In this document: positions 1 to 64,000 of the stretch, piece after piece
How positions within the stretch are numbered: position 1 is the stretch's first letter
How the letters are laid out: each line of letters opens with the position of its first letter
Assembly (NCBI GenBank): GCA_028290665.1
Contig: JAQGJK010000008.1
Coordinates: 1 to 64,000, forward strand
Reading direction: 5' to 3'
Source of the DNA: Devosia sp.
GTDB lineage: Bacteria; Pseudomonadota; Alphaproteobacteria; Rhizobiales; Devosiaceae
Length of the DNA stretch: 64,000 nt
Program-made: the position numbers and the translations under genes
The notes under the pieces: generated by a model
What the model was told of the DNA's origin: nothing
Database searches by the model: none
Seen by the model: only the letters and a program-made list of their open reading frames with translations

Positions 1-224
1 CACATAAACCATGCGGGACCACCCGCGACGAGTCCAACACCTCGCCCGGCCGCTTCTCTACCCAGCACCCCGAGACCGGAAGGTCGGCGGTGGCTTCGGG
101 GCGTCTTCGAGGAAAATCGCGCCATGGCCACGCGCAAAGCATATCCCGTGGCAATAATGGAACAATTCGGCTCATCGCTCCTTTTACATCACGCCCTGCA
201 CGGGCCTAACAAGGGAAGCGTCAA
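1..224. other. Left-edge non-coding stretch
   Basis: No convincing gene is seen here. A reading frame starting at 124 on the plus strand overlaps the following membrane-protein gene in another frame and has no recognisable features. The only clear signal is a Shine-Dalgarno-like AAGGGAAG just before the ATG at 225. Confidence 0.5.
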
Positions 225-479
225 ATGGGAATTCTCTGGACCATCATTATCGGCTTTATCGCCGGCCTCATTGCCAAATTCGTCATGCCCGGGCCCAATG
301 AGCCATCGGGCTTTATCATGACCACCATCCTCGGCATCGTCGGTGCCTTCGTCGCTTCGTACCTTGGTCAGGCGCTCGGCTGGTACCAGCCAGGTGAAGG
401 CGCCGGTCTAATCGGTGCCGTTGTCGGTGCCATCATCGTGCTGTTCATCTGGGGCATGATCGCTCGTCGCCGGGCCTGA
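225..479 (+). CDS. GlsB/YeaQ/YmgE family stress-response membrane protein
   Basis: This 84-aa hydrophobic protein belongs by pattern to the transglycosylase-associated / YeaQ-YmgE family of small inner-membrane proteins, which are often induced by stress; their molecular role is not settled. Three membrane segments are visible (about residues 3-20, 29-48 and 58-78), separated by short Gly/Pro-rich turns, and the chain ends in a positively charged Arg-Arg-Arg-Ala tail. An AAGGGAAG Shine-Dalgarno-like stretch precedes the ATG. The next gene starts 31 nt downstream on the same strand and the pair ends in one terminator, so they probably form a two-gene unit. The length is normal for the family. 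Confidence 0.85.
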   Translation: MGILWTIIIGFIAGLIAKFVMPGPNEPSGFIMTTILGIVGAFVASYLGQALGWYQPGEGAGLIGAVVGAIIVLFIWGMIARRRA

Positions 480-510
480 CCGCCGCCCTCGTCAACAACA
501 GGAGGCCGAC

Positions 511-1017
511 ATGGCCAATAATGCAATGCCATCGATGATGGCCCTTCTCGGTCTCCTTGCTGTGGCCGGGTATCAGAATCGCGACAAGCTCGCCGGCGCT
601 GTCAAAGGCATGCAGTCCAATGGCGGCGCTGCGGGCGTCGCCGGGAACAACCCGGTCCAGGATGGGCTTGGTGGTCTGATGTCGAGCCTCGGTGGCCTGT
701 TCGGTGCCGGTGGCGCGGCAGGCGGACTGAGCGGCGGCTTCAATGACTTGCTCGGCAGTTTCAAGTCAGCCGGGCATAGCGAGGTTGCCGATTCCTGGGT
801 CACTCCAGGCGTCCCGACTCAAGGCCTGACACCAGATCAGGTGGCGCAGGCCGTTGGTGAAAATAACCTGTCGGAACTGGCGACTCGGACGGGTCTGTCC
901 CGCGATGAACTGTTGCAGCGGTTGTCTAAGTCGATCCCGGAGACCGTCGATCGCCTGACTCCCGACGGGCGGATGCCGACAGATGAGGAACTTCATCGCA
1001 ACCTGATGCCGAGCTGA
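511..1017 (+). CDS. YidB-like protein (DUF937 type)
   Basis: This 168-aa protein resembles the YidB/DUF937 family, whose function is unknown. It has a hydrophobic N-terminus (about residues 8-20), a Gly-rich low-complexity middle (about residues 35-85) and a compact C-terminal part where the family signature lies: a 'DSWV..G' element, then 'LTPDQV..A.G...LSELA...GLS.DELL..LS..IPE.VD.LTP.G..P' around residues 93-160. An AGGAGG-like ribosome site (caggaggc) sits about 6 nt before the ATG. It follows the YeaQ-like gene closely and is followed by a strong hairpin terminator. Confidence 0.8.
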   Translation: MANNAMPSMMALLGLLAVAGYQNRDKLAGAVKGMQSNGGAAGVAGNNPVQDGLGGLMSSLGGLFGAGGAAGGLSGGFNDLLGSFKSAGHSEVADSWVTPGVPTQGLTPDQVAQAVGENNLSELATRTGLSRDELLQRLSKSIPETVDRLTPDGRMPTDEELHRNLMPS

Positions 1018-1033
1018 TTACTACTGCATAGTC

Positions 1034-1065
1034 GAAAAAGCCGGGGTCATCGCCCCGGCTTTTTC
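1034..1065 (+). terminator. Rho-independent terminator after yidB-like gene
   Basis: A perfect hairpin has arms GAAAAAGCCGGGG and CCCCGGCTTTTTC around a 6-nt loop, with the T-run on the 3' arm. The symmetric A/T flanks could let it act in both directions. From here to 1313 no gene is seen. Confidence 0.9.
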
Positions 1066-1313
1066 ATGTCGGACGTGACACCAATTGTCGCCGACGATTG
1101 CCGGTCTCTTCCTGCCGCCATTCGGAGAGACGCACAGGTCAAGTTTAGCCAGCCTGTCCCTCCGCCAAAGGGTGGGTGCTTGCGGCCTCTACTCAGGCGT
1201 GACTCTTTTTCAACCCTTTTTCCGTCGTGCTGTGCTAATGTGCAAGGCGCGGTAAGTCCCGCACAACGACCTGCCCGGCACCCGTCGGGCGGCGTTACTG
1301 CCGAGGACAGACC

Positions 1314-1670
1314 TTGCAACAGTCAAAATCCATCGCCGTGCCGCTCAATCGGAAAATGCGCAAAAGCGTGACGATCCAGCCGGCGCCCCGCGCGCCCGAC
1401 GAAGCAGAAGACCTGGTAGATTTCGTGCTCAAGCGCGCGGCACGCCCGACCGTCGCTGCTCCGACGCATCGCTATCGTATCGGCGAGCGCCTGGCGATGA
1501 ATGGCGGCGGTCGCTCCGTGGCCCGGTCCGGCGCCTTCTGCAAAGTTGTCGCGACCTTGCCGTTCGAGGGTCACGGCTCCCTGCTGTATCGGGTCCGCAG
1601 CGAGACCGAGCAGTTCGAGCGTGTGGTTTCCGAGATCGACCTCAGCAGGAAGTCTGAGTTTACCACTTGA
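1314..1670 (+). CDS. Hypothetical small protein, 118 aa
   Basis: I do not recognise this family. The frame opens with TTG at 1314, which has a good GAGGAC ribosome site 5 nt upstream; an ATG 14 codons downstream (1356) is the alternative start. The N-terminal third is basic and Pro/Ala-rich; residues about 53-110 look like a compact beta-rich domain ('YRIGERLAM', 'FCKVVATLPFEG', 'YRVRSETEQFERVVSEIDL'), reminiscent of short DNA- or nucleotide-associated beta folds but not assignable. There is no signal peptide or membrane segment. It stands alone ahead of the cold-shock genes, on the same strand. Confidence 0.6.
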   Translation: MQQSKSIAVPLNRKMRKSVTIQPAPRAPDEAEDLVDFVLKRAARPTVAAPTHRYRIGERLAMNGGGRSVARSGAFCKVVATLPFEGHGSLLYRVRSETEQFERVVSEIDLSRKSEFTT

Positions 1671-1699
1671 ACTTGTGATCGGGGTGGCGCATGTAAGGG

Positions 1700-1802
1700 C
1701 ATACGCTTCGCTCCCGTCACTTGCTATCTGACGGCCCGGCTTGCCGGCCCATTGGCTAACTTCTGATAATTGTGAACGTCGCCGGCAGCATGTTGCTACC
1801 GG
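1700..1802 (+). promoter_or_regulatory. Conserved upstream block, copy 1, of first cold-shock gene
   Basis: This block is repeated upstream of the second cold-shock gene at 2243-2348. Shared stretches include CATACGCTTCGCT-CCGT, GCTATCTGACG-CCCGGCTTGCCGGC, and TGTGAACGTCGCCGG followed by GCATGTTGC. A promoter reading is possible in this copy: TTGCCG at 1741 and GATAAT at 1765 with normal spacing, which would put the last conserved stretch at the transcript 5' end. It may therefore be promoter plus cold-shock mRNA leader. Confidence 0.6.
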
Positions 1803-1884
1803 AATTCACGTGTTCCCCGTGTAATCGTTTCTTGCCATTTCGGCAGACATCGCGGACGGAACGCTTCTCAGAAAGAGGTCTACC

Positions 1885-2091
1885 ATGGTCGACGGCACCG
1901 TAAAATTCTTCAACTCCACCAAAGGCTTCGGCTTCATCCAGCCGGATAATGGCGGCAAGGACGCTTTCGTTCATGTCACCGCTCTCGAGCGTGCCGGCAT
2001 CTCCGGTCTCGCCGAAGGCCAGAAGGTCAGCTACGAACTCGAAACCGGCCGCGACGGCAAGCAGTCCGCGACCAATCTTTCGGTCCGCTAA
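1885..2091 (+). CDS. Cold-shock protein, CspA family (first copy)
   Basis: This 68-aa single-domain cold-shock protein binds single-stranded RNA/DNA and acts as an RNA chaperone in the cytoplasm. The RNP1-like 'KGFGFIQP' (about residues 13-20) and RNP2-like 'DAFVHV' (about residues 27-32) motifs are intact, and '[10 protein letters not shown]' is typical of the alphaproteobacterial group. An AAAGAGG ribosome site precedes the ATG. The untranslated leader is long and shared with the next cold-shock gene; a strong hairpin terminator follows 28 nt after the stop. The two proteins differ at many positions, so the duplication is not recent at the protein level. Confidence 0.95.
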
Positions 2092-2118
2092 GCTTTTCTG
2101 CCACGCGGCAGAATTCGG

Positions 2119-2143
2119 AAAGGGCCCCTCGCGGGCCCTTTTT
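2119..2143 (+). terminator. Terminator of first cold-shock gene
   Basis: Hairpin with arms AAAGGGCCC and GGGCCCTTT followed by T residues. The second cold-shock gene has a near-identical terminator, so leader, gene and terminator form a duplicated module. The 304-nt gap 2092-2395 contains this terminator and the second conserved leader. Confidence 0.9.
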
Positions 2144-2242
2144 GCTGTCTTCGATTCTGGGCCTGAGCAAATCGCCAGACTCATCAAATGAAATTTTGAA
2201 GCGACCTCTTGAAGTTGTGGGCGAACGAGGGCATTTCTTGCC

Positions 2243-2348
2243 CATACGCTTCGCTACCGTCTCCAGCGCTATCTGACGTCCCGGCTTGCCGGCAATTGTC
2301 GATCTCCTGAGAAATGTGAACGTCGCCGGTCGGCATGTTGCCATCCGG
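2243..2348 (+). promoter_or_regulatory. Conserved upstream block, copy 2, of second cold-shock gene
   Basis: Second copy of the block at 1700-1802, with the same three conserved stretches in the same order and nearly the same spacing. TTGCCG is kept, but the -10-like hexamer is poorer in this copy. Just downstream, CCCAAAATCGGGA can form a small hairpin in front of the ribosome site. Confidence 0.6.
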
Positions 2349-2395
2349 ATAACCACCGTCCCAAAATCGGGACGTTGCCACAGAAAGAGATCGCA

Positions 2396-2602
2396 ATGAT
2401 CGAAGGCACCGTAAAATTCTTCAACACCACCAAGGGCTTCGGCTTCATCGAGCCCGTCGATGGCGGCAAGGACGCGTTTGTCCATATTTCCGCCGTCGAG
2501 CGCTCGGGTCTGACGACCCTCAATGAAGGCCAGAAGGTCACCTACGAAATCGAGACCGGCCGTGATGGCCGCGCTTCGGCCGTGAACATCCAGCCGGCGT
2601 AA
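2396..2602 (+). CDS. Cold-shock protein, CspA family (second copy)
   Basis: A 68-aa CspA-type protein with intact 'KGFGFIEP' and 'DAFVHI' nucleic-acid-binding motifs. I chose the ATG at 2396, preceded by AGAAAGAGAT as ribosome site, over a TTG seven codons upstream because the protein then aligns residue for residue with the first copy. It carries its own leader and terminator, so the two genes are probably separate transcripts that may respond to different conditions, as is usual for csp paralogues. Confidence 0.95.
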
Positions 2603-2623
2603 GCCTCAGCTATGATTGTTCGG

Positions 2624-2649
2624 AAAAGGGCCCTTCGGGGCCCTTTTTT
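2624..2649. terminator. Bidirectional terminator between csp and DUF188 gene
   Basis: AAAAGGGCCC, a UUCG-type tetraloop, then GGGCCCTTTTTT. T-runs appear on both strands, so it can end both the cold-shock transcript and the convergent minus-strand gene, whose stop codon (2648-2650) touches the hairpin. Confidence 0.85.
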
Positions 2650-3091
2650 ATGTCTTGCCCCGCACGATCGCCTCGTCGAAAGCCTGCAGGAAACTGCTCC
2701 GGTCACGCGCCGAAAACGCGGCATTGAGCCCCCGGCTCTCCCCCGTTTCGCGCCGGTGCTGATTGAGTTCGCGCATCGCCAGCGCCATGCCGATGGAGCT
2801 TTCGGTGAACGGCTTACCGGTCGGCCCCAGCACCACCGCGCCTCGCTTGAGCGCCCGCCCCGCCAGCGGAATGTCCGACGTTACCACGATATCGCCTTCT
2901 GTCGCCTGTTCGACGATCCAGTCATCCGCGGCATCGGCGCCCTGCGGGACCATCACAGTGCGGATCATCGGGTCGCGCGACGGTCGCAGCCCGAAATTGG
3001 CGACAAAGGTCACCATTACCGAGTGCCGCTCGGCCACGCGGACAACTTCGTCCTTGACCGGACAGGCATCGGCATCAACGAAAATCTGCAT
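2648..3091 (-). CDS. YaiI/YqxD family protein (DUF188, PIN-like)
   Basis: This 147-aa protein belongs to the UPF0178 (YaiI/YqxD, DUF188) family. The N-terminus 'IFVDADACPVKDEV' is the family signature, with Asp residues in a PIN/NYN-like arrangement that suggests a metal-dependent nuclease fold; the activity is not established. 'GDIVVTSDIPLA' and 'NQHRRETGES' further along are also typical, and the length is standard. It is convergent with the second cold-shock gene and divergent from the GNAT gene. Confidence 0.9.
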   Translation of the reverse strand: MQIFVDADACPVKDEVVRVAERHSVMVTFVANFGLRPSRDPMIRTVMVPQGADAADDWIVEQATEGDIVVTSDIPLAGRALKRGAVVLGPTGKPFTESSIGMALAMRELNQHRRETGESRGLNAAFSARDRSSFLQAFDEAIVRGKT

Positions 3092-3214
3092 CCCACCTCC
3101 CTGTGCCCGCCAGCCAGTTCAAACCATCGCACCCGATGCGTCGGGGGCAACTCTATCAATCTTTCACCATCCACGGCAGTTGCGCTATGCTGGACGCACA
3201 ACGAGGAGAGCGCC

Positions 3215-3646
3215 GTGGCGGTCCCCATTATCATGACTGTCCCGGTGTTTTCGACGCTGTGCAACGCCGCATTCACCCTGCGACGGCAGGTGTTCGTCTG
3301 GGAGCAGCACGTGCCGCCCGAGGAGGAGCTTGACGCCGACGACCTGACGGCGACGCACTTTGTAGCCGTGTCGGAAGGCGAAGTCGCTGGCACGTTGCGG
3401 CTGATCGAGCGCGCCGACGATATGAAAATTGGCCGTGTCGCCGTCCATCCCGCCTTTCGCAGTCGCGGTATCGCCAAGGCAATGATGCTGGCAGCGATGG
3501 CCCACGCCAAGGCACTGGGCTGCGATCGTTTCTACCTGACGGCCCAAACAGACAAAGTGCAATTCTACGAGCGACTTGGCTATGTCGCTTACGGCGAAGA
3601 ATTCACCGATGGCGGCATGCCCCATCTGGCGATGAAGACCTACTAG
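3215..3646 (+). CDS. GNAT family N-acetyltransferase
   Basis: A 143-aa acetyl-CoA-dependent N-acetyltransferase of the GNAT fold; the substrate cannot be told from sequence. The acetyl-CoA-binding motif A is 'IGRVAVHPAFRSRGIAKAMM' (about residues 72-91), and the end has the 'FYERLGYVAYGEEF.DGGMPHLAM' pattern of the YjcF/ElaA-like subgroup. I start the gene at GTG 3215, which has a near-perfect GAGGAG ribosome site 6 nt upstream; the open frame extends far upstream but has no homologous content there and overlaps the DUF188 gene. The nucleosidase gene begins 4 nt after its stop, so the two are co-transcribed. Confidence 0.88.
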   Translation: MAVPIIMTVPVFSTLCNAAFTLRRQVFVWEQHVPPEEELDADDLTATHFVAVSEGEVAGTLRLIERADDMKIGRVAVHPAFRSRGIAKAMMLAAMAHAKALGCDRFYLTAQTDKVQFYERLGYVAYGEEFTDGGMPHLAMKTY

Positions 3647-3650
3647 ACCA

Positions 3651-4274
3651 ATGCCGCCGATTCTCTACGTCATGGCCGTGACCGTCGAATTCGGGCCATA
3701 TCTCCGCGCCAGGATCGATCCAGTCATGACCGGCGTCGGACCGGTCGAAGCGGCGATCTCGCTCTCGGTCGCATTGGCGGAACACGCAGCGCGCGGCGCA
3801 CTGCCGGCGCTGGTTGTGTCGCTCGGGTCGGCCGGCTCGCGGAGCCTCGAACAGACCGGGATCTATCAGGCCAGTTCCGTCACCTACCGCGACATGGACG
3901 CCACGGCACTGGGCTTTGCGCCCGGGGTCACGCCGTTCCTTGATCTGCCGGCCGTCCTAACGCTAGGACCAGCGTTGTCGGGAGTGCGCCAGGCCTCACT
4001 CGCCACCGGCGCCAGTGTCGTCTCCGGCAGCGCCTACGACGCAATCGAGGCTGACATGGTCGATATGGAAACCTACGCCCTGCTCCGCGCCTGCCAACGG
4101 TTCGGCGTCCCGCTCGTTGCCATCCGCGGCATCTCCGACGGGGCAAGTGAACTTGGCCGCCTCGAAGACTGGGCGCAGTATCTGCACATTATCGACGAAC
4201 GCCTTGCTGCGACCGTCGATCGCATCGAGGCCGCATTTCGCGACGGTGAACTCGACCTCAGCGGCCGCCATTAG
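3651..4274 (+). CDS. 5'-methylthioadenosine/S-adenosylhomocysteine nucleosidase
   Basis: A 207-aa member of the MTA/SAH nucleosidase (purine nucleoside phosphorylase-like) family, which removes adenine from methylthioadenosine and adenosylhomocysteine for methyl-group recycling. 'MTGVGPVEAA', 'VVSLGSAGS' and the C-terminal 'DMETYALLRACQRFGVPLVAIRGISDGA' carry the expected glutamate and aspartate that contact ribose and adenine. It is a little shorter than the E. coli enzyme (232 aa). It starts 4 nt after the GNAT gene, and its last 17 nt overlap the convergent small membrane-protein gene. Confidence 0.85.
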   Translation: MPPILYVMAVTVEFGPYLRARIDPVMTGVGPVEAAISLSVALAEHAARGALPALVVSLGSAGSRSLEQTGIYQASSVTYRDMDATALGFAPGVTPFLDLPAVLTLGPALSGVRQASLATGASVVSGSAYDAIEADMVDMETYALLRACQRFGVPLVAIRGISDGASELGRLEDWAQYLHIIDERLAATVDRIEAAFRDGELDLSGRH

Positions 4275-4593
4275 CAGCGCGTTCCACTTTGCGGTCGCGG
4301 CGGCTGCGGCGCCACAGGGCCAATTTCCGCTGTCCCCACAGGATCAACCGATTGACTGGCCCTCGCAGGAACGGCAGGTCCAGCGCCAGCATCAGCAGCC
4401 CCAGCGGCAGCATCCAGATGCCGAGTACCGGAAAAAAACTAAAGATACCGCCAAAAATCAGGATCAGGCTAAGCGGGATACGGATCCACCGGCTAGATGG
4501 CCGGCGCACCCAGTCGAGGAAACCCGCGGCAAATGGCAATTTCCGTCCCAGACCCTCGAACAGCCGGTTCAATCGCCGTTGTTCCTTGCCCAT
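4258..4593 (-). CDS. Small inner-membrane protein, putative PGPGW-type
   Basis: A 111-aa protein with a basic N-terminus, one long or two closely spaced hydrophobic segments (about residues 38-71, containing 'FFPVLGIWMLPLGLLMLALDLPFL') and a strongly basic C-terminal tail. This layout matches the putative transmembrane PGPGW-type family common in Proteobacteria; its function is unknown. It overlaps the end of the nucleosidase gene by 17 nt in the opposite direction. Confidence 0.7.
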   Translation of the reverse strand: MGKEQRRLNRLFEGLGRKLPFAAGFLDWVRRPSSRWIRIPLSLILIFGGIFSFFPVLGIWMLPLGLLMLALDLPFLRGPVNRLILWGQRKLALWRRSRRDRKVERAANGGR

Positions 4594-4671
4594 GCGGTGC
4601 GTCTCCCTCTCCTCGTTGCCGTTCTATCTGGGAAGGGTTTGATGAAAACCAAGGGCGGTCGACGCACAAAG

Positions 4672-4699
4672 AAAAAGGCGCGGGGATAAGCCCGCGCCT
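4672..4699 (-). terminator. Terminator downstream of IalB-family gene
   Basis: Read on the minus strand, a GGCGCGGG / CCCGCGCC hairpin is followed by five T residues. It lies between the IalB-family stop codon (4726) and the start of the small membrane-protein gene (4593). Confidence 0.85.
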
Positions 4700-4725
4700 C
4701 AAAAACCTCTAACTGCGATCAGTGA

Positions 4726-5523
4726 TCAGGGGGCAGGCGTGACAGCCGGGGCCTCAGCCGGAGCCGTCGCCGGCGGCGTTGTCCCATCGCTCAGCTGCTG
4801 GCGCATCTCTTCCGCGCGGTCCTGCAGCTGCTGCTCAAGCGCTGTCGATCCCGTCACTTCCTGCTGGAACTGGTCGAACGTCAGCGAGCTCTCGCCGTCA
4901 TAGACCGTAGTGAATCCAGCAAGGTTGATCTCGATGGTCAAATCCTGGTTCTGGCGATTCTTAGCAGTCAGCTTCAGCGTCGCGCCGCGCTTGAGCGAGT
5001 CCACATAGGCCTCATTGATCACTAACTGCGTCGCGCACGAAGTCGGGTCGCACAGCATGAACGGCACGCGGATCGGCTTGCCGCCATCGATCTGCCAGGT
5101 CAGCCCGAACGGCAGCAGCACCCCAAGCGGCACAGCAGCCACGGCGAGCAGGCGGCTCTCCTGGCCTGGATCGTCACGCAACAGGAACGAGCCAATGAAC
5201 TGCCCGTTGACCAGCACCACCTGGCGCATGATGCAGGCCTTCTCGCCGTTTTCCAGCGGATCGCAAACCTTCAGCCAATTTTCAGCGGGCGTCCGTGACG
5301 CGGCGGGATCAGTTGCAGCAGTCGTTGCAGCCGGATCGGCTGGTGCGACTGGCGCCGCGGGATCAACCGGCGCCGCGGGATCAACTGGTGCAGCGGCAGG
5401 GTCGGCGGCCGGGGTCTCGGTCGTCGCGGGCGGCGGGGTAGTCTCCTGCGCCAGCGCAGCGGCAGTCGGCAACACGAGGGCGGCCGCGGTCAGGCCGGCG
5501 ATCAGCAAATTTCTCAGAGTCAT
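4726..5523 (-). CDS. Invasion associated locus B (IalB) family protein
   Basis: A 265-aa secreted protein. A signal peptide (about residues 1-25, ending 'AAALAQE') is followed by a Pro/Ala/Asp-rich linker (about residues 28-78) with repeated 'DPAAPV' units, then an IalB domain (about residues 80-225) with four cysteines in two local pairs ('KVCDPLENGEKACIM' and 'LCDPTSCATQ'). IalB was named for erythrocyte invasion in Bartonella, but the family is widespread in free-living Hyphomicrobiales and the general role is unclear. A Gln/Glu-rich helix and a Pro/Ala tail end the protein. The linker is encoded by short imperfect DNA repeats near 5345-5400. It has its own terminator. Confidence 0.85.
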   Translation of the reverse strand: MTLRNLLIAGLTAAALVLPTAAALAQETTPPPATTETPAADPAAAPVDPAAPVDPAAPVAPADPAATTAATDPAASRTPAENWLKVCDPLENGEKACIMRQVVLVNGQFIGSFLLRDDPGQESRLLAVAAVPLGVLLPFGLTWQIDGGKPIRVPFMLCDPTSCATQLVINEAYVDSLKRGATLKLTAKNRQNQDLTIEINLAGFTTVYDGESSLTFDQFQQEVTGSTALEQQLQDRAEEMRQQLSDGTTPPATAPAEAPAVTPAP

Positions 5524-5633
5524 CGAAAATCCTTTGGCTCTTTGGCCAGCGCGGCAGCTCGTCCCGCCGCCTTAGCATGGCGCCCTTCAAGGGCTAGATT
5601 CAGGCAATAACATGACGCCGTTACCAACCCCTA

Positions 5634-8600
5634 TCATTCTCCCGCTAGCGTTACCGTCGCCGCGTCGGTCCCCGCGAGGCTGGCCATCCGCGTCAGGATC
5701 GCCGCGGTGCCGCGCAGTCTCGCCTCGGGGGTCGGCCAGTTACGCGCGAACACCAGCTTCTGGTCGGGCCGCACCCGCACCTGCTGGGTCGGATCACCGA
5801 CCAAGCGCACGAGGCCGGCCGGGTTGGGGAACTCGTTCTTCCGCAGCGTAATCACCACGCCCTTGGTGCCGGCATCGACCTTTTCGACATTGGCCTGCCG
5901 GCACAAAGCCTTGACCAGGATGACCTTGAGCAACGTCTCGACCTCCTCCGGCAGCGGCCCGAAACGGTCGATGAGTTCGGCGGCCGACGCATCGATTTCG
6001 CGCGCATCGCTGAGATCGCCGAGGCGCCGGTAAAGCTGCATCCGCAATTGCAGGTCCGGCACGTAATCCTCGGGGATCATCACCGGCATGCCGAGCGAAA
6101 TCGTCGGGCTCCAGTCGTTGCGATCCTCATAATCGACGGCCCCGGAGCGCAGCGCCGCCACCGCTTCCTCGAGCATCGACTGATACAGCTCGTAGCCGAC
6201 TTCCTTGATGTGCCCCGACTGCTCGTCGCCGAGCAGATTACCTGCGCCGCGGATATCGAGGTCATGGCTCGCCAACTGGAACCCTGCGCCGAGGCCTTCG
6301 AGCGACTGCAATACCCCGAGCCGGCGTTCGGCGGTGTCAGTCATCTTGCGGTCGGGCGGCACGGTGAACAGCGCATAGGCGCGTTGCTTGGACCGACCGA
6401 TGCGCCCCCGGATTTGGTACAGCTGCGCCAAACCGAAATTGTCGGCGCGATGCACGATCAGCGTGTTGGCATTGGGAATATCGAGCCCCGATTCGACAAT
6501 CGTCGTCGCTACCAGCACGTCGAATTTGGCGTCGTAGAAGGCGTTCATGATGTCGTCGAGCTCACTCGGCGCCATCTGCCCGTTAGCAACGACGAAACTG
6601 ACCTCCGGCACCTGCTCGCGCAGGAACTCGGCGATTTCCGGTTGATCCTTGATGCGAGGAACCACGTAGAAGCCCTGCCCGCCGCGGTATTTTTCCCGTA
6701 GCAGCGCCTCGCGCACGCTCAGCGGATCGAACGGCGAAATGAACGTCCTGATGGCCAGCCGATCGACCGGCGGCGTGCCCAGCAGCGACAGGTCGCGCAC
6801 CCCGGTCAGCGCCAGCTGCAGCGTCCGCGGGATCGGCGTCGCGGTCAGCGTCAGGACGTGGACATTGTCCTTCATCTCCTTCAGCCGCTCCTTGTGAGAG
6901 ACGCCGAAATGCTGCTCCTCATCGATGATCAGCAGCCCGAGATTGCTGAAACTGACCGATTTCGACAGCAGCGCATGGGTGCCAATGACGATATCGACAT
7001 GGCCGCTCGCCAGCCCCTCCTTGGTCGCCTTGAGCTCGGCGTTCGGCACCAGGCGCGAGGCGTGGCGGACATTGACCGGCAGGCCGGAAAACCGTTCGGT
7101 GAAGGTCTTGAAATGCTGCCGCGCCAGCAGCGTCGTCGGCACCACGACGGCCACCTGCCGCCCCGCCAGCGCCACTGCGAACGCCGCCCGCAACGCGACT
7201 TCGGTCTTGCCGAACCCGACATCGCCGCACACCAGCCGGTCCATCACCCGACCCGAGGTCAGATCGTCGAACACTGCCGAAATTGCCGTCAGCTGATCCT
7301 CGGTTTCCTCGTAGGGGAACCGCGTCACGAACTCGTCATACGCCCCGGACGGAATGCTGATCGGCTCCGCGGTGCTGAGCAGCCGCGCCGCCGCGATCTT
7401 GATCAGCTGCTCCGCCATCTCGCGGATGCGCTTCTTGAGCTTGCCTTTCTTGGCCTGCCACGCCGCGCCGCCAAGCCGGTCGAGCGTTGCCCCGGTCTCG
7501 TCCGAACCGTAACGGCTCAGCAGCTCGATGTTCTCGACCGGCAGATACAGCTTGGTCTCGCCGGCATACTGGATCTCGACGCAGTCATGCGGTGAACCCT
7601 GCACCTCGATCGGCCGCAGCCCGATAAAACGCCCGATGCCGTGATCGACATGCACCACCAGATCCCCGGCAGCGAGGCTCGCGGCCTCGGTCAGCGCGTC
7701 CGAGGCCTTCTTCCGCCGCTGCGGCCGGAGGATGCGTTCGCCGAGAATGTCCTGCTCGGACAGCACGACCAGATCCTTGGTCTGGAAGCCGCTGTCGAGC
7801 CCCAGCACCACCAGCGCCGTAGTCGCCGCCGAAGTCGTCTCGGCATCGCGCCAGTTCTCGGCGAGCCGCGGATTGGTCAAACCGTGGTCCGCCAGCACCT
7901 GCGCCATGCGGTCGCGCGTGCCGTCGGTCCAGCAAGCGATGATGGTCCGTCGCTTGGCGCGGCCATGCTCGCGCAGCTGCGTCACCACCGCCTCGAACAG
8001 ATTGACGTCCGTCGCCTGCCGTTCCGCGGCGAAAGTCGGCGGCAACCGGCCGCCCGCATCCTCGACCCCCTTGGTTTCCGGCGGCAGGAACGGCGTCAAT
8101 TGCACCACCGCCGCCCCGGCGAGGTCGAACGCGTCATCCGCGACATGGTACAATTGCTCGGCCGGCACCGGCTTGTACGGCGCCCCGCCACCGGCCTTCT
8201 GCGGCGTCAGCCGCAGCTGTTCGCGTGCCTCGTAATAATCGCCGACCTGCTTTTGCCGGTCGGTCATCGCCTCGCGCGCCTGATCGTCGAAATAGAACGG
8301 CGCGTCGTCCGTGAAGTCAGCCAGCCGGTCCATGTGATCATAAAAGAACGGCAGCCAGTGCTCGATCCCGGGGAAGCGCTGGCCCGAGCTGATCGCCGCA
8401 TACAGGGGATCGTCCGCAGTATTGCCGCCAAACGCCGTCGTATAGGTCTGCCGAAAATGCCGGATGGTCTCGTCGTTGAGCAGCACTTCGCTCATCGGCA
8501 CCAGGTCGATGCGCTTGCGGCTACCGGTGGAGCGCTGCGTGTCCGGGTCAAACGTCCGGATCGATTCGATCTGGCTGCCGAAGAAATCGAACCGCAGCGG

Positions 8601-9137
8601 CGCCGGAGCACCCGCCGCGAACAGGTCGATGATGCCGCCGCGCACCGCGAACTCGCCCGCCTCGCGCACGGTCGGGACGCGCAGATAGCCATTGGTACCG
8701 GCCCAGGCGAGCAGATCGTCGGATTTGACCACTTGGCCCGCAGCGGCCGAAAACGACATCCGGGCAATTACCTGTCGAGGCGGCAGTTTCTGCACGAGCG
8801 CATTGACCGTCGTCAGCACCACCGCGCCCTTGGTCGCCTTATCCGCCAGCGCCGACAGCGCCGTCATCCGCGCGGCGATGGTAACGCCATTCGGCGATAC
8901 CCGATCATACGGCAGGCAGTCCCAAGCCGGCAGCGTCAGGACGGTATGACCCGCCAGCACCTGCTCGAGGATTTCCGCCATCCGCTGCAGCCGTCGTCCG
9001 TCCCGCGCCACGAACACCAGCGCCACCTTGGCGTCCGGCTCGTCTTTCAGCCGCTGCTCCACCTGCCGGGCCAGCACGAAGGGCTGCATCCCGTCGGGCA
9101 CATCGGCGATGATCTTGTCGGGACGGGTCTTGGTCAT
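5634..9137 (-). CDS. mfd: Transcription-repair coupling factor Mfd
   Basis: A 1167-aa ATP-driven DNA translocase that removes stalled RNA polymerase at lesions and recruits UvrA. The N-terminal UvrB-homology region is followed by the RNA-polymerase-interacting domain ('GDLVVHVDHGIGRFIGL', about residues 490-507), a RecG-like translocase with Walker A 'GDVGFGKTEVALRAAF' and DEEQ box 'IIDEEQHFGVSHKERLK', then helicase lobe 2 with 'TTIVESGLDIPNANTLIV' and the 'RGRIGRSKQRAYAL' motif, and the TRCF C-terminal domain. The length is normal. Its start codon overlaps the sdhE stop by 4 nt (ATGA), so it is translationally coupled to sdhE. Confidence 0.97.
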   Translation of the reverse strand: MTKTRPDKIIADVPDGMQPFVLARQVEQRLKDEPDAKVALVFVARDGRRLQRMAEILEQVLAGHTVLTLPAWDCLPYDRVSPNGVTIAARMTALSALADKATKGAVVLTTVNALVQKLPPRQVIARMSFSAAAGQVVKSDDLLAWAGTNGYLRVPTVREAGEFAVRGGIIDLFAAGAPAPLRFDFFGSQIESIRTFDPDTQRSTGSRKRIDLVPMSEVLLNDETIRHFRQTYTTAFGGNTADDPLYAAISSGQRFPGIEHWLPFFYDHMDRLADFTDDAPFYFDDQAREAMTDRQKQVGDYYEAREQLRLTPQKAGGGAPYKPVPAEQLYHVADDAFDLAGAAVVQLTPFLPPETKGVEDAGGRLPPTFAAERQATDVNLFEAVVTQLREHGRAKRRTIIACWTDGTRDRMAQVLADHGLTNPRLAENWRDAETTSAATTALVVLGLDSGFQTKDLVVLSEQDILGERILRPQRRKKASDALTEAASLAAGDLVVHVDHGIGRFIGLRPIEVQGSPHDCVEIQYAGETKLYLPVENIELLSRYGSDETGATLDRLGGAAWQAKKGKLKKRIREMAEQLIKIAAARLLSTAEPISIPSGAYDEFVTRFPYEETEDQLTAISAVFDDLTSGRVMDRLVCGDVGFGKTEVALRAAFAVALAGRQVAVVVPTTLLARQHFKTFTERFSGLPVNVRHASRLVPNAELKATKEGLASGHVDIVIGTHALLSKSVSFSNLGLLIIDEEQHFGVSHKERLKEMKDNVHVLTLTATPIPRTLQLALTGVRDLSLLGTPPVDRLAIRTFISPFDPLSVREALLREKYRGGQGFYVVPRIKDQPEIAEFLREQVPEVSFVVANGQMAPSELDDIMNAFYDAKFDVLVATTIVESGLDIPNANTLIVHRADNFGLAQLYQIRGRIGRSKQRAYALFTVPPDRKMTDTAERRLGVLQSLEGLGAGFQLASHDLDIRGAGNLLGDEQSGHIKEVGYELYQSMLEEAVAALRSGAVDYEDRNDWSPTISLGMPVMIPEDYVPDLQLRMQLYRRLGDLSDAREIDASAAELIDRFGPLPEEVETLLKVILVKALCRQANVEKVDAGTKGVVITLRKNEFPNPAGLVRLVGDPTQQVRVRPDQKLVFARNWPTPEARLRGTAAILTRMASLAGTDAATVTLAGE

Positions 9138-9427
9138 TGCTGGGCCGCCTGCGCCTGCCGAAAGGTTTTCAGCGCCACGATCGTCGCCGGATCGATCCGC
9201 GCCGGCACCATCGCCTGCCCCAGCACCCAGTCGAGCAGGTCCGGATCGGCCTCGTCGAGCAGCGCTTCAAAGCTCTGGAGTTCGGCCGCCGTGAACCGCG
9301 GCAGCCGAGCATCGGCGAACGGCCCGAGGATCAGGTCCATCTCCCGCGTCCCTCGATGCCAGGCCCGATAGCGCGCGCGCTTCAACCGCACGGAAATGTC
9401 GTCACCGGCTTCTGTTGAAGCAGCCAT
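9134..9427 (-). CDS. sdhE: FAD assembly factor SdhE
   Basis: A 97-aa protein of the SdhE/Sdh5 (succinate dehydrogenase assembly factor 2) family, which promotes covalent flavinylation of SdhA. The hallmark RGxxE motif is present as 'RGTREMDLILG' (about residues 26-36), and 'LLDEADPDLLDWVLG' is the conserved acidic second half. It lies upstream of mfd and divergent from recG, and its stop codon overlaps the mfd start by 4 nt. Confidence 0.92.
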   Translation of the reverse strand: MAASTEAGDDISVRLKRARYRAWHRGTREMDLILGPFADARLPRFTAAELQSFEALLDEADPDLLDWVLGQAMVPARIDPATIVALKTFRQAQAAQQ

Positions 9428-9540
9428 GATCGGGTGTTCTCGGCACTGTGGGCGAGTTGTTTACGCGCTGTTGCGCCCCGGCTCAACTCCCCGTATCGCC
9501 GACATTCACGGGGCGAGGTAAATCCGCTAAAGCAACCGGC

Positions 9541-11649
9541 ATGCCGCGCCCGACCATCCTCGATCCGATGTTCCGCTCGCTGCGTTCGATCAAGGGGATC
9601 GGGCCGCAGCTGTCGGCGCTGCTGACCCGGTTTTTTGGCGCGCCCGAGGGGCAGGAGGCGATTGCGCTCGACCTGTTGATGCATATGCCGACCGGGGTGA
9701 TCGACCGGCGACGGATGAGCGGCATCAGCCACGCCTATCATGGCCTCGTCGCGACCCTCAGGGTCCACATCGACCGGCATCAGCCGCCACCCTCCGGCAA
9801 GCCGCATTTGCCGCACCGGGTGTTCGCCCATGACGAAACGGGCGAGATTCAGCTGGTGTTCTTCCGCGCCCAGAGTGGCTGGGTCGAACGCGCCCTGCCC
9901 GTCGGCGAGGAACGCTACGTCTCGGGCGAAATCGGCTTCTTCCAGGGCGAAAAGCAGATCACCCACCCCGATTACATCGTCGAAGTCGAAAAATTTGCTG
10001 ACCTGCCGCTGGTCGAACCGGTTTATCCCCTGACCCACGGCCTGAGCTCGAAGGCCCTGACCAAGGCCATCCGCCAGATCACCAGCGAGTTGCCCATCCT
10101 GCCCGAATGGGTCCCGCCGGCGACGCTCGCCGGCCGCAACTGGCCGACTTTCGACGCCGCCATGCGCTCCGTGCACCAACCGGAGACGCCGGAAAACGGC
10201 GAGCTGTGGTCGCCGGCCCGCATGCGCCTCGCCTATGACGAATATTTCGCCGGCCAGTTGGCGCTGCAACTCGTCCGCTCGACCATGGTCTCGGCCCGCG
10301 GCATTGCCCGCGCCTTTACCGGGGCCTTGACCGATAAAGTTGCTGCCGCCCTGCCGTTCACCCTCACCAAGGGCCAGCGCGGCGCGCTCGACGATATTCG
10401 GGCCGACCTCGCCTCGCCCGACCGCATGTCGCGGCTGATCCAGGGCGACGTGGGCTCCGGCAAGACCGTCGTGGCGCTGCTCGCGATGGCGGCAGTCGCT
10501 GAATCCGGCGCGCAATCGACCCTGATGGCGCCGACCGAATTGCTGGCCGCCCAGCACTACCGGACACTGAAGCCGCTGGCCGAGGCGGCGGGGCTCGGCA
10601 TCGTCCTGCTCACCGGCAAGATGAGCGCCGCCGAGCGCCGACCGGCACTGGCGGGGCTTGCCGATGGCAGCATCGCCATTGCCGTCGGCACGCACGCGCT
10701 GTTCCAGTCTGGCGTCGAGTTCGCCGACCTCGGCCTGACTGTGGTCGATGAGCAGCACCGTTTCGGCGTCCACCAGCGGCTGGCGCTGTCGGAAAAGGGC
10801 CGCACCACCGACCTGCTGGTGATGACGGCGACGCCCATCCCGCGCACCCTCGTGCTCACCCATTTCGGCGACATGGCCGTCAGCCTGCTCCGGGAGAAGC
10901 CCGCCGGCCGCCAGCCCATCGATACCGCCGTGCTGTCGATCGGCGATTATCCCCGCGTCATCGAGCGGCTGCAGGCGCGTCTCGCCGAAGGCACGCAGGC
11001 GTTCTGGGTGTGCCCGCTGGTCGAGGAAAGCGAGACCCTCGATGTCGTCTCGGCCGAAGACCGGTTCGCCGAACTGCAAAAGCTCTTCGGCACCAGGGTC
11101 GCACTGATCCACGGCCGCATGAGCGGCGCGCAGAAGCAGGCGACGATGGGGGCATTCGCGGCGGGCGAGACCCAGTTGCTGGTCGCCACCACGGTGATCG
11201 AAGTCGGCGTCGACGTCCCCAACGCCACCATCATGATCATCGAGCACGCCGAACGCTTCGGCCTCGCGCAGCTGCATCAGCTCCGCGGCCGCGTCGGGCG
11301 CGGCTCGGCGCGTTCGGCCTGCCTCCTGCTCTACAAAGACCCGCTGAGCGAAACCGCTCGGGCGCGGCTCGACACCATCCGGTCGACCGAGGACGGCTTC
11401 ATCATCGCCGAGCGCGATCTTGAACTGCGCGGCCAGGGCGATCTGCTCGGCACGCGGCAATCCGGCATGCCCGGCTACCGCCTCGCCGTACCGGACGTCC
11501 ACCGCCATTTGCTCGATTTCGCGCATGACGACGCGATGGCAGCGCTCACCGCCAACCCCGGCCTCGTCGGACCCGAAGGCGAGGCGCTGCGCACGCTACT
11601 GTACCTCTTCCGCAAGGACCTCGCGATCCCGCTGATCCGCGCCGGCTGA
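9541..11649 (+). CDS. recG: ATP-dependent DNA helicase RecG
   Basis: A 702-aa branch-migrating helicase that remodels stalled replication forks and recombination intermediates. An N-terminal helix-hairpin-helix-like segment ('SIKGIGPQLSALL') and OB-fold wedge domain (about residues 20-180) come before the helicase core: Walker A 'GDVGSGKTVVALLAM', DEQH box 'VVDEQHRFGVHQR', 'MTATPIPRTLVLTHFGDM', then 'ATTVIEVGVDVPNAT' and 'LRGRVGRGSARSACLLLY'. I start at ATG 9541; the frame extends 31 codons further upstream without family resemblance. Its stop codon directly abuts the convergent glmS stop, with no gap. Confidence 0.95.
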   Translation: MPRPTILDPMFRSLRSIKGIGPQLSALLTRFFGAPEGQEAIALDLLMHMPTGVIDRRRMSGISHAYHGLVATLRVHIDRHQPPPSGKPHLPHRVFAHDETGEIQLVFFRAQSGWVERALPVGEERYVSGEIGFFQGEKQITHPDYIVEVEKFADLPLVEPVYPLTHGLSSKALTKAIRQITSELPILPEWVPPATLAGRNWPTFDAAMRSVHQPETPENGELWSPARMRLAYDEYFAGQLALQLVRSTMVSARGIARAFTGALTDKVAAALPFTLTKGQRGALDDIRADLASPDRMSRLIQGDVGSGKTVVALLAMAAVAESGAQSTLMAPTELLAAQHYRTLKPLAEAAGLGIVLLTGKMSAAERRPALAGLADGSIAIAVGTHALFQSGVEFADLGLTVVDEQHRFGVHQRLALSEKGRTTDLLVMTATPIPRTLVLTHFGDMAVSLLREKPAGRQPIDTAVLSIGDYPRVIERLQARLAEGTQAFWVCPLVEESETLDVVSAEDRFAELQKLFGTRVALIHGRMSGAQKQATMGAFAAGETQLLVATTVIEVGVDVPNATIMIIEHAERFGLAQLHQLRGRVGRGSARSACLLLYKDPLSETARARLDTIRSTEDGFIIAERDLELRGQGDLLGTRQSGMPGYRLAVPDVHRHLLDFAHDDAMAALTANPGLVGPEGEALRTLLYLFRKDLAIPLIRAG

Positions 11650-13476
11650 CTACTCGACCGTCACTGACTTAGCCAGATTGCGCGGCTGGTCGACGTCGGT
11701 GCCCATGAATACCGCTGTGTGGTAGGCCAGCAATTGCACGGGGATCAGTGCCAGAATCGGCGCGACGAAACTCGACACCTTTGGGATGACGATCAGGTCG
11801 GCGACATCGTGCCCGATATGGCGCGCGCCCTCCTCATCGGTGATCAGGATGATCTTGCCGCCGCGCGCCGCCACTTCCTGCATGTTGGACAGCGTCTTTT
11901 CCATCAGCTCGTCCGAAGGCGCGACGACGATCACCGGCATGGTTTCGTCCACCAGCGCGATTGGCCCATGCTTCAGTTCGCCCGCCGCATAACCTTCCGC
12001 GTGGATGTAACTGATTTCCTTGAGCTTCAGCGCGCCTTCCATGGCCACCGGGAACATCGGACCCCGGCCGAGATACAGCACGTCCTTGGCCTTGCTCAGC
12101 CGTTTGGCGATGCTCTCGATCTGCGTTTCGGTACCGAGCGCCGCCGAAACTGCTGCCGGCAACGCCGTCAAGGCACGCACCAATTCGGCCTCCTGCCCCG
12201 CCTTCAGCGTCCCCCGCGCCACCGCCGCGGCGACAACAAGGCTGGCGAGCGCCGTCAGTTGCGCGGTCAGCGCCTTGGTCGAGGCCACCCCGATCTCCGG
12301 GCCGCACAGCGTCGGAAACACCACGTGGCTCTCCCGAGCAATGGTCGATTCCGGCACGTTGACGAGGCTCGCGATGTGCTGGCCCTGCGAAGCGCAATAC
12401 CGCAGCGCCGCCAGCGTATCGGCAGTCTCGCCGGATTGCGAGATGAACAGGGCGAGCCCGTTCTTCTCCACCGGCGGTTCGCGGTAACGAAATTCCGACG
12501 CCACATCGACATCGACCGGCAGCCGCGCATAGCGCTCGAACCAGTATTTGGCGATCAGCCCGGCATAATACGCCGTGCCGCAGGCCGATACCGTCAGCCG
12601 GCTCAGTTCGGCAAAGTCGAACGGCAGGGTCTCGCGCAGCGCTACTTTCTCAGCCCCCATGTCCACGTAGTGGCTTAGCGTGTGCGAGATGGTTTCAGGC
12701 TGCTCGTAGATTTCCTTGGCCATGAAATGGCGATGATTGCCCTTGTCGACCATCAGCGCCGAGGCCTGCGACACCAGCGTTTCGCGCCGCACGATGGCGT
12801 CCGAACCGTCGCGGATGGTGACGCCATTGGGGGTGATCACCGCCCAGTCGCCGTCCAGCAGATAGGTCAGCCGCGAAGTGAACGGCGCCAGCGCCATGGC
12901 GTCCGAGCCGAGATACATCTCGGTCGCGCCATAGCCGATAGCCAGCGGTGCCCCTCGCCGCGCCGCGATCAGCAGCGAGTCGTGGCCGCGAAACATCAGC
13001 GCGAACGCGAACGCCCCGCGCAGTTCCTTCAGCGTCCGGGCTACCGCCATCTCGGGGTCGAGCCCGCGGTCGAGTTCGCGCGTCACCCACAGCGCTACCG
13101 ATTCCGTATCGGTCTGGGTCTTCGGCAGATAGCCGTCCTTGGCGAGGTCGGCGAGCAATTCGCGAAAATTCTCGATAATGCCGTTATGGACCACCGCGAC
13201 CTTGTCGGTCGCATGCGGATGGGCATTGCCCTCGGTCGGCGCACCATGCGTTGCCCAGCGGGTGTGGCCGATCCCGATATTGCCGCCGAGCGGCTCGAAC
13301 ACCAGCTTCTGCGCCAGATTGCCGAGCTTGCCTTCCGCCCGCCGCCGGCTGATCGCGCCACCTTCGAGCGTCGCTACCCCGGCACTGTCATAGCCGCGAT
13401 ATTCGAGCCGCCTCAGCGCATCGACCAGCCGCGGAGCGACGGGTTCGACGCCGATGATACCGACAATACCGCACAT
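11650..13476 (-). CDS. glmS: Glutamine--fructose-6-phosphate aminotransferase (isomerizing) GlmS
   Basis: A 608-aa enzyme making glucosamine-6-phosphate, the first committed step to UDP-GlcNAc for peptidoglycan and LPS. The N-terminal glutaminase has the catalytic Cys2 ('MCGIVGIIG') and the 'HTRWATHG' and 'HNGIIENF' motifs. Two SIS (sugar isomerase) domains follow ('SACGTAYYAG...', 'SQSGETADTLAAL', 'LGRGPMFPVAMEGALKLKEISYIHAEGY'), and the protein ends with the conserved 'DQPRNLAKSVTVE'. It lies 16 nt downstream of glmU in the same direction, so both steps of the pathway share an operon. I see no glmS ribozyme motif in the short gap. Confidence 0.97.
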   Translation of the reverse strand: MCGIVGIIGVEPVAPRLVDALRRLEYRGYDSAGVATLEGGAISRRRAEGKLGNLAQKLVFEPLGGNIGIGHTRWATHGAPTEGNAHPHATDKVAVVHNGIIENFRELLADLAKDGYLPKTQTDTESVALWVTRELDRGLDPEMAVARTLKELRGAFAFALMFRGHDSLLIAARRGAPLAIGYGATEMYLGSDAMALAPFTSRLTYLLDGDWAVITPNGVTIRDGSDAIVRRETLVSQASALMVDKGNHRHFMAKEIYEQPETISHTLSHYVDMGAEKVALRETLPFDFAELSRLTVSACGTAYYAGLIAKYWFERYARLPVDVDVASEFRYREPPVEKNGLALFISQSGETADTLAALRYCASQGQHIASLVNVPESTIARESHVVFPTLCGPEIGVASTKALTAQLTALASLVVAAAVARGTLKAGQEAELVRALTALPAAVSAALGTETQIESIAKRLSKAKDVLYLGRGPMFPVAMEGALKLKEISYIHAEGYAAGELKHGPIALVDETMPVIVVAPSDELMEKTLSNMQEVAARGGKIILITDEEGARHIGHDVADLIVIPKVSSFVAPILALIPVQLLAYHTAVFMGTDVDQPRNLAKSVTVE

Positions 13477-13492
13477 GTTGCGTTCCCCCGAC

Positions 13493-14845
13493 CTAGCGCT
13501 GCTTCGATTTCTTTAACGCCAGCGCCCGCTCGCGGATCATCGCCGCGTAACCCGGCTTGTTGACCTGCCGCGCCCGCCCGAGCGCCAGTGCTCCGGGTTC
13601 GACATCCTCGGTGATGACGCTGCCCGACCCGGTATAAGCACCCGCCCCGATAGTCACCGGCGCCACCAATGAGGTGTTCGAACCGATGAACGCCCCCGCG
13701 CCGATCACCGTCAGCGCTTTGTTCACCCCATCGTAGTTGCAGGTGATCGTCCCCGCCCCGATGTTGACGCCCGGCCCGATCTCGGCGTCGCCGAGATAGC
13801 TCAGATGCCCGGCCTTGGTGCCCTTGCCGATGCGGGATTTCTTGACCTCGACGAAATTGCCGAGGTGAACGCCTTCCTCGAGCACCGCCCCGCCGCGCAG
13901 CCTTGCGAACGGGCCGATATCGGAGCCGGCAGCGAGCGTCGCGTCGGCGAGGTGGCAGAATGCCTCGACGGTTACGCCATCGCCGAGCGTCACTCCCGGC
14001 GCAAACACCACGCTCGGCCCGATGGTCACGTCGCGGCCAATGACGGTGTCATGCGAAAAATACACCGTCGCCGGATCGCGCAGCGTCACCCCGGCAGCCA
14101 TGAACGCCGCCCGCTGCCGCTCCTGGAAATAGCCCTCGGCCAGTGCCAGCTTCTGCCGGTCATCGACCCCGATCACCTCCGCCGCATCGACCACGGTGAA
14201 GGCAACGGCGAGGCCATCGGCATTGGCCAGTTCCACCGCGTCAGTCAGGTAATACTCACCCTTGGCGTTGGCATTGCCGATGCGGTCGATGACCGCCCGG
14301 AGCGTTGCCGCCTTGAACCCCATGATCCCCGAATTGCACAGCCGTACCGCCCGCTCGGCCTCGGTCGCATCGCGGTGCTCGCGAATGGCGAGGAGCCGTT
14401 CACCATCGGTCAGCAGGCGACCATAGCCCGACGGGTTTTCGGGCTCGAAGCCGACGACAACGAGGTCCGCACCGGCATCGAGCCGGGTCGCAATCGCCGC
14501 GATGGTCTCGGCCCGCACCAGCGGCGTGTCGGCATATAGCACGACGACATTGCCGCCTGCTTGCTCGAACGCTACCCGGGCCTGTTGCACTGCATGCCCG
14601 GTGCCAAGCCGTTCCGATTGTTCGAGCACCGCGGCACCCGGTACCGCAATACGCACTGCATCCCGGATCGCATCGTGGTTAGGTCCGATAACCACGGCAA
14701 CCGTCCCGGCGCCCGCGGCCTGTGCCGCCGCAACAGCGTGCGACACCATCGGCAACCCGCCGACGCGGTGCAGGACCTTGGGCATAGCCGATCGCATTCG
14801 CGTGCCTTCGCCCGCGGCCAAAACGATCGCTACGAGATCCGTCAT
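13493..14845 (-). CDS. glmU: Bifunctional UDP-GlcNAc pyrophosphorylase / GlcN-1-P acetyltransferase GlmU
   Basis: A 450-aa two-domain enzyme that acetylates glucosamine-1-phosphate and then uridylylates it to UDP-GlcNAc. The uridyltransferase domain begins 'LVAIVLAAGEGTRMRSAMPKVLH' (signature G-E-G-T-R-M, with the lysine of 'MPK'), and the C-terminal half is a left-handed beta-helix of hexapeptide repeats ('IGPGVNIGAGTITCNYDGVNK'). I chose the ATG at 14845 over an upstream in-frame ATG at 14890 because the family begins within a few residues of the 'LAAGEG' motif. It is the first gene of the glmU-glmS unit and is divergent from the SPOR-like gene 51 nt away. Confidence 0.96.
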   Translation of the reverse strand: MTDLVAIVLAAGEGTRMRSAMPKVLHRVGGLPMVSHAVAAAQAAGAGTVAVVIGPNHDAIRDAVRIAVPGAAVLEQSERLGTGHAVQQARVAFEQAGGNVVVLYADTPLVRAETIAAIATRLDAGADLVVVGFEPENPSGYGRLLTDGERLLAIREHRDATEAERAVRLCNSGIMGFKAATLRAVIDRIGNANAKGEYYLTDAVELANADGLAVAFTVVDAAEVIGVDDRQKLALAEGYFQERQRAAFMAAGVTLRDPATVYFSHDTVIGRDVTIGPSVVFAPGVTLGDGVTVEAFCHLADATLAAGSDIGPFARLRGGAVLEEGVHLGNFVEVKKSRIGKGTKAGHLSYLGDAEIGPGVNIGAGTITCNYDGVNKALTVIGAGAFIGSNTSLVAPVTIGAGAYTGSGSVITEDVEPGALALGRARQVNKPGYAAMIRERALALKKSKQR

Positions 14846-14896
14846 TCCAAAAGTTCCAGGTGAAACGCCCTGTTGAGCGGCCATTCCCACGAATTT

Positions 14897-15778
14897 ATGG
14901 CGAAACCGGTTGGCAAACCGCTAACGCCGCCGCGCAATGTTACTCTGCCCCGACAGATTGATTCGATATCGAGCACCATGGCCCGCGCCTCCGACCAGTT
15001 CCGCCAATCCGACGTCACCGTCTGGAGCATCCTCGCCATCGCCTGCGGTGCGGTGGCCCTGCTGTCGGCCAACATCTCGGCCGCCGTGCCCGAAAACTGG
15101 TTCGCCAGCCTCCACGCCTCGCGCGTGGAAGGCGCCAATCTCAGCCTGTTGCGTGAGCGGGTCGCCGAACTCGAGGGCCTGACGCTCGATCTCCGCCGCG
15201 CCGACGAGATCGTCGCCACCCGCCTGTCGCTGTCCGATCAATCCGACACCGACGTCACCCGGCGGGTCGGGGCGCTTGAACTCAGCCTGCCGCGCATCAT
15301 GGAAGCCCTCCGCGCGGAAGCACCTGCTGCCGTCGACCGCACCGTCATCACCGCCGCCATCGGCGCCGGTCAGACGCAGAGTTTTGCTGCGGATGGCGGT
15401 TCGGTAGTCGTCACCCAGCAGCCATTCGGCGCCCTCCCCGCGCTCGATCCGGCGACCGACCCGCTGGCGCAGCCGCTCCCCGAAATCATCGGCACGCCAA
15501 CCCGCACGCCAATTGCCGATGGCGCGGCATACGGTGTCGCCATCGGCCCGGCCGTGGCCGCCGACGCCGCCCCCGCCACCTGGGACGCCCTCAATGCGAA
15601 GCTCGGCCCCTTGCTGTTCGGGCTCGGCCCGCTGGTTGCCGATGATGCCGACAGCAGCGACAAGCGCGTCGTCGCCGGCCCGTTCGACGATCTGGCCGAG
15701 GCCACCGCGCTCTGCACCCGCCTCGAACGCATCGGCATCACCTGCCTGCCGGTACCGTTCTCCGGCACGGCACTGTAA
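14897..15778 (+). CDS. Membrane-anchored protein with SPOR-like C-terminus
   Basis: A 293-aa protein. A basic N-terminal tail is followed by one transmembrane segment (about residues 41-58, 'ILAIACGAVALLSANIS'), a helical stretch likely to form a coiled coil (about residues 68-130), a Pro/Ala-rich linker, and a C-terminal segment 'RVVAGPFDDLAEATALCTRLERIGITCLPVPF' that has the beta-alpha-beta pattern of SPOR (peptidoglycan-binding) domains. This suggests an inner-membrane protein reaching into the periplasm, possibly at the division site; that role is inferred from the domain only. An upstream TTG at 14873 and an ATG at 14978 are other possible starts. Confidence 0.6.
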   Translation: MAKPVGKPLTPPRNVTLPRQIDSISSTMARASDQFRQSDVTVWSILAIACGAVALLSANISAAVPENWFASLHASRVEGANLSLLRERVAELEGLTLDLRRADEIVATRLSLSDQSDTDVTRRVGALELSLPRIMEALRAEAPAAVDRTVITAAIGAGQTQSFAADGGSVVVTQQPFGALPALDPATDPLAQPLPEIIGTPTRTPIADGAAYGVAIGPAVAADAAPATWDALNAKLGPLLFGLGPLVADDADSSDKRVVAGPFDDLAEATALCTRLERIGITCLPVPFSGTAL

Positions 15779-15850
15779 CCACATTGCAGCGGGCCAAGCT
15801 TTGCGGTTGACACCAAAAGGCCAGCCACTATGTTCCGCCTCACTTCGAGC

Positions 15851-15925
15851 GTGCCCGTAGCTCAGTGGTAGAGCATCCGACTTTTAATCGGATGGCCGTG
15901 GGTTCGACCCCCACCGGGCATACCA
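15851..15925 (+). tRNA. tRNA-Lys (anticodon TTT)
   Basis: A full cloverleaf can be drawn: acceptor arms GTGCCCG / CGGGCAT (first pair G-U), D arm CTC-AGTGGTA-GAG, anticodon stem TCCGA / TCGGA around the loop CTTTTAA with anticodon TTT at 15883-15885, T arm GTGGG-TTCGACC-CCCAC, discriminator A and an encoded CCA at 15923-15925. The antisense BNR-repeat gene ends inside this tRNA. Confidence 0.95.
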
Positions 15926-17392
15926 ACCCTTGCCAGTTCTCCAGTCTCGGACTGCGTAATCATCACGCTCGGCATGCCTGGCGGCAAGCTGGACCAAAGC
16001 GTCGGCGTCGATCTCGATCACCGACAGCGGCGAGACCGCCGCACCGATTCCCACCGCCTGGTATAGCATGCTGATGATTCCGGCGGCGCGCCAGCGCTCG
16101 ACATCATATGACGGCTCCCAGAGACCGGCGTCCGCGGTGGTGATGGCAACGAATACCCAGTTGGAGGGCGACCCTGCCAAGGCAATGGCCGCCGAGATCG
16201 ATCGATTGCGCTGGTGGTCGCAAAAGATCACGATGGTGGCCGAGCCCCGATAGAGCACGATCGGCCGCGACATCGTCAGAGTGCCGAGGAGCGATTCTGG
16301 AACGCGTCCGTCGTACTCCGGCAGCCGAGTACCGATCTGATGCATGGACCACCCGGCGCCTGTTCGGCGCGCCAACGCGAATTGACGGGTATGGTCACCT
16401 TTGCCTGCGTTCGGCGCATACCACAGCGCAATGCCAGGCTGCCCATCTCCGTCGAGAGCGAGGCTCCAGGTATTGATCAGGCTCTCGCCTCTAGCGATGG
16501 GGACGACTGACACGGCGTTGCCCTGATCGATCGCGTGCCGAGCGTTTCGCCCGTATAACTGTCCTGCGCTGTCAACCCAGCGCAGCGGCGCAGGTTGGCC
16601 CGACAACGGCAGCGAACGAGCATAAAACACACCTGAATTGCGCTGATAGTCGGTGAATGGATTGCCGGGACCGCGCTTGGCCCGCCAAGTCCATGCAACA
16701 TGGATGCAGCCCTCTGCATCGACTACTAGATTGGAAGGATATGCGCTGCCGATCTCGGCACCGGCCGGCGCGGAGGCGGAAAACCAGGGCGTGTCGCCGT
16801 CGACCGCGGCACTGACCGCTACCCATCGCTGCTCAGCAAGTGCCCAGCGCAGCAAATGGTAGTCCCCCGCACCACTGCGCCCGGTGCGGAATTGCAGCAA
16901 CAAGTCCCCATCCGGAAGGGTAGTAAATTCGGGATAGGTGACCGGGCGGTCATGCAGCGGCACTTCGGCAGCCAGCGTTTCATGCACGCCGTCGGCACTC
17001 ACACGACCGTTCAATACGATTTCGGTCTCACTAGTTACCGGCGAAGTACTGCGCGTGTAACGCAGTTCATGTCCGTGCACGCCCCAGGCCACATGCAAGA
17101 AGCCGTCGCCGTCCACCGCGACAACTGAAACGCAATGCGGATCGTTGAGTGTGTTTGGCGAAAATCCGGTTGGAAAAGTTGTCCAGCCCCCGCCCGCACC
17201 AAGCGACCGGCGCGAAATGGTCAGGTGTCCGGTTGCATTGTAGAACGAGGTGAATTGGTAACCCTTGCACGAGGTAAGGCCCGGTCGCTTGAACGCGGTG
17301 CAATTGATCCTCGTGTCAGCGAGTCCGCCTACGCCCACGATCGGATAGCTCGAAACGAGGCCCATAGGGGGCTGGACGCAAGTGACATTCAT
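15884..17392 (-). CDS. BNR-repeat family protein ending antisense inside tRNA-Lys
   Basis: A roughly 500-aa beta-propeller-type protein like the BNR-repeat-containing family (PF15892 type), which resembles sialidase/lyase propellers; its substrate is unknown. Typical pieces are 'GYQFTSFYNATGHLTISRR', 'NDPHCVSVVAVDGDGFLHVAWG', 'TYPEFTTLPDGDLLLQFRTG.SG' and 'YPSNLVVDAEGCIHVAWTWR'. The start is uncertain: I give ATG 17392, and ATG 17473 would add 27 residues. I see no signal peptide. The last 13 residues (ending 'RWGSNPRPSD') are encoded by the reverse strand of the tRNA 3' half, and the stop overlaps the anticodon. That tail is a known by-product of reading through a tRNA gene, so the native C-terminus was probably lost or replaced. 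It looks like an acquired gene beside a tRNA. Confidence 0.7.
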   Translation of the reverse strand: MNVTCVQPPMGLVSSYPIVGVGGLADTRINCTAFKRPGLTSCKGYQFTSFYNATGHLTISRRSLGAGGGWTTFPTGFSPNTLNDPHCVSVVAVDGDGFLHVAWGVHGHELRYTRSTSPVTSETEIVLNGRVSADGVHETLAAEVPLHDRPVTYPEFTTLPDGDLLLQFRTGRSGAGDYHLLRWALAEQRWVAVSAAVDGDTPWFSASAPAGAEIGSAYPSNLVVDAEGCIHVAWTWRAKRGPGNPFTDYQRNSGVFYARSLPLSGQPAPLRWVDSAGQLYGRNARHAIDQGNAVSVVPIARGESLINTWSLALDGDGQPGIALWYAPNAGKGDHTRQFALARRTGAGWSMHQIGTRLPEYDGRVPESLLGTLTMSRPIVLYRGSATIVIFCDHQRNRSISAAIALAGSPSNWVFVAITTADAGLWEPSYDVERWRAAGIISMLYQAVGIGAAVSPLSVIEIDADALVQLAARHAERDDYAVRDWRTGKGWYARWGSNPRPSD

Positions 17393-17605
17393 GGCTCGAC
17401 CGCCCCGTCGGACTGGGTGTCCGTCAGATCGCCCAGCGATACCAAATCGTAAGGACTGTCGGACTGGCCGCATCCGTCGTCATGACATGGCCAGTCGCAA
17501 GATTGGCAAACTACCTATGGCGCCACACGGCTCGCCACGACAACGCAAGTCCGGCCGGCATTTCTCGCCCCCCAGGTCCACTTTCACTCCGACCGCGATG
17601 GTCGG

Positions 17606-19243
17606 TCAGCCCTTCAGCGCCAAGTAATGCCGGACAAGCCCTTGGGTCGAGCTGTCGTGCCCCTCGGTCCCCGTCATGCCTTCGACCTTGGGCAGCAGCG
17701 CCTTGGCCAGTTGCTTGCCAAGCTCGACACCCCACTGATCGTAGGAATTGACGTCCCAGATCGTCCCCTGCACGAACACTTTGTGCTCATAGAGCGCCAC
17801 TAGCGCCCCGAGCACTTCCGGCGTCAGCTTCGGATACATCAGCGTGTTGGACGGGCGATTGCCGGGGAACATCTTGTGCGGCGTCAGCGCTTTGATGGCG
17901 TCTTTCGTCAGCCCCTGCGCCTTCAACTCGGCGACGACTTCGTCCTTGGTTTTGCCCAGCATCAGCGCTTCCGACTGCGCCAGCACGTTGGCCACCAGCT
18001 TGTCATGATGCGGCGGCAAGTGCTCGTGCGGTTGGGCGGCGATCAGGAAATCGCAGGGAATGACGTCGGTACCCTGGTGGATCAGCTGGTAAAACGCGTG
18101 CTGGCCATTGGTGCCCGGCTCGCCCCAGATGATCGGCCCGGTCGGCCACTGCACCGGCTTGCCGCTCAGCGTCACCGATTTGCCGTTCGATTCCATGTCC
18201 TGCTGCTGCAAATAGGCGGCAAAGCGCGACAACCGCTGGTCGTAGGGCAGCACCGCATGGGTCGAGAAGCCCCAGGCGTTGCGATACCACACCCCCAGCA
18301 CGGCCATGATCACCGGCAAATTCTGCTCGAGCGGCGTTTCGAGGAAATGCCGGTCCATCTGATAGGCGCCATCGAGGAACGCCTTGAAATTATCAAAGCC
18401 AACAGAAATCGCCACCGGCAGCCCGATGGCCGACCACACCGAATAACGGCCGCCGACCCAGTCCCAGAACCCGAAAATCCGGTCCTGCCGGATCCCGAAG
18501 GCGTCGGTGGCGGCAAGGTTGGTCGAGAGCGCGGCGAAATGATCGTTGACCGCTCCGTCACCGAGCGCCGTCGCCAGCCAGCCGCGCGCCGTGTTGGCGT
18601 TGGTCATGGTCTCGTCGGTGGTAAAAGTCTTGCTGGCGACGATGAACATCGTCCGCTTCGGGTCGAGCCGTTTCAGCGTGTCGCCCATGTGGGCGCCATC
18701 GACGTTGGACACGTAGTGCAGCCGCAGATCGGCGCGCGAATACGGTTCGAGCGCCAGCGTCACCATCGCCGGCCCGAGATCCGAGCCACCGATGCCGATG
18801 TTGACCACGTCGGTGAACTGTTCCCCGGTGGCGCCGCGAATGCTGCCGTCGCGCACCTGATCGGAGAACACCCGCATCCGTTCGAGCACCTCGCGAATGC
18901 CCGGCATGATGTCATCGCCGCCGGCGGCCCGCACCGGCTGGTCGCCGCCATAGCGCAGCGCCATGTGCAGCACCGAGCGGTTTTCGGTGATGTTGATCGC
19001 CTCGCCCGCCCACATCGCGTCGCGTCGCGCCTCGACGCCCGCATCGCGCGCCAGGCCGATCAATGCCTTCATCGCGCCGGCGTCGATGCGGTTCTTCGAA
19101 TAATCGAGCAGGATCTCGCCCGCCGAGGCCGAAAAGCTCTCGAACCGGCCGGTATCAGCGGCGAACAGCTCGCGCATCGTCGTCTCGTTGAGCCGCTTGC
19201 GATGCTTCATCAACGGGTTGAGCGCCGATTCGGTCTTGGCCAT
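17606..19243 (-). CDS. pgi: Glucose-6-phosphate isomerase Pgi
   Basis: A 545-aa cytoplasmic enzyme interconverting glucose-6-P and fructose-6-P. The sugar isomerase core shows 'GIGGSDLGPAMV' (about residue 150), the phosphate-binding 'VASKTFTTDETMTNA', 'WDWVGGRYSVWSAIGLP' and the PGI signature around 'GEPGTNGQHAFYQLIHQGT'. I start at ATG 19243, which has an AAAGAGA ribosome site 8 nt upstream; the frame extends 14 codons further but without one. It lies just downstream of tgt (11 nt gap) in the same direction and may be co-transcribed with queA-tgt. It supplies fructose-6-P, the substrate of GlmS. Confidence 0.97.
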   Translation of the reverse strand: MAKTESALNPLMKHRKRLNETTMRELFAADTGRFESFSASAGEILLDYSKNRIDAGAMKALIGLARDAGVEARRDAMWAGEAINITENRSVLHMALRYGGDQPVRAAGGDDIMPGIREVLERMRVFSDQVRDGSIRGATGEQFTDVVNIGIGGSDLGPAMVTLALEPYSRADLRLHYVSNVDGAHMGDTLKRLDPKRTMFIVASKTFTTDETMTNANTARGWLATALGDGAVNDHFAALSTNLAATDAFGIRQDRIFGFWDWVGGRYSVWSAIGLPVAISVGFDNFKAFLDGAYQMDRHFLETPLEQNLPVIMAVLGVWYRNAWGFSTHAVLPYDQRLSRFAAYLQQQDMESNGKSVTLSGKPVQWPTGPIIWGEPGTNGQHAFYQLIHQGTDVIPCDFLIAAQPHEHLPPHHDKLVANVLAQSEALMLGKTKDEVVAELKAQGLTKDAIKALTPHKMFPGNRPSNTLMYPKLTPEVLGALVALYEHKVFVQGTIWDVNSYDQWGVELGKQLAKALLPKVEGMTGTEGHDSSTQGLVRHYLALKG

Positions 19244-19254
19244 GGCAGTCTCTT

Positions 19255-20382
19255 TCAAAGCGGCGGCAGGTCGCCCTGCGCCCACGCGGCGCGGGTCTCT
19301 GCGGCGAAAGTTTCGAATGTTCCGGCCTCGATGGCGGCCCGGGCGCCGATGACCAGCTCTTGGTAATAGGAGAGGTTGATCTGCGAAAGGATCATCGCAC
19401 CCAAAATCTCTTCCAGTTTAACGAGATGGCTCAGATACGCCCGGCTGAAACGTCGGCAATTCGGGTTCGGCGACGCCTCGTCCAGGGGCCGCCTATCATC
19501 CTTATGCCGTGCATTTTTCAGATTGATGACGCCGAAGCGGGTGTAGGCATGCCCGTGCCGGCCGGCCCGCGTCGGGTGCACGCAATCGAACATGTCGATG
19601 CCACGCCCGATGCCGCCAAGAATATCGTCCGGCTTGCCGACGCCCATCAGATAGCGCGGTCGGTACACCGGCAACTCGGGGGTAATCTCGCCAAGCACGC
19701 GGAACATCACTTCCTGCGGCTCGCCGACGGCCAGCCCGCCGACTGCATAGCCATCAAAGCCGATGCTGCGCAAACCGGCGGCCGAACGGGCCCGCAGTTC
19801 CGGATCGTCGCCACCCTGGACGATGCCGAACAGGGCGCGCTGCGGCTGCTGCCCGAACGCGGTCTTGCTGCGTTCGCCCCAGCGCAGCGACAATTCCATG
19901 GCGCGTTCGATCTCCGGTCGTTCCGCCGGCAGCGCGATGCATTCATCGAGCTGCATGACGATGTCGCTGTCGAGCAGGGTCTGGATTTCGATCGAGCGCT
20001 CGGGCGTCAATTCATAGGCCGTGCCGTCGATATGCGACTGGAACGTCACGCCACTCTCGGTCAGCTTCCGGAGCTTTGACAGCGACATCACCTGAAAACC
20101 GCCGCTGTCGGTCAGGATCGGGCGTTGCCAGTCCATGAAATCGTGCAGGCCTCCAAGCGAAGCCACGCGCTCGGCACCAGGCCGCAACATCAGGTGATAG
20201 GTGTTGCCGAGCAGGATATCGGCGCCGGTTTCGCGCACCTGCTCGGGGTACATCGCCTTGACCGTGCCGGCAGTACCGACCGGCATGAATGCCGGGGTGT
20301 GGATTTCGCCACGATGCGTATCGATCCGCCCGCGGCGCGCCGCGCCGTCGGTGGCAATGAGGGTAAAGCTCTGGTCGGTCAC
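19255..20382 (-). CDS. tgt: Queuine tRNA-ribosyltransferase Tgt (zinc ligands mostly absent)
   Basis: A 375-aa enzyme exchanging guanine-34 for the queuine precursor preQ1 in GUN-anticodon tRNAs. The TIM-barrel motifs are intact: '[20 protein letters not shown]', '[12 protein letters not shown]' and '[13 protein letters not shown]', plus '[16 protein letters not shown]' with a catalytic-region Asp. However, the usual C-terminal CxCxxC...H zinc site is not there: the stretch reads '[20 protein letters not shown]' and later '[11 protein letters not shown]', so only the last Cys is kept and the His position is Ile. It starts at GTG 20382, overlapping the queA stop by 4 nt (GTGA), so it is translationally coupled to queA. 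pgi follows 11 nt after its stop. Confidence 0.95.
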
Positions 20383-21458
20383 GCGTGGTCGTCCGCTCTG
20401 TCGGTCTCGGCGCGGATTAGCAGAGATGCGTCGCCGTAGGAATAGAACCGGTAGCCGGTGGCGATGGCATGCGCATAGGCGCGCCGCATCACCTCGAACC
20501 CCGAAAAGGCGCTGACCAGCATGAACAGCGTCGAGCGCGGCAGATGGAAATTGGTCACCAGCCGATCGACGACGCGGAAGCGGTAGCCGGGGGTAATGAA
20601 AATGTCGGTTTCGCCGATGAACCCCTGCAGGGTGCCCGTCGCGCGCGCTGCACTTTCCAGCAGCCGCAGGGTGGTGGTTCCCACCGCGACGATGCGGCTG
20701 CCACGGGCCTTGGCGGCGACAATCCGTTCCGCCGTAGCGGCGTCGATCTCGCCCCATTCCGAGTGCATCACGTGGTCCTTAGTGTCCTCGACCTTGACTG
20801 GCAGGAACGTTCCGGCCCCAACATGCAGCGTCAGCCGTTCTATCGTGACGCCCTTGTCGGCGAGCTTCTGCAACAGCAATTCCGTGAAATGCAGCCCCGC
20901 CGTCGGCGCGGCGACGGCACCGTCGCGGGCAGCGAACACTGTCTGATAGTCGGTGGCATCACTCGCCTCGGCCTTGCGCTTCGCCCCGATATACGGCGGC
21001 AACGGCATGGCGCCATGCGCCTTGATTGCGGAGTCGAGATCGGCACCGTCGAGGTCGAACGCCAGCGTTACCTCCCCGGTTTCGCCGCGCTCCGCAACCG
21101 TGGCGAGGAGTTCGCCCCGAGACCCGAGTTCGAGGCGGTCGCGCACCGCCAGTTTCTTGGCCGGTCGCGCGAAGGCCCGCCAGGTCTGGCTATCGACGCG
21201 CTTGTGCAGATTGAACGACACCTTGGCCCGCACGCCGTCGCGGATGCGATGACCCGACAGTTCGGCCGGCAGCACGCGAGTATCGTTGACCACCAGCACG
21301 TCACCGGCGTCGAGCAGGTCGACCAGATCGGCGACGTGGCGGTCGGCGATGCCTGCTACCGGATCGACAACCAGCAACCGCGCAGCATCGCGCGGCTCGA
21401 GCGGACGCAAGGCGATCTGCTGTTCAGGCAGGTCGAAATCAAAATCGGCAACTTTCAT
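20379..21458 (-). CDS. queA: S-adenosylmethionine:tRNA ribosyltransferase-isomerase QueA
   Basis: A 359-aa enzyme that transfers and isomerises the ribosyl group of SAM to make epoxyqueuosine on tRNA, the step after Tgt. Family motifs: N-terminal '[24 protein letters not shown]', '[14 protein letters not shown]', '[19 protein letters not shown]' and the C-terminal '[19 protein letters not shown]', followed by '[21 protein letters not shown]'. It begins 9 nt after the stop of the last gene of the four-gene secreted cluster, in the same direction, and overlaps tgt at its end. Confidence 0.97.
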
Positions 21459-21467
21459 GCCTGCCTA

Positions 21468-21848
21468 TTAGCAAACCACGGCAAACGCGCCAATGTCCTC
21501 GAGCCACAGGGTGCCGGCGATCACATCATCGGACCCACCGACAAACAGCCGCAGCTTCGCCACCACCCGCTCGGAATTGTCGTCGGTAAAATCGAGCCGG
21601 ATCGACTCGTCATCGCCAAATGCCTGCCCGATCAGGATCGGGATCGCGCCGACCTGCAGTGGGTCAGTCGACCACAGCCGCCCACCCGACTCGATCTCAG
21701 CGCTGAGCGGCGAAATCCCCTGCCCGCCACCCAGCGGCACGCCTGCCGAGGTTCCGGGCACGGTGGCAAAACACACCAGCCCTTCGCCGGCGAGTACTGG
21801 GCTGATGAGCAGCGCCATGGCGACCGGGATTGCGAACAACCTTACCAT
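21468..21848 (-). CDS. Small secreted two-cysteine protein D (pairs with A)
   Basis: A 126-aa protein of unrecognised family, the last of four overlapping genes. A short signal peptide (about residues 1-20, ending 'SPVLAGEG') precedes a mature domain with exactly two cysteines, Cys26 near the mature N-terminus and Cys126 as the very last residue, well placed for a disulfide that closes the domain. It resembles protein A of the cluster: 'RLWSTDPL..GAIPILIGQAF' against 'ESWSTNPELEPGTPILVAQAY', then a Leu/Val-rich strand region and a 'G.L...G..AVVC' ending. I start at ATG 21848, which overlaps the stop of gene C in ATGGTAA. queA starts 9 nt after the stop. Confidence 0.7.
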   Translation of the reverse strand: MVRLFAIPVAMALLISPVLAGEGLVCFATVPGTSAGVPLGGGQGISPLSAEIESGGRLWSTDPLQVGAIPILIGQAFGDDESIRLDFTDDNSERVVAKLRLFVGGSDDVIAGTLWLEDIGAFAVVC

Positions 21849-22258
21849 CCCGTGCACACCACGATGCCGGTCCCGATGCTGACGCCCCCGATCACCCCGG
21901 CGACCACGATATCGGTGTCCGGGCCGACTGGCCCGACATAGTGCGCGGTGCGGACGATGTTGAGGGTGAAGCCGATCGGGCCGACATTGGGCACCGTCAG
22001 CTGGATTTCGAGGTGATTGTAATCTATCATGGAATAGTCCAGCGCGCCCTCGCCCTTTGCCGGGTTCGATGACAGCACGAAATCGCCATCGGTGACGGTC
22101 ACCTCATTGACGGTCCCGCCATCGCGATCCGGGGTGAACGTAATATCGGCCTCGACCGTCGTCGTGCCGTCCAACGTCACGCAGTTGAGCGTATCGGCAA
22201 ACGCCGGCCCGGTTGCCAGCGCGCCAACCAGCAAAAACATCGCCGGCCGGTTCACCAT
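21842..22258 (-). CDS. Small secreted two-cysteine protein C (pairs with B)
   Basis: A 138-aa protein of unrecognised family with a signal peptide (about residues 1-21, 'TGPAFADT') and two mature cysteines, Cys26 and Cys135, close to the two ends. It is clearly paralogous to B: both contain the identical string 'GPDTDIVVAGV', an 'R.AHY' element before it, a 'VGP..F...LVR' strand, and end in C-x-x-W. The start ATG 22258 overlaps the stop of gene B in ATGGTGA, and its own end overlaps the start of gene D in ATGGTAA, so the junction itself appears duplicated. It is probably periplasmic. Confidence 0.72.
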   Translation of the reverse strand: MVNRPAMFLLVGALATGPAFADTLNCVTLDGTTTVEADITFTPDRDGGTVNEVTVTDGDFVLSSNPAKGEGALDYSMIDYNHLEIQLTVPNVGPIGFTLNIVRTAHYVGPVGPDTDIVVAGVIGGVSIGTGIVVCTGW

Positions 22259-22674
22259 GGCGAGCACAACAGCGTCACGGAGCCGACACTCGCGACAGTG
22301 GCGACGCCCGCCACCACGATATCGGTGTCCGGCCCGCCAGCGTCGTCATAATGCGCCGCCCGCACCAGCTGCATGAAAAAAGTCATCGGCCCGACCTCAG
22401 GCGATTCCAACCCGATCTCGATGCGGTCGTAGGCAATGTCGGTGAAAGCCAATATCTCGGCCGCGCGGTCGCTGCCGCCCGGCTCGGTGCTCATGACGAT
22501 ATGCGGCGTTTCCACCCGTACCCGGGTGACCGAGCCGGCACCTCGCGTCGCCTCGAACTCGATCGACACTTCAATAAGCACCGTCTGATCCGGATTTTCG
22601 CAACGAATCGACTCGGCCAGCGCCGGCGTGGTGAAGCACAACAGGCTCGCGCCAAGCATCAGGGCCCTTCGCAT
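22252..22674 (-). CDS. Small secreted two-cysteine protein B (pairs with C)
   Basis: A 140-aa protein of unrecognised family. The signal peptide starts 'MRRALMLGASLL' and ends near 'TTPALAES'; the mature part has Cys25 and Cys137 only. It shares 'GPDTDIVVAGV', 'PEVGPMTFFMQLVRAAHY' and the C-S-P-W ending with the C paralogue. I prefer ATG 22674, giving a basic signal-peptide N-terminus and a 16-nt overlap with gene A, over ATG 22659, which would overlap A by one base but lack the Arg-Arg start. A GTG at 22686 is a further option. Confidence 0.72.
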   Translation of the reverse strand: MRRALMLGASLLCFTTPALAESIRCENPDQTVLIEVSIEFEATRGAGSVTRVRVETPHIVMSTEPGGSDRAAEILAFTDIAYDRIEIGLESPEVGPMTFFMQLVRAAHYDDAGGPDTDIVVAGVATVASVGSVTLLCSPW

Positions 22675-23060
22675 GTCACCACCCACGCGCCCTTGCCGCT
22701 GACCCGAAGGACGCCACCGGAGATGTAGTCGTCGCCCTCGATGGTCATCACCACCTGTAGCGATGCCAGCACCGCCTCAAACCCCACATCGGCAAGATCG
22801 ACATCGAGGGTAGTCTCCGACTCATAAGCCTGCGCCACCAGTATCGGGGTACCCGGCTCCAGCTCCGGGTTAGTCGACCAGCTCTCGTCGCCGACCTGGA
22901 AATTGGCGCGGTTGATGGCGAGAAAACTCAGATGCCCAACCAGCAGCGCGATGCTGGCCTCCCCATCGGCCGAACTGCAGACAATCCATTCGGTCGCCAG
23001 TGCCGGCCGGGCCCCAAGCCCGATCAACAGCACCGCCGCGGTGGCGAGTATTCGTTTCAT
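22659..23060 (-). CDS. Small secreted two-cysteine protein A (first of cluster)
   Basis: A 133-aa protein of unrecognised family, first of the four-gene overlapping series. A typical signal peptide ('MKRILATAAVLLIGLGARPALA') precedes a mature domain with only two cysteines, Cys28 and Cys130, at its ends. It is similar to D in overall plan and in the 'WSTNPELEPGTPILVAQAY' region. The ATG at 23060 is chosen; a TTG at 23078 would add six residues. It begins only 21 nt after a strong hairpin that terminates the upstream cyclophilin gene, so its own promoter must lie in or just before that hairpin, or expression depends on readthrough. Confidence 0.7.
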   Translation of the reverse strand: MKRILATAAVLLIGLGARPALATEWIVCSSADGEASIALLVGHLSFLAINRANFQVGDESWSTNPELEPGTPILVAQAYESETTLDVDLADVGFEAVLASLQVVMTIEGDDYISGGVLRVSGKGAWVVTCEGP

Positions 23061-23081
23061 GTGACGGAAAGCCCCCAATGC

Positions 23082-23108
23082 AAAAAGCCGCCGGCGGTAA
23101 CCGGCGGC
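23082..23108 (-). terminator. Terminator / possible attenuator ahead of the secreted-protein cluster
   Basis: On the minus strand GCCGCCGG-loop-CCGGCGGC is followed by five T residues. It sits 54 nt after the cyclophilin stop codon and 21 nt before the start of gene A, in the path of transcription between them. Confidence 0.85.
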
Positions 23109-23162
23109 CCCTGCTGTGGGCGCTATCGCATCGCTCGCGTGAACCGCGGCTGAATGGCGAGA

Positions 23163-23642
23163 TCAGGCGGCGATGTCGGCTGCGACCTTGACGGTGGTCA
23201 TTTTGTCGGGATCACGCACCGGCTCGCCGCGCTTGATCTTGTCGACATTTTCCATGCCTTCGATGACCTTGCCCCAGGCGGTGTACTGCTTGTCGAGGAA
23301 GCGGGCGTCATCGAAGACGATGAAGAACTGCGAGTTGGCGCTGTCGGGGCTCTGCGAGCGGGCCATCGAGACGACACCGCGGACATGCGGCTCGGCGTTG
23401 AATTCGGCTTTCAGGTCCGGGTACTTCGAACCGCCGGTGCCGGTGCCCTTGGGACAGCCGGTCTGCGCCATGAAGCCGTCGATGACGCGATGGAACACGA
23501 TGTTGTCATAAAACCCTTCACGCGCCAGCTTCTTGATGTGCGCGACGTGGTTGGGCGCGAGGTCGGGGCGCATGGCAATGACCACGCGGCCCTTGGTGGT
23601 TTCGATGATTAGGGTGTTTTCGGGGTCGGTGATGTCGGCCAT
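23163..23642 (-). CDS. ppiB: Peptidyl-prolyl cis-trans isomerase, cyclophilin type (cytoplasmic)
   Basis: A 159-aa cyclophilin without a signal peptide, catalysing proline isomerisation in protein folding. The catalytic core 'YDNIVFHRVIDGFMAQTGCP' contains the active-site Arg; 'NSQFFIVFDDARFLDKQYTAWGKVIEGM' follows in the usual place. It lies 25 nt downstream of a second cyclophilin that does carry a signal peptide, so the pair covers cytoplasm and periplasm. A terminator follows. Confidence 0.95.
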   Translation of the reverse strand: MADITDPENTLIIETTKGRVVIAMRPDLAPNHVAHIKKLAREGFYDNIVFHRVIDGFMAQTGCPKGTGTGGSKYPDLKAEFNAEPHVRGVVSMARSQSPDSANSQFFIVFDDARFLDKQYTAWGKVIEGMENVDKIKRGEPVRDPDKMTTVKVAADIAA

Positions 23643-23667
23643 GGCTCAAGGTTTTCCGTTGTAAAAA

Positions 23668-24219
23668 TCAGCGATATTCGATGGTGGCGGCGATGATCTT
23701 GTCCGGGTTCGCTGGCGGCTCGCCCTTGGTGATGTTATCGACGAACTCCATGCCGGCGACGACTTTGCCGAACACGGTGTACTGGTTGTTGAGGAAGCTC
23801 GCATCGGCGAAGGTGATGAAAAACTGCGAGTTGAAGGTATCGGGATCGGCCGTGCGCGCCGCGCCGACCGTGCCCCGCACATAGGGTTCAGCGTTGAATT
23901 CCGCAACAACGTCGGGCAGGTCCGAACCGCCGGCGCCGGTGCCGGTCGGATCGCCGGTCTGGGCCATGAAGCCGTCGATGACGCGGTGGAAGACGATACC
24001 GTTGTAGAATCCCTGTTCGGTCAGCGCGACGATGCGCTCGACGTGCTTGGGCGCCAGTGCCGGCAGCAGTTCGATATCGACCGTACCGTCCTTGAGTTGC
24101 AGCATCACGTGCGGTGTGCCGGTCTGGGCTGATGCAGCGGTCATGCCGGCGGTCAGCAGGGCGAAGCCGACAATTATGGCGCTCGCCAGCTTGCTGGCGG
24201 CTCGTGCGAATGTGTTCAT
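23668..24219 (-). CDS. Peptidyl-prolyl cis-trans isomerase, cyclophilin type (periplasmic)
   Basis: A 183-aa cyclophilin with a signal peptide (about residues 1-31, ending 'MTAASAQT'), so it should work in the periplasm on exported proteins. 'YNGIVFHRVIDGFMAQTGDP' and 'NSQFFITFADASFLNNQYTVFGKV' carry the catalytic residues. It starts 4 nt before the end of coaD (ATGA overlap) and is followed by the cytoplasmic paralogue; the two are about half identical by eye and probably arose by tandem duplication. Confidence 0.95.
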   Translation of the reverse strand: MNTFARAASKLASAIIVGFALLTAGMTAASAQTGTPHVMLQLKDGTVDIELLPALAPKHVERIVALTEQGFYNGIVFHRVIDGFMAQTGDPTGTGAGGSDLPDVVAEFNAEPYVRGTVGAARTADPDTFNSQFFITFADASFLNNQYTVFGKVVAGMEFVDNITKGEPPANPDKIIAATIEYR

Positions 24220-24707
24220 GATGATCGGAGGGCTTTCAGTACGAGCTGTGGGACAAAGGCGGTGATGTCGCCGCCCATTTCAGCGATTTGCCGCACCAGC
24301 GTGGCCGAGATGTGGCGCACATGCGGGCTCGAGGGCAGGAACACCGTTTGCAAATCAGGCGCCATCTGGGCGTTCATCCCGACCATCTGCATCTCGAAAT
24401 TGTAATCGGTGGTATCGCGCAAACCGCGGATGATCAGCTTGGCGCCGTGCTGGCGCGCCGCCTGCACCATCAGCCCCTCGAACTCGACCACTTCGAATTC
24501 GGTCTCGGTCCTGCGGCCGATCGGCTCCAGCACCTGCTTCAGTAGCGACAGCCGCGCCTCGTGGGTAAACAGGCCCTTTTTCGAATGGTGCGTTCCGACG
24601 CCGACGATCAAGGTGTCGACGAGCTTGCAGGCCCGTTCGACGACGTCGAGGTGGCCATTGGTCACCGGATCGAACGATCCAGGATAAAATCCGACAAGTT
24701 TCGTCAT
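24216..24707 (-). CDS. coaD: Phosphopantetheine adenylyltransferase CoaD
   Basis: A 163-aa enzyme of coenzyme A biosynthesis that joins AMP to 4'-phosphopantetheine. The nucleotidyltransferase signature 'GFYPGSFDPVTNGHLDVVERA' is at the N-terminus and 'HHSKKGLFTHEARLSLL', 'IIRGLRDTTDYNFEMQM' and 'HISATLVRQIA' follow as in the family. I chose the internal ATG at 24707, which places the signature near residue 4; the frame runs 13 codons further upstream. It is first in the coaD-cyclophilin-cyclophilin unit. Confidence 0.96.
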   Translation of the reverse strand: MTKLVGFYPGSFDPVTNGHLDVVERACKLVDTLIVGVGTHHSKKGLFTHEARLSLLKQVLEPIGRRTETEFEVVEFEGLMVQAARQHGAKLIIRGLRDTTDYNFEMQMVGMNAQMAPDLQTVFLPSSPHVRHISATLVRQIAEMGGDITAFVPQLVLKALRSS

Positions 24708-24860
24708 CGCCGTTCCGCTCCCCCGGATGCCGCCGCGTTGTGTCACGACACCCGGCGAGGTGCAAGCACGGCAAATAAACCAGCGATTTCCGCTGCTAGA
24801 CTTAAAACTCTTTTCAGGTGTCGGGTGCAGTGTACCGACACTAATTTCGAGTGAGGCACG

Positions 24861-25604
24861 ATGTCGGGGCGCGCTGCAGTTCGTTCGTTACGGGAAAGCG
24901 GTGCCTTTGCGCCGTCGTCGCGCAACAGCGAAGCACTCACCTTGGTAATGATCGTGTTCGCCACCTTCGCCCTCGGCTGCGGCGCCTTTTTCGGCGTCAG
25001 CTGGATGATCAAGGCCGCCGGCCCCAGTACCCAGAAAATGGCGCCGCTGGTGATGGTCGCCGACCTTAGCCGGATCTGGACCCCCAAGGACACCGCCTCC
25101 TGCGAGGTCTACGCCAATGCTAACAATGATAGAGACGAAGAACTCCGCGCCGGCGCAGCGGTCCTGCTTGGCAACCAGATCGCTAGCGGCGCCTTCGCCC
25201 GTGAAGCGCGGCGGCTCAATTGCTACGCCAGCACCAAGATCGCCCGGCTGTGCGACGGCGAAGAACGCAAGATTTTCGTCTCGCTGGTCGATCGCTATGT
25301 CACCCGCCTCGACCTGATGGCCGTGGCGATGAATCTGACCTCGGACCAGATGAGCCTCCTTGCCGGTGTTGGCATCGGCGGCCAGGAAGCCAAACTCGGC
25401 ACCGCCCTCTATGACATGGGCCTGTCGGCCACTGTCGATTACGTCAAATTCTATCACGCCGACATCACCGCGAGTCTCCGCAAGCTGGCGACCAAGGGTC
25501 TGCTGTCGAGCAATGATTTCGGGGTCATCCTCGGCCTCGGCGCCTCGCCGACGATCAAGCACATCCTCGACAACATTACGCCGGTCGAAACCGTCTGCTC
25601 CTAA
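24861..25604 (+). CDS. Hypothetical membrane-anchored protein, 247 aa
   Basis: I do not recognise this family. An N-terminal cytoplasmic tail of about 27 residues precedes one transmembrane segment (about residues 28-50, 'LVMIVFATFALGCGAFFGVSWMI'), followed by a soluble, mostly helical domain with four cysteines (around residues 80, 121, 130 and 246), presumably periplasmic. The ribosome site GTGAGGCACG lies just before the ATG. It is divergent from coaD and overlaps the LysE gene end by 4 nt on the opposite strand. Upstream, GTGTCGG and CCGACAC (24818-24841) form an inverted repeat in front of the start that could be an operator or a hairpin. Confidence 0.65.
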   Translation: MSGRAAVRSLRESGAFAPSSRNSEALTLVMIVFATFALGCGAFFGVSWMIKAAGPSTQKMAPLVMVADLSRIWTPKDTASCEVYANANNDRDEELRAGAAVLLGNQIASGAFAREARRLNCYASTKIARLCDGEERKIFVSLVDRYVTRLDLMAVAMNLTSDQMSLLAGVGIGGQEAKLGTALYDMGLSATVDYVKFYHADITASLRKLATKGLLSSNDFGVILGLGASPTIKHILDNITPVETVCS

Positions 25605-26212
25605 CGCCCGTGCTGCAGCGCCAGCCACAGCGCTGCGCCGATAAGCAGCACTCCGGCGCCACGATTAATCCACGCCGACCCCGCAAACCGCCGATGCGCT
25701 TGCGCTGCAGCGACGGCGTAACCGAGGTCGCACAACGCCGCGATCAGCATTTCAAGCAGTCCTAGGGCGATGATCTGCGGCCAGGCCGGAAACGCCGGAT
25801 TGACAAATTGCGGCAGCAGCGCCCCGAAAAACAAGATCGCCTTGGGGTTGGTCCACGGCACGAAAAACCCGCCGACGAACAGCCCGGCGGCTCCCGCTCC
25901 ACCGACCGAGCGCCCGGCTGTCCCGGGCGGCGCGACAAGGAAGCGATAGCCGAGCCACAGCAGGTACCCGACGCCGGCGAACTTGATCCAGTCGAAAGCC
26001 GCCGCCATCACCAGGGTAACGGTCGACAGCGCAACCGCAACCAGCAGCACCATGCTGAGCCGACCGGCCTGAATGCCGAGTTCGACTATCGCGGCGGCGG
26101 CAAGGCCGCGCGACAATGCCGTTCCCATCACCGCCGAAACCGCAGCTCCCGGCACGGTGCAAACCAGCACTGCCGCAGCGACGAACGACAGCAGGCCTGA
26201 AACGTCCGGCAT
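25601..26212 (-). CDS. LysE/RhtB family amino-acid exporter
   Basis: A 203-aa inner-membrane protein with six predicted membrane segments and the family pattern: N-terminal 'FVAAAVLVCTVPGAAVSAVMG', 'LGIQAGRLSMVLLVAVALS', 'GYLLWLGYRFLV' and 'VPWTNPKAILFFGALLPQFV', the last being the LysE signature region. Members export lysine, homoserine, threonine or related compounds; the substrate here is open. It lies 11 nt downstream of gyrA in the same direction and may be read through from it. Confidence 0.88.
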   Translation of the reverse strand: MPDVSGLLSFVAAAVLVCTVPGAAVSAVMGTALSRGLAAAAIVELGIQAGRLSMVLLVAVALSTVTLVMAAAFDWIKFAGVGYLLWLGYRFLVAPPGTAGRSVGGAGAAGLFVGGFFVPWTNPKAILFFGALLPQFVNPAFPAWPQIIALGLLEMLIAALCDLGYAVAAAQAHRRFAGSAWINRGAGVLLIGAALWLALQHGR

Positions 26213-26223
26213 TGCGACCGCGA

Positions 26224-28998
<2,775 letters not shown>

Positions 28999-29191
28999 AG
29001 GTTCGATTCGGGGTTTGCGGTCATGCTGATTATATAGGCGATTTCGGTTGGAAGTGCCATGCTTTCAGCCCTGACGGCTGCCGATTATCACACTTCGAAC
29101 GCGGTTTAATGCGTCTCGTTAGTGCGGTAGTGGACGAGCGTGGTTAGTTGAGCGTAAAAGGCGCCGCGCAGCAGCAGGAACGTTAAGCTCG

Positions 29192-31576
29192 ATGGCCAGT
29201 ACTTTGACTCGCATCCGCGACGCGATCACTCACAAGCGTTCTATCGGCTTCGGCCTCGAATACCTCGGCTATCTGACCCTTCGGCACCCGCGGATCATGG
29301 CGGTGGTGGTGCTGCTGTTCACCCTGCTGTGCTTCTCCCAAATTCCCCGCGCCAATGTCGATGGTGATCTGCTGCGGGTCTATGCGCATTCGGGCCATGA
29401 ATATGATGCCTATGCGCGGCTGTCGGAAACTTTCGGCACCTTCGAGAACGACATCTATATCCTCGTCAGTTCGCCCAACATGTCGAACCCGGCGACGATC
29501 GAAAAAGTCCGCGAACTCGCGTTCGAACTCGAACTGAACGATTATTCGGTCGGCACCATGTCGGCGTTCACACTGCGCAAGCCCACCGGCGACGGCGGCT
29601 CCGTGCCCGCCGTGCCCGAGAATATGACGACGCCTGAGCAGGTGACGGCAGCACTGCAGGATTTGCAGCAGAACGATCCGATGATGCGCAACCTGATCAC
29701 GCCCGATTTGAAGGGTGTGGTGCTGATCATGTTCCCCAACCCCGAGCTCACCAAGGGCAACGGCACAAAGGACATGATCGCCAGCCTCAAGACCCTCGCC
29801 GCATCCTACCAGAGCGACGATTTGTCGGTCGAACTAACCGGCCCGCCGATCTGGACCTCCGAGATGCTGGGCGCCGCCGTCAACGACCAGGTCAAATTCA
29901 CCATCTGGGGCTTTGGCTTGGGCGCGCTGATTGCGCTGATCAGCTTCCGCTCGCTGCCGATCGCCCTGATCGTCTCGGCGACGCCCTTCATCGCCGTATC
30001 TTGGGCGATGGGGCTAATCCTGATGTTCTTTGGGTCATTTTCGTTCCTAACCATCATCGTCACGACGCTGGTGCTGGTCATCAGCTTTGCCGAAAGTCTA
30101 TTTTTTACGTTTAACTGGCTGGCGTTCTGGCGCGACGGCATGGACCCAAGGCATGCTGTCGATGCGACGGTAAAGCTCGTTGGCCCGGCTTCGGCTCTCA
30201 CCATGCTGGTATCGCTGGTATCGTTCGCCTCGCTGTCGCTGACCGCCGGTCAGGGTATCCGTGAGTTCTCGATTGCCGGTACCATCGGTTCGCTACTGAT
30301 CTTCATGACGGTGATGACCTTCCTGCCGCTGTTGCTGAAGACGGTGATCCGGTTCGGGCTCAAGCTGCCCCGCACCCCTAGCTTTGCCCTGACCGCGCCG
30401 CTGCCGGTGTCGTGGTTTCTCGCCACGCGCTTTGGCCGGCCGATCGCCATCGCCGCCATCGTCGCCACCGGCGCGCTGCTGATCCCGTATTTCCTGATCC
30501 AGCCGCACTTCTCGTTCGAGGATTTCGTCGCGACCGATTCTACCGCTTTGACTGCAGCGGCCGATATCGATCAGGGGGTTGGCGGGGTGGCGCCGCTCTA
30601 TATCCGCGTGCCGCTGAAGCAGGGCATTTCCGATGTCGGCGACGAGGATTTCGCGACCATCGAAAAGGTCCATGCCATCCTCGAGAAACAGCTCGGCGAG
30701 AACAAGGTGATCTCGGCCGCGAGCTTCCGCCATTACGCGGATTCAGGCTTTACCCGCGAGCAGATCTTCGCCGCCGTCGGGCCGTTCCTGAAGCGCCGTT
30801 TCGTAACCGATGACGGCACGCAGGCGCTGGTCACCGGCTTCATGCCGACGATCATCGACAGCAACGACCTTAAGGCGCTGGTCGACAATACCCAGCGCGA
30901 ACTGACCGCCGCGGGGATTACCGACGCAGAAATCGGCGGGTTTCGGATCCTCACAACGTTTGCGACCGACACCATCGTGCGCGGCCTGCAGCTCGACCTG
31001 ACGCTTAGCGTCGTCGTCAATCTGTTCCTGATCGGCTTCGCGTTCATGAGCTGGCGGGTGGCGATGGCCTCGATCATCCCCAATTTGTTCCCCATCCTCG
31101 GCACCGAGGCCTGGCTGTATCTCAGCGGTCAGGGGCTGCAGTTGACCACCGTGATCGCGCTGACCATCGCCTTCGGCATCGCGGTCGACGACACCATTCA
31201 TTTCCTCTCGCACTATTTGCATGGGCGACGACACCAGGGCCGAAGTCACATCGAATCCGTCAAGCACACGCTTGAGCGCATCGGCGGCGCCATCATCGCG
31301 ACCACCATCATTCTCTGCGCCGGCACTGCCATCGTGGCCTTCTCGGAATTGCCGCAGGTGGCGCTTTTCGGATCGCTGTTCGTCATCACCCTGGCGCTGG
31401 CGCTGCTCGGCGACCTCTTCCTCCTGCCGGCAATTCTGGTCGCCGGCGGCAAGTTCTTCGACCCGCTCGGGGGCATCGGCGGCCCGGAGATTAGCGCCGA
31501 GGATGTGAATCTCGCCGAGTCTACGGATGTCGGGATCGACCCCATCCCACAAGGGCCGCGACCCGCCGCAACGTGA
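29192..31576 (+). CDS. RND superfamily exporter (MMPL/HAE3 type)
   Basis: A 794-aa inner-membrane transporter with two repeats, each made of one membrane helix, a large periplasmic domain and a cluster of membrane helices. First helix about residues 35-53; first cluster about residues 232-400, where 'FAESLFFTFNWLAFWRDG' replaces the usual GFD-type segment; second periplasmic loop about residues 430-590; second cluster about residues 620-760 with 'AFGIAVDDTIHFLSHYLHGRR', a proton-relay-type Asp-Asp. Members of this group move lipids or hydrophobic compounds; HpnN-like hopanoid transport is one possibility, but no hopanoid genes are nearby. A small secreted protein follows 154 nt downstream. 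Confidence 0.85.
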   Translation: MASTLTRIRDAITHKRSIGFGLEYLGYLTLRHPRIMAVVVLLFTLLCFSQIPRANVDGDLLRVYAHSGHEYDAYARLSETFGTFENDIYILVSSPNMSNPATIEKVRELAFELELNDYSVGTMSAFTLRKPTGDGGSVPAVPENMTTPEQVTAALQDLQQNDPMMRNLITPDLKGVVLIMFPNPELTKGNGTKDMIASLKTLAASYQSDDLSVELTGPPIWTSEMLGAAVNDQVKFTIWGFGLGALIALISFRSLPIALIVSATPFIAVSWAMGLILMFFGSFSFLTIIVTTLVLVISFAESLFFTFNWLAFWRDGMDPRHAVDATVKLVGPASALTMLVSLVSFASLSLTAGQGIREFSIAGTIGSLLIFMTVMTFLPLLLKTVIRFGLKLPRTPSFALTAPLPVSWFLATRFGRPIAIAAIVATGALLIPYFLIQPHFSFEDFVATDSTALTAAADIDQGVGGVAPLYIRVPLKQGISDVGDEDFATIEKVHAILEKQLGENKVISAASFRHYADSGFTREQIFAAVGPFLKRRFVTDDGTQALVTGFMPTIIDSNDLKALVDNTQRELTAAGITDAEIGGFRILTTFATDTIVRGLQLDLTLSVVVNLFLIGFAFMSWRVAMASIIPNLFPILGTEAWLYLSGQGLQLTTVIALTIAFGIAVDDTIHFLSHYLHGRRHQGRSHIESVKHTLERIGGAIIATTIILCAGTAIVAFSELPQVALFGSLFVITLALALLGDLFLLPAILVAGGKFFDPLGGIGGPEISAEDVNLAESTDVGIDPIPQGPRPAAT

Positions 31577-31730
31577 TCGCAACAGTCGCCGCGATGATTT
31601 CGCTGTGACCTCCGTTGCGGAACCGCTGCGTTTTACAGTATGTAGCCACATCGTTCGATGGCCAGCCATGCGCCGACCATCCCGCTGCTGCCGGGGGGTA
31701 GCCAGTAATTACGCTTGGAGGCGTGCTGTC

Positions 31731-32258
31731 ATGACCAAATTCGGACCCCTCTCGCGAGGCCTCGCGCTCGCCGGTCTGCTCGTTACTTTCGGTGCCTCGA
31801 CCGGTGCCGCCCTCGCCGCACCTGCCGATGTGCAGTTGCTGCAATCCTACATCGGCGAATGGAAAGGCCGCGGCGTGCTGACCGGCGCCGAAACCGAGTC
31901 TGTCGTGTGCAAGCTCTCGCTCGCCAAGGGCAATGGCGACAAGGTTGTCTATAACGGCCGCTGCGCCCTCGCCGGCACCAACCTGGCGATCAAAGGCACC
32001 CTCGCCTATGTCGATGCCAGCCAGCAGTTCGAAGCAGCAATGACCTCGAATGCCAAGTTCACCGGCGTCGCCGTCGGGCAGAAATCCGGTGATGGCGTGG
32101 TATTCAACCTCAAGGAAAAGTCGTCAGACGACGATGGCAAGCCAATGACCATCAGCGCTGTCGTAGCGCTGCAGGGCGGCCAGATCGGCGTTCAGTTCAA
32201 TGTGGTGTTCAATGACTCCGGCGACGTGATCAAGGCCTCGGTGCCGTTCACGAAGTAA
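31731..32258 (+). CDS. Small secreted protein, probably lipocalin-like
   Basis: A 175-aa protein with a clear signal peptide (about residues 1-29, 'TGAALAAPADV') and a mature part made mostly of alternating beta-strand patterns ('SYIGEWKGRGVLTGAETESVVCKLSLAKG', 'VVYNGRCALAGTNLAIKGTLAYVD', 'GVVFNLKEKSSDDDGKPMTISAVVALQGGQIGVQFNVVF'). Strand-rich sequence with an early 'GEWKG' is suggestive of a small beta-barrel that binds a hydrophobic ligand, but I cannot name the family. Two cysteines (about residues 64 and 82) may form a disulfide. GGAG precedes the ATG, and a strong terminator follows. It is downstream of the RND exporter and may be a periplasmic partner. Confidence 0.65.
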   Translation: MTKFGPLSRGLALAGLLVTFGASTGAALAAPADVQLLQSYIGEWKGRGVLTGAETESVVCKLSLAKGNGDKVVYNGRCALAGTNLAIKGTLAYVDASQQFEAAMTSNAKFTGVAVGQKSGDGVVFNLKEKSSDDDGKPMTISAVVALQGGQIGVQFNVVFNDSGDVIKASVPFTK

Positions 32259-32284
32259 TGGGCCGAATTCAGCGGTTGAATTTT

Positions 32285-32309
32285 CGGGCGGCCATTGGCC
32301 GCCCGTTTT
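32285..32309 (+). terminator. Terminator of the secreted lipocalin-like gene
   Basis: CGGGCGGCC, 3-nt loop, GGCCGCCCG, then TTTT. Confidence 0.9.
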
Positions 32310-32408
32310 CGTTTCAGTGATGGATTTCTTGCTGGGTTGAGTTCGGAGCCTGTGGCGCAGCGGTGTATAAAACCGCCACTCCTGCCCCTGGAGCTACCCC
32401 CTCACTAG

Positions 32409-32429
32409 CCCTCCCCTCAACGGGGAGGG
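32409..32429. repeat. Intergenic palindrome (CCCTCCCC / GGGGAGGG)
   Basis: An 8-bp perfect inverted repeat with a 5-nt spacer, extended on the right by AGGGTTTG, in the 266-nt gap between the secreted-protein gene and ssb. It has no T-run and looks like the short REP-type intergenic palindromes scattered in alphaproteobacterial genomes rather than a terminator. Nothing else is seen in the gap. Confidence 0.5.
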
Positions 32430-32524
32430 GAGGGTTTGCCTTGCGGTTTCCCATCACTGGCGACACCTGAATGCCGTGGCTTACTCCCTACCGCGGTGGG
32501 AACAAGCCCGGTCCAACTCCACCC

Positions 32525-33022
32525 CTAGAACGGGATATCGTCGTTGCCCGCGTCGAAATTGGCCGCAGGGGCCGGACGACGGTTCTGTTGCTGCGACCGC
32601 GGTTCCGCCGGTGGGCCGGAGAAACCGCCGGAGCTGGCACCAGCCCCGTAGCCACCACCTTCGCCTTCGGCGCGACCATCAAGCATAGTCAGCGTGGCGT
32701 TGAAATTCTGCAGCACCACCTCGGTAGAATACCGCTCCTGCCCGCCCTGGTCTTCCCATTTGCGGGTCTGCAGCTGGCCCTCGAGATACACCTTGGCACC
32801 CTTCTTGAGGTATTGCTCGGCGACCTTGCCGATGCCCTCGTTGAAGATCACCACGCGATGCCACTCGGTCTTTTCCTTGCGCTCGCCGGTGTTCCGGTCG
32901 CGCCAGGATTCGGTGGTCGCCAGCCTGAGGTTCACTACCTTGCCGCCGCTGGGCAGGTTGCGGACTTCCGGGTCTGCCCCGAGGTTGCCAATGAGAATGA
33001 CCTTGTTGACGCTTCCCGCCAT
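32525..33022 (-). CDS. ssb: Single-stranded DNA-binding protein SSB
   Basis: A 165-aa protein with an OB-fold (about residues 1-110: '[33 protein letters not shown]', '[37 protein letters not shown]'), a Gly/Pro/Gln-rich flexible linker and the conserved acidic tip 'DDIPF' that recruits repair and replication partners. Start at ATG 33022, with an AAGGAA ribosome site. The upstream region carries a LexA-type box (33134-33148), so SOS induction is expected. It is next to the AlkB-type gene, not directly next to uvrA as in many relatives. Confidence 0.97.
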
Positions 33023-33133
33023 GTGATTTTCCTTCCGTATCCGATGAGCCGCCCTGCAGCCCGATGCCGTAACCATATAGTGCGCGCCGGTAGACCGCCA
33101 AACACATCGGCGGATACCCACAGCTACTCTATC

Positions 33134-33148
33134 GTTCCCTCTATGTTC
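33134..33148. promoter_or_regulatory. Candidate LexA/SOS box upstream of ssb
   Basis: GTTC-N7-GTTC, the form of the alphaproteobacterial LexA operator (reverse of GAAC-N7-GAAC). It lies 112 nt from the ssb start and 123 nt from the AlkB-type gene start on the other side, so it could influence either direction. The flank TATGTTCTCAT is identical to the uvrA box. Confidence 0.75.
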
Positions 33149-33270
33149 TCATCACCAATGGCTTTGTCAAGCCATCTGAAAGGTGATCACCCCTGTGCAA
33201 ACTAATCTTTTCGCGCCACGTTACCCGCGCTAGAAACCATTGTTCCCCACTTTCGATCGCCCTTTGAGTT

Positions 33271-34461
33271 ATGCACGAACCGACCCCGTACACTCCGCGC
33301 GTTATTTCGCTGCTCGCCAACCGCACCTTCAACACCGTCCGCTTTGCGCTGATGAACATTTTCATCATCATCGGCGTGATGACGGTCGCTTATGGCGGAC
33401 CGCTGACCTATGCCGGGCTGTTCCTGTCGTTTCTGCTCGTCGGCTATGTCGACGAGTTGCTGGGCGATGCCGGGCCGGCCGAAGAACTGCCGCCGCGCTG
33501 GTTCATGCAGGCGATGCTGTATCTGACCCTGCCGCTGATCGTGCTGCTCGCCCTCGTCGTCGTCAACGTCAGTTCCGAAACCGGCTTTGCCTGGCTCGAC
33601 GCGGTATCGCGCCTGTTTGGCTTCGATCCCATCGCAGCCCGGGCCCGCACCGGCGATTACCATGTCACCGGCGCTTTCGTCAGCCTCGGCATGTACAGTG
33701 GCATGGCCGGCGTTACCGTGGCGCACGAGCTGATCCATCGCGTCGATCGCCCGCTCGATCTCATTGTCGGCCGCTGGCTGCTGGCCTTTACCTGGGACAC
33801 CGGCTTTGCCATCGAGCACGTCTATGGCCACCATCGAAACGTCGCGACCGAACTCGATCCCGCCACCGCACGGCGCGGCGAGTATGTGCTGGTGTTCATC
33901 ATCCGCTCGACCATCGGCCAGATCATCAACGCCTACCGCACCGAACGTGACCGGCTGAAGCGCCGGGGCGTTCGCGACATGATCTATAACAATCGCTTCT
34001 GGCGCGGCCAGGCCATGTCGCTCGCCATCGCCGCGGCGTTCGTGGCTTTCCTCGGGCCGATGGGCTTCTGGCTGTTCCTGATGGCCGGCGCCATCGGCAA
34101 GGTCTATCTCGAAATCGTCAATTACATCGAGCATTACGGCCTCGTGCGCATTCCCGGCACCCGCGTCGAAGCCCGGCATTCGTGGGACAGTTATCGGCGC
34201 GTCTCGACCGGCATGTTCTATAATCTGCAGCTGCACGCGAACCATCACCGGCTCGCCAACCGTCGCTATTGGGAGTTGCAGCAGGAGCCGGAAGGCTCGC
34301 CGATGCTGCCCGCCGGCTATATGCCGATGATCTTCCTCTCGTTCGTGCCGGTGGTCTGGCAACGTTTTTCCAACCGGCTACTGGCCGATTGGGACCGGCG
34401 GTTCGCCAGTGAGGCCGAGCGCGATTACATGCGCGAAAAAGGTATCCTGCTCGGCGAGTAG
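33271..34461 (+). CDS. AlkB-type membrane-bound alkane monooxygenase / fatty acid hydroxylase
   Basis: A 396-aa integral-membrane di-iron oxygenase. Histidine motifs: 'VAHELIHR' (about residues 150-157), 'EHVYGHHRNV' (about residues 186-195), 'NYIEHYGL' (about residues 284-291) and 'LQLHANHHRLANRRY' (about residues 323-337), the set expected for AlkB, with at least four hydrophobic segments before and between them. Family members hydroxylate alkanes or lipid chains using a rubredoxin electron donor; no rubredoxin gene is visible nearby, so the substrate and donor are open. The length is close to that of classical AlkB (about 400 aa). It sits between ssb and uvrA, each of which has its own SOS box. 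Confidence 0.88.
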   Translation: MHEPTPYTPRVISLLANRTFNTVRFALMNIFIIIGVMTVAYGGPLTYAGLFLSFLLVGYVDELLGDAGPAEELPPRWFMQAMLYLTLPLIVLLALVVVNVSSETGFAWLDAVSRLFGFDPIAARARTGDYHVTGAFVSLGMYSGMAGVTVAHELIHRVDRPLDLIVGRWLLAFTWDTGFAIEHVYGHHRNVATELDPATARRGEYVLVFIIRSTIGQIINAYRTERDRLKRRGVRDMIYNNRFWRGQAMSLAIAAAFVAFLGPMGFWLFLMAGAIGKVYLEIVNYIEHYGLVRIPGTRVEARHSWDSYRRVSTGMFYNLQLHANHHRLANRRYWELQQEPEGSPMLPAGYMPMIFLSFVPVVWQRFSNRLLADWDRRFASEAERDYMREKGILLGE

Positions 34462-34479
34462 CTTGACCGACTCCTGGTC

Positions 34480-34494
34480 GTTCTATTTATGTTC
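34480..34494 (+). promoter_or_regulatory. Candidate LexA/SOS box upstream of uvrA
   Basis: GTTC-N7-GTTC with the same flank as the ssb box, lying between the AlkB-type gene and uvrA, about 150-160 nt before the uvrA start. uvrA is a classic SOS gene. Confidence 0.8.
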
Positions 34495-34650
34495 TCATTG
34501 GTTGCTTACATTCGGCGGATGCATGGGTTGGCGCCTTGCAAGCCGCGGAAGTCGTGACAATCTAGGGTCTGCCGCCATGCCGCCGGCACCTGACCCCAGA
34601 CTCTGCAACACCGTGCTCGCGCCAGTGAGTGCCATGGGATTGTGAACCGC

Positions 34651-37578
34651 ATGCCGAAAGCCATCAGCCAGAACCGCGAAATCGTCATTCGCGGGGCCAA
34701 GGAACATAATCTCAAAAATATCGACCTGCGGTTGCCGCGCGATTCTTTGATCGTCATGACCGGGCTGTCCGGCTCGGGCAAATCCTCGCTGGCGTTCGAC
34801 ACTATCTATGCCGAAGGCCAGCGGCGCTATGTCGAAAGCCTGTCGGCTTATGCGCGCCAGTTCCTTGAAATGATGCAGAAGCCCGATGTCGAGCAGATCG
34901 ACGGGCTGTCGCCGGCGATCTCGATCGAGCAGAAAACGACTTCGCGCAATCCGCGCTCGACCGTTGGTACCGTCACCGAAATCTATGATTACCTGCGCCT
35001 GTTGTTCGCGCGCGTCGGCATTCCCTATTCGCCGGCGACCGGGTTGCCGATCGAATCGCAGACTGTGTCGCAGATGGTCGACCGCACCATGGCAATGCCG
35101 GAAGGGACGCGGGCCTATCTGCTGGCGCCGATCGCCCGTGGTCGCAAGGGGGAATACAAGCGCGAACTCAATGATCTGCTGCGCAAGGGCTTCCTCCGGG
35201 TCAAGATCGATGGCGAGTTCCACGATATCGAGGATGCGCCCAACCTCGACAAGAAGATCAAGCATGACATCGAGGTCGTGGTCGACCGGCTGGTCATCGG
35301 CCCCGATATCGCCACCCGCCTCGCCGAAAGTTTCGAGACGGCGCTGAAACTCGCCGATGGCATCGCACTGGTCGAATTCGCCGATGAGCAGGAGGAGGAT
35401 GGCTCGCCCAAGCGGGTCACCTTCTCGGAAAAATTCGCCTGCCCGGTTTCGGGGTTCACCATCTCGGAGATCGAGCCGCGGCTGTTTTCATTCAACAACC
35501 CCTATGGCGCCTGCCCGGTGTGCGACGGGCTTGGCACCGAACGCAAGATCGATCCTGAGATGATCGTGCCGGATGGCGAGCTATCGCTCCGCGATGGCGC
35601 CATCCTGCCCTGGAGCAAGACCAGTGCGCCGTATTACCTGCAGACGCTGACTGCCATCGCCAAGCATTTCGGCGCCTCGACTGGGACGGCATGGAACGCC
35701 CTGCCGCTCGAAGTCCAGCACGCCGTGCTTTATGGCACCGGCAGGACCGCCATCCTGTTCGTCTATGATGATGGCCTGCGCCAGTACAAGACCACGAAGC
35801 CGTTCGAAGGGGTGATCGGCAATCTCGAGCGCCGCTACAAGGAGACGGAAAGCGCCGGCATGCGCGAGGAAATCGAGCGCTACCTGTCAAGCAAGCCCTG
35901 CACGACCTGCGGCGGCTATCGGCTGAAACCCGAAGCGCTGGCGGTAAAGATCGACGGTTTGCATGTCGGGCAGGTGACGGAAAAATCGATCCGCGCCACC
36001 TCCGAATGGTTCGAGCAACTCCCGGCGCACCTCAACGCCAACCAGACGCTGATCGGCGAGCGTATCTTCAAGGAAATTCGGGATCGCCTGCAGTTCCTCA
36101 ACGATGTTGGCCTTGATTATTTGACGTTGGCGCGCAATTCCGGCTCGCTGTCGGGCGGGGAATCGCAGCGCATCCGGCTAGCTTCGCAAATCGGTTCGGG
36201 TCTCACCGGCGTGCTTTATGTGCTCGACGAGCCCTCGATCGGGCTGCATCAGCGCGACAACGCCCGATTGCTCGAAACGCTCCGTCGGCTGCGCGATCTC
36301 GGCAATACCGTCATTGTCGTCGAGCATGATGAGGACGCGATCCTGACCGCCGACCACGTGGTCGACATTGGCCCTGGCGCCGGTGTCCATGGTGGCCACA
36401 TCATCGCCGAAGGGACGCCGGCCGATATCCTGAACCATCCGGATAGCCTCACCGGCGCGTATCTCTCGGGCCGCATGGGCATTGCGATTCCGCCTGTCCG
36501 GCGCAAGGCTCAGAAAGGCCGGGCGCTCAGCCTCAAGGGCGCGACTGGCAACAACCTCAAGAATGTATCCGTCGATGTGCCGCTTGGGCTGTTCGTCGCC
36601 ATCACCGGCGTCTCGGGCGGCGGCAAGTCGACGCTGATGATCGACACCATGTATCAGGCCATCGCGCGGCGGCTGAATGGCGCCCGGGTAGTCCCGGCCC
36701 CGCACGAATCGCTGACCGGGCTAGAACTGCTCGACAAGGTGATCGACATCGACCAGTCGCCGATCGGGCGGACGCCGCGCTCCAATCCGGCTACCTACAC
36801 CGGAGCCTTCACGCCGTTGCGGGAATGGTTCTCGGGCCTGCCCGAAGCCAAGGCACGTGGCTATGGACCGGGGCGGTTCTCGTTCAACGTCAAGGGCGGA
36901 CGCTGCGAAAAGTGCGAGGGCGACGGCGTCATCAAGATCGAGATGCATTTCCTGCCCGACGTGTACGTCACCTGCGAAGTCTGCAAGGGCAAGCGCTACA
37001 ACCGTGAAACGCTCGAAGTGCAGTTCAAGGGCAAGTCGATTGCCGACGTGCTCGACATGACCATCGACGAAGGTGTCGACTACTTTTCGGCAGTGCCGTC
37101 GATCCGCGACAAGCTGTCGACGCTGCAGCGTGTCGGGCTCGGCTACGTCAAGATCGGCCAGCCCGCCAATACCCTGTCGGGCGGCGAGGCGCAGCGGGTC
37201 AAGCTCAGCAAGGAATTGTCCAAGCGCGCCACCGGGCGGACCCTGTACCTGCTCGACGAACCGACCACCGGGCTGCATTTCCACGATGTGGCCAAGCTGC
37301 TGGAAGTGCTGCAGGAACTGGTCGATGGCGGCAATTCGGTGATCGTCATCGAGCACAATCTCGAAGTCATCAAGACCGCGGACTGGGTCATCGACCTTGG
37401 TCCCGAGGGCGGCGATGGCGGGGGCGAGATTGTCGGCGTCGGCACGCCGGAGGATCTGGCGGCGAACCCCCGCAGTTACACCGGCAAGTTCCTGAAAGAC
37501 GTCATTGCCCGGCGTCCGGCGAAAAAACTATCGGCAACGAAGCGTTCCGCAAGGCAACCGCGGCAGGCCGCCGAGTAG
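34651..37578 (+). CDS. uvrA: Excinuclease ABC subunit A
   Basis: A 975-aa ATPase (978 if it starts at the GTG at 34642) that loads UvrB at DNA damage in nucleotide excision repair. Two ABC modules are present: Walker A '[23 protein letters not shown]' and '[16 protein letters not shown]', and signatures '[16 protein letters not shown]' and '[15 protein letters not shown]', with 'DEPSIGLH' and 'DEPTTGLH' Walker B boxes. Zinc-binding cysteines appear as 'CPVSGF...CPVCDGLG' and '[10 protein letters not shown]...[10 protein letters not shown]'. The C-terminal tail is Lys/Arg-rich. A LexA-type box is upstream. Confidence 0.97.
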
Positions 37579-37765
37579 GCAATACGGCAGCAAGGCTTTC
37601 CGCTGTCGTGTGCGCTTCCGCACGAGTCGTGGAAAACCCATAGCAACGTATCAATCGTGTGAAATAGCCATGCTGGAATTGCATAGCGCGGTTGACGCTT
37701 AGGGCATAGCCGAAAGTCGCAAATGCCCTCATCCTGCGCTCGTACCACCAGCGAGGATGACGTCA

Positions 37766-37912
37766 ATGTTCGTACGAGCAGTATGGCGCGTCAGGCGGCT
37801 CATCGATATCAAGCAGTCCATCCGCGAGCTCGAACTCCCGACAACTCGCGACGGATTCGGCCTTTCCGGGGCCGAGTTTCCGAAAATGACCCGCGGATTG
37901 TTTGACCGATGA
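37766..37912 (+). CDS. Small basic protein, 48 aa, undescribed
   Basis: A 48-codon frame starting 'MFVRAVWRVRRLIDIKQ' and ending 'MTRGLFDR'. It is supported by a GAGG ribosome site 9 nt before the ATG and a strong terminator 25 nt after the stop. The first 25 residues are an amphipathic basic helix, with Arg/Lys on one side and Val/Leu/Ile on the other; the rest is polar with Pro/Gly. I cannot name a family. A second tiny gene (DUF1127) with its own terminator follows. An AGGGCAT/ATGCCCT hairpin can form in the leader. The gap 37579-37765 holds no other gene. Confidence 0.55.
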   Translation: MFVRAVWRVRRLIDIKQSIRELELPTTRDGFGLSGAEFPKMTRGLFDR

Positions 37913-37936
37913 GCGTCGGAAGCGCCCTTCTCCGAT

Positions 37937-37966
37937 ACGGCCGCCGGATCGCCCGGCGGCCGTTTC
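37937..37966 (+). terminator. Terminator of the 48-aa gene
   Basis: CGGCCGCCGG, 5-nt loop, CCGGCGGCCG, then a short T-run (TTTC). The hairpin is strong but the T-run is weak. Confidence 0.75.
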
Positions 37967-38105
37967 ACTTCAGCAGGGCTTAACGTCAGATGAATATCGG
38001 CGGTTAACGCCGTGCGGTTTTCGCATGGCTCGTTTGAGCAATGAGGCTCTGCTCATCGCACCGGGTCCAGCCTATTTAGTGGTGGTCAAAACAAGGAGAC
38101 TTCCA

Positions 38106-38255
38106 ATGGACATCCGCAAGAGCTTCAAGAAATGGTCGGCCTACCAGCAGACCGTGCGTGAACTCAATGCTCTCGACACGCGTCAGCTTAACGATCTCGG
38201 CATCAACCGCAGCGACATCCAGCGTATTGCCCGTGATCATGTTGCAGCGTTCTGA
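38106..38255 (+). CDS. DUF1127 small protein
   Basis: A 49-aa protein matching the DUF1127 (YjiS-type) motif: 'YQQTVRELNALDTRQLNDLGINRSDI' with the conserved Leu/Asp/Gly/Arg positions. It has an excellent AAGGAG ribosome site 8 nt before the ATG and a terminator 35 nt after the stop. DUF1127 proteins in Hyphomicrobiales have been linked to stress, phosphate and RNA-related regulation; the role here is open. Confidence 0.88.
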   Translation: MDIRKSFKKWSAYQQTVRELNALDTRQLNDLGINRSDIQRIARDHVAAF

Positions 38256-38288
38256 TCGTTCGCTGACGACCACTTCGACCGACTTCCG

Positions 38289-38320
38289 AACACCCGCCTC
38301 TCATTGAGTGGCGGGTGTTT
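38289..38320 (+). terminator. Terminator of the DUF1127 gene
   Basis: AACACCCGCC / GGCGGGTGTT hairpin ending in T residues, before trmFO. Confidence 0.85.
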
Positions 38321-38414
38321 GCTATTTGGGACTTAGCTTTCGGCAGCAGCGCCGATCGCGGCCTCGACAGCGAGGCCAGTTGCGCCACGCGAGTCCGTTT
38401 GCTATCCCCGCGCC

Positions 38415-39803
38415 ATGTCTGAAACCGATACTCTCCATATCATTGGCGGCGGCCTCGCCGGGTCCGAAGCCGCCTGGCAGGCGGCGACTGCCGGCATCAG
38501 CGTCATCCTCCACGAAATGCGGCCCGAAAAGCTGACCGAGGCGCATTTGACCGGCGGCCTTGCCGAATTGGTCTGTTCCAACAGTTTCCGTTCCGATGAC
38601 GCCGAGCGCAACGCCGTTGGCCTGCTGCACGAGGAAATGCGCCGTTGCGGCTCGCTGATCATGCGCATGGCCGACACCCACGCCCTGCCAGCGGGTGGCG
38701 CCCTCGCCGTCGATCGCAACGCGTTCTCTGATGGCGTGACGGCTGCCATTCACGACCACCCCAACATCACCGTGGAGCCCGGCGAGATCACCGGCTTGCC
38801 GCCGGCCGACTGGCAGCATGTCATCATCGCCACCGGTCCGCTGACCTCGCGGCCACTGGCGGAAGCCATCCAATCGCTGACCGGGGTCGACGAACTGGCC
38901 TTCTTTGACGCCATCGCGCCGATCGTGCACAGCGAGAGCATCAACCGCGACATCGTCTGGGCGCAGTCGCGCTACGACAAGACCGGGCCAAACGGCACCG
39001 GTGCCGACTACCTCAACTGTCCGATGACCGAAGCCGAGTACCATCGATTTGTCGATGCACTGCTCGCCGGGGAAAAGCACGTCTTCCACCAGTGGGAAAA
39101 TGTCCCGTATTTCGACGGCTGCCTGCCGGTCGAGGTGATGGCGGAGCGCGGGCGCGAGACCCTGCGCTTTGGTCCGCTGAAGCCCGTCGGGCTGACCAAC
39201 CCGCGCAATCCGACCGTCAAGCCCTATGCCATCGTCCAGCTTCGCCAGGACAACATTCTCGGCACGCTGTGGAACATGGTCGGCTTCCAGACCAAACTAA
39301 AATACGGGCAGCAGGCAGAAATCTTTCGGCTGATCCCCGGCCTCGAGAACGCGCAATTCGCCCGACTCGGCGGACTGCACCACAACACCTTCCTCAACTC
39401 GCCAAAAGTGCTCGATGGGGAATTGCGGCTCAAAGTCGATCCGCGTTTACGATTCGCCGGCCAGATCACCGGCGTCGAAGGCTACGTTGAAAGCGCGACC
39501 ATCGGGTTGCTTGCGGGCCGAATGGCAGCGCAGGCAATACGCCGGCAAGTCACAAGCATTCCTGCGCCCACAACTGCCATGGGAGCGCTGCTCGCGCACA
39601 TTACCGGCGGTCATCTCGCGACCGAAAATACACCCGGAACTCGCAGTTTTCAGCCTATGAACGTCAATTTTGGGCTGTTTCCCGAAATTGCCGTCAGCAA
39701 GCCGGAGGGCCATGTTGGCCGTTGGCGGGGTGTCGACAGGACGCAGGCAAAACGACAGGCATTCTCGCAACGCGCTTTGGCCGATATCGCAGCGTTTGCA
39801 TAG
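38415..39803 (+). CDS. trmFO: Methylenetetrahydrofolate--tRNA-(uracil-54-C5-)-methyltransferase TrmFO
   Basis: A 462-aa flavoprotein that makes ribothymidine at position 54 of tRNA, using methylene-THF as carbon donor. N-terminal FAD-binding '[16 protein letters not shown]', then '[28 protein letters not shown]', '[22 protein letters not shown]' with the catalytic-region Cys, and '[18 protein letters not shown]' in the C-terminal half are family hallmarks. It is convergent with the squalene-synthase-like gene 17 nt away. Confidence 0.97.
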
Positions 39804-39820
39804 GGTTAGCGATTTTCGCG

Positions 39821-40663
39821 CTATTTATAGCGCCAATTCCACGCCGTCATCATGGCGATCTTCCGCCAGTCGGCAAGGTCCGCCGGTGGGGTAAACGGCG
39901 TCGCATTTGCCCGCCGCACCAGCTCCAGCTGCGTCCGGATCACCGGGAAAATAGTGAACGCGGGCCGTAACTTAACCGGCAACGCCAAGATCGCCGTACT
40001 CGCCAGCGCCAGATGCGACGCCGCGATCTCGGTCAGCTGCGCATGCGCCGCCAGCAAACCCTCGCTGACCACCCCCGCGAACACCTCCCCCTCCCCTAAC
40101 CCATTGGCGGCAAATACAGAAAGCGGCAGAAATAATCGCCCCTGGCTCGCCTCGTAACCAAACCCCCGCAGGTGCCCGGTCAACGCCTGCGCCACCCCCA
40201 AATGCCCCGCCGCATCGCCGGACTCCACCGCCTCGCCATCGTTCAACACCATCGCCGCGTAGTGCAAAAGCCGCGACGCCGTTTCCCCCGCATAGCCCTC
40301 AAAGGCCCGCAAATCAGGCATTGCGTCATCGTAAAGGTCAAAGCGCCGCGCCTCGATCAACCGCAGCAGCGGCCCGGTCGGCAGGCGATATCGCTCGATC
40401 GCATCGAGCAAAGCCGCAGCGATGGGATTGTCGCGCACCCCGCCATGCCCAGCACCGGACAGCGCATCAATCCACCACTGCAGCCGAATCTCCCCCAGCG
40501 CCGGCTGCCGCACACGGCTCCGCGTCGCCGCCAGTTCGGCATTAAACCCCAGCAACGCCTGCACCGCCGCGCGCTGCGGCTCCCGAAGCAGGAGACTGGA
40601 AAAATACCGATCGCGGTCGGCTGTCCGCAGGGTCTGCGCGACGATTTCCACCGCGCCCGCCAT
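39821..40663 (-). CDS. Phytoene/squalene synthase-fold protein, NDUFAF6-like
   Basis: A 280-aa protein of the all-alpha phytoene/squalene synthase fold. 'DRDRYFSSLLLREPQRAAVQALLGFNAELAATRSRV..PALGEIRLQWWIDAL' is characteristic of the branch that includes the mitochondrial complex I assembly factor NDUFAF6. The two Asp-rich prenyl-diphosphate-binding motifs of real synthases are missing: no DxxxD in the 'FNAELAATR' helix, and 'LRAFEGYAGETASRLL' where the second Asp motif would be. It is therefore probably not a terpenoid synthase. It overlaps the start of its neighbour, an NDUFAF3-like protein, by one base (TGATG). Confidence 0.82.
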   Translation of the reverse strand: MAGAVEIVAQTLRTADRDRYFSSLLLREPQRAAVQALLGFNAELAATRSRVRQPALGEIRLQWWIDALSGAGHGGVRDNPIAAALLDAIERYRLPTGPLLRLIEARRFDLYDDAMPDLRAFEGYAGETASRLLHYAAMVLNDGEAVESGDAAGHLGVAQALTGHLRGFGYEASQGRLFLPLSVFAANGLGEGEVFAGVVSEGLLAAHAQLTEIAASHLALASTAILALPVKLRPAFTIFPVIRTQLELVRRANATPFTPPADLADWRKIAMMTAWNWRYK

Positions 40664-41058
40664 CAGCGGTTGGCATCAACGGCAATCAGCGCCGCCCCAA
40701 CGGCCCGCTGCTCACCGAGGAGGATGTTATAAGTCCGGACGGCAGCGCCGGTGGCAATCGCCTCGACGACGACGCCCCGGTCGCGAAATGCCTGCCGGAG
40801 AAGCGGATCGAGAAACCCGATATCGGTGCCAAGCCCAATCAGCAGGACGTCCAGTCGCGCTGCAACGTCAAAGACTCGCGTCAAAGACTGCCGGGTCAAC
40901 TCCGGCGCGGCCGTTACGTCCCAGGCGAACATGCCGGTCGGTAGGGCGAGAAGGGAGCCTTTATGCGACATCCCGGCGAAACGAAATCCGCCGCCGCCAT
41001 AGGCGTCGATCGGTGCCTGATAGGGATAATGCCCCTGCCCCGGCTCGAACGGCTCCAC
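40663..41058 (-). CDS. Mth938-like domain protein, NDUFAF3-like
   Basis: A 131-aa protein with the Mth938/DUF498 fold, the same fold as the mitochondrial complex I assembly factor NDUFAF3. Markers: 'APIDAYGGGGFRFAGMSHKGSLLALPTG', 'VLLIGLGTDIGFLDPLLRQAFRDRGVVVEAIATGAAVRTYNILLGEQRAVGAALIAV'. It is encoded immediately downstream of secDF (2 nt between stop and start) and overlaps the NDUFAF6-like gene, so these three are one transcript. The pairing suggests a bacterial role in NADH dehydrogenase or respiratory-complex assembly, which is inference. Confidence 0.85.
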   Translation of the reverse strand: MEPFEPGQGHYPYQAPIDAYGGGGFRFAGMSHKGSLLALPTGMFAWDVTAAPELTRQSLTRVFDVAARLDVLLIGLGTDIGFLDPLLRQAFRDRGVVVEAIATGAAVRTYNILLGEQRAVGAALIAVDANR

Positions 41059-41060
41059 TT

Positions 41061-43607
41061 TCAGACGGCAGCGCCGCCGGCGCGCTTCGGCTCCAGCGAC
41101 TTCGCCGCCGTCTCGCTGCGCGATTTCAGGCCGAAGAAGATTAGAATGGGTCCGCCGACGATAATCGACGAATAGGTGCCGACGAACACGCCGAAGGTCA
41201 TGGCGATGGTGAAACCGCGGATGACTTCACCGCCAAACAAAACCAGCGGAATTAGCGCCAGGAAGATCGTGAAGGCAGTCAGCGAGGTTCTGACGATGGT
41301 CTGGTTGATCGACAGATTGATCAACTCCGGCAGTGGCATGGTTTTGTATTTGCGGAGATTTTCGCGGATGCGATCGGAAATCACGACAGTTTCATTGAGT
41401 GACAGGCCAACGAGAGTCAGCACTGCCGCAATCGAAGTCAGGTTGAACTCGATCCCGGTAATCGAGAACAGTCCGATGGTCATGATGATGTCATGGGTGG
41501 TGGTCGTGATAGCAGCAAGTGCAAATTGCCATTCGAAGCGGAACCAAACGTAGATGAGGATGGCGCCCAAGGCGACCAGCACCGCAAGCGTGCCTTTCCA
41601 CGCGAGTTCTCCTGACACCGAGGCACTGACGGCTTCGATGCGGCGGATGGTGTAGTCCTCGGCGACGAGAACGTCGCGGACCTTGGCTACCGCGTCCTGC
41701 TGGGCGGTGTCGCCGCCAGTTTGGGCTTCGATGCGGACCAGCACGTCTTCAGGCGGGCCGAAACCTTGGACCTGCACGTCGCCGAGGCCGAGGCCGTCGA
41801 GCAATTCGCGGATGCGACCCGGATCGGCAGGACCCGTGGTGTGCTGGATCTCAATGGCCGAGCCACCCTTGAAATCGATGCCGAGATTGAAGCCCTTGAA
41901 CACGGCGGAGCCGACCGACAGCACGCTCATGACGATGGAAAAGATGATGACATAGCGCGAGATGCGCATGAAATTGATCTTGGTGCCGTCCGGAATGAAG
42001 CGGAAATGCTGGATTTTCAGCGTTTTCGGCCGGCGCCAGCGATACCAGACGCCGACGAAAAACAGCGTCACCGTGTAGGCAGTGAACAGCGAGGTCAGAA
42101 TGCCGAGGGCAAGTGTGACGGCAAAGCCCTGGACCGGACCGGAGCCGAGGAAATACAGCACGACGGCGGCGATAAGCTGCGTCAGATGCGAATCGATGAT
42201 GGTGCCCCAGGCGCGCTGGAAACCGGCATGAATAGCCGCAAGGTTCGATTTGCCGGTTTTGAGCTCCTCGCGAATACGCTCATAAATCAGCACGTTAGCA
42301 TCGACCGCCATACCGATGGTGAGCACGATGCCGGCGATGCCGGGCAAGGTCAGCGTGGCGCCCAGCAGCGACAGCGCGCCAAAGATCAGCACGATGTTGA
42401 GGATCAGCGAAATGTTGGCGAACACACCGAACAAGCCGTAGGCAATGGTCATGAAGATGACAACGCCGGCCGCGGCGACGATACCGGCCAGCAGGCCCGA
42501 GCGGATACTGTCGGCGCCAAGGCTCGGGCCGACCGAGCGCTCCTCGACAATGGCAAGTGTCGCCGGCAGCGCGCCGGCACGCAGGAGGACGGAGAGATCA
42601 TTGGCCGTCTCTGAGGTGAAGCTACCGGAAATCTGGCCAGAGCCTTGAAGAATCGGCGAAATAATATTTGGCGCAGTGATAACTTGATTGTCGAGAACAA
42701 TGGCGAAGCGCTTACCGACGTTCTTTGCGGTGATTTCGGCGAAGATCTGCGCACCGCGGGTGTCGAAGCGGAAGGTGACAACGGCCTGATTGCTTTGCTG
42801 ATCAAAGCTCGGCTGAGAGTCGACAAGGGATTCGCCGCCGAGAGCCACTTCTTCATACAGCAGCTCTTTGCCGCCATCTGCCGACGGCAGGATGAAAGTG
42901 CCCGGCGGCAGGCCCTGTGCCTCGGCCTGCGCCGCCGTCATGCCGGTGTAGACGAGGTGAAAGGTCAGGCGCGCCGTGCGAGAAATGATGTCCTTGAGGC
43001 GCGACGAGTCTTCGAAGCCGGGAACCTGCACCATGACGCGATCGGTGCCCTGCCGCTGGATCAGCGGCTCGGTGGTACCCAGTTCATCGATGCGTTTGCG
43101 GATGACTTCGACCGACTGCTGGACCAGCGAACTCATTCGTTCGGTGATGCCCTGGTCGGTCAATGACACGGTCAGCTTGCCCTCGGGGTTTTCGCCGAAG
43201 GCCAGTTCCTGCACGCCGCCGATGGCGAACAATGAGTTCGAGATGGTGTTCTGCAGCGTCTGGATCGCAGTCGAGGCCGCGGCTTTTTGCGTCGGATCGG
43301 TCAACTCGACAATAATGGTCGAACCATCGGTCGTGATGATGTTACCGATGCCATTATCGTTGGCGAGTACGGAGCGAACATCGCGCCGCAGATCCTTGAT
43401 GCGTTCGGAGATGATCGAAGCGCGATCGACTTCAAGCAGCAAGTGCGAGCCGCCCTGGAGGTCGAGGCCGAGAACGATTTGCTGGTGCGGCAGCCAGTCG
43501 GGCCATGCAGCGAGCTGATCTTTGTTCAAAAAGCTCGGAATCGCGAGGAAAATCCCCACGAGGGATACGATAACGATGATCGCGGCCCGAATTGGCGAAG
43601 TCTGCAT
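41061..43607 (-). CDS. secDF: Protein translocase subunit SecDF (fused SecD-SecF)
   Basis: An 848-aa fusion of SecD and SecF, which uses the proton gradient to help pull exported proteins through SecYEG. The SecD half has an N-terminal membrane helix, the P1 head with 'LGLDLQGGSHLLLEV', then five membrane helices. The SecF half begins around residue 540 with its own helix and 'NLGIDFKGGSAIEI', and ends with 'GLSLNETVVISDRIRENLRKYK' and further helices. Fusion is common in Hyphomicrobiales. It lies 61 nt downstream of yajC in the same direction and is followed immediately by the NDUFAF3-like gene. Confidence 0.96.
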   Translation of the reverse strand: MQTSPIRAAIIVIVSLVGIFLAIPSFLNKDQLAAWPDWLPHQQIVLGLDLQGGSHLLLEVDRASIISERIKDLRRDVRSVLANDNGIGNIITTDGSTIIVELTDPTQKAAASTAIQTLQNTISNSLFAIGGVQELAFGENPEGKLTVSLTDQGITERMSSLVQQSVEVIRKRIDELGTTEPLIQRQGTDRVMVQVPGFEDSSRLKDIISRTARLTFHLVYTGMTAAQAEAQGLPPGTFILPSADGGKELLYEEVALGGESLVDSQPSFDQQSNQAVVTFRFDTRGAQIFAEITAKNVGKRFAIVLDNQVITAPNIISPILQGSGQISGSFTSETANDLSVLLRAGALPATLAIVEERSVGPSLGADSIRSGLLAGIVAAAGVVIFMTIAYGLFGVFANISLILNIVLIFGALSLLGATLTLPGIAGIVLTIGMAVDANVLIYERIREELKTGKSNLAAIHAGFQRAWGTIIDSHLTQLIAAVVLYFLGSGPVQGFAVTLALGILTSLFTAYTVTLFFVGVWYRWRRPKTLKIQHFRFIPDGTKINFMRISRYVIIFSIVMSVLSVGSAVFKGFNLGIDFKGGSAIEIQHTTGPADPGRIRELLDGLGLGDVQVQGFGPPEDVLVRIEAQTGGDTAQQDAVAKVRDVLVAEDYTIRRIEAVSASVSGELAWKGTLAVLVALGAILIYVWFRFEWQFALAAITTTTHDIIMTIGLFSITGIEFNLTSIAAVLTLVGLSLNETVVISDRIRENLRKYKTMPLPELINLSINQTIVRTSLTAFTIFLALIPLVLFGGEVIRGFTIAMTFGVFVGTYSSIIVGGPILIFFGLKSRSETAAKSLEPKRAGGAAV

Positions 43608-43628
43608 AACACAGTCCTAATAGGAAAT

Positions 43629-43652
43629 CGTCAGCCGGCTACCCGGCTGACG
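43629..43652 (-). other. Inverted repeat between yajC and secDF
   Basis: CGTCAGCCGG, 4-nt loop CTAC, CCGGCTGACG: a perfect 10-bp hairpin without a T-run. It is more likely an mRNA stability or processing element than a terminator, letting yajC accumulate more than secDF. Confidence 0.55.
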
Positions 43653-43668
43653 TCGGCGTAGGCTTGAA

Positions 43669-44022
43669 TTACGCCGGCTTGTTGTCGTTCACCGGCGCGG
43701 ACTTAGTCCGCACATCGGAGATCATGGTCCGGAGCATCTTCACTTTGACGCCGGGGGCGATTTCGACTTCGAGATCCTGGCCGGCTTCGGATTTGGTGAC
43801 CTTGCCGATGATACCGCCGGTCGAGACGATGGTATCGCCACGCCGCACGGCCTCGAGCATAGACCGCTGTTCTTTCAGGCGTTTTTGCTGAGGCCGGAAG
43901 ATCAGGAGCCAGAAGATGACCACCAGCAGGACGATCGGCAGGATGTTCAGCAGCAATGCCGTGGTCCCGTCGGCTGGGGCTGCGGCAACTGCATCCTGCG
44001 CAAAGGCTGGCGTCACAAACAT
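43669..44022 (-). CDS. yajC: Preprotein translocase subunit YajC
   Basis: A 117-aa membrane protein associated with SecDF. One N-terminal membrane segment (about residues 24-42) precedes 'FRPQQKRLKEQRSMLEAVRRGDTIVSTGGIIGKVTK', the YajC hallmark, followed by a short cytoplasmic domain. First gene of the yajC-secDF-NDUFAF3-like-NDUFAF6-like series. Confidence 0.95.
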   Translation of the reverse strand: MFVTPAFAQDAVAAAPADGTTALLLNILPIVLLVVIFWLLIFRPQQKRLKEQRSMLEAVRRGDTIVSTGGIIGKVTKSEAGQDLEVEIAPGVKVKMLRTMISDVRTKSAPVNDNKPA

Positions 44023-44201
44023 TTCGTCTCCTCGTATCCGCGAATGGGGATGGGGTTGTTGTCAAACAATCGCGAAGGCCCTCATATAGGGTACGATTGC
44101 GGGCTGTGCCCTGAAATCGCGCGGAATATACAGAGGGGCTGGTGGGATTGCAAAGGCAATCGCGGTGCGCTCAAAGACCCCAATTCCCGGAGAATCCCAA
44201 C

Positions 44202-45077
44202 GTGACCACCGACGACGCGCTGATGCGGATTGCCGCATCGCTGGCTGAAATTGCCGCAAGCCTGCGCAGGCAAGACGGTAAGCCTGAGGCGGTTTGCCTG
44301 CTTCTTGCAGGTGTGGATGCTTACCACTGGGAGGGGGACGCGCTGCTGCCGGTGCGCAAGGTGTCGCGGGTGCCGATCGGGCTGCTGCGCGGCATCGATT
44401 CCGTGCGCGATATCCTCGTCGACAATACCCTGCAGTTCGCGAACGGGCTCGGTGCCAACAACGCGCTGCTGTGGGGCGCGCGCGGGATGGGCAAGTCGTC
44501 GCTGGTCAAGGCGGTGCACGCGCAGGTGGCCGAGATGGCGGTGGCGGCGGGGTCGCGGCTGATCCTGATCGAGATCGCGCGGGAGGACATCGAATCGCTG
44601 CCCAAGCTGATGCGGATGATCGCCGGTGACGCGGCGCGGTTCATCGTGTTCTGCGACGATCTGAGCTTTGATCGCGACGAGACCAGCTACAAGGCGCTGA
44701 AATCGATCCTGGATGGCGGCCTCGAGGGGCGGCCGGATAATGTGCTGTTCTATGCGACGTCGAACCGCCGGCACCTGATGCCGCGCGAGATGATCGACAA
44801 CGAACGGGCGACGGCGATCAATCCCGGCGAGGCGATCGAGGAGAAGGTGTCGCTGTCGGACCGGTTCGGGCTGTGGCTCGGGTTTCACAACTGCGACCAG
44901 CCGACCTACCTCGCAATGGTGCGCGGCTATGCCGAGGCTTACGGCATCGATATCGGCGAGGCGGCGCTCAATGCGCGGGCGCTCGAGTGGGCGGCGACGC
45001 GCGGGGCGCGATCCGGGCGGGTGGCGATCCAGTTCGTGCGCGGACTGGCGGGGGAGTTGGGCAAGGTGGTCAGCTGA
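44202..45077 (+). CDS. DUF815 family P-loop ATPase
   Basis: A 291-aa cytoplasmic ATP-binding protein of the DUF815 type, an AAA-like family of unknown function. Walker A is 'WGARGMGKSSLVKAVH' (about residues 92-107), followed by 'FIVFCDDLSFD' as Walker B, 'VLFYATSNRRHLM' as sensor region and 'DRFGLWLGFH' downstream. Start at GTG 44202, with GGAGA 8 nt upstream; the frame continues 20 codons further upstream without resemblance. It is divergent from yajC and its end is 11 nt from the convergent NlpD-like gene. Confidence 0.85.
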   Translation: MTTDDALMRIAASLAEIAASLRRQDGKPEAVCLLLAGVDAYHWEGDALLPVRKVSRVPIGLLRGIDSVRDILVDNTLQFANGLGANNALLWGARGMGKSSLVKAVHAQVAEMAVAAGSRLILIEIAREDIESLPKLMRMIAGDAARFIVFCDDLSFDRDETSYKALKSILDGGLEGRPDNVLFYATSNRRHLMPREMIDNERATAINPGEAIEEKVSLSDRFGLWLGFHNCDQPTYLAMVRGYAEAYGIDIGEAALNARALEWAATRGARSGRVAIQFVRGLAGELGKVVS

Positions 45078-45088
45078 CCACCGCTGCC

Positions 45089-46336
45089 TCAGGTCGCCAG
45101 CATCGGCAGCGGGTCGACGGGGGTGGCGCCTTTGCGGAGTTCGAAGTGGAGCTGCGGCTTGGTGACCGAGCCGGTCATGCCGGACAGGGCGATATTGTCG
45201 CCGCGGTTGACGATCTGGCCTTTGCTGACCGACATGGTTTGCAGGTGCGCATAAGCTGAGACGTAACCGTTCGGGTGGCGGATCAGCACGAGGTTGCCAT
45301 AGCCTTCGACGCCTGAGCCGACATAGATCACGGTGCCGTTTTCGGCGGCCTTGACGGTCGAGCCCTCGGGAATTTCGATATTGATGCCGGTTTGCTTTGA
45401 TTGGGCGAAATCGGCGATGACCTTGCCCGATACCGGCCAGCGGAATTTCTCGGCCCCCGACATCTTGGGCTCACCGGCGGCGGGGGCCGCGACGGGCGCC
45501 TGCACGGCGACCTTGGTAGCGAGCGGCACGGGGGTTTCGGGGGGCGCCAGCAGCGTCGGATCTGCGACAGCGGCGGTCGACTGCATCTTGGGCGGCGTGG
45601 TCACCAGCGGGCTCGAGGTCTGGCCTTCATCGATGGCGGCCATCTGGGTCGGAGCCGGTGCGCTCAGCTGCGCCGTGCCATTGAGATCGCCACGGCCGGG
45701 GATCTTGATCTTCTGGCCAACGAAAATCTTGTCGGGCGACGAGAAGCCGTTGGCGACGACGATGGCCTGGGTGGTCACATCGTATTTGCGGGCAATGGTG
45801 TAGAGCGACTCGCCGCTCTGGATGACATGCACATAGGCATCGCCGGAAGCCAGCGTCGGCGACCCGGTGCCCTGCGGCAGGGGCGCTGCTGCGACGGGAA
45901 GCGGCGCGAGGGTCTGGGTGGCGGGCATGGCGACGGGGTTCCCCAATGAGTTGGTTGTCGAACTGAGTACCGGCAGGTCGCCGGTGGACACGGAGCCGCC
46001 GCCGCCGATGGGCGAGGTCGGGAAGGCTGTGGGCGAATTGGCAAAGGCAGCGGGCGGCAACAGCGCGCCGGGCGTGGTGCTCATGCCGTTGCCGACATTC
46101 GACGGCGGCAGGAACTGGTTCATGGCCAGGTCAGAGTCGGCCCCAAGCGCCGAGGGCATCGGCTGGCTCAGACTGCCGCCATCGGTGGCGCTGCTGGCGA
46201 CCGAGCCGGTCGACATGGCGTCGGGACCCATCATGCGGCCACTCAGCCCGGAACATCCCGAGAGGGAGGTGGCGGCCATCAGGCTCGCCACTGCAACAGC
46301 GCTTCGCAGCGCCTTACCGGATACGCCCATACTCAT
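45089..46336 (-). CDS. NlpD-like lipoprotein: LysM plus degenerate M23 (LytM) domain
   Basis: A 415-aa outer-membrane-type lipoprotein. The signal peptide ends in a lipobox ('TSLSGC', Cys28). A long Pro/Ser/Ala-rich segment is followed by one LysM domain (about residues 165-210, 'VIQSGESLYTIARKYDV...GQKIKIPG') for peptidoglycan binding and a C-terminal LytM domain (about residues 300-410). The metal ligands of active M23 peptidases are replaced: 'KQTGINIEI' where H-x-G-x-D is expected and 'KPQLHFEL' where HLH is expected. This matches the non-catalytic NlpD/EnvC type that activates cell-wall amidases at division. In related genomes it is commonly next to pcm and surE; here a repeat-filled gap separates it from surE. 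Confidence 0.87.
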   Translation of the reverse strand: MSMGVSGKALRSAVAVASLMAATSLSGCSGLSGRMMGPDAMSTGSVASSATDGGSLSQPMPSALGADSDLAMNQFLPPSNVGNGMSTTPGALLPPAAFANSPTAFPTSPIGGGGSVSTGDLPVLSSTTNSLGNPVAMPATQTLAPLPVAAAPLPQGTGSPTLASGDAYVHVIQSGESLYTIARKYDVTTQAIVVANGFSSPDKIFVGQKIKIPGRGDLNGTAQLSAPAPTQMAAIDEGQTSSPLVTTPPKMQSTAAVADPTLLAPPETPVPLATKVAVQAPVAAPAAGEPKMSGAEKFRWPVSGKVIADFAQSKQTGINIEIPEGSTVKAAENGTVIYVGSGVEGYGNLVLIRHPNGYVSAYAHLQTMSVSKGQIVNRGDNIALSGMTGSVTKPQLHFELRKGATPVDPLPMLAT

Positions 46337-46537
46337 CGGCTCACTCGTACACAGGTACTCAACAGAACCAACGATAGGCGTTTAAGGTAAAAGCGACCTT
46401 AAAGCCCCCGCGATTTGCATTGACCATAAGTGTCCGGGTTAGCGGGCAAGTAAGGTTACCGAAGTGTTAAGTGTTTTGGGGCCGGGGAGTGGGTGCGTGG
46501 GGACGGGGAGTGCCATGTCGACAGGTGGAAGACTGGG

Positions 46538-46712
46538 TCCCCGCCTTCGCGGGGATGGAGCTGGGGGCTAAAGGAGTTGCTCCACATTCACACAATTTCC
46601 GCCCCGCCAGACTCGGCAACAGCCACAACCGCCGCATCCCGCGGGCTTGACCCGCGGGCCCACTCTGAGTCCGCGCCTAGGTCCGCGGGTCAAGCCCGCG
46701 GAAGGCGAGGAA
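46538..46712. repeat. Composite palindromic intergenic repeat, copy 1
   Basis: This unit starts with a short hairpin (TCCCCGC / GCGGGGA, 46538-46555), continues with GGATGGAGCTGGGGGCTAAA, and ends with an 87-nt palindromic piece (46623-46710) built from GCATCCCGCGGGCTTGACC and its inverted partner GGTCAAGCCCGCGG. The same order appears again at 46955-47132. The whole gap 46337-47226 (890 nt) contains no convincing gene. Confidence 0.75.
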
Positions 46713-46840
46713 AGTGAGGGAAGTGAGGAAGGAGAAGTTGCTCAGCTAGTACCTACACACCGACCATGAATGGACGTTCGACCTGAACTGAACCCCGCCC
46801 CACACCAACGCCTTGCCAACGGCCAATTGCCCGATCTAAT

Positions 46841-46930
46841 CCACAACCACCGCATCCCGCGGGCTCGACCCGCGGGCCCATCCTGAGTCCGCGCATGGAT
46901 CCGCGGGTCAAGCCCGCGGAAGGCGAGGAA
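46841..46930. repeat. Palindromic intergenic repeat, copy 2 (short form)
   Basis: It contains only the 87-nt palindromic piece of the element (CACAACCACCGCATCCCGCG ... GTCAAGCCCGCGGAAGGCGA), with about ten base differences from copy 1. The two arms can fold into a long imperfect hairpin. Confidence 0.75.
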
Positions 46931-46954
46931 GGGGAAGATTCTGTGTTTGCTGCA

Positions 46955-47132
46955 TCGCCTTTTCGCTGGGATGGAGTTGGGGCTAAAGCAGAGTTGCTTT
47001 GCATCACCCCAAAGCTCACCTCAGTTACGGATGCGAGCACAGCCACAACCACCGCATCCCGCGGGCTCGACCCGCGGGCCCATTCTGAGTCCGCGCCTGG
47101 GTCCGCGGCCCAAGCCCGCGGAAGGCGAAGGG
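46955..47132. repeat. Composite palindromic intergenic repeat, copy 3
   Basis: Same two-part structure as copy 1: GGGATGGAGTTGGGGCTAAA followed, after a divergent spacer, by the CGCGGG palindromic piece (47043-47130). The divergence among copies shows this is an old, probably mobile or amplified REP-type element. Confidence 0.75.
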
Positions 47133-47226
47133 GGTTGCCTGGGTTTCAGATTCGCCGAAGTGGCGCGGTTCTAACGCGAACTCGGCCCCGGCACCGGCTT
47201 CTCTGCCGTCGGCGCCGCCTACTCCG

Positions 47227-48003
47227 TCACAGCGTGAACTTGCCCTGCAGGCGTTCGGTGGTTGCCGTGTCGGTCTGCAGCAGGCTCAAGGGGGTGATGG
47301 TGATGGCCCGGCGCTGGTGCAGGGTCTGGAAGTCGCTGGCATCGTCGAGGGGGAGAGGGGTTTCGGGGATGGCGATGAAGAATTTGCCGGGGTTGTCGCT
47401 CGGGTAATAGGCGAATACGGAGCGCGAGAAGCGCTGGTGCGGGACGAGTTCGATGCCGGTGATGGTTTCAGGTGCGCAGAACGGCAGGTTGACGTTGTAA
47501 TAGGTGTCGCGGCCGGTCGCTTCGGCGATCAAGGTGCGGACGATGCCGGCGGTGAACTGCAGGGAATTATCCCAGATGACTTCCTTCCGGTGGACGTAAT
47601 CGACGGCCTGGCTGATGGCGATGCCGAGGATGTTGTGCAGCGCCGCTTCGCGCGCCCCGGCTACGGTGCCTGAGCAATGGACGATGTCGCCGAGGTTCTG
47701 GCCATTGTTCACACCTGAGAGGACGAGGTCGGGCGCCTGGTCTTTCATCAAATGGGTGATGCCGACGACGACGCAATCGGCCGGGGATCCGCCATGGATG
47801 GCGAACACCTGGGGTTCGCGCTCGGTCAGCGACAGTTCACGAGCGATAGAGAAGCGGTGCCCTGCCCCACTTTGGTTGCTATCGGGCGCGACGACCCAGA
47901 CGTCATCGGATAATTCGGCGGCGATGCGGCGCAGCACGTCCATGCCGGGCGCATCGACGCCATCATCGTTGACGAGCAGGATGCGGGGATTTTCGAGACT
48001 CAC
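47227..48003 (-). CDS. surE: 5'/3'-nucleotidase SurE
   Basis: A 258-aa metal-dependent nucleotidase acting on nucleoside monophosphates, linked to stationary-phase survival. Motifs: '[17 protein letters not shown]' with the metal-binding Asp-Asp, '[17 protein letters not shown]', '[30 protein letters not shown]' and 'YYNVNLPF'. Starts with GTG 48003, overlapping the serS stop by 4 nt (GTGA). In many relatives pcm follows directly; here the next plus or minus gene is the NlpD-like gene, beyond the repeat region. Confidence 0.95.
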
Positions 48004-49325
48004 GAACGGCCGCCGATGCTGGTTCTACCGCGCATATAGGGCTGCAGCACCGCCGGAATGGCGATCGAGCCATCCTCCTGCTGGTAATTTTCCATCACCG
48101 CGATGAGGGCGCGGCCCACGGCGACGCCGGAACCGTTGAGGGTGTGGACGTGGCGAACTTTGCCATCCTTCCCCTTGAAGCGCGCATCCATGCGGCGGGC
48201 CTGAAAATCGCCGCAGACCGAGACCGATGAGATTTCGCGATAGGTATCCTGCCCGGGCAACCAGGCTTCGATGTCATAGGTTTTCTGCGCGCCAAAGCCC
48301 ATGTCGCCGGTGCACAGCGTCATCACCCGATAGTGGATGCCGAGCTTTTGCAGCACGTCCTCGGCGTCGCCGAGCATCTTTTCATGCTCGTCGGTCGAGG
48401 TTTCTGGCGTGGTGATGGCGACCATTTCGACCTTGTTGAACTGGTGCTGCCGCAGCATGCCGCGGGTGTCACGGCCCGCCGAACCGGCTTCGGAACGGAA
48501 GCACGGGGTTAGTGCGGTGAAGCGCAGCGGGAGTTCATCCTCGGCGACAATAGTCTCTCGCACCAGGTTCGTCATCGGGACTTCCGCAGTGGGGATTAGC
48601 GCCAACCGCCCATCTCCATGCGGCACGAAAAACAAATCGTCCTCAAATTTCGGCAGTTGGTTTGTACCGAACAGAGCATCGTCCTTAACTAGCAGAGGCG
48701 GCTGAACCTCGGTGTAGCCGTGTTCATCGACGTGGAGATCAAGCATGAACTGGCCAATTGCGCGCTCTAACCTTGCGAGGTCGGATTTGAGGACGACGAA
48801 GCGGGAGCCGCTGATCTTGGCGGCAATTTCGAAATCCATCTGGCCCATGGCTTCGCCGGTTTCGTAATGCTCTTTCGGCGCGAAGGCGAAGACGGGTCTG
48901 GGGGCACGGATCGTTGCAGCAGTCTCGGCCGTACCGTTGCGGCCGAAATATTCGATATTGCCGGTTTCGTCATCGCCGATTGGCACCCCATCCAGAGGCA
49001 TGTTGGGGATGACCGAGAGGGCGTCGCGGAGCTTGGTGTCGAGTTCGCGCTGCTCGGCTTCACCGGACTGGATGATGTCCTTGAGGCCGGCTACTTCGGC
49101 CATCAGCGCTGCCACGCGGGTCTCGTCTTTTTGCGCCTTAGCTTGACCGATCAGCTTGCTGGTGGCGTTGCGTTTTTCCTGCGCGTCATTGAGGCGCTGG
49201 ATGGTGGCGCGGCGCTGCTCGTCGATGCCGATGAGCTGAGCGGCGCTGAACGGTACGTTTTTGCGATTTGCCAGGGCGGCGTCGAAGGCCGTCGGGTTAT
49301 CGCGAATCCATTTGATGTCGAACAT
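48000..49325 (-). CDS. serS: Serine--tRNA ligase
   Basis: A 441-aa class II aminoacyl-tRNA synthetase. The N-terminal helical arm (about residues 30-105) binds the long variable arm of tRNA-Ser. The catalytic core has class II motif 2 '[34 protein letters not shown]' and motif 3 '[19 protein letters not shown]'. It is in the tatABC-serS-surE run, starting 33 nt after tatC and overlapping surE by 4 nt. Confidence 0.97.
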
Positions 49326-49358
49326 GCGCCTGGTCCCGGAGAAAAGTCCGGTCGCGCG

Positions 49359-50252
49359 TTACGTCTCGGACTCGGCTGCTGCTTGCTTTGCCAATGCGGC
49401 GGCGCGGGACTTTTCGACCCAGCGCACCGAAAGGATCGAGAGTTCGTAGAGCAGGTACATGGGCACGGCAAGGCCCAACTGGGAGACCGGATCGGGCGGC
49501 GTGATGAAGGCCGCAAACAACAGGATGATGACGATGGCGTAGCGCCGGCCTTTTCGAAGGAAATCGACGCCGATGAGGTCGATGCGGGCGAGAAGCGTCA
49601 GGATGACAGGGAGCTGGAAACAGACGCCGAACGCCAGAATCAGCGTCATGGCGAGGCCGAGATATTCGCTGACCTTGACCAGCATCTCGATTTCCGCGGT
49701 CTGCATCGAGAGGAAGAAGCGCATCACCATCGGCAGGATGGCGAAATAGACCAGCGAGGCGCCGAGGACGAAAAACACCGGCGTGGCGATGAGATAAGGG
49801 ATGAAGGCGCGGCGCTCCTTTTTGTAAAGGCCGGGCGCGACGAACATGTAGATCTGACTGGCGATCACCGGGAAGCCGAGGAAGATCGCGCCAAAGAAGG
49901 CGATGTTCAGCTGGGTGAAGAAGAATTCCTGCGGCGCGGTGTAGATCAGCTTGATGTCACGCGGCAGCAGCGTTGCCTGGTCGATCGGCATCACCGAGCG
50001 GTACGGCTCGAGCAGCAGGTCGAAGATTTTACCGGAGAAAATGAAGCTGAGGATCAGCAGGGCGAACAGCGCGACGCAGGTGATGATCAGCCGCTTGCGC
50101 AGCTCGATCAGGTGATCCATCAGCGGCGCTTCGCTGCCGGCCAACTCGTCGGGGATTTCGGCTTTCGGCGCGGGCTTGGCGGTGGCTGTTGCCGTGTCGA
50201 TGACGACGGGCGGCAGGGTCGATGCTGCGCTTTTGGTATCTTCGGCGGCCAT
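49359..50252 (-). CDS. tatC: Sec-independent protein translocase TatC
   Basis: A 297-aa six-helix membrane protein, the core receptor of the twin-arginine export system. 'MDHLIELRKRLIITCVALFALLI' (about residues 45-67) is the conserved N-terminal signature that recognises the twin-arginine peptide; 'LYKKERRAFIPYLIATPVFFVLGASLVYF' and 'FGVCFQLPVILTLLARIDLI' follow. About 40 N-terminal residues are an Ala/Pro-rich extension. It starts 3 nt after the tatB stop, so it is in the tatABC operon. Confidence 0.96.
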   Translation of the reverse strand: MAAEDTKSAASTLPPVVIDTATATAKPAPKAEIPDELAGSEAPLMDHLIELRKRLIITCVALFALLILSFIFSGKIFDLLLEPYRSVMPIDQATLLPRDIKLIYTAPQEFFFTQLNIAFFGAIFLGFPVIASQIYMFVAPGLYKKERRAFIPYLIATPVFFVLGASLVYFAILPMVMRFFLSMQTAEIEMLVKVSEYLGLAMTLILAFGVCFQLPVILTLLARIDLIGVDFLRKGRRYAIVIILLFAAFITPPDPVSQLGLAVPMYLLYELSILSVRWVEKSRAAALAKQAAAESET

Positions 50253-50255
50253 GTT

Positions 50256-50981
50256 CTAGGACTTGCTTTCCGCGTCGGAAGCGGCGGGCGTGGTATCGAC
50301 AACGCGCCGCGGCCGGCGGGTCGGCGTCACCTTGACCGGGGGAATCGGGACGATGGCTTCCGCAGGCTTGGCCAGCGGCTTCGCGGCCAACTTGCGCGGC
50401 GCTGTCGATTTCGTCGCCGGTGTCGGCTTGGCAGGCGCGATCGCTTCGGCGGGCGCCGGACTGGCGACGGGGGCCAAGTCTTCGCGGGTGACGGTGCCAT
50501 TGGGCACCGGGATGGCCTTGGAAGGCGCACGCACACGGGGTTTTTTCGGCGGCAGGGCCTGCAACTGCGTCGGAGCGGCAGCGGCTTTGGTCGACATCAT
50601 GACCGGCGCGGCAGCAGCAGTAGCAGGCGCCGGGATGATGCCGGCAGCGGCCTGGATTTCGGCGACGACACTCTCAGACTTCGGATCGGCGGGCTTCAGC
50701 GCACCGGACGGCTTGGTGCCGGTCGGGGTCATGGTATTGAATTCGCGACGGATTTCGTCGGCAGTTTTCTTTAGCGGTGCGGTAATCGAGTTGCGCAGAT
50801 TGCGCACCTCATCAAGGCCAGTGGTCTTGTTGATCTCACGCTGAAATTCGCTGCCCATCTTGCGAATCGTGTTGGCGAACTTGCCGACCTGACGCATGAC
50901 ATTGGGCAATTCCTTGGGGCCGATGAAGATCAGGGCGAACACGCCGATGACCAACATCTCTGTCCAGCCAATACCCATCAT
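50256..50981 (-). CDS. tatB: Sec-independent protein translocase TatB
   Basis: A 241-aa protein with the N-terminal membrane helix and hinge 'GWTEMLVIGVFALIFIGPKELPNVMRQVGKF' and an amphipathic helix, followed by a long Ala/Pro/Lys-rich tail (about residues 95-241), longer than in E. coli TatB (171 aa) but common in alphaproteobacteria. It works with TatC as the substrate receptor. It lies between tatA (36 nt gap) and tatC (3 nt gap). Confidence 0.94.
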   Translation of the reverse strand: MMGIGWTEMLVIGVFALIFIGPKELPNVMRQVGKFANTIRKMGSEFQREINKTTGLDEVRNLRNSITAPLKKTADEIRREFNTMTPTGTKPSGALKPADPKSESVVAEIQAAAGIIPAPATAAAAPVMMSTKAAAAPTQLQALPPKKPRVRAPSKAIPVPNGTVTREDLAPVASPAPAEAIAPAKPTPATKSTAPRKLAAKPLAKPAEAIVPIPPVKVTPTRRPRRVVDTTPAASDAESKS

Positions 50982-51017
50982 CGCAGGTAACCTTCGCCCG
51001 GACCGCTAGTGGCGGCC

Positions 51018-51227
51018 TCAGACGTCCTTGCTTCTATCGATTTCGCGGGCGTCGATGGTGGTACCGGCTTCGAGTGGCGTCGGCTTGTCTTCGTCCTTCA
51101 TGCCCTTCTGGAAGGCTTTGATGCCGGAAGCGACTTCGCCCATCATGCCGGAAATCTTGCCGCGGCCGAACAGCAGCAGCACGACGGCGGCCACGATGAT
51201 GATGCCCCAAATGCCTGGCGCGTGCAT
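51018..51227 (-). CDS. tatA: Sec-independent protein translocase TatA
   Basis: A 69-aa pore subunit of the twin-arginine system: short N-terminal tail, membrane helix '[32 protein letters not shown]' and amphipathic helix with a short charged tail. The FGRGK hinge is typical. I start at ATG 51227, with GGGAGA about 10 nt upstream; the frame extends 26 codons further without resemblance. Confidence 0.95.
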
Positions 51228-51333
51228 AACTCGTCTCCCAAAACTCGTCTCGTGCGGCAGCCGGAGGATCGACCCGCACAGGTTCCTGTAGGGCGCGGTG
51301 CCCAACGCTTAGTGCTCTATTCGAGAAATAGGT

Positions 51334-52440
51334 TCAAAGCGCGCCAAACACAAGGATGTGTTCCGGATTGAGGGTGAGGAAAACGTCACTGCCCACAGTG
51401 AATTTCGGGTCCGAGCGCTGACGGATACCGACCGGCCGATCGAGGCCCGCGACCTGCACTTCGCAGATGTCGACGCCGATGGCTTCGTGCTTCGAAACGA
51501 TGCGGCCGGGGGTGCCCTGCCCGGCCATTTGCATATCGAGCACACCGACCGGACGGAGGGCGATGATCACCGGATCGCCCTCGGCGAAGCCGACGACCGC
51601 GACGCGGCCGAAAGGGGTGTCCGCCATGCCGGAAGCGACGCGGCTCGGGATTTCGCTCAGCGGCGAAAAGAAGCGGGCGGCATCGAGATCGATCGGGTGA
51701 TTGTAGATTTCGGCGGCGCGGGCGACCTGCGCGACGCGGCCATGGCGGAGCAAGGCGATGCGATCGCCGACCACCATCGCCTCCTCAGGATCGTGGGTGA
51801 CGATGATGGTGGTGGCGTGGGTTTCGCGCAGCACGGCGAGGGTTTCGTCGCGGACGGTTTCGCGCAGGCGGGCATCGAGGCTCGAAAACGGCTCGTCGAG
51901 CATCAGGATGCCGGGACGCGGCGCGATGGTGCGGGCGAGCGCCAGCCGCTGCTGCTGGCCACCCGACAGGCGATGCGGGAAATCATGCTCGCGGCCATCG
52001 AGCCCGACGCGTTTGAGGGCCGCGTGGGCCTGGCGGTTGGCGGCGACGCGACCGAGGCGGCGGAGGCCGAAACTGACATTGCCGAGCAGCGAGAGGTGCG
52101 GGAACAGCGCGAAGTCCTGGAACATCAGGCCGATGCCGCGCCGGTCGGGCGACAGGGTGCGGCCGGGGACGGAGACCGCCCGGTCGTTGATCCGCACCGT
52201 GCCGCCATCGATCGCCTGGATGCCGGCGGCGACGCGGAGGGCGGTGGATTTGCCGGAGCCGGAATCGCCCAACAGGCAGACGATCTCGCCGGGGGCGAGG
52301 CTGAGGCTGAAGCCATCGAGCACCTGGCGACCACCGAGCCGGACGGACACGGCATCGAAGGCCAGCGTCGAGGCGAAGCTGACGCCGGCGGTGCCGCGGG
52401 GGCCCCAGCCGGCGCGTTCGGTATCGTCAACAGTGCTCAT
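51334..52440 (-). CDS. ABC transporter ATP-binding protein (ferric iron/FbpC type), orphan
   Basis: A 368-aa ABC ATPase. Walker A 'LLGDSGSGKSTALRVAAG' (about residues 57-74), Q-loop 'MFQDFALFPHLS', signature 'RLSGGQQQRLALARTIAPRP', Walker B 'ILMLDEPFSSLD' and H-loop 'IVTHDPEEA', then a C-terminal regulatory (TOBE-like) domain of about 120 residues. This layout fits FbpC/PotA-type importers of iron or polyamines. No permease or binding protein gene is adjacent, so it must serve a system elsewhere or has been separated from one. It overlaps scpB by 4 nt (ATGA) and is followed by tatA after 106 nt. Confidence 0.9.
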   Translation of the reverse strand: MSTVDDTERAGWGPRGTAGVSFASTLAFDAVSVRLGGRQVLDGFSLSLAPGEIVCLLGDSGSGKSTALRVAAGIQAIDGGTVRINDRAVSVPGRTLSPDRRGIGLMFQDFALFPHLSLLGNVSFGLRRLGRVAANRQAHAALKRVGLDGREHDFPHRLSGGQQQRLALARTIAPRPGILMLDEPFSSLDARLRETVRDETLAVLRETHATTIIVTHDPEEAMVVGDRIALLRHGRVAQVARAAEIYNHPIDLDAARFFSPLSEIPSRVASGMADTPFGRVAVVGFAEGDPVIIALRPVGVLDMQMAGQGTPGRIVSKHEAIGVDICEVQVAGLDRPVGIRQRSDPKFTVGSDVFLTLNPEHILVFGAL

Positions 52441-53090
52441 GGCTCGCCGTCGCCGGTATCATCGGGGTCGAGGGGGTCTTCGTCGTCGCGCAGCGGGCCA
52501 TCGAAGGGCAGCGGGATTTGGAGCGTCGGGGGCAAACGGCCCGAGAGCAGGCCGGCGCCCTTCAGTTCATCGAGCCCCGGCAGATCGGCGAGCGATTCGA
52601 GGCCGAAGTGATCGAGGAAGGCTTCGGTGGTGCCGTAGGTGACTGGGCGGCCGGGGGTGCGTCGGCGACCGCGCATGCGGACCCAGCGGGCTTCCATCAG
52701 CAGGTCGAGCGTCCCCTTGCCGGTGGCGACGCCGCGGATTTCCTCGATTTCGGCACGGGTGGCGGGCTGGTGGTAGGCGATGATCGACAGCGTTTCGAGC
52801 GCGGCGCGGGACAGGGCGCGGTGTTCAGTGTGTTCGCGGCGGAGCAGGAAGCCGAGATCTTCGGCAGTGCGGAAGGCCCAGCCATTGCCACGGCGGACGA
52901 GGTTGACGCCACGGGAGGCGTAGTCGCGCGTCAGGGTGGCGAGGAGCGCGCGGGGATTGGCGCCGTCGCCGAGGAACGGGGTCATCTCGGCGATTGAGAG
53001 CGGTTCCGCAGAGGCGAACAGCAGGGCCTCGAGCACGCGCAGATTGCGCGCCGCGATCGCCGTTGCGTCCTCATCGATTGCCATCGTCAC
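52437..53090 (-). CDS. scpB: Segregation and condensation protein ScpB
   Basis: A 217-aa subunit of the SMC-ScpAB chromosome condensation complex. It has the ScpB winged-helix pair ('LEALLFASAEPLSIAEMTPFLG', 'ALSRAALETLSIIAYHQPATRAEIEEIRGV', 'RRRTPGRPVTYGTTEAFLDHFGLESLADLPGL'). The tail is acidic. Start is GTG 53090, overlapping scpA by 4 nt (GTGA), or ATG 53084. Confidence 0.94.
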   Translation of the reverse strand: MTMAIDEDATAIAARNLRVLEALLFASAEPLSIAEMTPFLGDGANPRALLATLTRDYASRGVNLVRRGNGWAFRTAEDLGFLLRREHTEHRALSRAALETLSIIAYHQPATRAEIEEIRGVATGKGTLDLLMEARWVRMRGRRRTPGRPVTYGTTEAFLDHFGLESLADLPGLDELKGAGLLSGRLPPTLQIPLPFDGPLRDDEDPLDPDDTGDGEP

Positions 53091-53896
53091 TCCGTGCTGT
53101 CGGATTTGCGACGGCGCATCAGCAGCGGCGCGAATGCCTCCTGCTGGCGGAGTTCTAGCTGGCCCTCGCGCACCAGTTCAAGGCTCGCCGAAAAGCTCGA
53201 GGCGAGGATGGTGGCGCGATGCTCCGGCTTGACGAGATACTCGGCGAGATACGTGTCGAGCGGTAGCCAGTCGAAACTGTCACCGATCAGTCGCTGCAGG
53301 ATGTCGCGGGCATCACCCAGCGCCCAGACGGTGCGGGTGAACGGGGTGTAGTCGGTCGAAACGGTCTTTTCGCGCTGTTCGCCATAGGCTTTCAGCAGTT
53401 CGTAGAGGGTCGCCTCCCAGAAGCGGCGCCGCTCGATGACCAGTGGCTCGGGGTCGCCACGCTGGTACACCATGAGACCGAGGCGGGGGCGGTTCATCAG
53501 GCGGCTCGCGGCGTCGCGCATGGCTTCGAGGCGCTTGAGGCGGAACTGCAGCACCGCGGCCAGCATCTCGCCGGACGGCTCGGGATCGCCGGGCGCCTGC
53601 GGCACCATCAGCCGGCTTTTGAGGTAGGCGAGCCAGGCGGCCATCACCAGATAATCGGCGGCGAGTTCGATGCGCTTGTCGCGCACCGTGGCGATGAAGC
53701 TCAGATATTGCTCGGCGAGGGCCAAGACGGAAATGGCGGAGAGATCGACCTTTTGGCGACGGGCGAGATCGAGCAGCAGGTCTAGCGGACCCTCGTAGCC
53801 AGCGACATCGACATGAAAGATGTCAGCGTCATCGGCCGGCCGAGTGACGGGCGCGGCAAACCAGTCGGTGGTGGAATCGCTGGTCGGGTCGCTCAT
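53087..53896 (-). CDS. scpA: Segregation and condensation protein ScpA
   Basis: A protein of about 269 aa (281 if it starts at the in-frame GTG 53932), the kleisin bridging SMC heads. 'FHVDVAGYEGPLDLLLDLARRQKVDLSAISVLALAEQYLSFI' is the family signature, and 'ELAADYLVMAAWLAYLKSRLMVP' follows. I place the start at ATG 53896, though neither start has a clear ribosome site. It begins 79 nt after the SPOR protein gene. In close relatives nagZ usually lies between the SPOR gene and scpA; it is absent here. Confidence 0.92.
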   Translation of the reverse strand: MSDPTSDSTTDWFAAPVTRPADDADIFHVDVAGYEGPLDLLLDLARRQKVDLSAISVLALAEQYLSFIATVRDKRIELAADYLVMAAWLAYLKSRLMVPQAPGDPEPSGEMLAAVLQFRLKRLEAMRDAASRLMNRPRLGLMVYQRGDPEPLVIERRRFWEATLYELLKAYGEQREKTVSTDYTPFTRTVWALGDARDILQRLIGDSFDWLPLDTYLAEYLVKPEHRATILASSFSASLELVREGQLELRQQEAFAPLLMRRRKSDSTE

Positions 53897-53975
53897 GGGA
53901 GGCGGCTCAAAATAAAAATCTCCGCGGGGCACTTCTTGCCACCGAACGGAGACCCGTCAAGCCGTAGAAGGGAGC

Positions 53976-56297
53976 CTAGAATACGGCGCAGTCGCCGCCG
54001 GCGCCTTTGATCTGAGCGCAGATTTGGGTCGCTTCGACAGTGGAGTTTGCCGGGAGACGGACGCGGTAGTAGACCCCCTTGGCGCCAAGATCGGCACGCT
54101 GGATCTCCAGCTGGGCATTGCCAAAAACGTTGCCATAACGTTGCTGAAGCACGGACAGGCTTGCCTGTGCCTCTGCCTGGCTGGTCTGCGAGGCGACCTG
54201 TACCCAGGCAGCGGCGGTGGTTCCCGCAGGCGCCGGTGTGGCAACGGCGATTTCATCGGCGGGAACTTCGGCGACTAGGTCGACGAGCGGAACGCTGACA
54301 GGTTCGGTTGCCGCCGGAACCTCGGCGGCAAGGGAGGCGAGGGTCACCGGCGGGGTATCGACGATGGCGGTGACCGGCGATGCCGCCGGGGGAGCGAGCG
54401 AAGCATTACCGTCGCCGTACCAATCGGGGCGCGGATGCGGATAGGGAATGCTGGGATCGAGCGGTGCCTGCGTTGCCGGATCGGCGAAGGCGGCGGCCGC
54501 TGCGGCGTTGGCCTCGCCGCCGGCAGCGCCCGGAGCGGCGAGACTGGCTGGGCCGCCCTGCTCGTTGGCGAGTGCCGAGGCGACGCTGGCTAGGAGGTTG
54601 GTCGCATCGGCAGCGGCGCTTGAGCCGGCAATTTCAGGAACCAGCGGTCGGTCAACTGGAAGCGCCTCAGTGCCCGCCACGGCATCGTCGCCGCTGATGA
54701 TGGTGCCATCGGGACGCACGGTAACGGTACGGACCTTGCGCTGGGTCAGCGTCGCTTCCTCGGCCTCCGGCGGAGTGATGGCGGCAACTTCGACATTGTC
54801 GCTCTGATCGCGCGAGACCAGCGTTTCGCCGCCCTCGGCGACCGTAACGCCATCGAGTTCGTCAAACACTGCCGAGCGCTGGTCAGCCGCATCGGCAACA
54901 GCGACCGGCGCAGCCTCCTTGACCGGGGTAGCGTCGCCGGTCAGCACCGGGGCCGCTGCGCCGCCGGTGCCACTGTTGCTGCCGAGCACCCAGTAGAGGC
55001 CAAGCCCGGCGACGACGAGCATGAACAGAGCAATGGCGGGACCGACAATGCTCCGGATGCTGCGGCGGGGGCGCTCATCTTCGTAAGTGTCGCGGGTGCG
55101 CTGGTCATCATCGCTGTCGACGCGGTCGACCTCGATACCGGAAGCACCGGCGGCGGCCAGGATCGCGTCATCAGCCGAGGTCGATTTCGGGGCGACGGCC
55201 TTGCGGCCGAGCGAGCGACGACCGGTCGTCGCAGCCATCGGCGCCACCACCGGACCCGGAGCCGGACGAACCGGCTTCGGCGCCATATCTACGCGTACCG
55301 CTTCTCCGATCAGGCTCTCGATTTCGTCGATCGGGTCGCGAGCCGCGAGTTGAGCGATGGCTTCGGCGGGCGAATTATCAAATTGCGGCTCGGTCCGCCG
55401 CTGCATGTCGGCAGCAACAGGCGTGGCGCGACTGCTGCCGAGGCCGAACACCGGCGCGGTATTAAAACGATCGAATTCGGCGGGACGAACCTGCCGCTCG
55501 GGTGCAACTTCATCGGCGCGTGGAGTGGCGACGAGTGTTGGCGTAGGCCGCGGGGCGGCGACTACTGGCTGCGGGGCTGCAGCAGCCGGTTGCGGCGCAG
55601 TGGCGACCGGGGTGGGAGCCGTGCGGGCCTGGAAATTGACCGGCCGAATGACCGGAGCATTCGTGCCTTCAGGCGAACGCGGATTGGCGTTGGCCAGTTG
55701 AACCCGCGCCGTGGCTGCCGCCGCAGGCGCGCGGCGGCTGAAATCGACTGGCGGGATCGGGGTTGGCGCCGGTGCGGCAGCGGCGGGCGCAGCGGCCGAT
55801 TGTTCGGCATCGGCGTCAGCAGCCTGCGCGGCAAACTCAGCGGCAATCAGCTCGGCGATGACGTCATGTTCGGGTGCCGACGGCCCGGAAATCACGGCAG
55901 GCTGTTGAATTGGACCGGGAGCAACAGCGACGGGCACTGTGGCCGGAGCCGCATGAAACTCGACCGGCGTCGGCTCAGGCGTGGGGGTCGGCTCCGGCTG
56001 GCTGAAGCCGAAATCGAAATCCGCCAGATCGGCGCGTGCAGCCGGCCCACCCTGACGAACGCCAAAATCGAGATCGCCATGCGGCGTCGCGACCGGCGTC
56101 GGGGTCAATTCTGCACTCGGCAGCCGGATCGACCGCATCGGCGCAATTGCCGGAGTCGGTGGTGAAGTTTCGACCGGCGCTGCTGCCGGTGCGGTAGTGA
56201 CCTGATCGGTTCCTGCGTCCTCTGCCATCAAACGCGCCAACTCTGCGATCAGGTCGTCGGCGGGCTGAAGTTCGGACTGGGGTTTGGCGTTCGACAT
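53976..56297 (-). CDS. Large SPOR-domain protein
   Basis: A 773-aa protein. The first ~430 residues are a disordered Pro/Ala/Thr-rich region with 'PTP' and 'APA' repeats and scattered acidic blocks. A basic stretch leads into one membrane helix (about residues 437-457, 'IVGPAIALFMLVVAGLGLYWVLG'); a second low-complexity periplasmic linker follows; and the C-terminal SPOR domain (about residues 695-773, 'WVQVASQTSQAEAQASLSVLQQRYGNVFGNAQLEIQRADLGAKGVYYRVRLPANS') binds denuded peptidoglycan. It is in the argS-SPOR-scpA series of this order and is likely a cell-division or cell-pole factor. It starts 78 nt after argS. Confidence 0.88.
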   Translation of the reverse strand: MSNAKPQSELQPADDLIAELARLMAEDAGTDQVTTAPAAAPVETSPPTPAIAPMRSIRLPSAELTPTPVATPHGDLDFGVRQGGPAARADLADFDFGFSQPEPTPTPEPTPVEFHAAPATVPVAVAPGPIQQPAVISGPSAPEHDVIAELIAAEFAAQAADADAEQSAAAPAAAAPAPTPIPPVDFSRRAPAAAATARVQLANANPRSPEGTNAPVIRPVNFQARTAPTPVATAPQPAAAAPQPVVAAPRPTPTLVATPRADEVAPERQVRPAEFDRFNTAPVFGLGSSRATPVAADMQRRTEPQFDNSPAEAIAQLAARDPIDEIESLIGEAVRVDMAPKPVRPAPGPVVAPMAATTGRRSLGRKAVAPKSTSADDAILAAAGASGIEVDRVDSDDDQRTRDTYEDERPRRSIRSIVGPAIALFMLVVAGLGLYWVLGSNSGTGGAAAPVLTGDATPVKEAAPVAVADAADQRSAVFDELDGVTVAEGGETLVSRDQSDNVEVAAITPPEAEEATLTQRKVRTVTVRPDGTIISGDDAVAGTEALPVDRPLVPEIAGSSAAADATNLLASVASALANEQGGPASLAAPGAAGGEANAAAAAAFADPATQAPLDPSIPYPHPRPDWYGDGNASLAPPAASPVTAIVDTPPVTLASLAAEVPAATEPVSVPLVDLVAEVPADEIAVATPAPAGTTAAAWVQVASQTSQAEAQASLSVLQQRYGNVFGNAQLEIQRADLGAKGVYYRVRLPANSTVEATQICAQIKGAGGDCAVF

Positions 56298-56375
56298 CGA
56301 GGAGGCGCCCCTTGTACGCTAGCGACAAACGGGCTGGTGCCCGAATGCTGCAAACAACCCAGTAATGCGCCCGAA

Positions 56376-58121
56376 TTATGAAAGTTCTTCGGGCGCGGTG
56401 ACTCCCAGGAGCGTCAACGCGTTCAACAGCACCTGGCGGACGGCATCGACTAGGGCCAGTCGAGCCAAGGTCATTGTGGGTTCTTCAGCGTTAACAAAGC
56501 GTAACGTCGGATCTTCTTTGCCTTTTGCCCAGAAGGCGTGGAAGGCCGCGGCGAGATCGTGCACATAAAATGCAATCCGATGCGGCTCGTGCGCGATGGA
56601 CGCGGCGGTGATGGCACGGGGGTAGCCCGCCAGCAAACGGACTAGTTCCATTTCGGCCGGAGTGACGATCAGCGAGAGACCAGCGGCGGCGAGCGCAGCC
56701 GGCGAGATATCGAGCCCGGGCATGTCGCGCTGCGCGGTGCGGAAGATCGAATGCGTCCGCGCATGGGCATATTGGACATAAAACACCGGATTGTCGCGGG
56801 TCTGTTCCTTGACCAGCGCAAAGTCGAAATCCATCGCTGCATCGTTCCGCCGAAACAGCAGCATGAAGCGCGTTGCGTCGACCCCGACTTCGTCGACCAC
56901 GTCGGCGAGCGTGACGAGATCGCCGGAGCGCTTGCTCATCTTGAATGGTTCGCCATCCTTGAGCAGCCGAACCAGTTGGCAGATGCGGACGTCAATATCG
57001 GCTTCGCCTCCGGAAACAGCTTTCACGGCCGCTTTCAACCGCTTGATGTAGCCGGAATGATCGGCACCAAGCACATTGATCATGTGCTTGAAGCCACGCA
57101 GATATTTGTTGCGATGATAGGCGATGTCGGCGGCGAAATAGGTGTAGCTGCCATCGGACTTGACCAGCGCCCGGTCGACATCGTCGCCATAATCGCTGGC
57201 GCGGAACAGCGTCTGCTCGCGGTCCTCGTAATCGTCATCGACCTGCCCCTTGGGGGCTTCGAGCCGGCCCTGGTAGACCAGCCCCTGCTCCCGCAGCCAG
57301 GCCAGCGTCTTCTCGATATCGCCGCCAGGGCCGTGCAAGGTGCGCTCGGAAAAGAACACATCGTGCCGGATGCCGAGTTTGCTCAGATCAGCTTTGATCA
57401 GGTCCAGCATGGCGACCAGCACGCGATCCTTGACGATCGGTAGCCACTCGGCTTCGGGCAGCCACCGCAGCGTGCCGGCGAACTCATTGGCGAGTTGCTG
57501 GCCGACTGGGACGAGGTAATCGCCAGGATAGAAACCACGCGGTATTTCAATGACTTCGCCTAATATCTCGCGGTAGCGCAGGAAGGCGGAGCGTGCCAGT
57601 ACATCGACCTGCCCGCCGGCGTCGTTGATGTAATATTCGCGGGTCACGGCGTAGCCGGAGAATTGCATAAGCGTGGCGAGGGCATCGCCGAACACCGCGC
57701 CGCGGGTGTGGCCGACATGCATCGGGCCGGTCGGATTAGCCGAGACGAATTCGATGTTGACCGGCTCGCCGCAGCCAATGTCAGAGCGGCCGAAATCGGC
57801 GCCCTCGGCGTGCACGGCGGCGATCACCGACTGCCAGAGGCCGTTGGCGACGCGGAAATTAATGAAGCCGGGGCCGGCGATTTCGACGCTGGTCACATCG
57901 GCGTCGCCCTCGAATTTGGCGACGAGAGCGGCAGCGACGTCACGAGGAGATTTGCCGAGTGGCTTGGCCACCACCATCGCGGCGTTGGTCGACAGATCGC
58001 CATGGCCCGGGTCGCGAGGCGGCTCGACCACAAATCGGCTCAGCAGCGCGCGATCGAGATCGGGATAGATCTCGGCGAGGGCCGTGGCGATGCGGGTCGA
58101 GAAATGCGCGAAAACGTCCAT
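56376..58121 (-). CDS. argS: Arginine--tRNA ligase
   Basis: A 581-aa class I synthetase. The HIGH motif appears as 'ANPTGPMHVGHTRGAVFGDALA' and the KMSKS-like motif as 'FKMSKRSGDLVTLADVVDEVGVD'; the N-terminal tRNA-D-loop-binding domain and the C-terminal anticodon-binding helical bundle ('LARLALVDAVRQVLLNALTLLGVTAPEEL') are both present. I start at ATG 58121; the frame extends 19 codons further upstream without family resemblance. It follows dgt after 40 nt. Confidence 0.96.
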   Translation of the reverse strand: MDVFAHFSTRIATALAEIYPDLDRALLSRFVVEPPRDPGHGDLSTNAAMVVAKPLGKSPRDVAAALVAKFEGDADVTSVEIAGPGFINFRVANGLWQSVIAAVHAEGADFGRSDIGCGEPVNIEFVSANPTGPMHVGHTRGAVFGDALATLMQFSGYAVTREYYINDAGGQVDVLARSAFLRYREILGEVIEIPRGFYPGDYLVPVGQQLANEFAGTLRWLPEAEWLPIVKDRVLVAMLDLIKADLSKLGIRHDVFFSERTLHGPGGDIEKTLAWLREQGLVYQGRLEAPKGQVDDDYEDREQTLFRASDYGDDVDRALVKSDGSYTYFAADIAYHRNKYLRGFKHMINVLGADHSGYIKRLKAAVKAVSGGEADIDVRICQLVRLLKDGEPFKMSKRSGDLVTLADVVDEVGVDATRFMLLFRRNDAAMDFDFALVKEQTRDNPVFYVQYAHARTHSIFRTAQRDMPGLDISPAALAAAGLSLIVTPAEMELVRLLAGYPRAITAASIAHEPHRIAFYVHDLAAAFHAFWAKGKEDPTLRFVNAEEPTMTLARLALVDAVRQVLLNALTLLGVTAPEELS

Positions 58122-58161
58122 GATGGGGGACCTGTGGCAGGGAGGCGCCGGGTTAGCGGAA

Positions 58162-59304
58162 TTACGCCGGAGCGTCAAACAACCGGGCGTGTTCGGCCAT
58201 GGCGTAGGGGTCGGTCATGCCGGCGATGAAATCGGCGACGATGCGAGCCCGGGCGGCTTCGATTGGTGCAGCGAGGTAGGCGGTGTGCCAGCGACCTGGG
58301 AGATCGCCGCGTTCGCAATAATGGTCGAACAGCCGCGCCACGACGCGTTCGCTGGCTTCGACCGGGGCCATGACGGTTGGGTGGCGGTAGACATTAGCGA
58401 ATAGGAAGCGCTTGAGCGCGGTGACGGCTTCGAAAATTGCTGGCGAAAACCGCGCCAGCGTGCGACCGGCGGTGCGAATGTCCTCGACGGTTGTCGGTCT
58501 GAGGTCGGCGATTTCGGTTTCGGTGGTGGCGATGACGTCCTCGATCGAGCGGGTGATCAGCAGGCGCTGAATTTCGTGCGCCTGCCGATTGGGGGCCAGG
58601 TCCGGCCAGCGGGCGCGGACTTTGTCGACGATGGGGCCGACTAGGGGGACGGCGGCGAGATCGTCGACAGTCAAGATTCCGGCACGGAGAGCGTCGTCGA
58701 TGTCGTGGGCGTTGTAGGCGATGTCGTCGGCGATGGCCGCGATCTGGGCTTCAAGGCTGGCGTGGGTTTCGGGGCGGAACGGCGCGGCAGCGGGGATAGT
58801 ATCGAGCCCGGTGGCATCCGGCAGCGGGCCGTTGTGCTTGAGAATGCCTTCGAGGGTTTCCCAGGTGAGGTTCAACCCATCGTGCTCGGCGTAGCGATTT
58901 TCGAGCAGGGTTACGGCACGGAGCGCCTGCAGATTGTGATCGAAACTACCCCAGCGCGCCATTTTTTCGGCCAGCACTCGCTCGCCGGCGTGGCCGAATG
59001 GGGTGTGGCCGAGGTCGTGGGCCAGCGCGATGGCTTCGGCGAGATCCTCGTTGAGGCGCAGCGCGCGGGCGATGGAGCGGGCCATCTGGCTGACTTCGAG
59101 GGTGTGGGTCAGCCGCGTGCGGTAATGCTGGCCTTCATGGTGGAGAAACACCTGGGTTTTATATTGCAGGCGACGGAAGGCAGTCGAATGGATGATGCGG
59201 TCGCGATCACGCTGGAATTCGGAGCGGGTCGGGCTCGCATTGGTGCCAAAGGCACGGCCGAGCGAGTTCGCCGGGTCGGATGCGTAGGGCGCACGGGGCA
59301 TCAT
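58162..59304 (-). CDS. dGTPase-like HD-domain nucleotide triphosphohydrolase
   Basis: A 380-aa protein of the deoxyguanosinetriphosphate triphosphohydrolase-like family, which removes triphosphate from dNTPs. HD motifs: 'YRTRLTHTLEVSQMARSIARAL' and 'AIALAHDLGHTPFGHAGERVL', then 'GSFDHNLQALRAV' and 'EAQIAAIADDIAYNAHDIDDALRAG'. It is divergent from erpA (68 nt gap). In relatives it lies in the same erpA/dgt/argS order. Confidence 0.93.
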   Translation of the reverse strand: MMPRAPYASDPANSLGRAFGTNASPTRSEFQRDRDRIIHSTAFRRLQYKTQVFLHHEGQHYRTRLTHTLEVSQMARSIARALRLNEDLAEAIALAHDLGHTPFGHAGERVLAEKMARWGSFDHNLQALRAVTLLENRYAEHDGLNLTWETLEGILKHNGPLPDATGLDTIPAAAPFRPETHASLEAQIAAIADDIAYNAHDIDDALRAGILTVDDLAAVPLVGPIVDKVRARWPDLAPNRQAHEIQRLLITRSIEDVIATTETEIADLRPTTVEDIRTAGRTLARFSPAIFEAVTALKRFLFANVYRHPTVMAPVEASERVVARLFDHYCERGDLPGRWHTAYLAAPIEAARARIVADFIAGMTDPYAMAEHARLFDAPA

Positions 59305-59372
59305 CGCGTGAGGCTCTTTCCATTCGGCTGAGATCTTCCTATTTTAGGTGGACCGAACAGCGGAAGCGCAAA

Positions 59373-59735
59373 ATGAACGAAGTGCTTGTCGATACCCATA
59401 ATGCCCAGCCGGTGGTCACCCTCACGGAACGCGCGGCCAAGCGGATCGGGCGCATCCTGTCAAAGCAAGCGGATGGCACGGTGCTGAGGATATCGGTCGC
59501 CGGTGGTGGGTGTTCCGGGTTTCAGTACGAATATAATCTGGTCAAGGAAACCGCGACGCCGGACGATCTGGTGCTGGCGCGCGACGACGCTACGGTGCTG
59601 ATCGACAGCCTCAGCCTCGAATTCATGGGCGGTGCTGAAATCGATTATGCCGACGACCTGATCGGGCAATCGTTTCAGATCAAGAATCCGAATGCGGTCG
59701 CATCATGCGGATGCGGCACGAGTTTTGCCGTTTAG
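59373..59735 (+). CDS. erpA: Iron-sulfur cluster insertion protein ErpA
   Basis: A 120-aa A-type carrier that delivers Fe-S clusters to apoproteins. The three cluster cysteines are present: 'AGGGCSGFQYEY' and the C-terminal 'VASCGCGTSFAV'. I start at ATG 59373, with GGAAG upstream; the frame reaches 31 codons further without resemblance. The 80-nt gap to the serine hydrolase gene contains that gene's ribosome site. Clients nearby include IlvD, which needs an Fe-S cluster. Confidence 0.93.
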   Translation: MNEVLVDTHNAQPVVTLTERAAKRIGRILSKQADGTVLRISVAGGGCSGFQYEYNLVKETATPDDLVLARDDATVLIDSLSLEFMGGAEIDYADDLIGQSFQIKNPNAVASCGCGTSFAV

Positions 59736-59817
59736 CTGGCGGTAGATCGACGAACAGCTGGTTGAACCCGGGCGCTGGTCCGACTAACGTCGCCTCCGAT
59801 TTCGGAGGGGATTTACT

Positions 59818-60933
59818 TTGACATTGCAAGCGCGTCTCGACGCGGCGATCGACAGCGCGATCGCCCGCAACACCATTGTCGGCACGGTGATATTGGTCAA
59901 GCAGCAGGGCGCGCCGGTGTACGCTCGTGCCGCCGGGTGGCTCGACCGCGAGGCGGGGACGGCGATGCGCGAGGACACGATCTTCCGGCTGGCCTCGGTG
60001 ACCAAGCCAATGGTCGCGGCCACGATTCTCTCGATGATCGAGAAGGGCATGCTGTCGCTCGATGATTCGGCGACGGATTTTTTGCCGTTCTTTCGCCCGC
60101 GCACGGCGGACGGAGTTGAGCAGACGGTCAAGATCCGGCATTTGCTGAGCCATTCATCGGGGATGAGTTACGATCAGGCGGCGATCAAGGCCGCCGACGC
60201 GTCGCCGGGGATGCAGGGGCCGCTGATCACGCTCGAGGAAAATATCCGCCGACTGAGCACCGTGCCGCTGAAATACGTGCCTGGAGCTGGTTGGGAATAT
60301 TCGACGGCGATCGATGTGCTTGGGGGTATTGCGGCGAAGCTGCATGGCGGCAGTCTCGGAGACGCAGTAGGGCACTATGTCTCCGCGCCGCTCGGCATGC
60401 GGGACACGGCGTTTCATGTGGTCGATTCGGGGCGCTTGGCGGTGCCCTATGGCAATGATGCCGACGGGACGGTGCGGATGAGCGACCCGCATGTGCAGCG
60501 GAATGCCGATGGGGAGACGACGACGTTCTCGCCGGGGCGGATTTTCGAGCCGGAGGCCCCACAATCGGGCGGTGCTGGCATGGCGGGAACGGCGGGCGAT
60601 CTGCTGGTGTTCCTCGAGACGCTCAGGACCGGCGGCGCACCGATTCTCAAGCCGGAGACGGTCAGCATGGCGTTCGAGAATCAGATCGGCACCCTGCCCC
60701 GGCGGGTTACCGATGCCGGCAAGCGGTTCGGGTTTTTCGGTGCGGTGCTCGATGACCCCAAAGCCGCCAAGAGCCCGGCGAACCGGGGGACGGTCGACTG
60801 GGGCGGGGCTTATGGGCACAACTGGTTCATCGACCCGGTGGCTGGGCTATCGGTGGTGAGCTATTCGAACACCGCGCCGAATGGCTGTAACGGGCCGTTC
60901 CGCGAGGAAGTGCGCGACGCAATCTATGGCTGA
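59818..60933 (+). CDS. Serine hydrolase of the beta-lactamase / class C fold
   Basis: A 371-aa protein of the class C beta-lactamase/esterase (EstB-like) family. The nucleophile motif SxxK is 'LASVTKPM' (Ser60, Lys63). The second motif appears as 'WEYSTAIDVLGG' (Tyr-Ser-Thr, where Y-x-N is usual), and 'GHNWFIDP' takes the place of the KTG-type third motif. That makes an esterase or D-amino-peptidase-type role at least as likely as beta-lactamase. There is no signal peptide, so it is probably cytoplasmic. It starts with TTG at 59818, with a very strong GGAGGGG ribosome site 7 nt upstream. Confidence 0.88.
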   Translation: MTLQARLDAAIDSAIARNTIVGTVILVKQQGAPVYARAAGWLDREAGTAMREDTIFRLASVTKPMVAATILSMIEKGMLSLDDSATDFLPFFRPRTADGVEQTVKIRHLLSHSSGMSYDQAAIKAADASPGMQGPLITLEENIRRLSTVPLKYVPGAGWEYSTAIDVLGGIAAKLHGGSLGDAVGHYVSAPLGMRDTAFHVVDSGRLAVPYGNDADGTVRMSDPHVQRNADGETTTFSPGRIFEPEAPQSGGAGMAGTAGDLLVFLETLRTGGAPILKPETVSMAFENQIGTLPRRVTDAGKRFGFFGAVLDDPKAAKSPANRGTVDWGGAYGHNWFIDPVAGLSVVSYSNTAPNGCNGPFREEVRDAIYG

Positions 60934-60988
60934 GGCGTTGTGGGGGTAGTTCTAGCCCGATACGCTTTGCACACCACCGGAGCCGCCT

Positions 60989-61768
60989 ATGCGCATCGCC
61001 ACCTGGAACATAAACGGGATCAAGGCCCGACTGCCACTGCTGCTGCTGTGGTTGAAGCAGGAATCGCCGGATATCGTGTGCCTGCAGGAAATCAAATCGG
61101 TCGACGAGGCGTTCCCGCGTTCCGAGATCGAGGCGCTCGGGTACAATCTCGAAACCCACGGCCAGAAGAGCTGGAATGGCGTGGCGATCCTGTCGAAGCT
61201 GAAGTTCGACGAGGTGCATCGCGGCCTGCCGGGGGATGACGAGGATCTGCAGGCGCGGCTGATCGAGGGGGTGTTTTCGACCGAGGGCGGCGTGGTCCGG
61301 GTGTGCAACATCTACCTGCCGAACGGCAATCCGGTCGACACTGAGAAGTTTCCGTACAAGCTGCGCTGGATGGACCGGCTGATCGAGTTCGTCGAGGCGC
61401 GCCTGCTGCTCGAGGAGCCATTTGTGCTGCTCGGCGATTTCAACCTGATCCCAGCGGGGATCGATGCCCATGACCCGGCGGCATGGTGGGGTGATGCGCT
61501 GTTCCGGCCGGAAAGCCTCGAAAAGTGGCGGCGGCTGAAGAATCTGGGGCTGACCGATGCGCTGCGGTCGGTGTCGAGCGAGCCGTGCTACACCTTCTGG
61601 GATTTCCAGACCGGGGCGTGGCGGCGCGATGCGGGGATTCGCATCGACCATTTGATGCTGTCGCCGCAAGCGGCCGACCGACTCGACGGCGTCACCATCC
61701 ACCGCGACGTGCGTGGCTGGGATAAGCCGAGCGACCACGTGCCGGTGGAAGGCCGATTTACGCTTTAG
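60989..61768 (+). CDS. xth: Exodeoxyribonuclease III
   Basis: A 259-aa AP endonuclease/3'-exonuclease of base excision repair. Catalytic motifs: 'IATWNINGIKAR', 'IVCLQEIKS', 'RVCNIYLPNGNP', 'VLLGDFNLIP' and the terminal 'RIDHLMLSP..A....VTIHRDVRGWDKPSDHVPVEG'. It follows the serine hydrolase after 55 nt and is convergent with the ExoR-like gene 15 nt away. The same neighbours (xth, exoR) occur in rhizobial genomes. Confidence 0.96.
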   Translation: MRIATWNINGIKARLPLLLLWLKQESPDIVCLQEIKSVDEAFPRSEIEALGYNLETHGQKSWNGVAILSKLKFDEVHRGLPGDDEDLQARLIEGVFSTEGGVVRVCNIYLPNGNPVDTEKFPYKLRWMDRLIEFVEARLLLEEPFVLLGDFNLIPAGIDAHDPAAWWGDALFRPESLEKWRRLKNLGLTDALRSVSSEPCYTFWDFQTGAWRRDAGIRIDHLMLSPQAADRLDGVTIHRDVRGWDKPSDHVPVEGRFTL

Positions 61769-61783
61769 GTGAGTGGCGGTGCG

Positions 61784-62593
61784 TCAGAACGCCTGGAACT
61801 GCGGGCCGTAGTGATCCGCCATGCGCTGCGCTTCGACGCGCTGGTCGGGGCTGGCGATGGACATGGCGGCGGTCAACATCTCATCGACCCATGCCTCATC
61901 GGATTCGCCCTCGGTCTGGCTGTGGGCGATGGACAGCCACATCAGGCCCTCGACCGGCTGGCGATCAAGCCCTTCGAGACCGTTGAACAGGATATTGCCG
62001 AGCAGCGCCTGTGCGGCCGCGTGACCCTTCCGAGCGGCGAGCGATAGCCAGCGGGCGCTTTGCAGTGGGTTGAAACCGAGGCCGGCTTCTTCGAGATACA
62101 GCCGCCCGACGCGGTATTGCGCATCGGCATCGCCGAAATAGGTGGCCGCGTGCATCAGCAGGGCATTGCTGCGCTCGGCATCGACGGTGATGCCGGCATC
62201 CGGCAGGCCCTGGCGGTAATAATCGCCAACCTTGACGAAGGATTGGGCGACGATATCGGCTTCGAGCGATTTTGGCGCCGCGTCGGCGTGCTCATTGGCA
62301 ATCTGGCTGAAATAGCCGAACGCCTTGGCGGCATCCTGCTCCACGCCTTCGCCGTTTTCATACATGGTGCCGAGTTGCCACAACGCCATGGGCTGGCCGG
62401 CCGCTGCGGCGCCTTCTAGTGCCGCCAAGGCATCGGCACTCGACACGCCGCCGCCAGCGCCATCCATGGCATTGGCCATACTGAGCGCGGCATCGACCGC
62501 GCTCTGGGATTGTGCCGGCAGAGTGGCGCCCACCAGGGCGAGCGCCGCTACAAACGTCACGGAAATCAGGGTGTTGACCCTAAATGTCCGCAT
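61784..62593 (-). CDS. exoR: ExoR-like periplasmic Sel1-repeat regulator
   Basis: A 269-aa protein with a signal peptide (about residues 1-30, ending 'LPAQSQSA') and Sel1-type helical repeats ('ALWQLGTMYENGEGVEQDAAKAFGYFSQIA', 'SFVKVGDYYRQGLPDAGITVDAERSNALLMHAATYFGDADAQYRVGRLYLEE', 'QSARWLSLAARKGHAAAQALLGNILFNG'). The order and spacing match my memory of S. meliloti ExoR, which holds back the ExoS sensor kinase of the ExoS/ChvI envelope-stress system; the gene neighbourhood (xth, ilvD) supports this. The symbol is inferred. Starts at ATG 62593 with a perfect AAGGAG site and overlaps ilvD by 14 nt, so it is translationally coupled to ilvD. Confidence 0.8.
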   Translation of the reverse strand: MRTFRVNTLISVTFVAALALVGATLPAQSQSAVDAALSMANAMDGAGGGVSSADALAALEGAAAAGQPMALWQLGTMYENGEGVEQDAAKAFGYFSQIANEHADAAPKSLEADIVAQSFVKVGDYYRQGLPDAGITVDAERSNALLMHAATYFGDADAQYRVGRLYLEEAGLGFNPLQSARWLSLAARKGHAAAQALLGNILFNGLEGLDRQPVEGLMWLSIAHSQTEGESDEAWVDEMLTAAMSIASPDQRVEAQRMADHYGPQFQAF

Positions 62594-64000
62594 ACTGCTC
62601 CTTCTCGCCCTTGGCGCCGGGATTGGTCAGCGCGCCGTAGCGCGCCGGGCCGACCAGCTGGGCATATTTCCAAATTGCGCCTGACCCGAACTCGGTCTCG
62701 CGCGGGGTCCAGCCGGTCTTCCGCCTGGCAAACTCTTCGTCCGAAACGTTGACCGAAATCTCTCCGGTCACCGCATCGAGGGTGATGATGTCGCCGTCCA
62801 TTACGAGGGCGATGGGGCCGCAGATCGCGGCCTCGGGGCCGACATGGCCGACGCAGAACCCACGGGTAGCGCCGGAGAAGCGGCCGTCGGTGATCAGCGC
62901 AACACGGTCGCCCATGCCCTGCCCGTAGAGGGCGGCGGTGGTCGACAGCATCTCGCGCATGCCGGGGCCGCCCTTGGGGCCTTCATAGCGGATGACCAAC
63001 ACGTCGCCTTCGTTGTAGCCACGGGCGTTGACGACGGCGAAGCACTCTTCCTCATTGTCGAAGACGCGGGCCGGGCCGACGAAACGCTGATTCTTTAAAC
63101 CTGCCACTTTGACGATGGCACCATCGGGAGCGAGATTGCCGCGCAGCGATACCACGCCGCCGGTTGCAGTCATCGGGTTCGAGGTGGGGCGGATAACGTC
63201 CTGGTTGGCGTTCCACTTCACCTTTTCGAGGTTCTCGGCGATGGTCTTGCCGGTCACCGTCATGCAGTCCCCATGGAGGAAGCCGCCATCGAGCAGCGCC
63301 TTCATCACCAGCGGAATGCCGCCGGCTTCGAACAGATCCTTAGCGACATAGCGCCCGCCGGGCTTCAGATCGCCGATATAGGGGGTCCGACGGAAGATTT
63401 CGCCAACGTCGAACAGGTCGAACTCGATGCCGGCTTCATGCGCCATCGCCGGCAGATGCAGCGCGGCGTTGGTCGAACCGCCGGTAGCGGCGACGGTCAT
63501 CGCAGCATTCTCGAAGGCCTTGCGGGTGACGATGTCGCGCGGCCTGAGGTTCTGGATGAGCAGTTGCATGACCTGCTCGCCGGAGGCGGCGCAGAACTGG
63601 TCGCGGATTTCATACGGTGCCGGAGCGCCGCAGCTGTAGGGCAAGGCGAGGCCGATGGCTTCGGCGACCATGGCCATGGTGTTGGCGGTGTACTGGCCGC
63701 CGCACGAACCGGCCGAGGGACAGGCGACGCGTTCGAGTTCGTCGAGGTCCTCGTCGCTCATCTTGCCGACCGAATGCAGCCCGACGGCTTCGAACAGATC
63801 CTGCACGACGACATCGCGGCCGCGGAACTTACCCGGAAGGATCGAGCCGCCATAGATGAAGATCGACGGCACGTTGAGGCGGATCATCGCCATCATCATG
63901 CCGGGCAGCGACTTGTCGCAGCCGGCCATGGCAACGAGCGCGTCATAGGAATGGCCGCGCATGGTTAGTTCGACCGAGTCGCAGATGACGTCGCGGCTGG
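62580..64000 (-). CDS. ilvD: Dihydroxy-acid dehydratase IlvD (partial, N-terminus beyond window)
   Basis: At least 473 codons of the branched-chain amino acid and pantothenate enzyme that dehydrates dihydroxy-isovalerate and dihydroxy-methylvalerate. The frame is open to the right edge, reading 'SRDVICDSVELTMRGHSYDALV' across 63963; the ATG at 63962 is internal, not the start. Fe-S and catalytic motifs: 'MAGCDKSLPGMMMA', 'CPSAGSCGGQYTANTMAMVAEA', 'DGRFSGATRGFCVGHVGPEA'. The C-terminus overlaps the ExoR-like gene by 14 nt. ErpA, encoded 3 kb away, is a plausible cluster donor. Confidence 0.96.
   Translation of the reverse strand, partial: SRDVICDSVELTMRGHSYDALVAMAGCDKSLPGMMMAMIRLNVPSIFIYGGSILPGKFRGRDVVVQDLFEAVGLHSVGKMSDEDLDELERVACPSAGSCGGQYTANTMAMVAEAIGLALPYSCGAPAPYEIRDQFCAASGEQVMQLLIQNLRPRDIVTRKAFENAAMTVAATGGSTNAALHLPAMAHEAGIEFDLFDVGEIFRRTPYIGDLKPGGRYVAKDLFEAGGIPLVMKALLDGGFLHGDCMTVTGKTIAENLEKVKWNANQDVIRPTSNPMTATGGVVSLRGNLAPDGAIVKVAGLKNQRFVGPARVFDNEEECFAVVNARGYNEGDVLVIRYEGPKGGPGMREMLSTTAALYGQGMGDRVALITDGRFSGATRGFCVGHVGPEAAICGPIALVMDGDIITLDAVTGEISVNVSDEEFARRKTGWTPRETEFGSGAIWKYAQLVGPARYGALTNPGAKGEKEQYADI

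What the first reader, a model, noticed from the sequence alone, without database searches (positions are those of the whole stretch)
21468..23060. Four overlapping genes for small secreted proteins, two paralogous pairs (A-B-B'-A'), each with exactly two mature cysteines
Four consecutive minus-strand genes each encode a signal peptide plus a small domain with one cysteine near the mature N-terminus and one at or near the last residue (C28/C130, C25/C137, C26/C135, C26/C126). B and C share an identical 11-residue string and a C-x-x-W ending; A and D share the 'WST(N/D)P...PIL' region. Neighbouring genes overlap, and the B/C and C/D junctions use the same ATGGTRA overlap, which suggests duplication of a gene together with its junction. 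I recognise no family. A co-translated set of periplasmic proteins with closed beta-type domains could form a hetero-oligomer.
Basis: partly seen in the sequence, partly recalled or inferred. Interest (0 to 1): 0.75.

Follow-up and report, generated by a model that had tools for sequence, protein, structure and literature searches.

The report
Unnamed secreted two-cysteine barrel protein family
Four neighbouring genes in a Devosia-related bacterium all belong to one unnamed family of small exported proteins, predicted to be little beta-barrels clasped end to end by one disulfide, which sits next to protein-folding enzyme genes across this bacterial family and whose job nobody has tested.

Summary
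Four overlapping minus-strand genes (21468-23060) encode exported proteins, each with exactly two mature cysteines. A/D and B/C are significant matches (BLASTP 3e-13 and 6e-30).

The reading changes in one main way: all four are one family. Profile comparison of the A/D-type with the B-type gives hhalign 98%, E 9.6e-15. In a 94-member collection every protein has exactly two cysteines, at the same two places, usually after an A-x-A cleavage site. AlphaFold gives the same 8-9-strand antiparallel barrel for A (mature pLDDT about 94) and B (lower confidence). The two cysteines lie in the first and last strands.

The family has no Pfam, NCBIfam, PHROG or PADLOC name and is nearly confined to Hyphomicrobiales. 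In Devosiaceae it sits between a cyclophilin gene (ppi2) and queA, usually as one copy; four here is the maximum seen. The A and D classes are old and recur as neighbours in other genomes. B/C is a later duplication of a third class. The genes are under purifying selection but diverge far faster than their neighbours.

Best reading: exported, disulfide-clasped binding or inhibitor barrels that diversify by tandem duplication. The function is inferred. A hetero-oligomer of four is unsupported but not excluded.

The parts
22659..23060 (-). Gene A (133 aa): signal peptide ending A-L-A at residue 22, mature two-Cys barrel (C28, C130); A class
   Evidence: translation; A1 profile 7e-46; AlphaFold pLDDT 88.9; tree: with A-class genes of four other Devosiaceae genomes
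22252..22674 (-). Gene B (140 aa): signal peptide ending A-L-A, mature C25/C137, C-x-x-W end; B class
   Evidence: translation; homologue in the same slot in G028 (46% identity); A1 profile 2e-7; AlphaFold pLDDT 80.7 with the same strand order
21842..22258 (-). Gene C (138 aa): paralogue of B, mature C26/C135, C-x-x-W end; B class
   Evidence: translation; BLASTP with B 6e-30; A1 profile 4e-5
21468..21848 (-). Gene D (126 aa): mature C26/C126 (last residue is Cys); D class, directly upstream of queA
   Evidence: translation; BLASTP with A 3e-13; D-class branch in the tree
23163..23642 (-). Flank: ppi2, cyclophilin-type peptidyl-prolyl isomerase without an evident signal peptide
   Evidence: PF00160 3.9e-43; conserved upstream neighbour
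23668..24219 (-). Flank: ppi1, cyclophilin-type peptidyl-prolyl isomerase with an N-terminal signal-peptide-like segment, so probably exported
   Evidence: PF00160 2.6e-39; N-terminus read from the sequence
20379..21458 (-). Flank: queA (queuosine biosynthesis), conserved downstream neighbour
   Evidence: PF02547 6.7e-124
23078..23110 (-). GC-rich hairpin followed by U5 between ppi2 and A; possible intrinsic terminator or attenuator (boundaries approximate)
   Evidence: fold of 23040-23165 minus strand, -56.3 kcal/mol, z -3.9; the consensus terminator scan did not list it

Best explanation
A, B, C and D are four tandem members of one uncharacterised family of small exported proteins found in Hyphomicrobiales. 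Each is made with a Sec-type signal peptide and cut by signal peptidase I about six residues before a conserved cysteine. It then folds in the periplasm (or beyond) into a closed antiparallel beta-barrel of about eight main strands. The first cysteine (first strand) and the second cysteine (last strand) most likely form a disulfide that clasps the two ends of the barrel. The family entered the coaD-ppi1-ppi2-queA cluster early and multiplied there; A and D are old classes, and B and C a later duplication of a third class. The most likely role is a binding protein: a periplasmic or secreted binder or inhibitor of a small ligand or of a protein such as a hydrolase, with paralogues of different specificity. 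SHOWN: the genes, homology of all four, the family, invariant cysteines, conserved location, purifying selection with fast divergence. PREDICTED: barrel fold, export, position of the cysteines. INFERRED: the disulfide, and the binding or inhibitor role. (My confidence is about 0.9 for the family and export, about 0.4 for the binding role; the figure given is for the whole.)
For: One family: A1 versus A2 on mature regions, hhalign E 1.4e-7 against a best of 0.038 in 100 column-shuffled controls; 79 A/D-type versus 15 B-type rows, 98.4%, E 9.6e-15; the A/D-type HMM finds B at 2e-7 and C at 4e-5; same strand order in the A and B models. Export and clasp: 94 of 94 proteins have exactly two cysteines from the first conserved one on, at aligned columns; 89 of 94 have an A/V/S-x-A motif, usually 6 residues before the Cys; none has a lipobox. 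Fold: A model with most barrel blocks at 94-98 pLDDT; nearest solved folds are eight-stranded barrels. Location: ppi2-family-queA across Devosiaceae, and in the same cluster in five genomes of other families. Selection: dN/dS 0.07-0.32; median identity to the window copy 34-35% for A and D against 73-84% for queA, ppi2, coaD and tgt. Not an obvious enzyme: beyond Cys and Gly only R102 and D91 are nearly invariant across classes.
Against: No member has been studied, so the role is not shown. No ligand, target or partner is known, and most gene neighbours are housekeeping genes. The near-invariant Arg and Asp could belong to an unrecognised active site. The B model is less sure (pLDDT 80.7) and its alignment contained A-type rows, so the fold agreement is not fully independent. 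Coordinates were not readable, so the distance between the two cysteines was not measured.
Confidence: 0.5

Rival explanations
1. The four proteins assemble into a hetero-oligomer in the periplasm, with A and D as an old obligate pair and B and C as added subunits.
For: Genes overlap and are probably co-translated. All six D-class genes found lie directly behind another family gene (B-class in the window, A-type in five other genomes), and an A-type gene is present in each of these loci.
Against: 39 of 57 stretches with the family have a single copy, and no other genome has the four-gene order. In the nearest structural analogue for B, DUF1842-DUF1843, an assembly was predicted from repeated paralogues in one operon, but the protein behaved as a monomer (PMC10994174).
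Confidence: 0.12
2. They are inhibitors of host or rival hydrolases (lysozymes, proteases), working like MliC/PliC or Inh barrels.
For: Small exported barrels with one likely disulfide, fast divergence under constraint, tandem multiplication; such inhibitors are a common use of this architecture (own knowledge).
Against: No sequence relation to Inh or MliC (hhalign 0.2-1.3%, controls 99.9-100%). Devosiaceae encode ordinary Inh and MliC proteins elsewhere.
Confidence: 0.2
3. They bind a small molecule inside the barrel, as avidins and lipocalins do.
For: Foldseek's best hit for B is agroavidin (E 0.0098, prob 0.97); avidins score Z about 7 (A) and 8 (B).
Against: No profile relation to avidins (0.1%, control 98.1%). 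Z under about 8 may be only a common arrangement (notes).
Confidence: 0.15
4. They are partners or special clients of the neighbouring cyclophilins, for example helping or regulating envelope protein folding.
For: The family gene lies beside the ppi pair in Devosiaceae and, in five genomes of other families, either after ppi2 or before ppi1. ppi1 has a signal-peptide-like N-terminus.
Against: The ppi-queA cluster exists without the family in many genomes, and several family members lie far from any ppi gene.
Confidence: 0.08
5. A/D and B/C are two unrelated families that only converged on two cysteines.
For: BLASTP-level similarity is strong only within A/D and within B/C; A-B identity in the alignment is about 20%.
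Against: Profile comparisons, including mature-only with shuffled controls, join them; same predicted strand order.
Confidence: 0.03

Closest known systems
DUF1842 (N-terminal barrel of Burkholderia Q63NT7, PDB 8T1M/8T0B)
   Same: Best structural match of the B model (Z 10.1, rmsd 3.3 over 103 residues): an eight-stranded antiparallel barrel of unknown function. Its partner domain DUF1843 also tends to appear as repeated paralogues in one operon (PMC10994174).
   Different: No sequence match (Pfam scan of 28 members up to E 1). DUF1842 is joined to a helical DUF1843 domain; the paper's text does not mention a disulfide; it was not among the listed hits of the A model.
Bacterial avidins (PF01382: rhizavidin, bradavidin, agroavidin)
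   Same: Small barrels, Z about 7-8.
   Different: No profile relation; no Pfam hit.
MliC (PF09864) and Inh (PF02974) inhibitors
   Same: Architecture: small exported barrels (own knowledge); both families occur in the same order.
   Different: No profile relation.
Barrels of surface or secreted binders: factor H binding protein C-terminal domain, hemophilin
   Same: Eight-stranded barrels: Z about 7 (fHbp); Foldseek prob 0.94-0.99 (hemophilin).
   Different: Those are parts of larger proteins; Foldseek E 0.016 or weaker, so no evidence of common descent.

Membership tests
Unnamed Hyphomicrobiales two-cysteine barrel family (defined here) | Exactly two cysteines in the mature protein, in the first and last strand | tested here: met
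   94 of 94; C28 in strand 24-30 and C130 in strand 124-131 of A
Unnamed Hyphomicrobiales two-cysteine barrel family (defined here) | Significant profile match of A, B, C and D to one model | tested here: met
   A 3.5e-46, D 1.7e-37, B 9.5e-29, C 1.6e-28 with A4 (the model contains these four). Independent: A1, which has neither B nor C, finds B 2e-7 and C 4e-5
Avidin (PF01382) | Sequence profile match | tested here: not met
   no Pfam hit up to E 1; hhalign 0.1% against avidins of the same order, split-half control 98.1%
Avidin (PF01382) | Biotin binding | not testable with these tools
   needs protein
Inh protease inhibitor (PF02974) | Sequence profile match | tested here: not met
   no Pfam hit; hhalign 0.2% for the family, 1.3% for the B class, control 100%
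MliC lysozyme inhibitor (PF09864) | Sequence profile match | tested here: not met
   no Pfam hit; hhalign 0.3-0.8%, control 99.9%
DUF1842 | Sequence profile match | tested here: not met
   no Pfam hit up to E 1 for 28 members
DUF1842 | Eight-stranded antiparallel barrel of the same topology | tested here: inconclusive
   B model Z 10.1; not among the listed rows for the A model, whose best Z is 8.8 to another barrel

The most novel reading that the evidence does not exclude
An order-restricted family of disulfide-clasped barrels in which the A and D classes form an obligate periplasmic hetero-oligomer, extended in this organism by the B and C barrels into a four-subunit assembly built from one operon by tandem duplication.
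Probability: 0.1. Interest if true: 0.55.

Novelty: new variant of a known kind. Interest (0 to 1): 0.4.

Why it matters
It defines an unnamed, widespread protein family with a clean signature (two invariant cysteines, predicted barrel, conserved Arg and Asp, fixed place beside cyclophilin genes) in bacteria whose exported proteins are poorly known. The genes diverge fast yet are kept, which may mark contact with a changing partner (ligand, enzyme, phage or rival). The old A-D pair and the many single-copy genomes make the questions of partner, pairing and specificity directly testable in cultured Devosia.

Tried and rejected
Pfam, NCBIfam, PHROGs, PADLOC: no match. PDB by sequence: nothing better than E 1.2. 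Plasmid records: none. The first genome-contig scan with P0001 alone found no relative; the full alignment A1 had no conserved stretch to scan with; a closer subset worked. Foldseek on A: nothing under E 0.1. Rfam in 20000-25700: none. The consensus promoter scan found nothing, which says little for alphaproteobacteria. A first avidin/Inh/MliC comparison was spoiled by wrong-strand translations (those rows only) and repeated. Literature searches found no paper on this family. Recent duplication of the whole four-gene block was rejected because A and D fall in separate old classes shared with other genera.

Full report
OBSERVATION. Each has a signal peptide and two mature cysteines at the stated positions. 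A/D match at E 3e-13 and B/C at 6e-30. Overlaps are 16, 7 and 7 nt, and D ends 9 nt before queA. B and C share GPDTDIVVAGV, encoded by an exact 20-nt repeat.

NEIGHBOURHOOD. Upstream are coaD and two cyclophilin-type isomerases, ppi1 (signal-peptide-like N-terminus) and ppi2; downstream queA, tgt and pgi. A strong hairpin with a U-run lies between ppi2 and A. The window's genome is an incomplete assembly (61% complete) in a family whose named relatives are Devosia, so most likely Devosiaceae. No further member was found in the held part of the genome.

ONE FAMILY, NOT TWO. A profile of A/D-type proteins finds B at 2e-7 and C at 4e-5. Profile-profile comparison gives 96.9% with signal peptides. 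With mature regions only it gives 94%, E 1.4e-7, while the best of 100 column-shuffled controls reached 0.038. With 79 and 15 sequences it gives 98.4%, E 9.6e-15. AlphaFold models of A (pLDDT 88.9) and B (80.7) have the same order of strands.

DISTRIBUTION. Of 136 genomes of the same family 63 have a match, in 12 of 16 genera. In the stretches read, nearly all lie between ppi2 and queA. In genomes without a match, ppi2 and queA are adjacent or separated by something else. Outside the family a minority of Hyphomicrobiales genomes have one (several listed matches there are marginal). Five such genomes have it in the same cluster, after ppi2 or before ppi1; the others have it elsewhere. In 385 genomes drawn across the class only the window's own genome matched strongly, with one other marginal at 1.7e-4. 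Of 57 stretches examined, 39 carry one copy, 15 two, 2 three and the window four.

HISTORY. In a tree of 94 mature sequences the window A falls with A-class genes of G084, G019, G141 and G142, and D with D-class genes of G019, G013, G084, G141 and G137 (branch support 82-94, short alignment, so moderate). B and C group with the G028 gene (99), and this group joins a second-gene class of many Devosia-like genomes and one gene from another family (96). So A and D separated before these genera did, and B/C is a later duplication. The shared ATGGTRA overlap is weak evidence, since the terminal Trp-stop is kept in L024 without any overlap.

SELECTION. Close pairs show dN/dS of 0.07 to 0.32, so these are functional genes. 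Yet median identity to the window copy is 34-35% (A, D) against 73% (queA), 81% (ppi2), 79% (coaD) and 84% (tgt) in the same set. This may be relaxed constraint on surface residues or adaptation to a changing partner; the data do not decide.

ANATOMY. All 94 proteins have exactly two cysteines from the first conserved one on, at the same two columns; 89 have an A/V/S-x-A motif 3-8 residues before the first; none has a lipobox. In A the first Cys is in strand 24-30 and the last in strand 124-131. Strands alternate hydrophobic and polar residues. Across both classes the most conserved positions are C28, C130 and G116 (all), R102 (88 of 94) and D91 (82 of 94). A disulfide between the first and last strand follows naturally but was not measured.

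FOLD RELATIVES. Foldseek finds nothing significant. VIA-align places A and B among eight-stranded barrels: A best Z 8.8; B best Z 10.1 to DUF1842, then avidins and the fHbp barrel. These are resemblances of architecture. Sequence profiles show no detectable relation to avidins, Inh and MliC, with positive controls. The DUF1842 paper is a caution: repeated paralogues in one operon suggested an assembly, but the protein was a monomer (PMC10994174).

MECHANISM. I favour an exported, disulfide-clasped binding barrel (ligand binder or inhibitor) diversified by tandem duplication. Export and fold are predictions; binding is inference from architecture, absence of an obvious catalytic set and the pattern of divergence. 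A hetero-oligomer is possible, above all for A with D, but single copies are the rule.

VERDICT. A real, unnamed, order-restricted family; good observation, pairs correct, history and scope revised; function open.

Noticed in passing
window 23078-23110, minus strand: Strong GC hairpin with U5 between ppi2 and gene A; a possible terminator or attenuator that would separate A-D from ppi2 transcription.
   Followed up: partly
window 21903-21922 and 22313-22332: Exact 20-nt repeat in B and C, which are otherwise only 39% identical in protein; may reflect strong local constraint or a short gene conversion.
   Followed up: partly
L114, L115, L116, L119 (ppi2-queA interval): Some Devosiaceae without the family carry a small multi-spanning membrane protein (DMT-like by eye) in the same slot, so the slot is a variable insertion place.
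   Followed up: no
L127 (2935-3542, oriented): In one genome the slot holds what looks by eye like a ParD/ParE-type toxin-antitoxin pair.
   Followed up: no
L075 / L194 (G084): An A-D pair lies away from queA, with the closest A-class relative found (58% identity to A); relocation or transfer of the pair as a unit.
   Followed up: partly
window 24861-25604, plus strand: A 247-aa protein with no Pfam match lies on the opposite strand beside coaD; a weak relative lies near coaD in L025.
   Followed up: no
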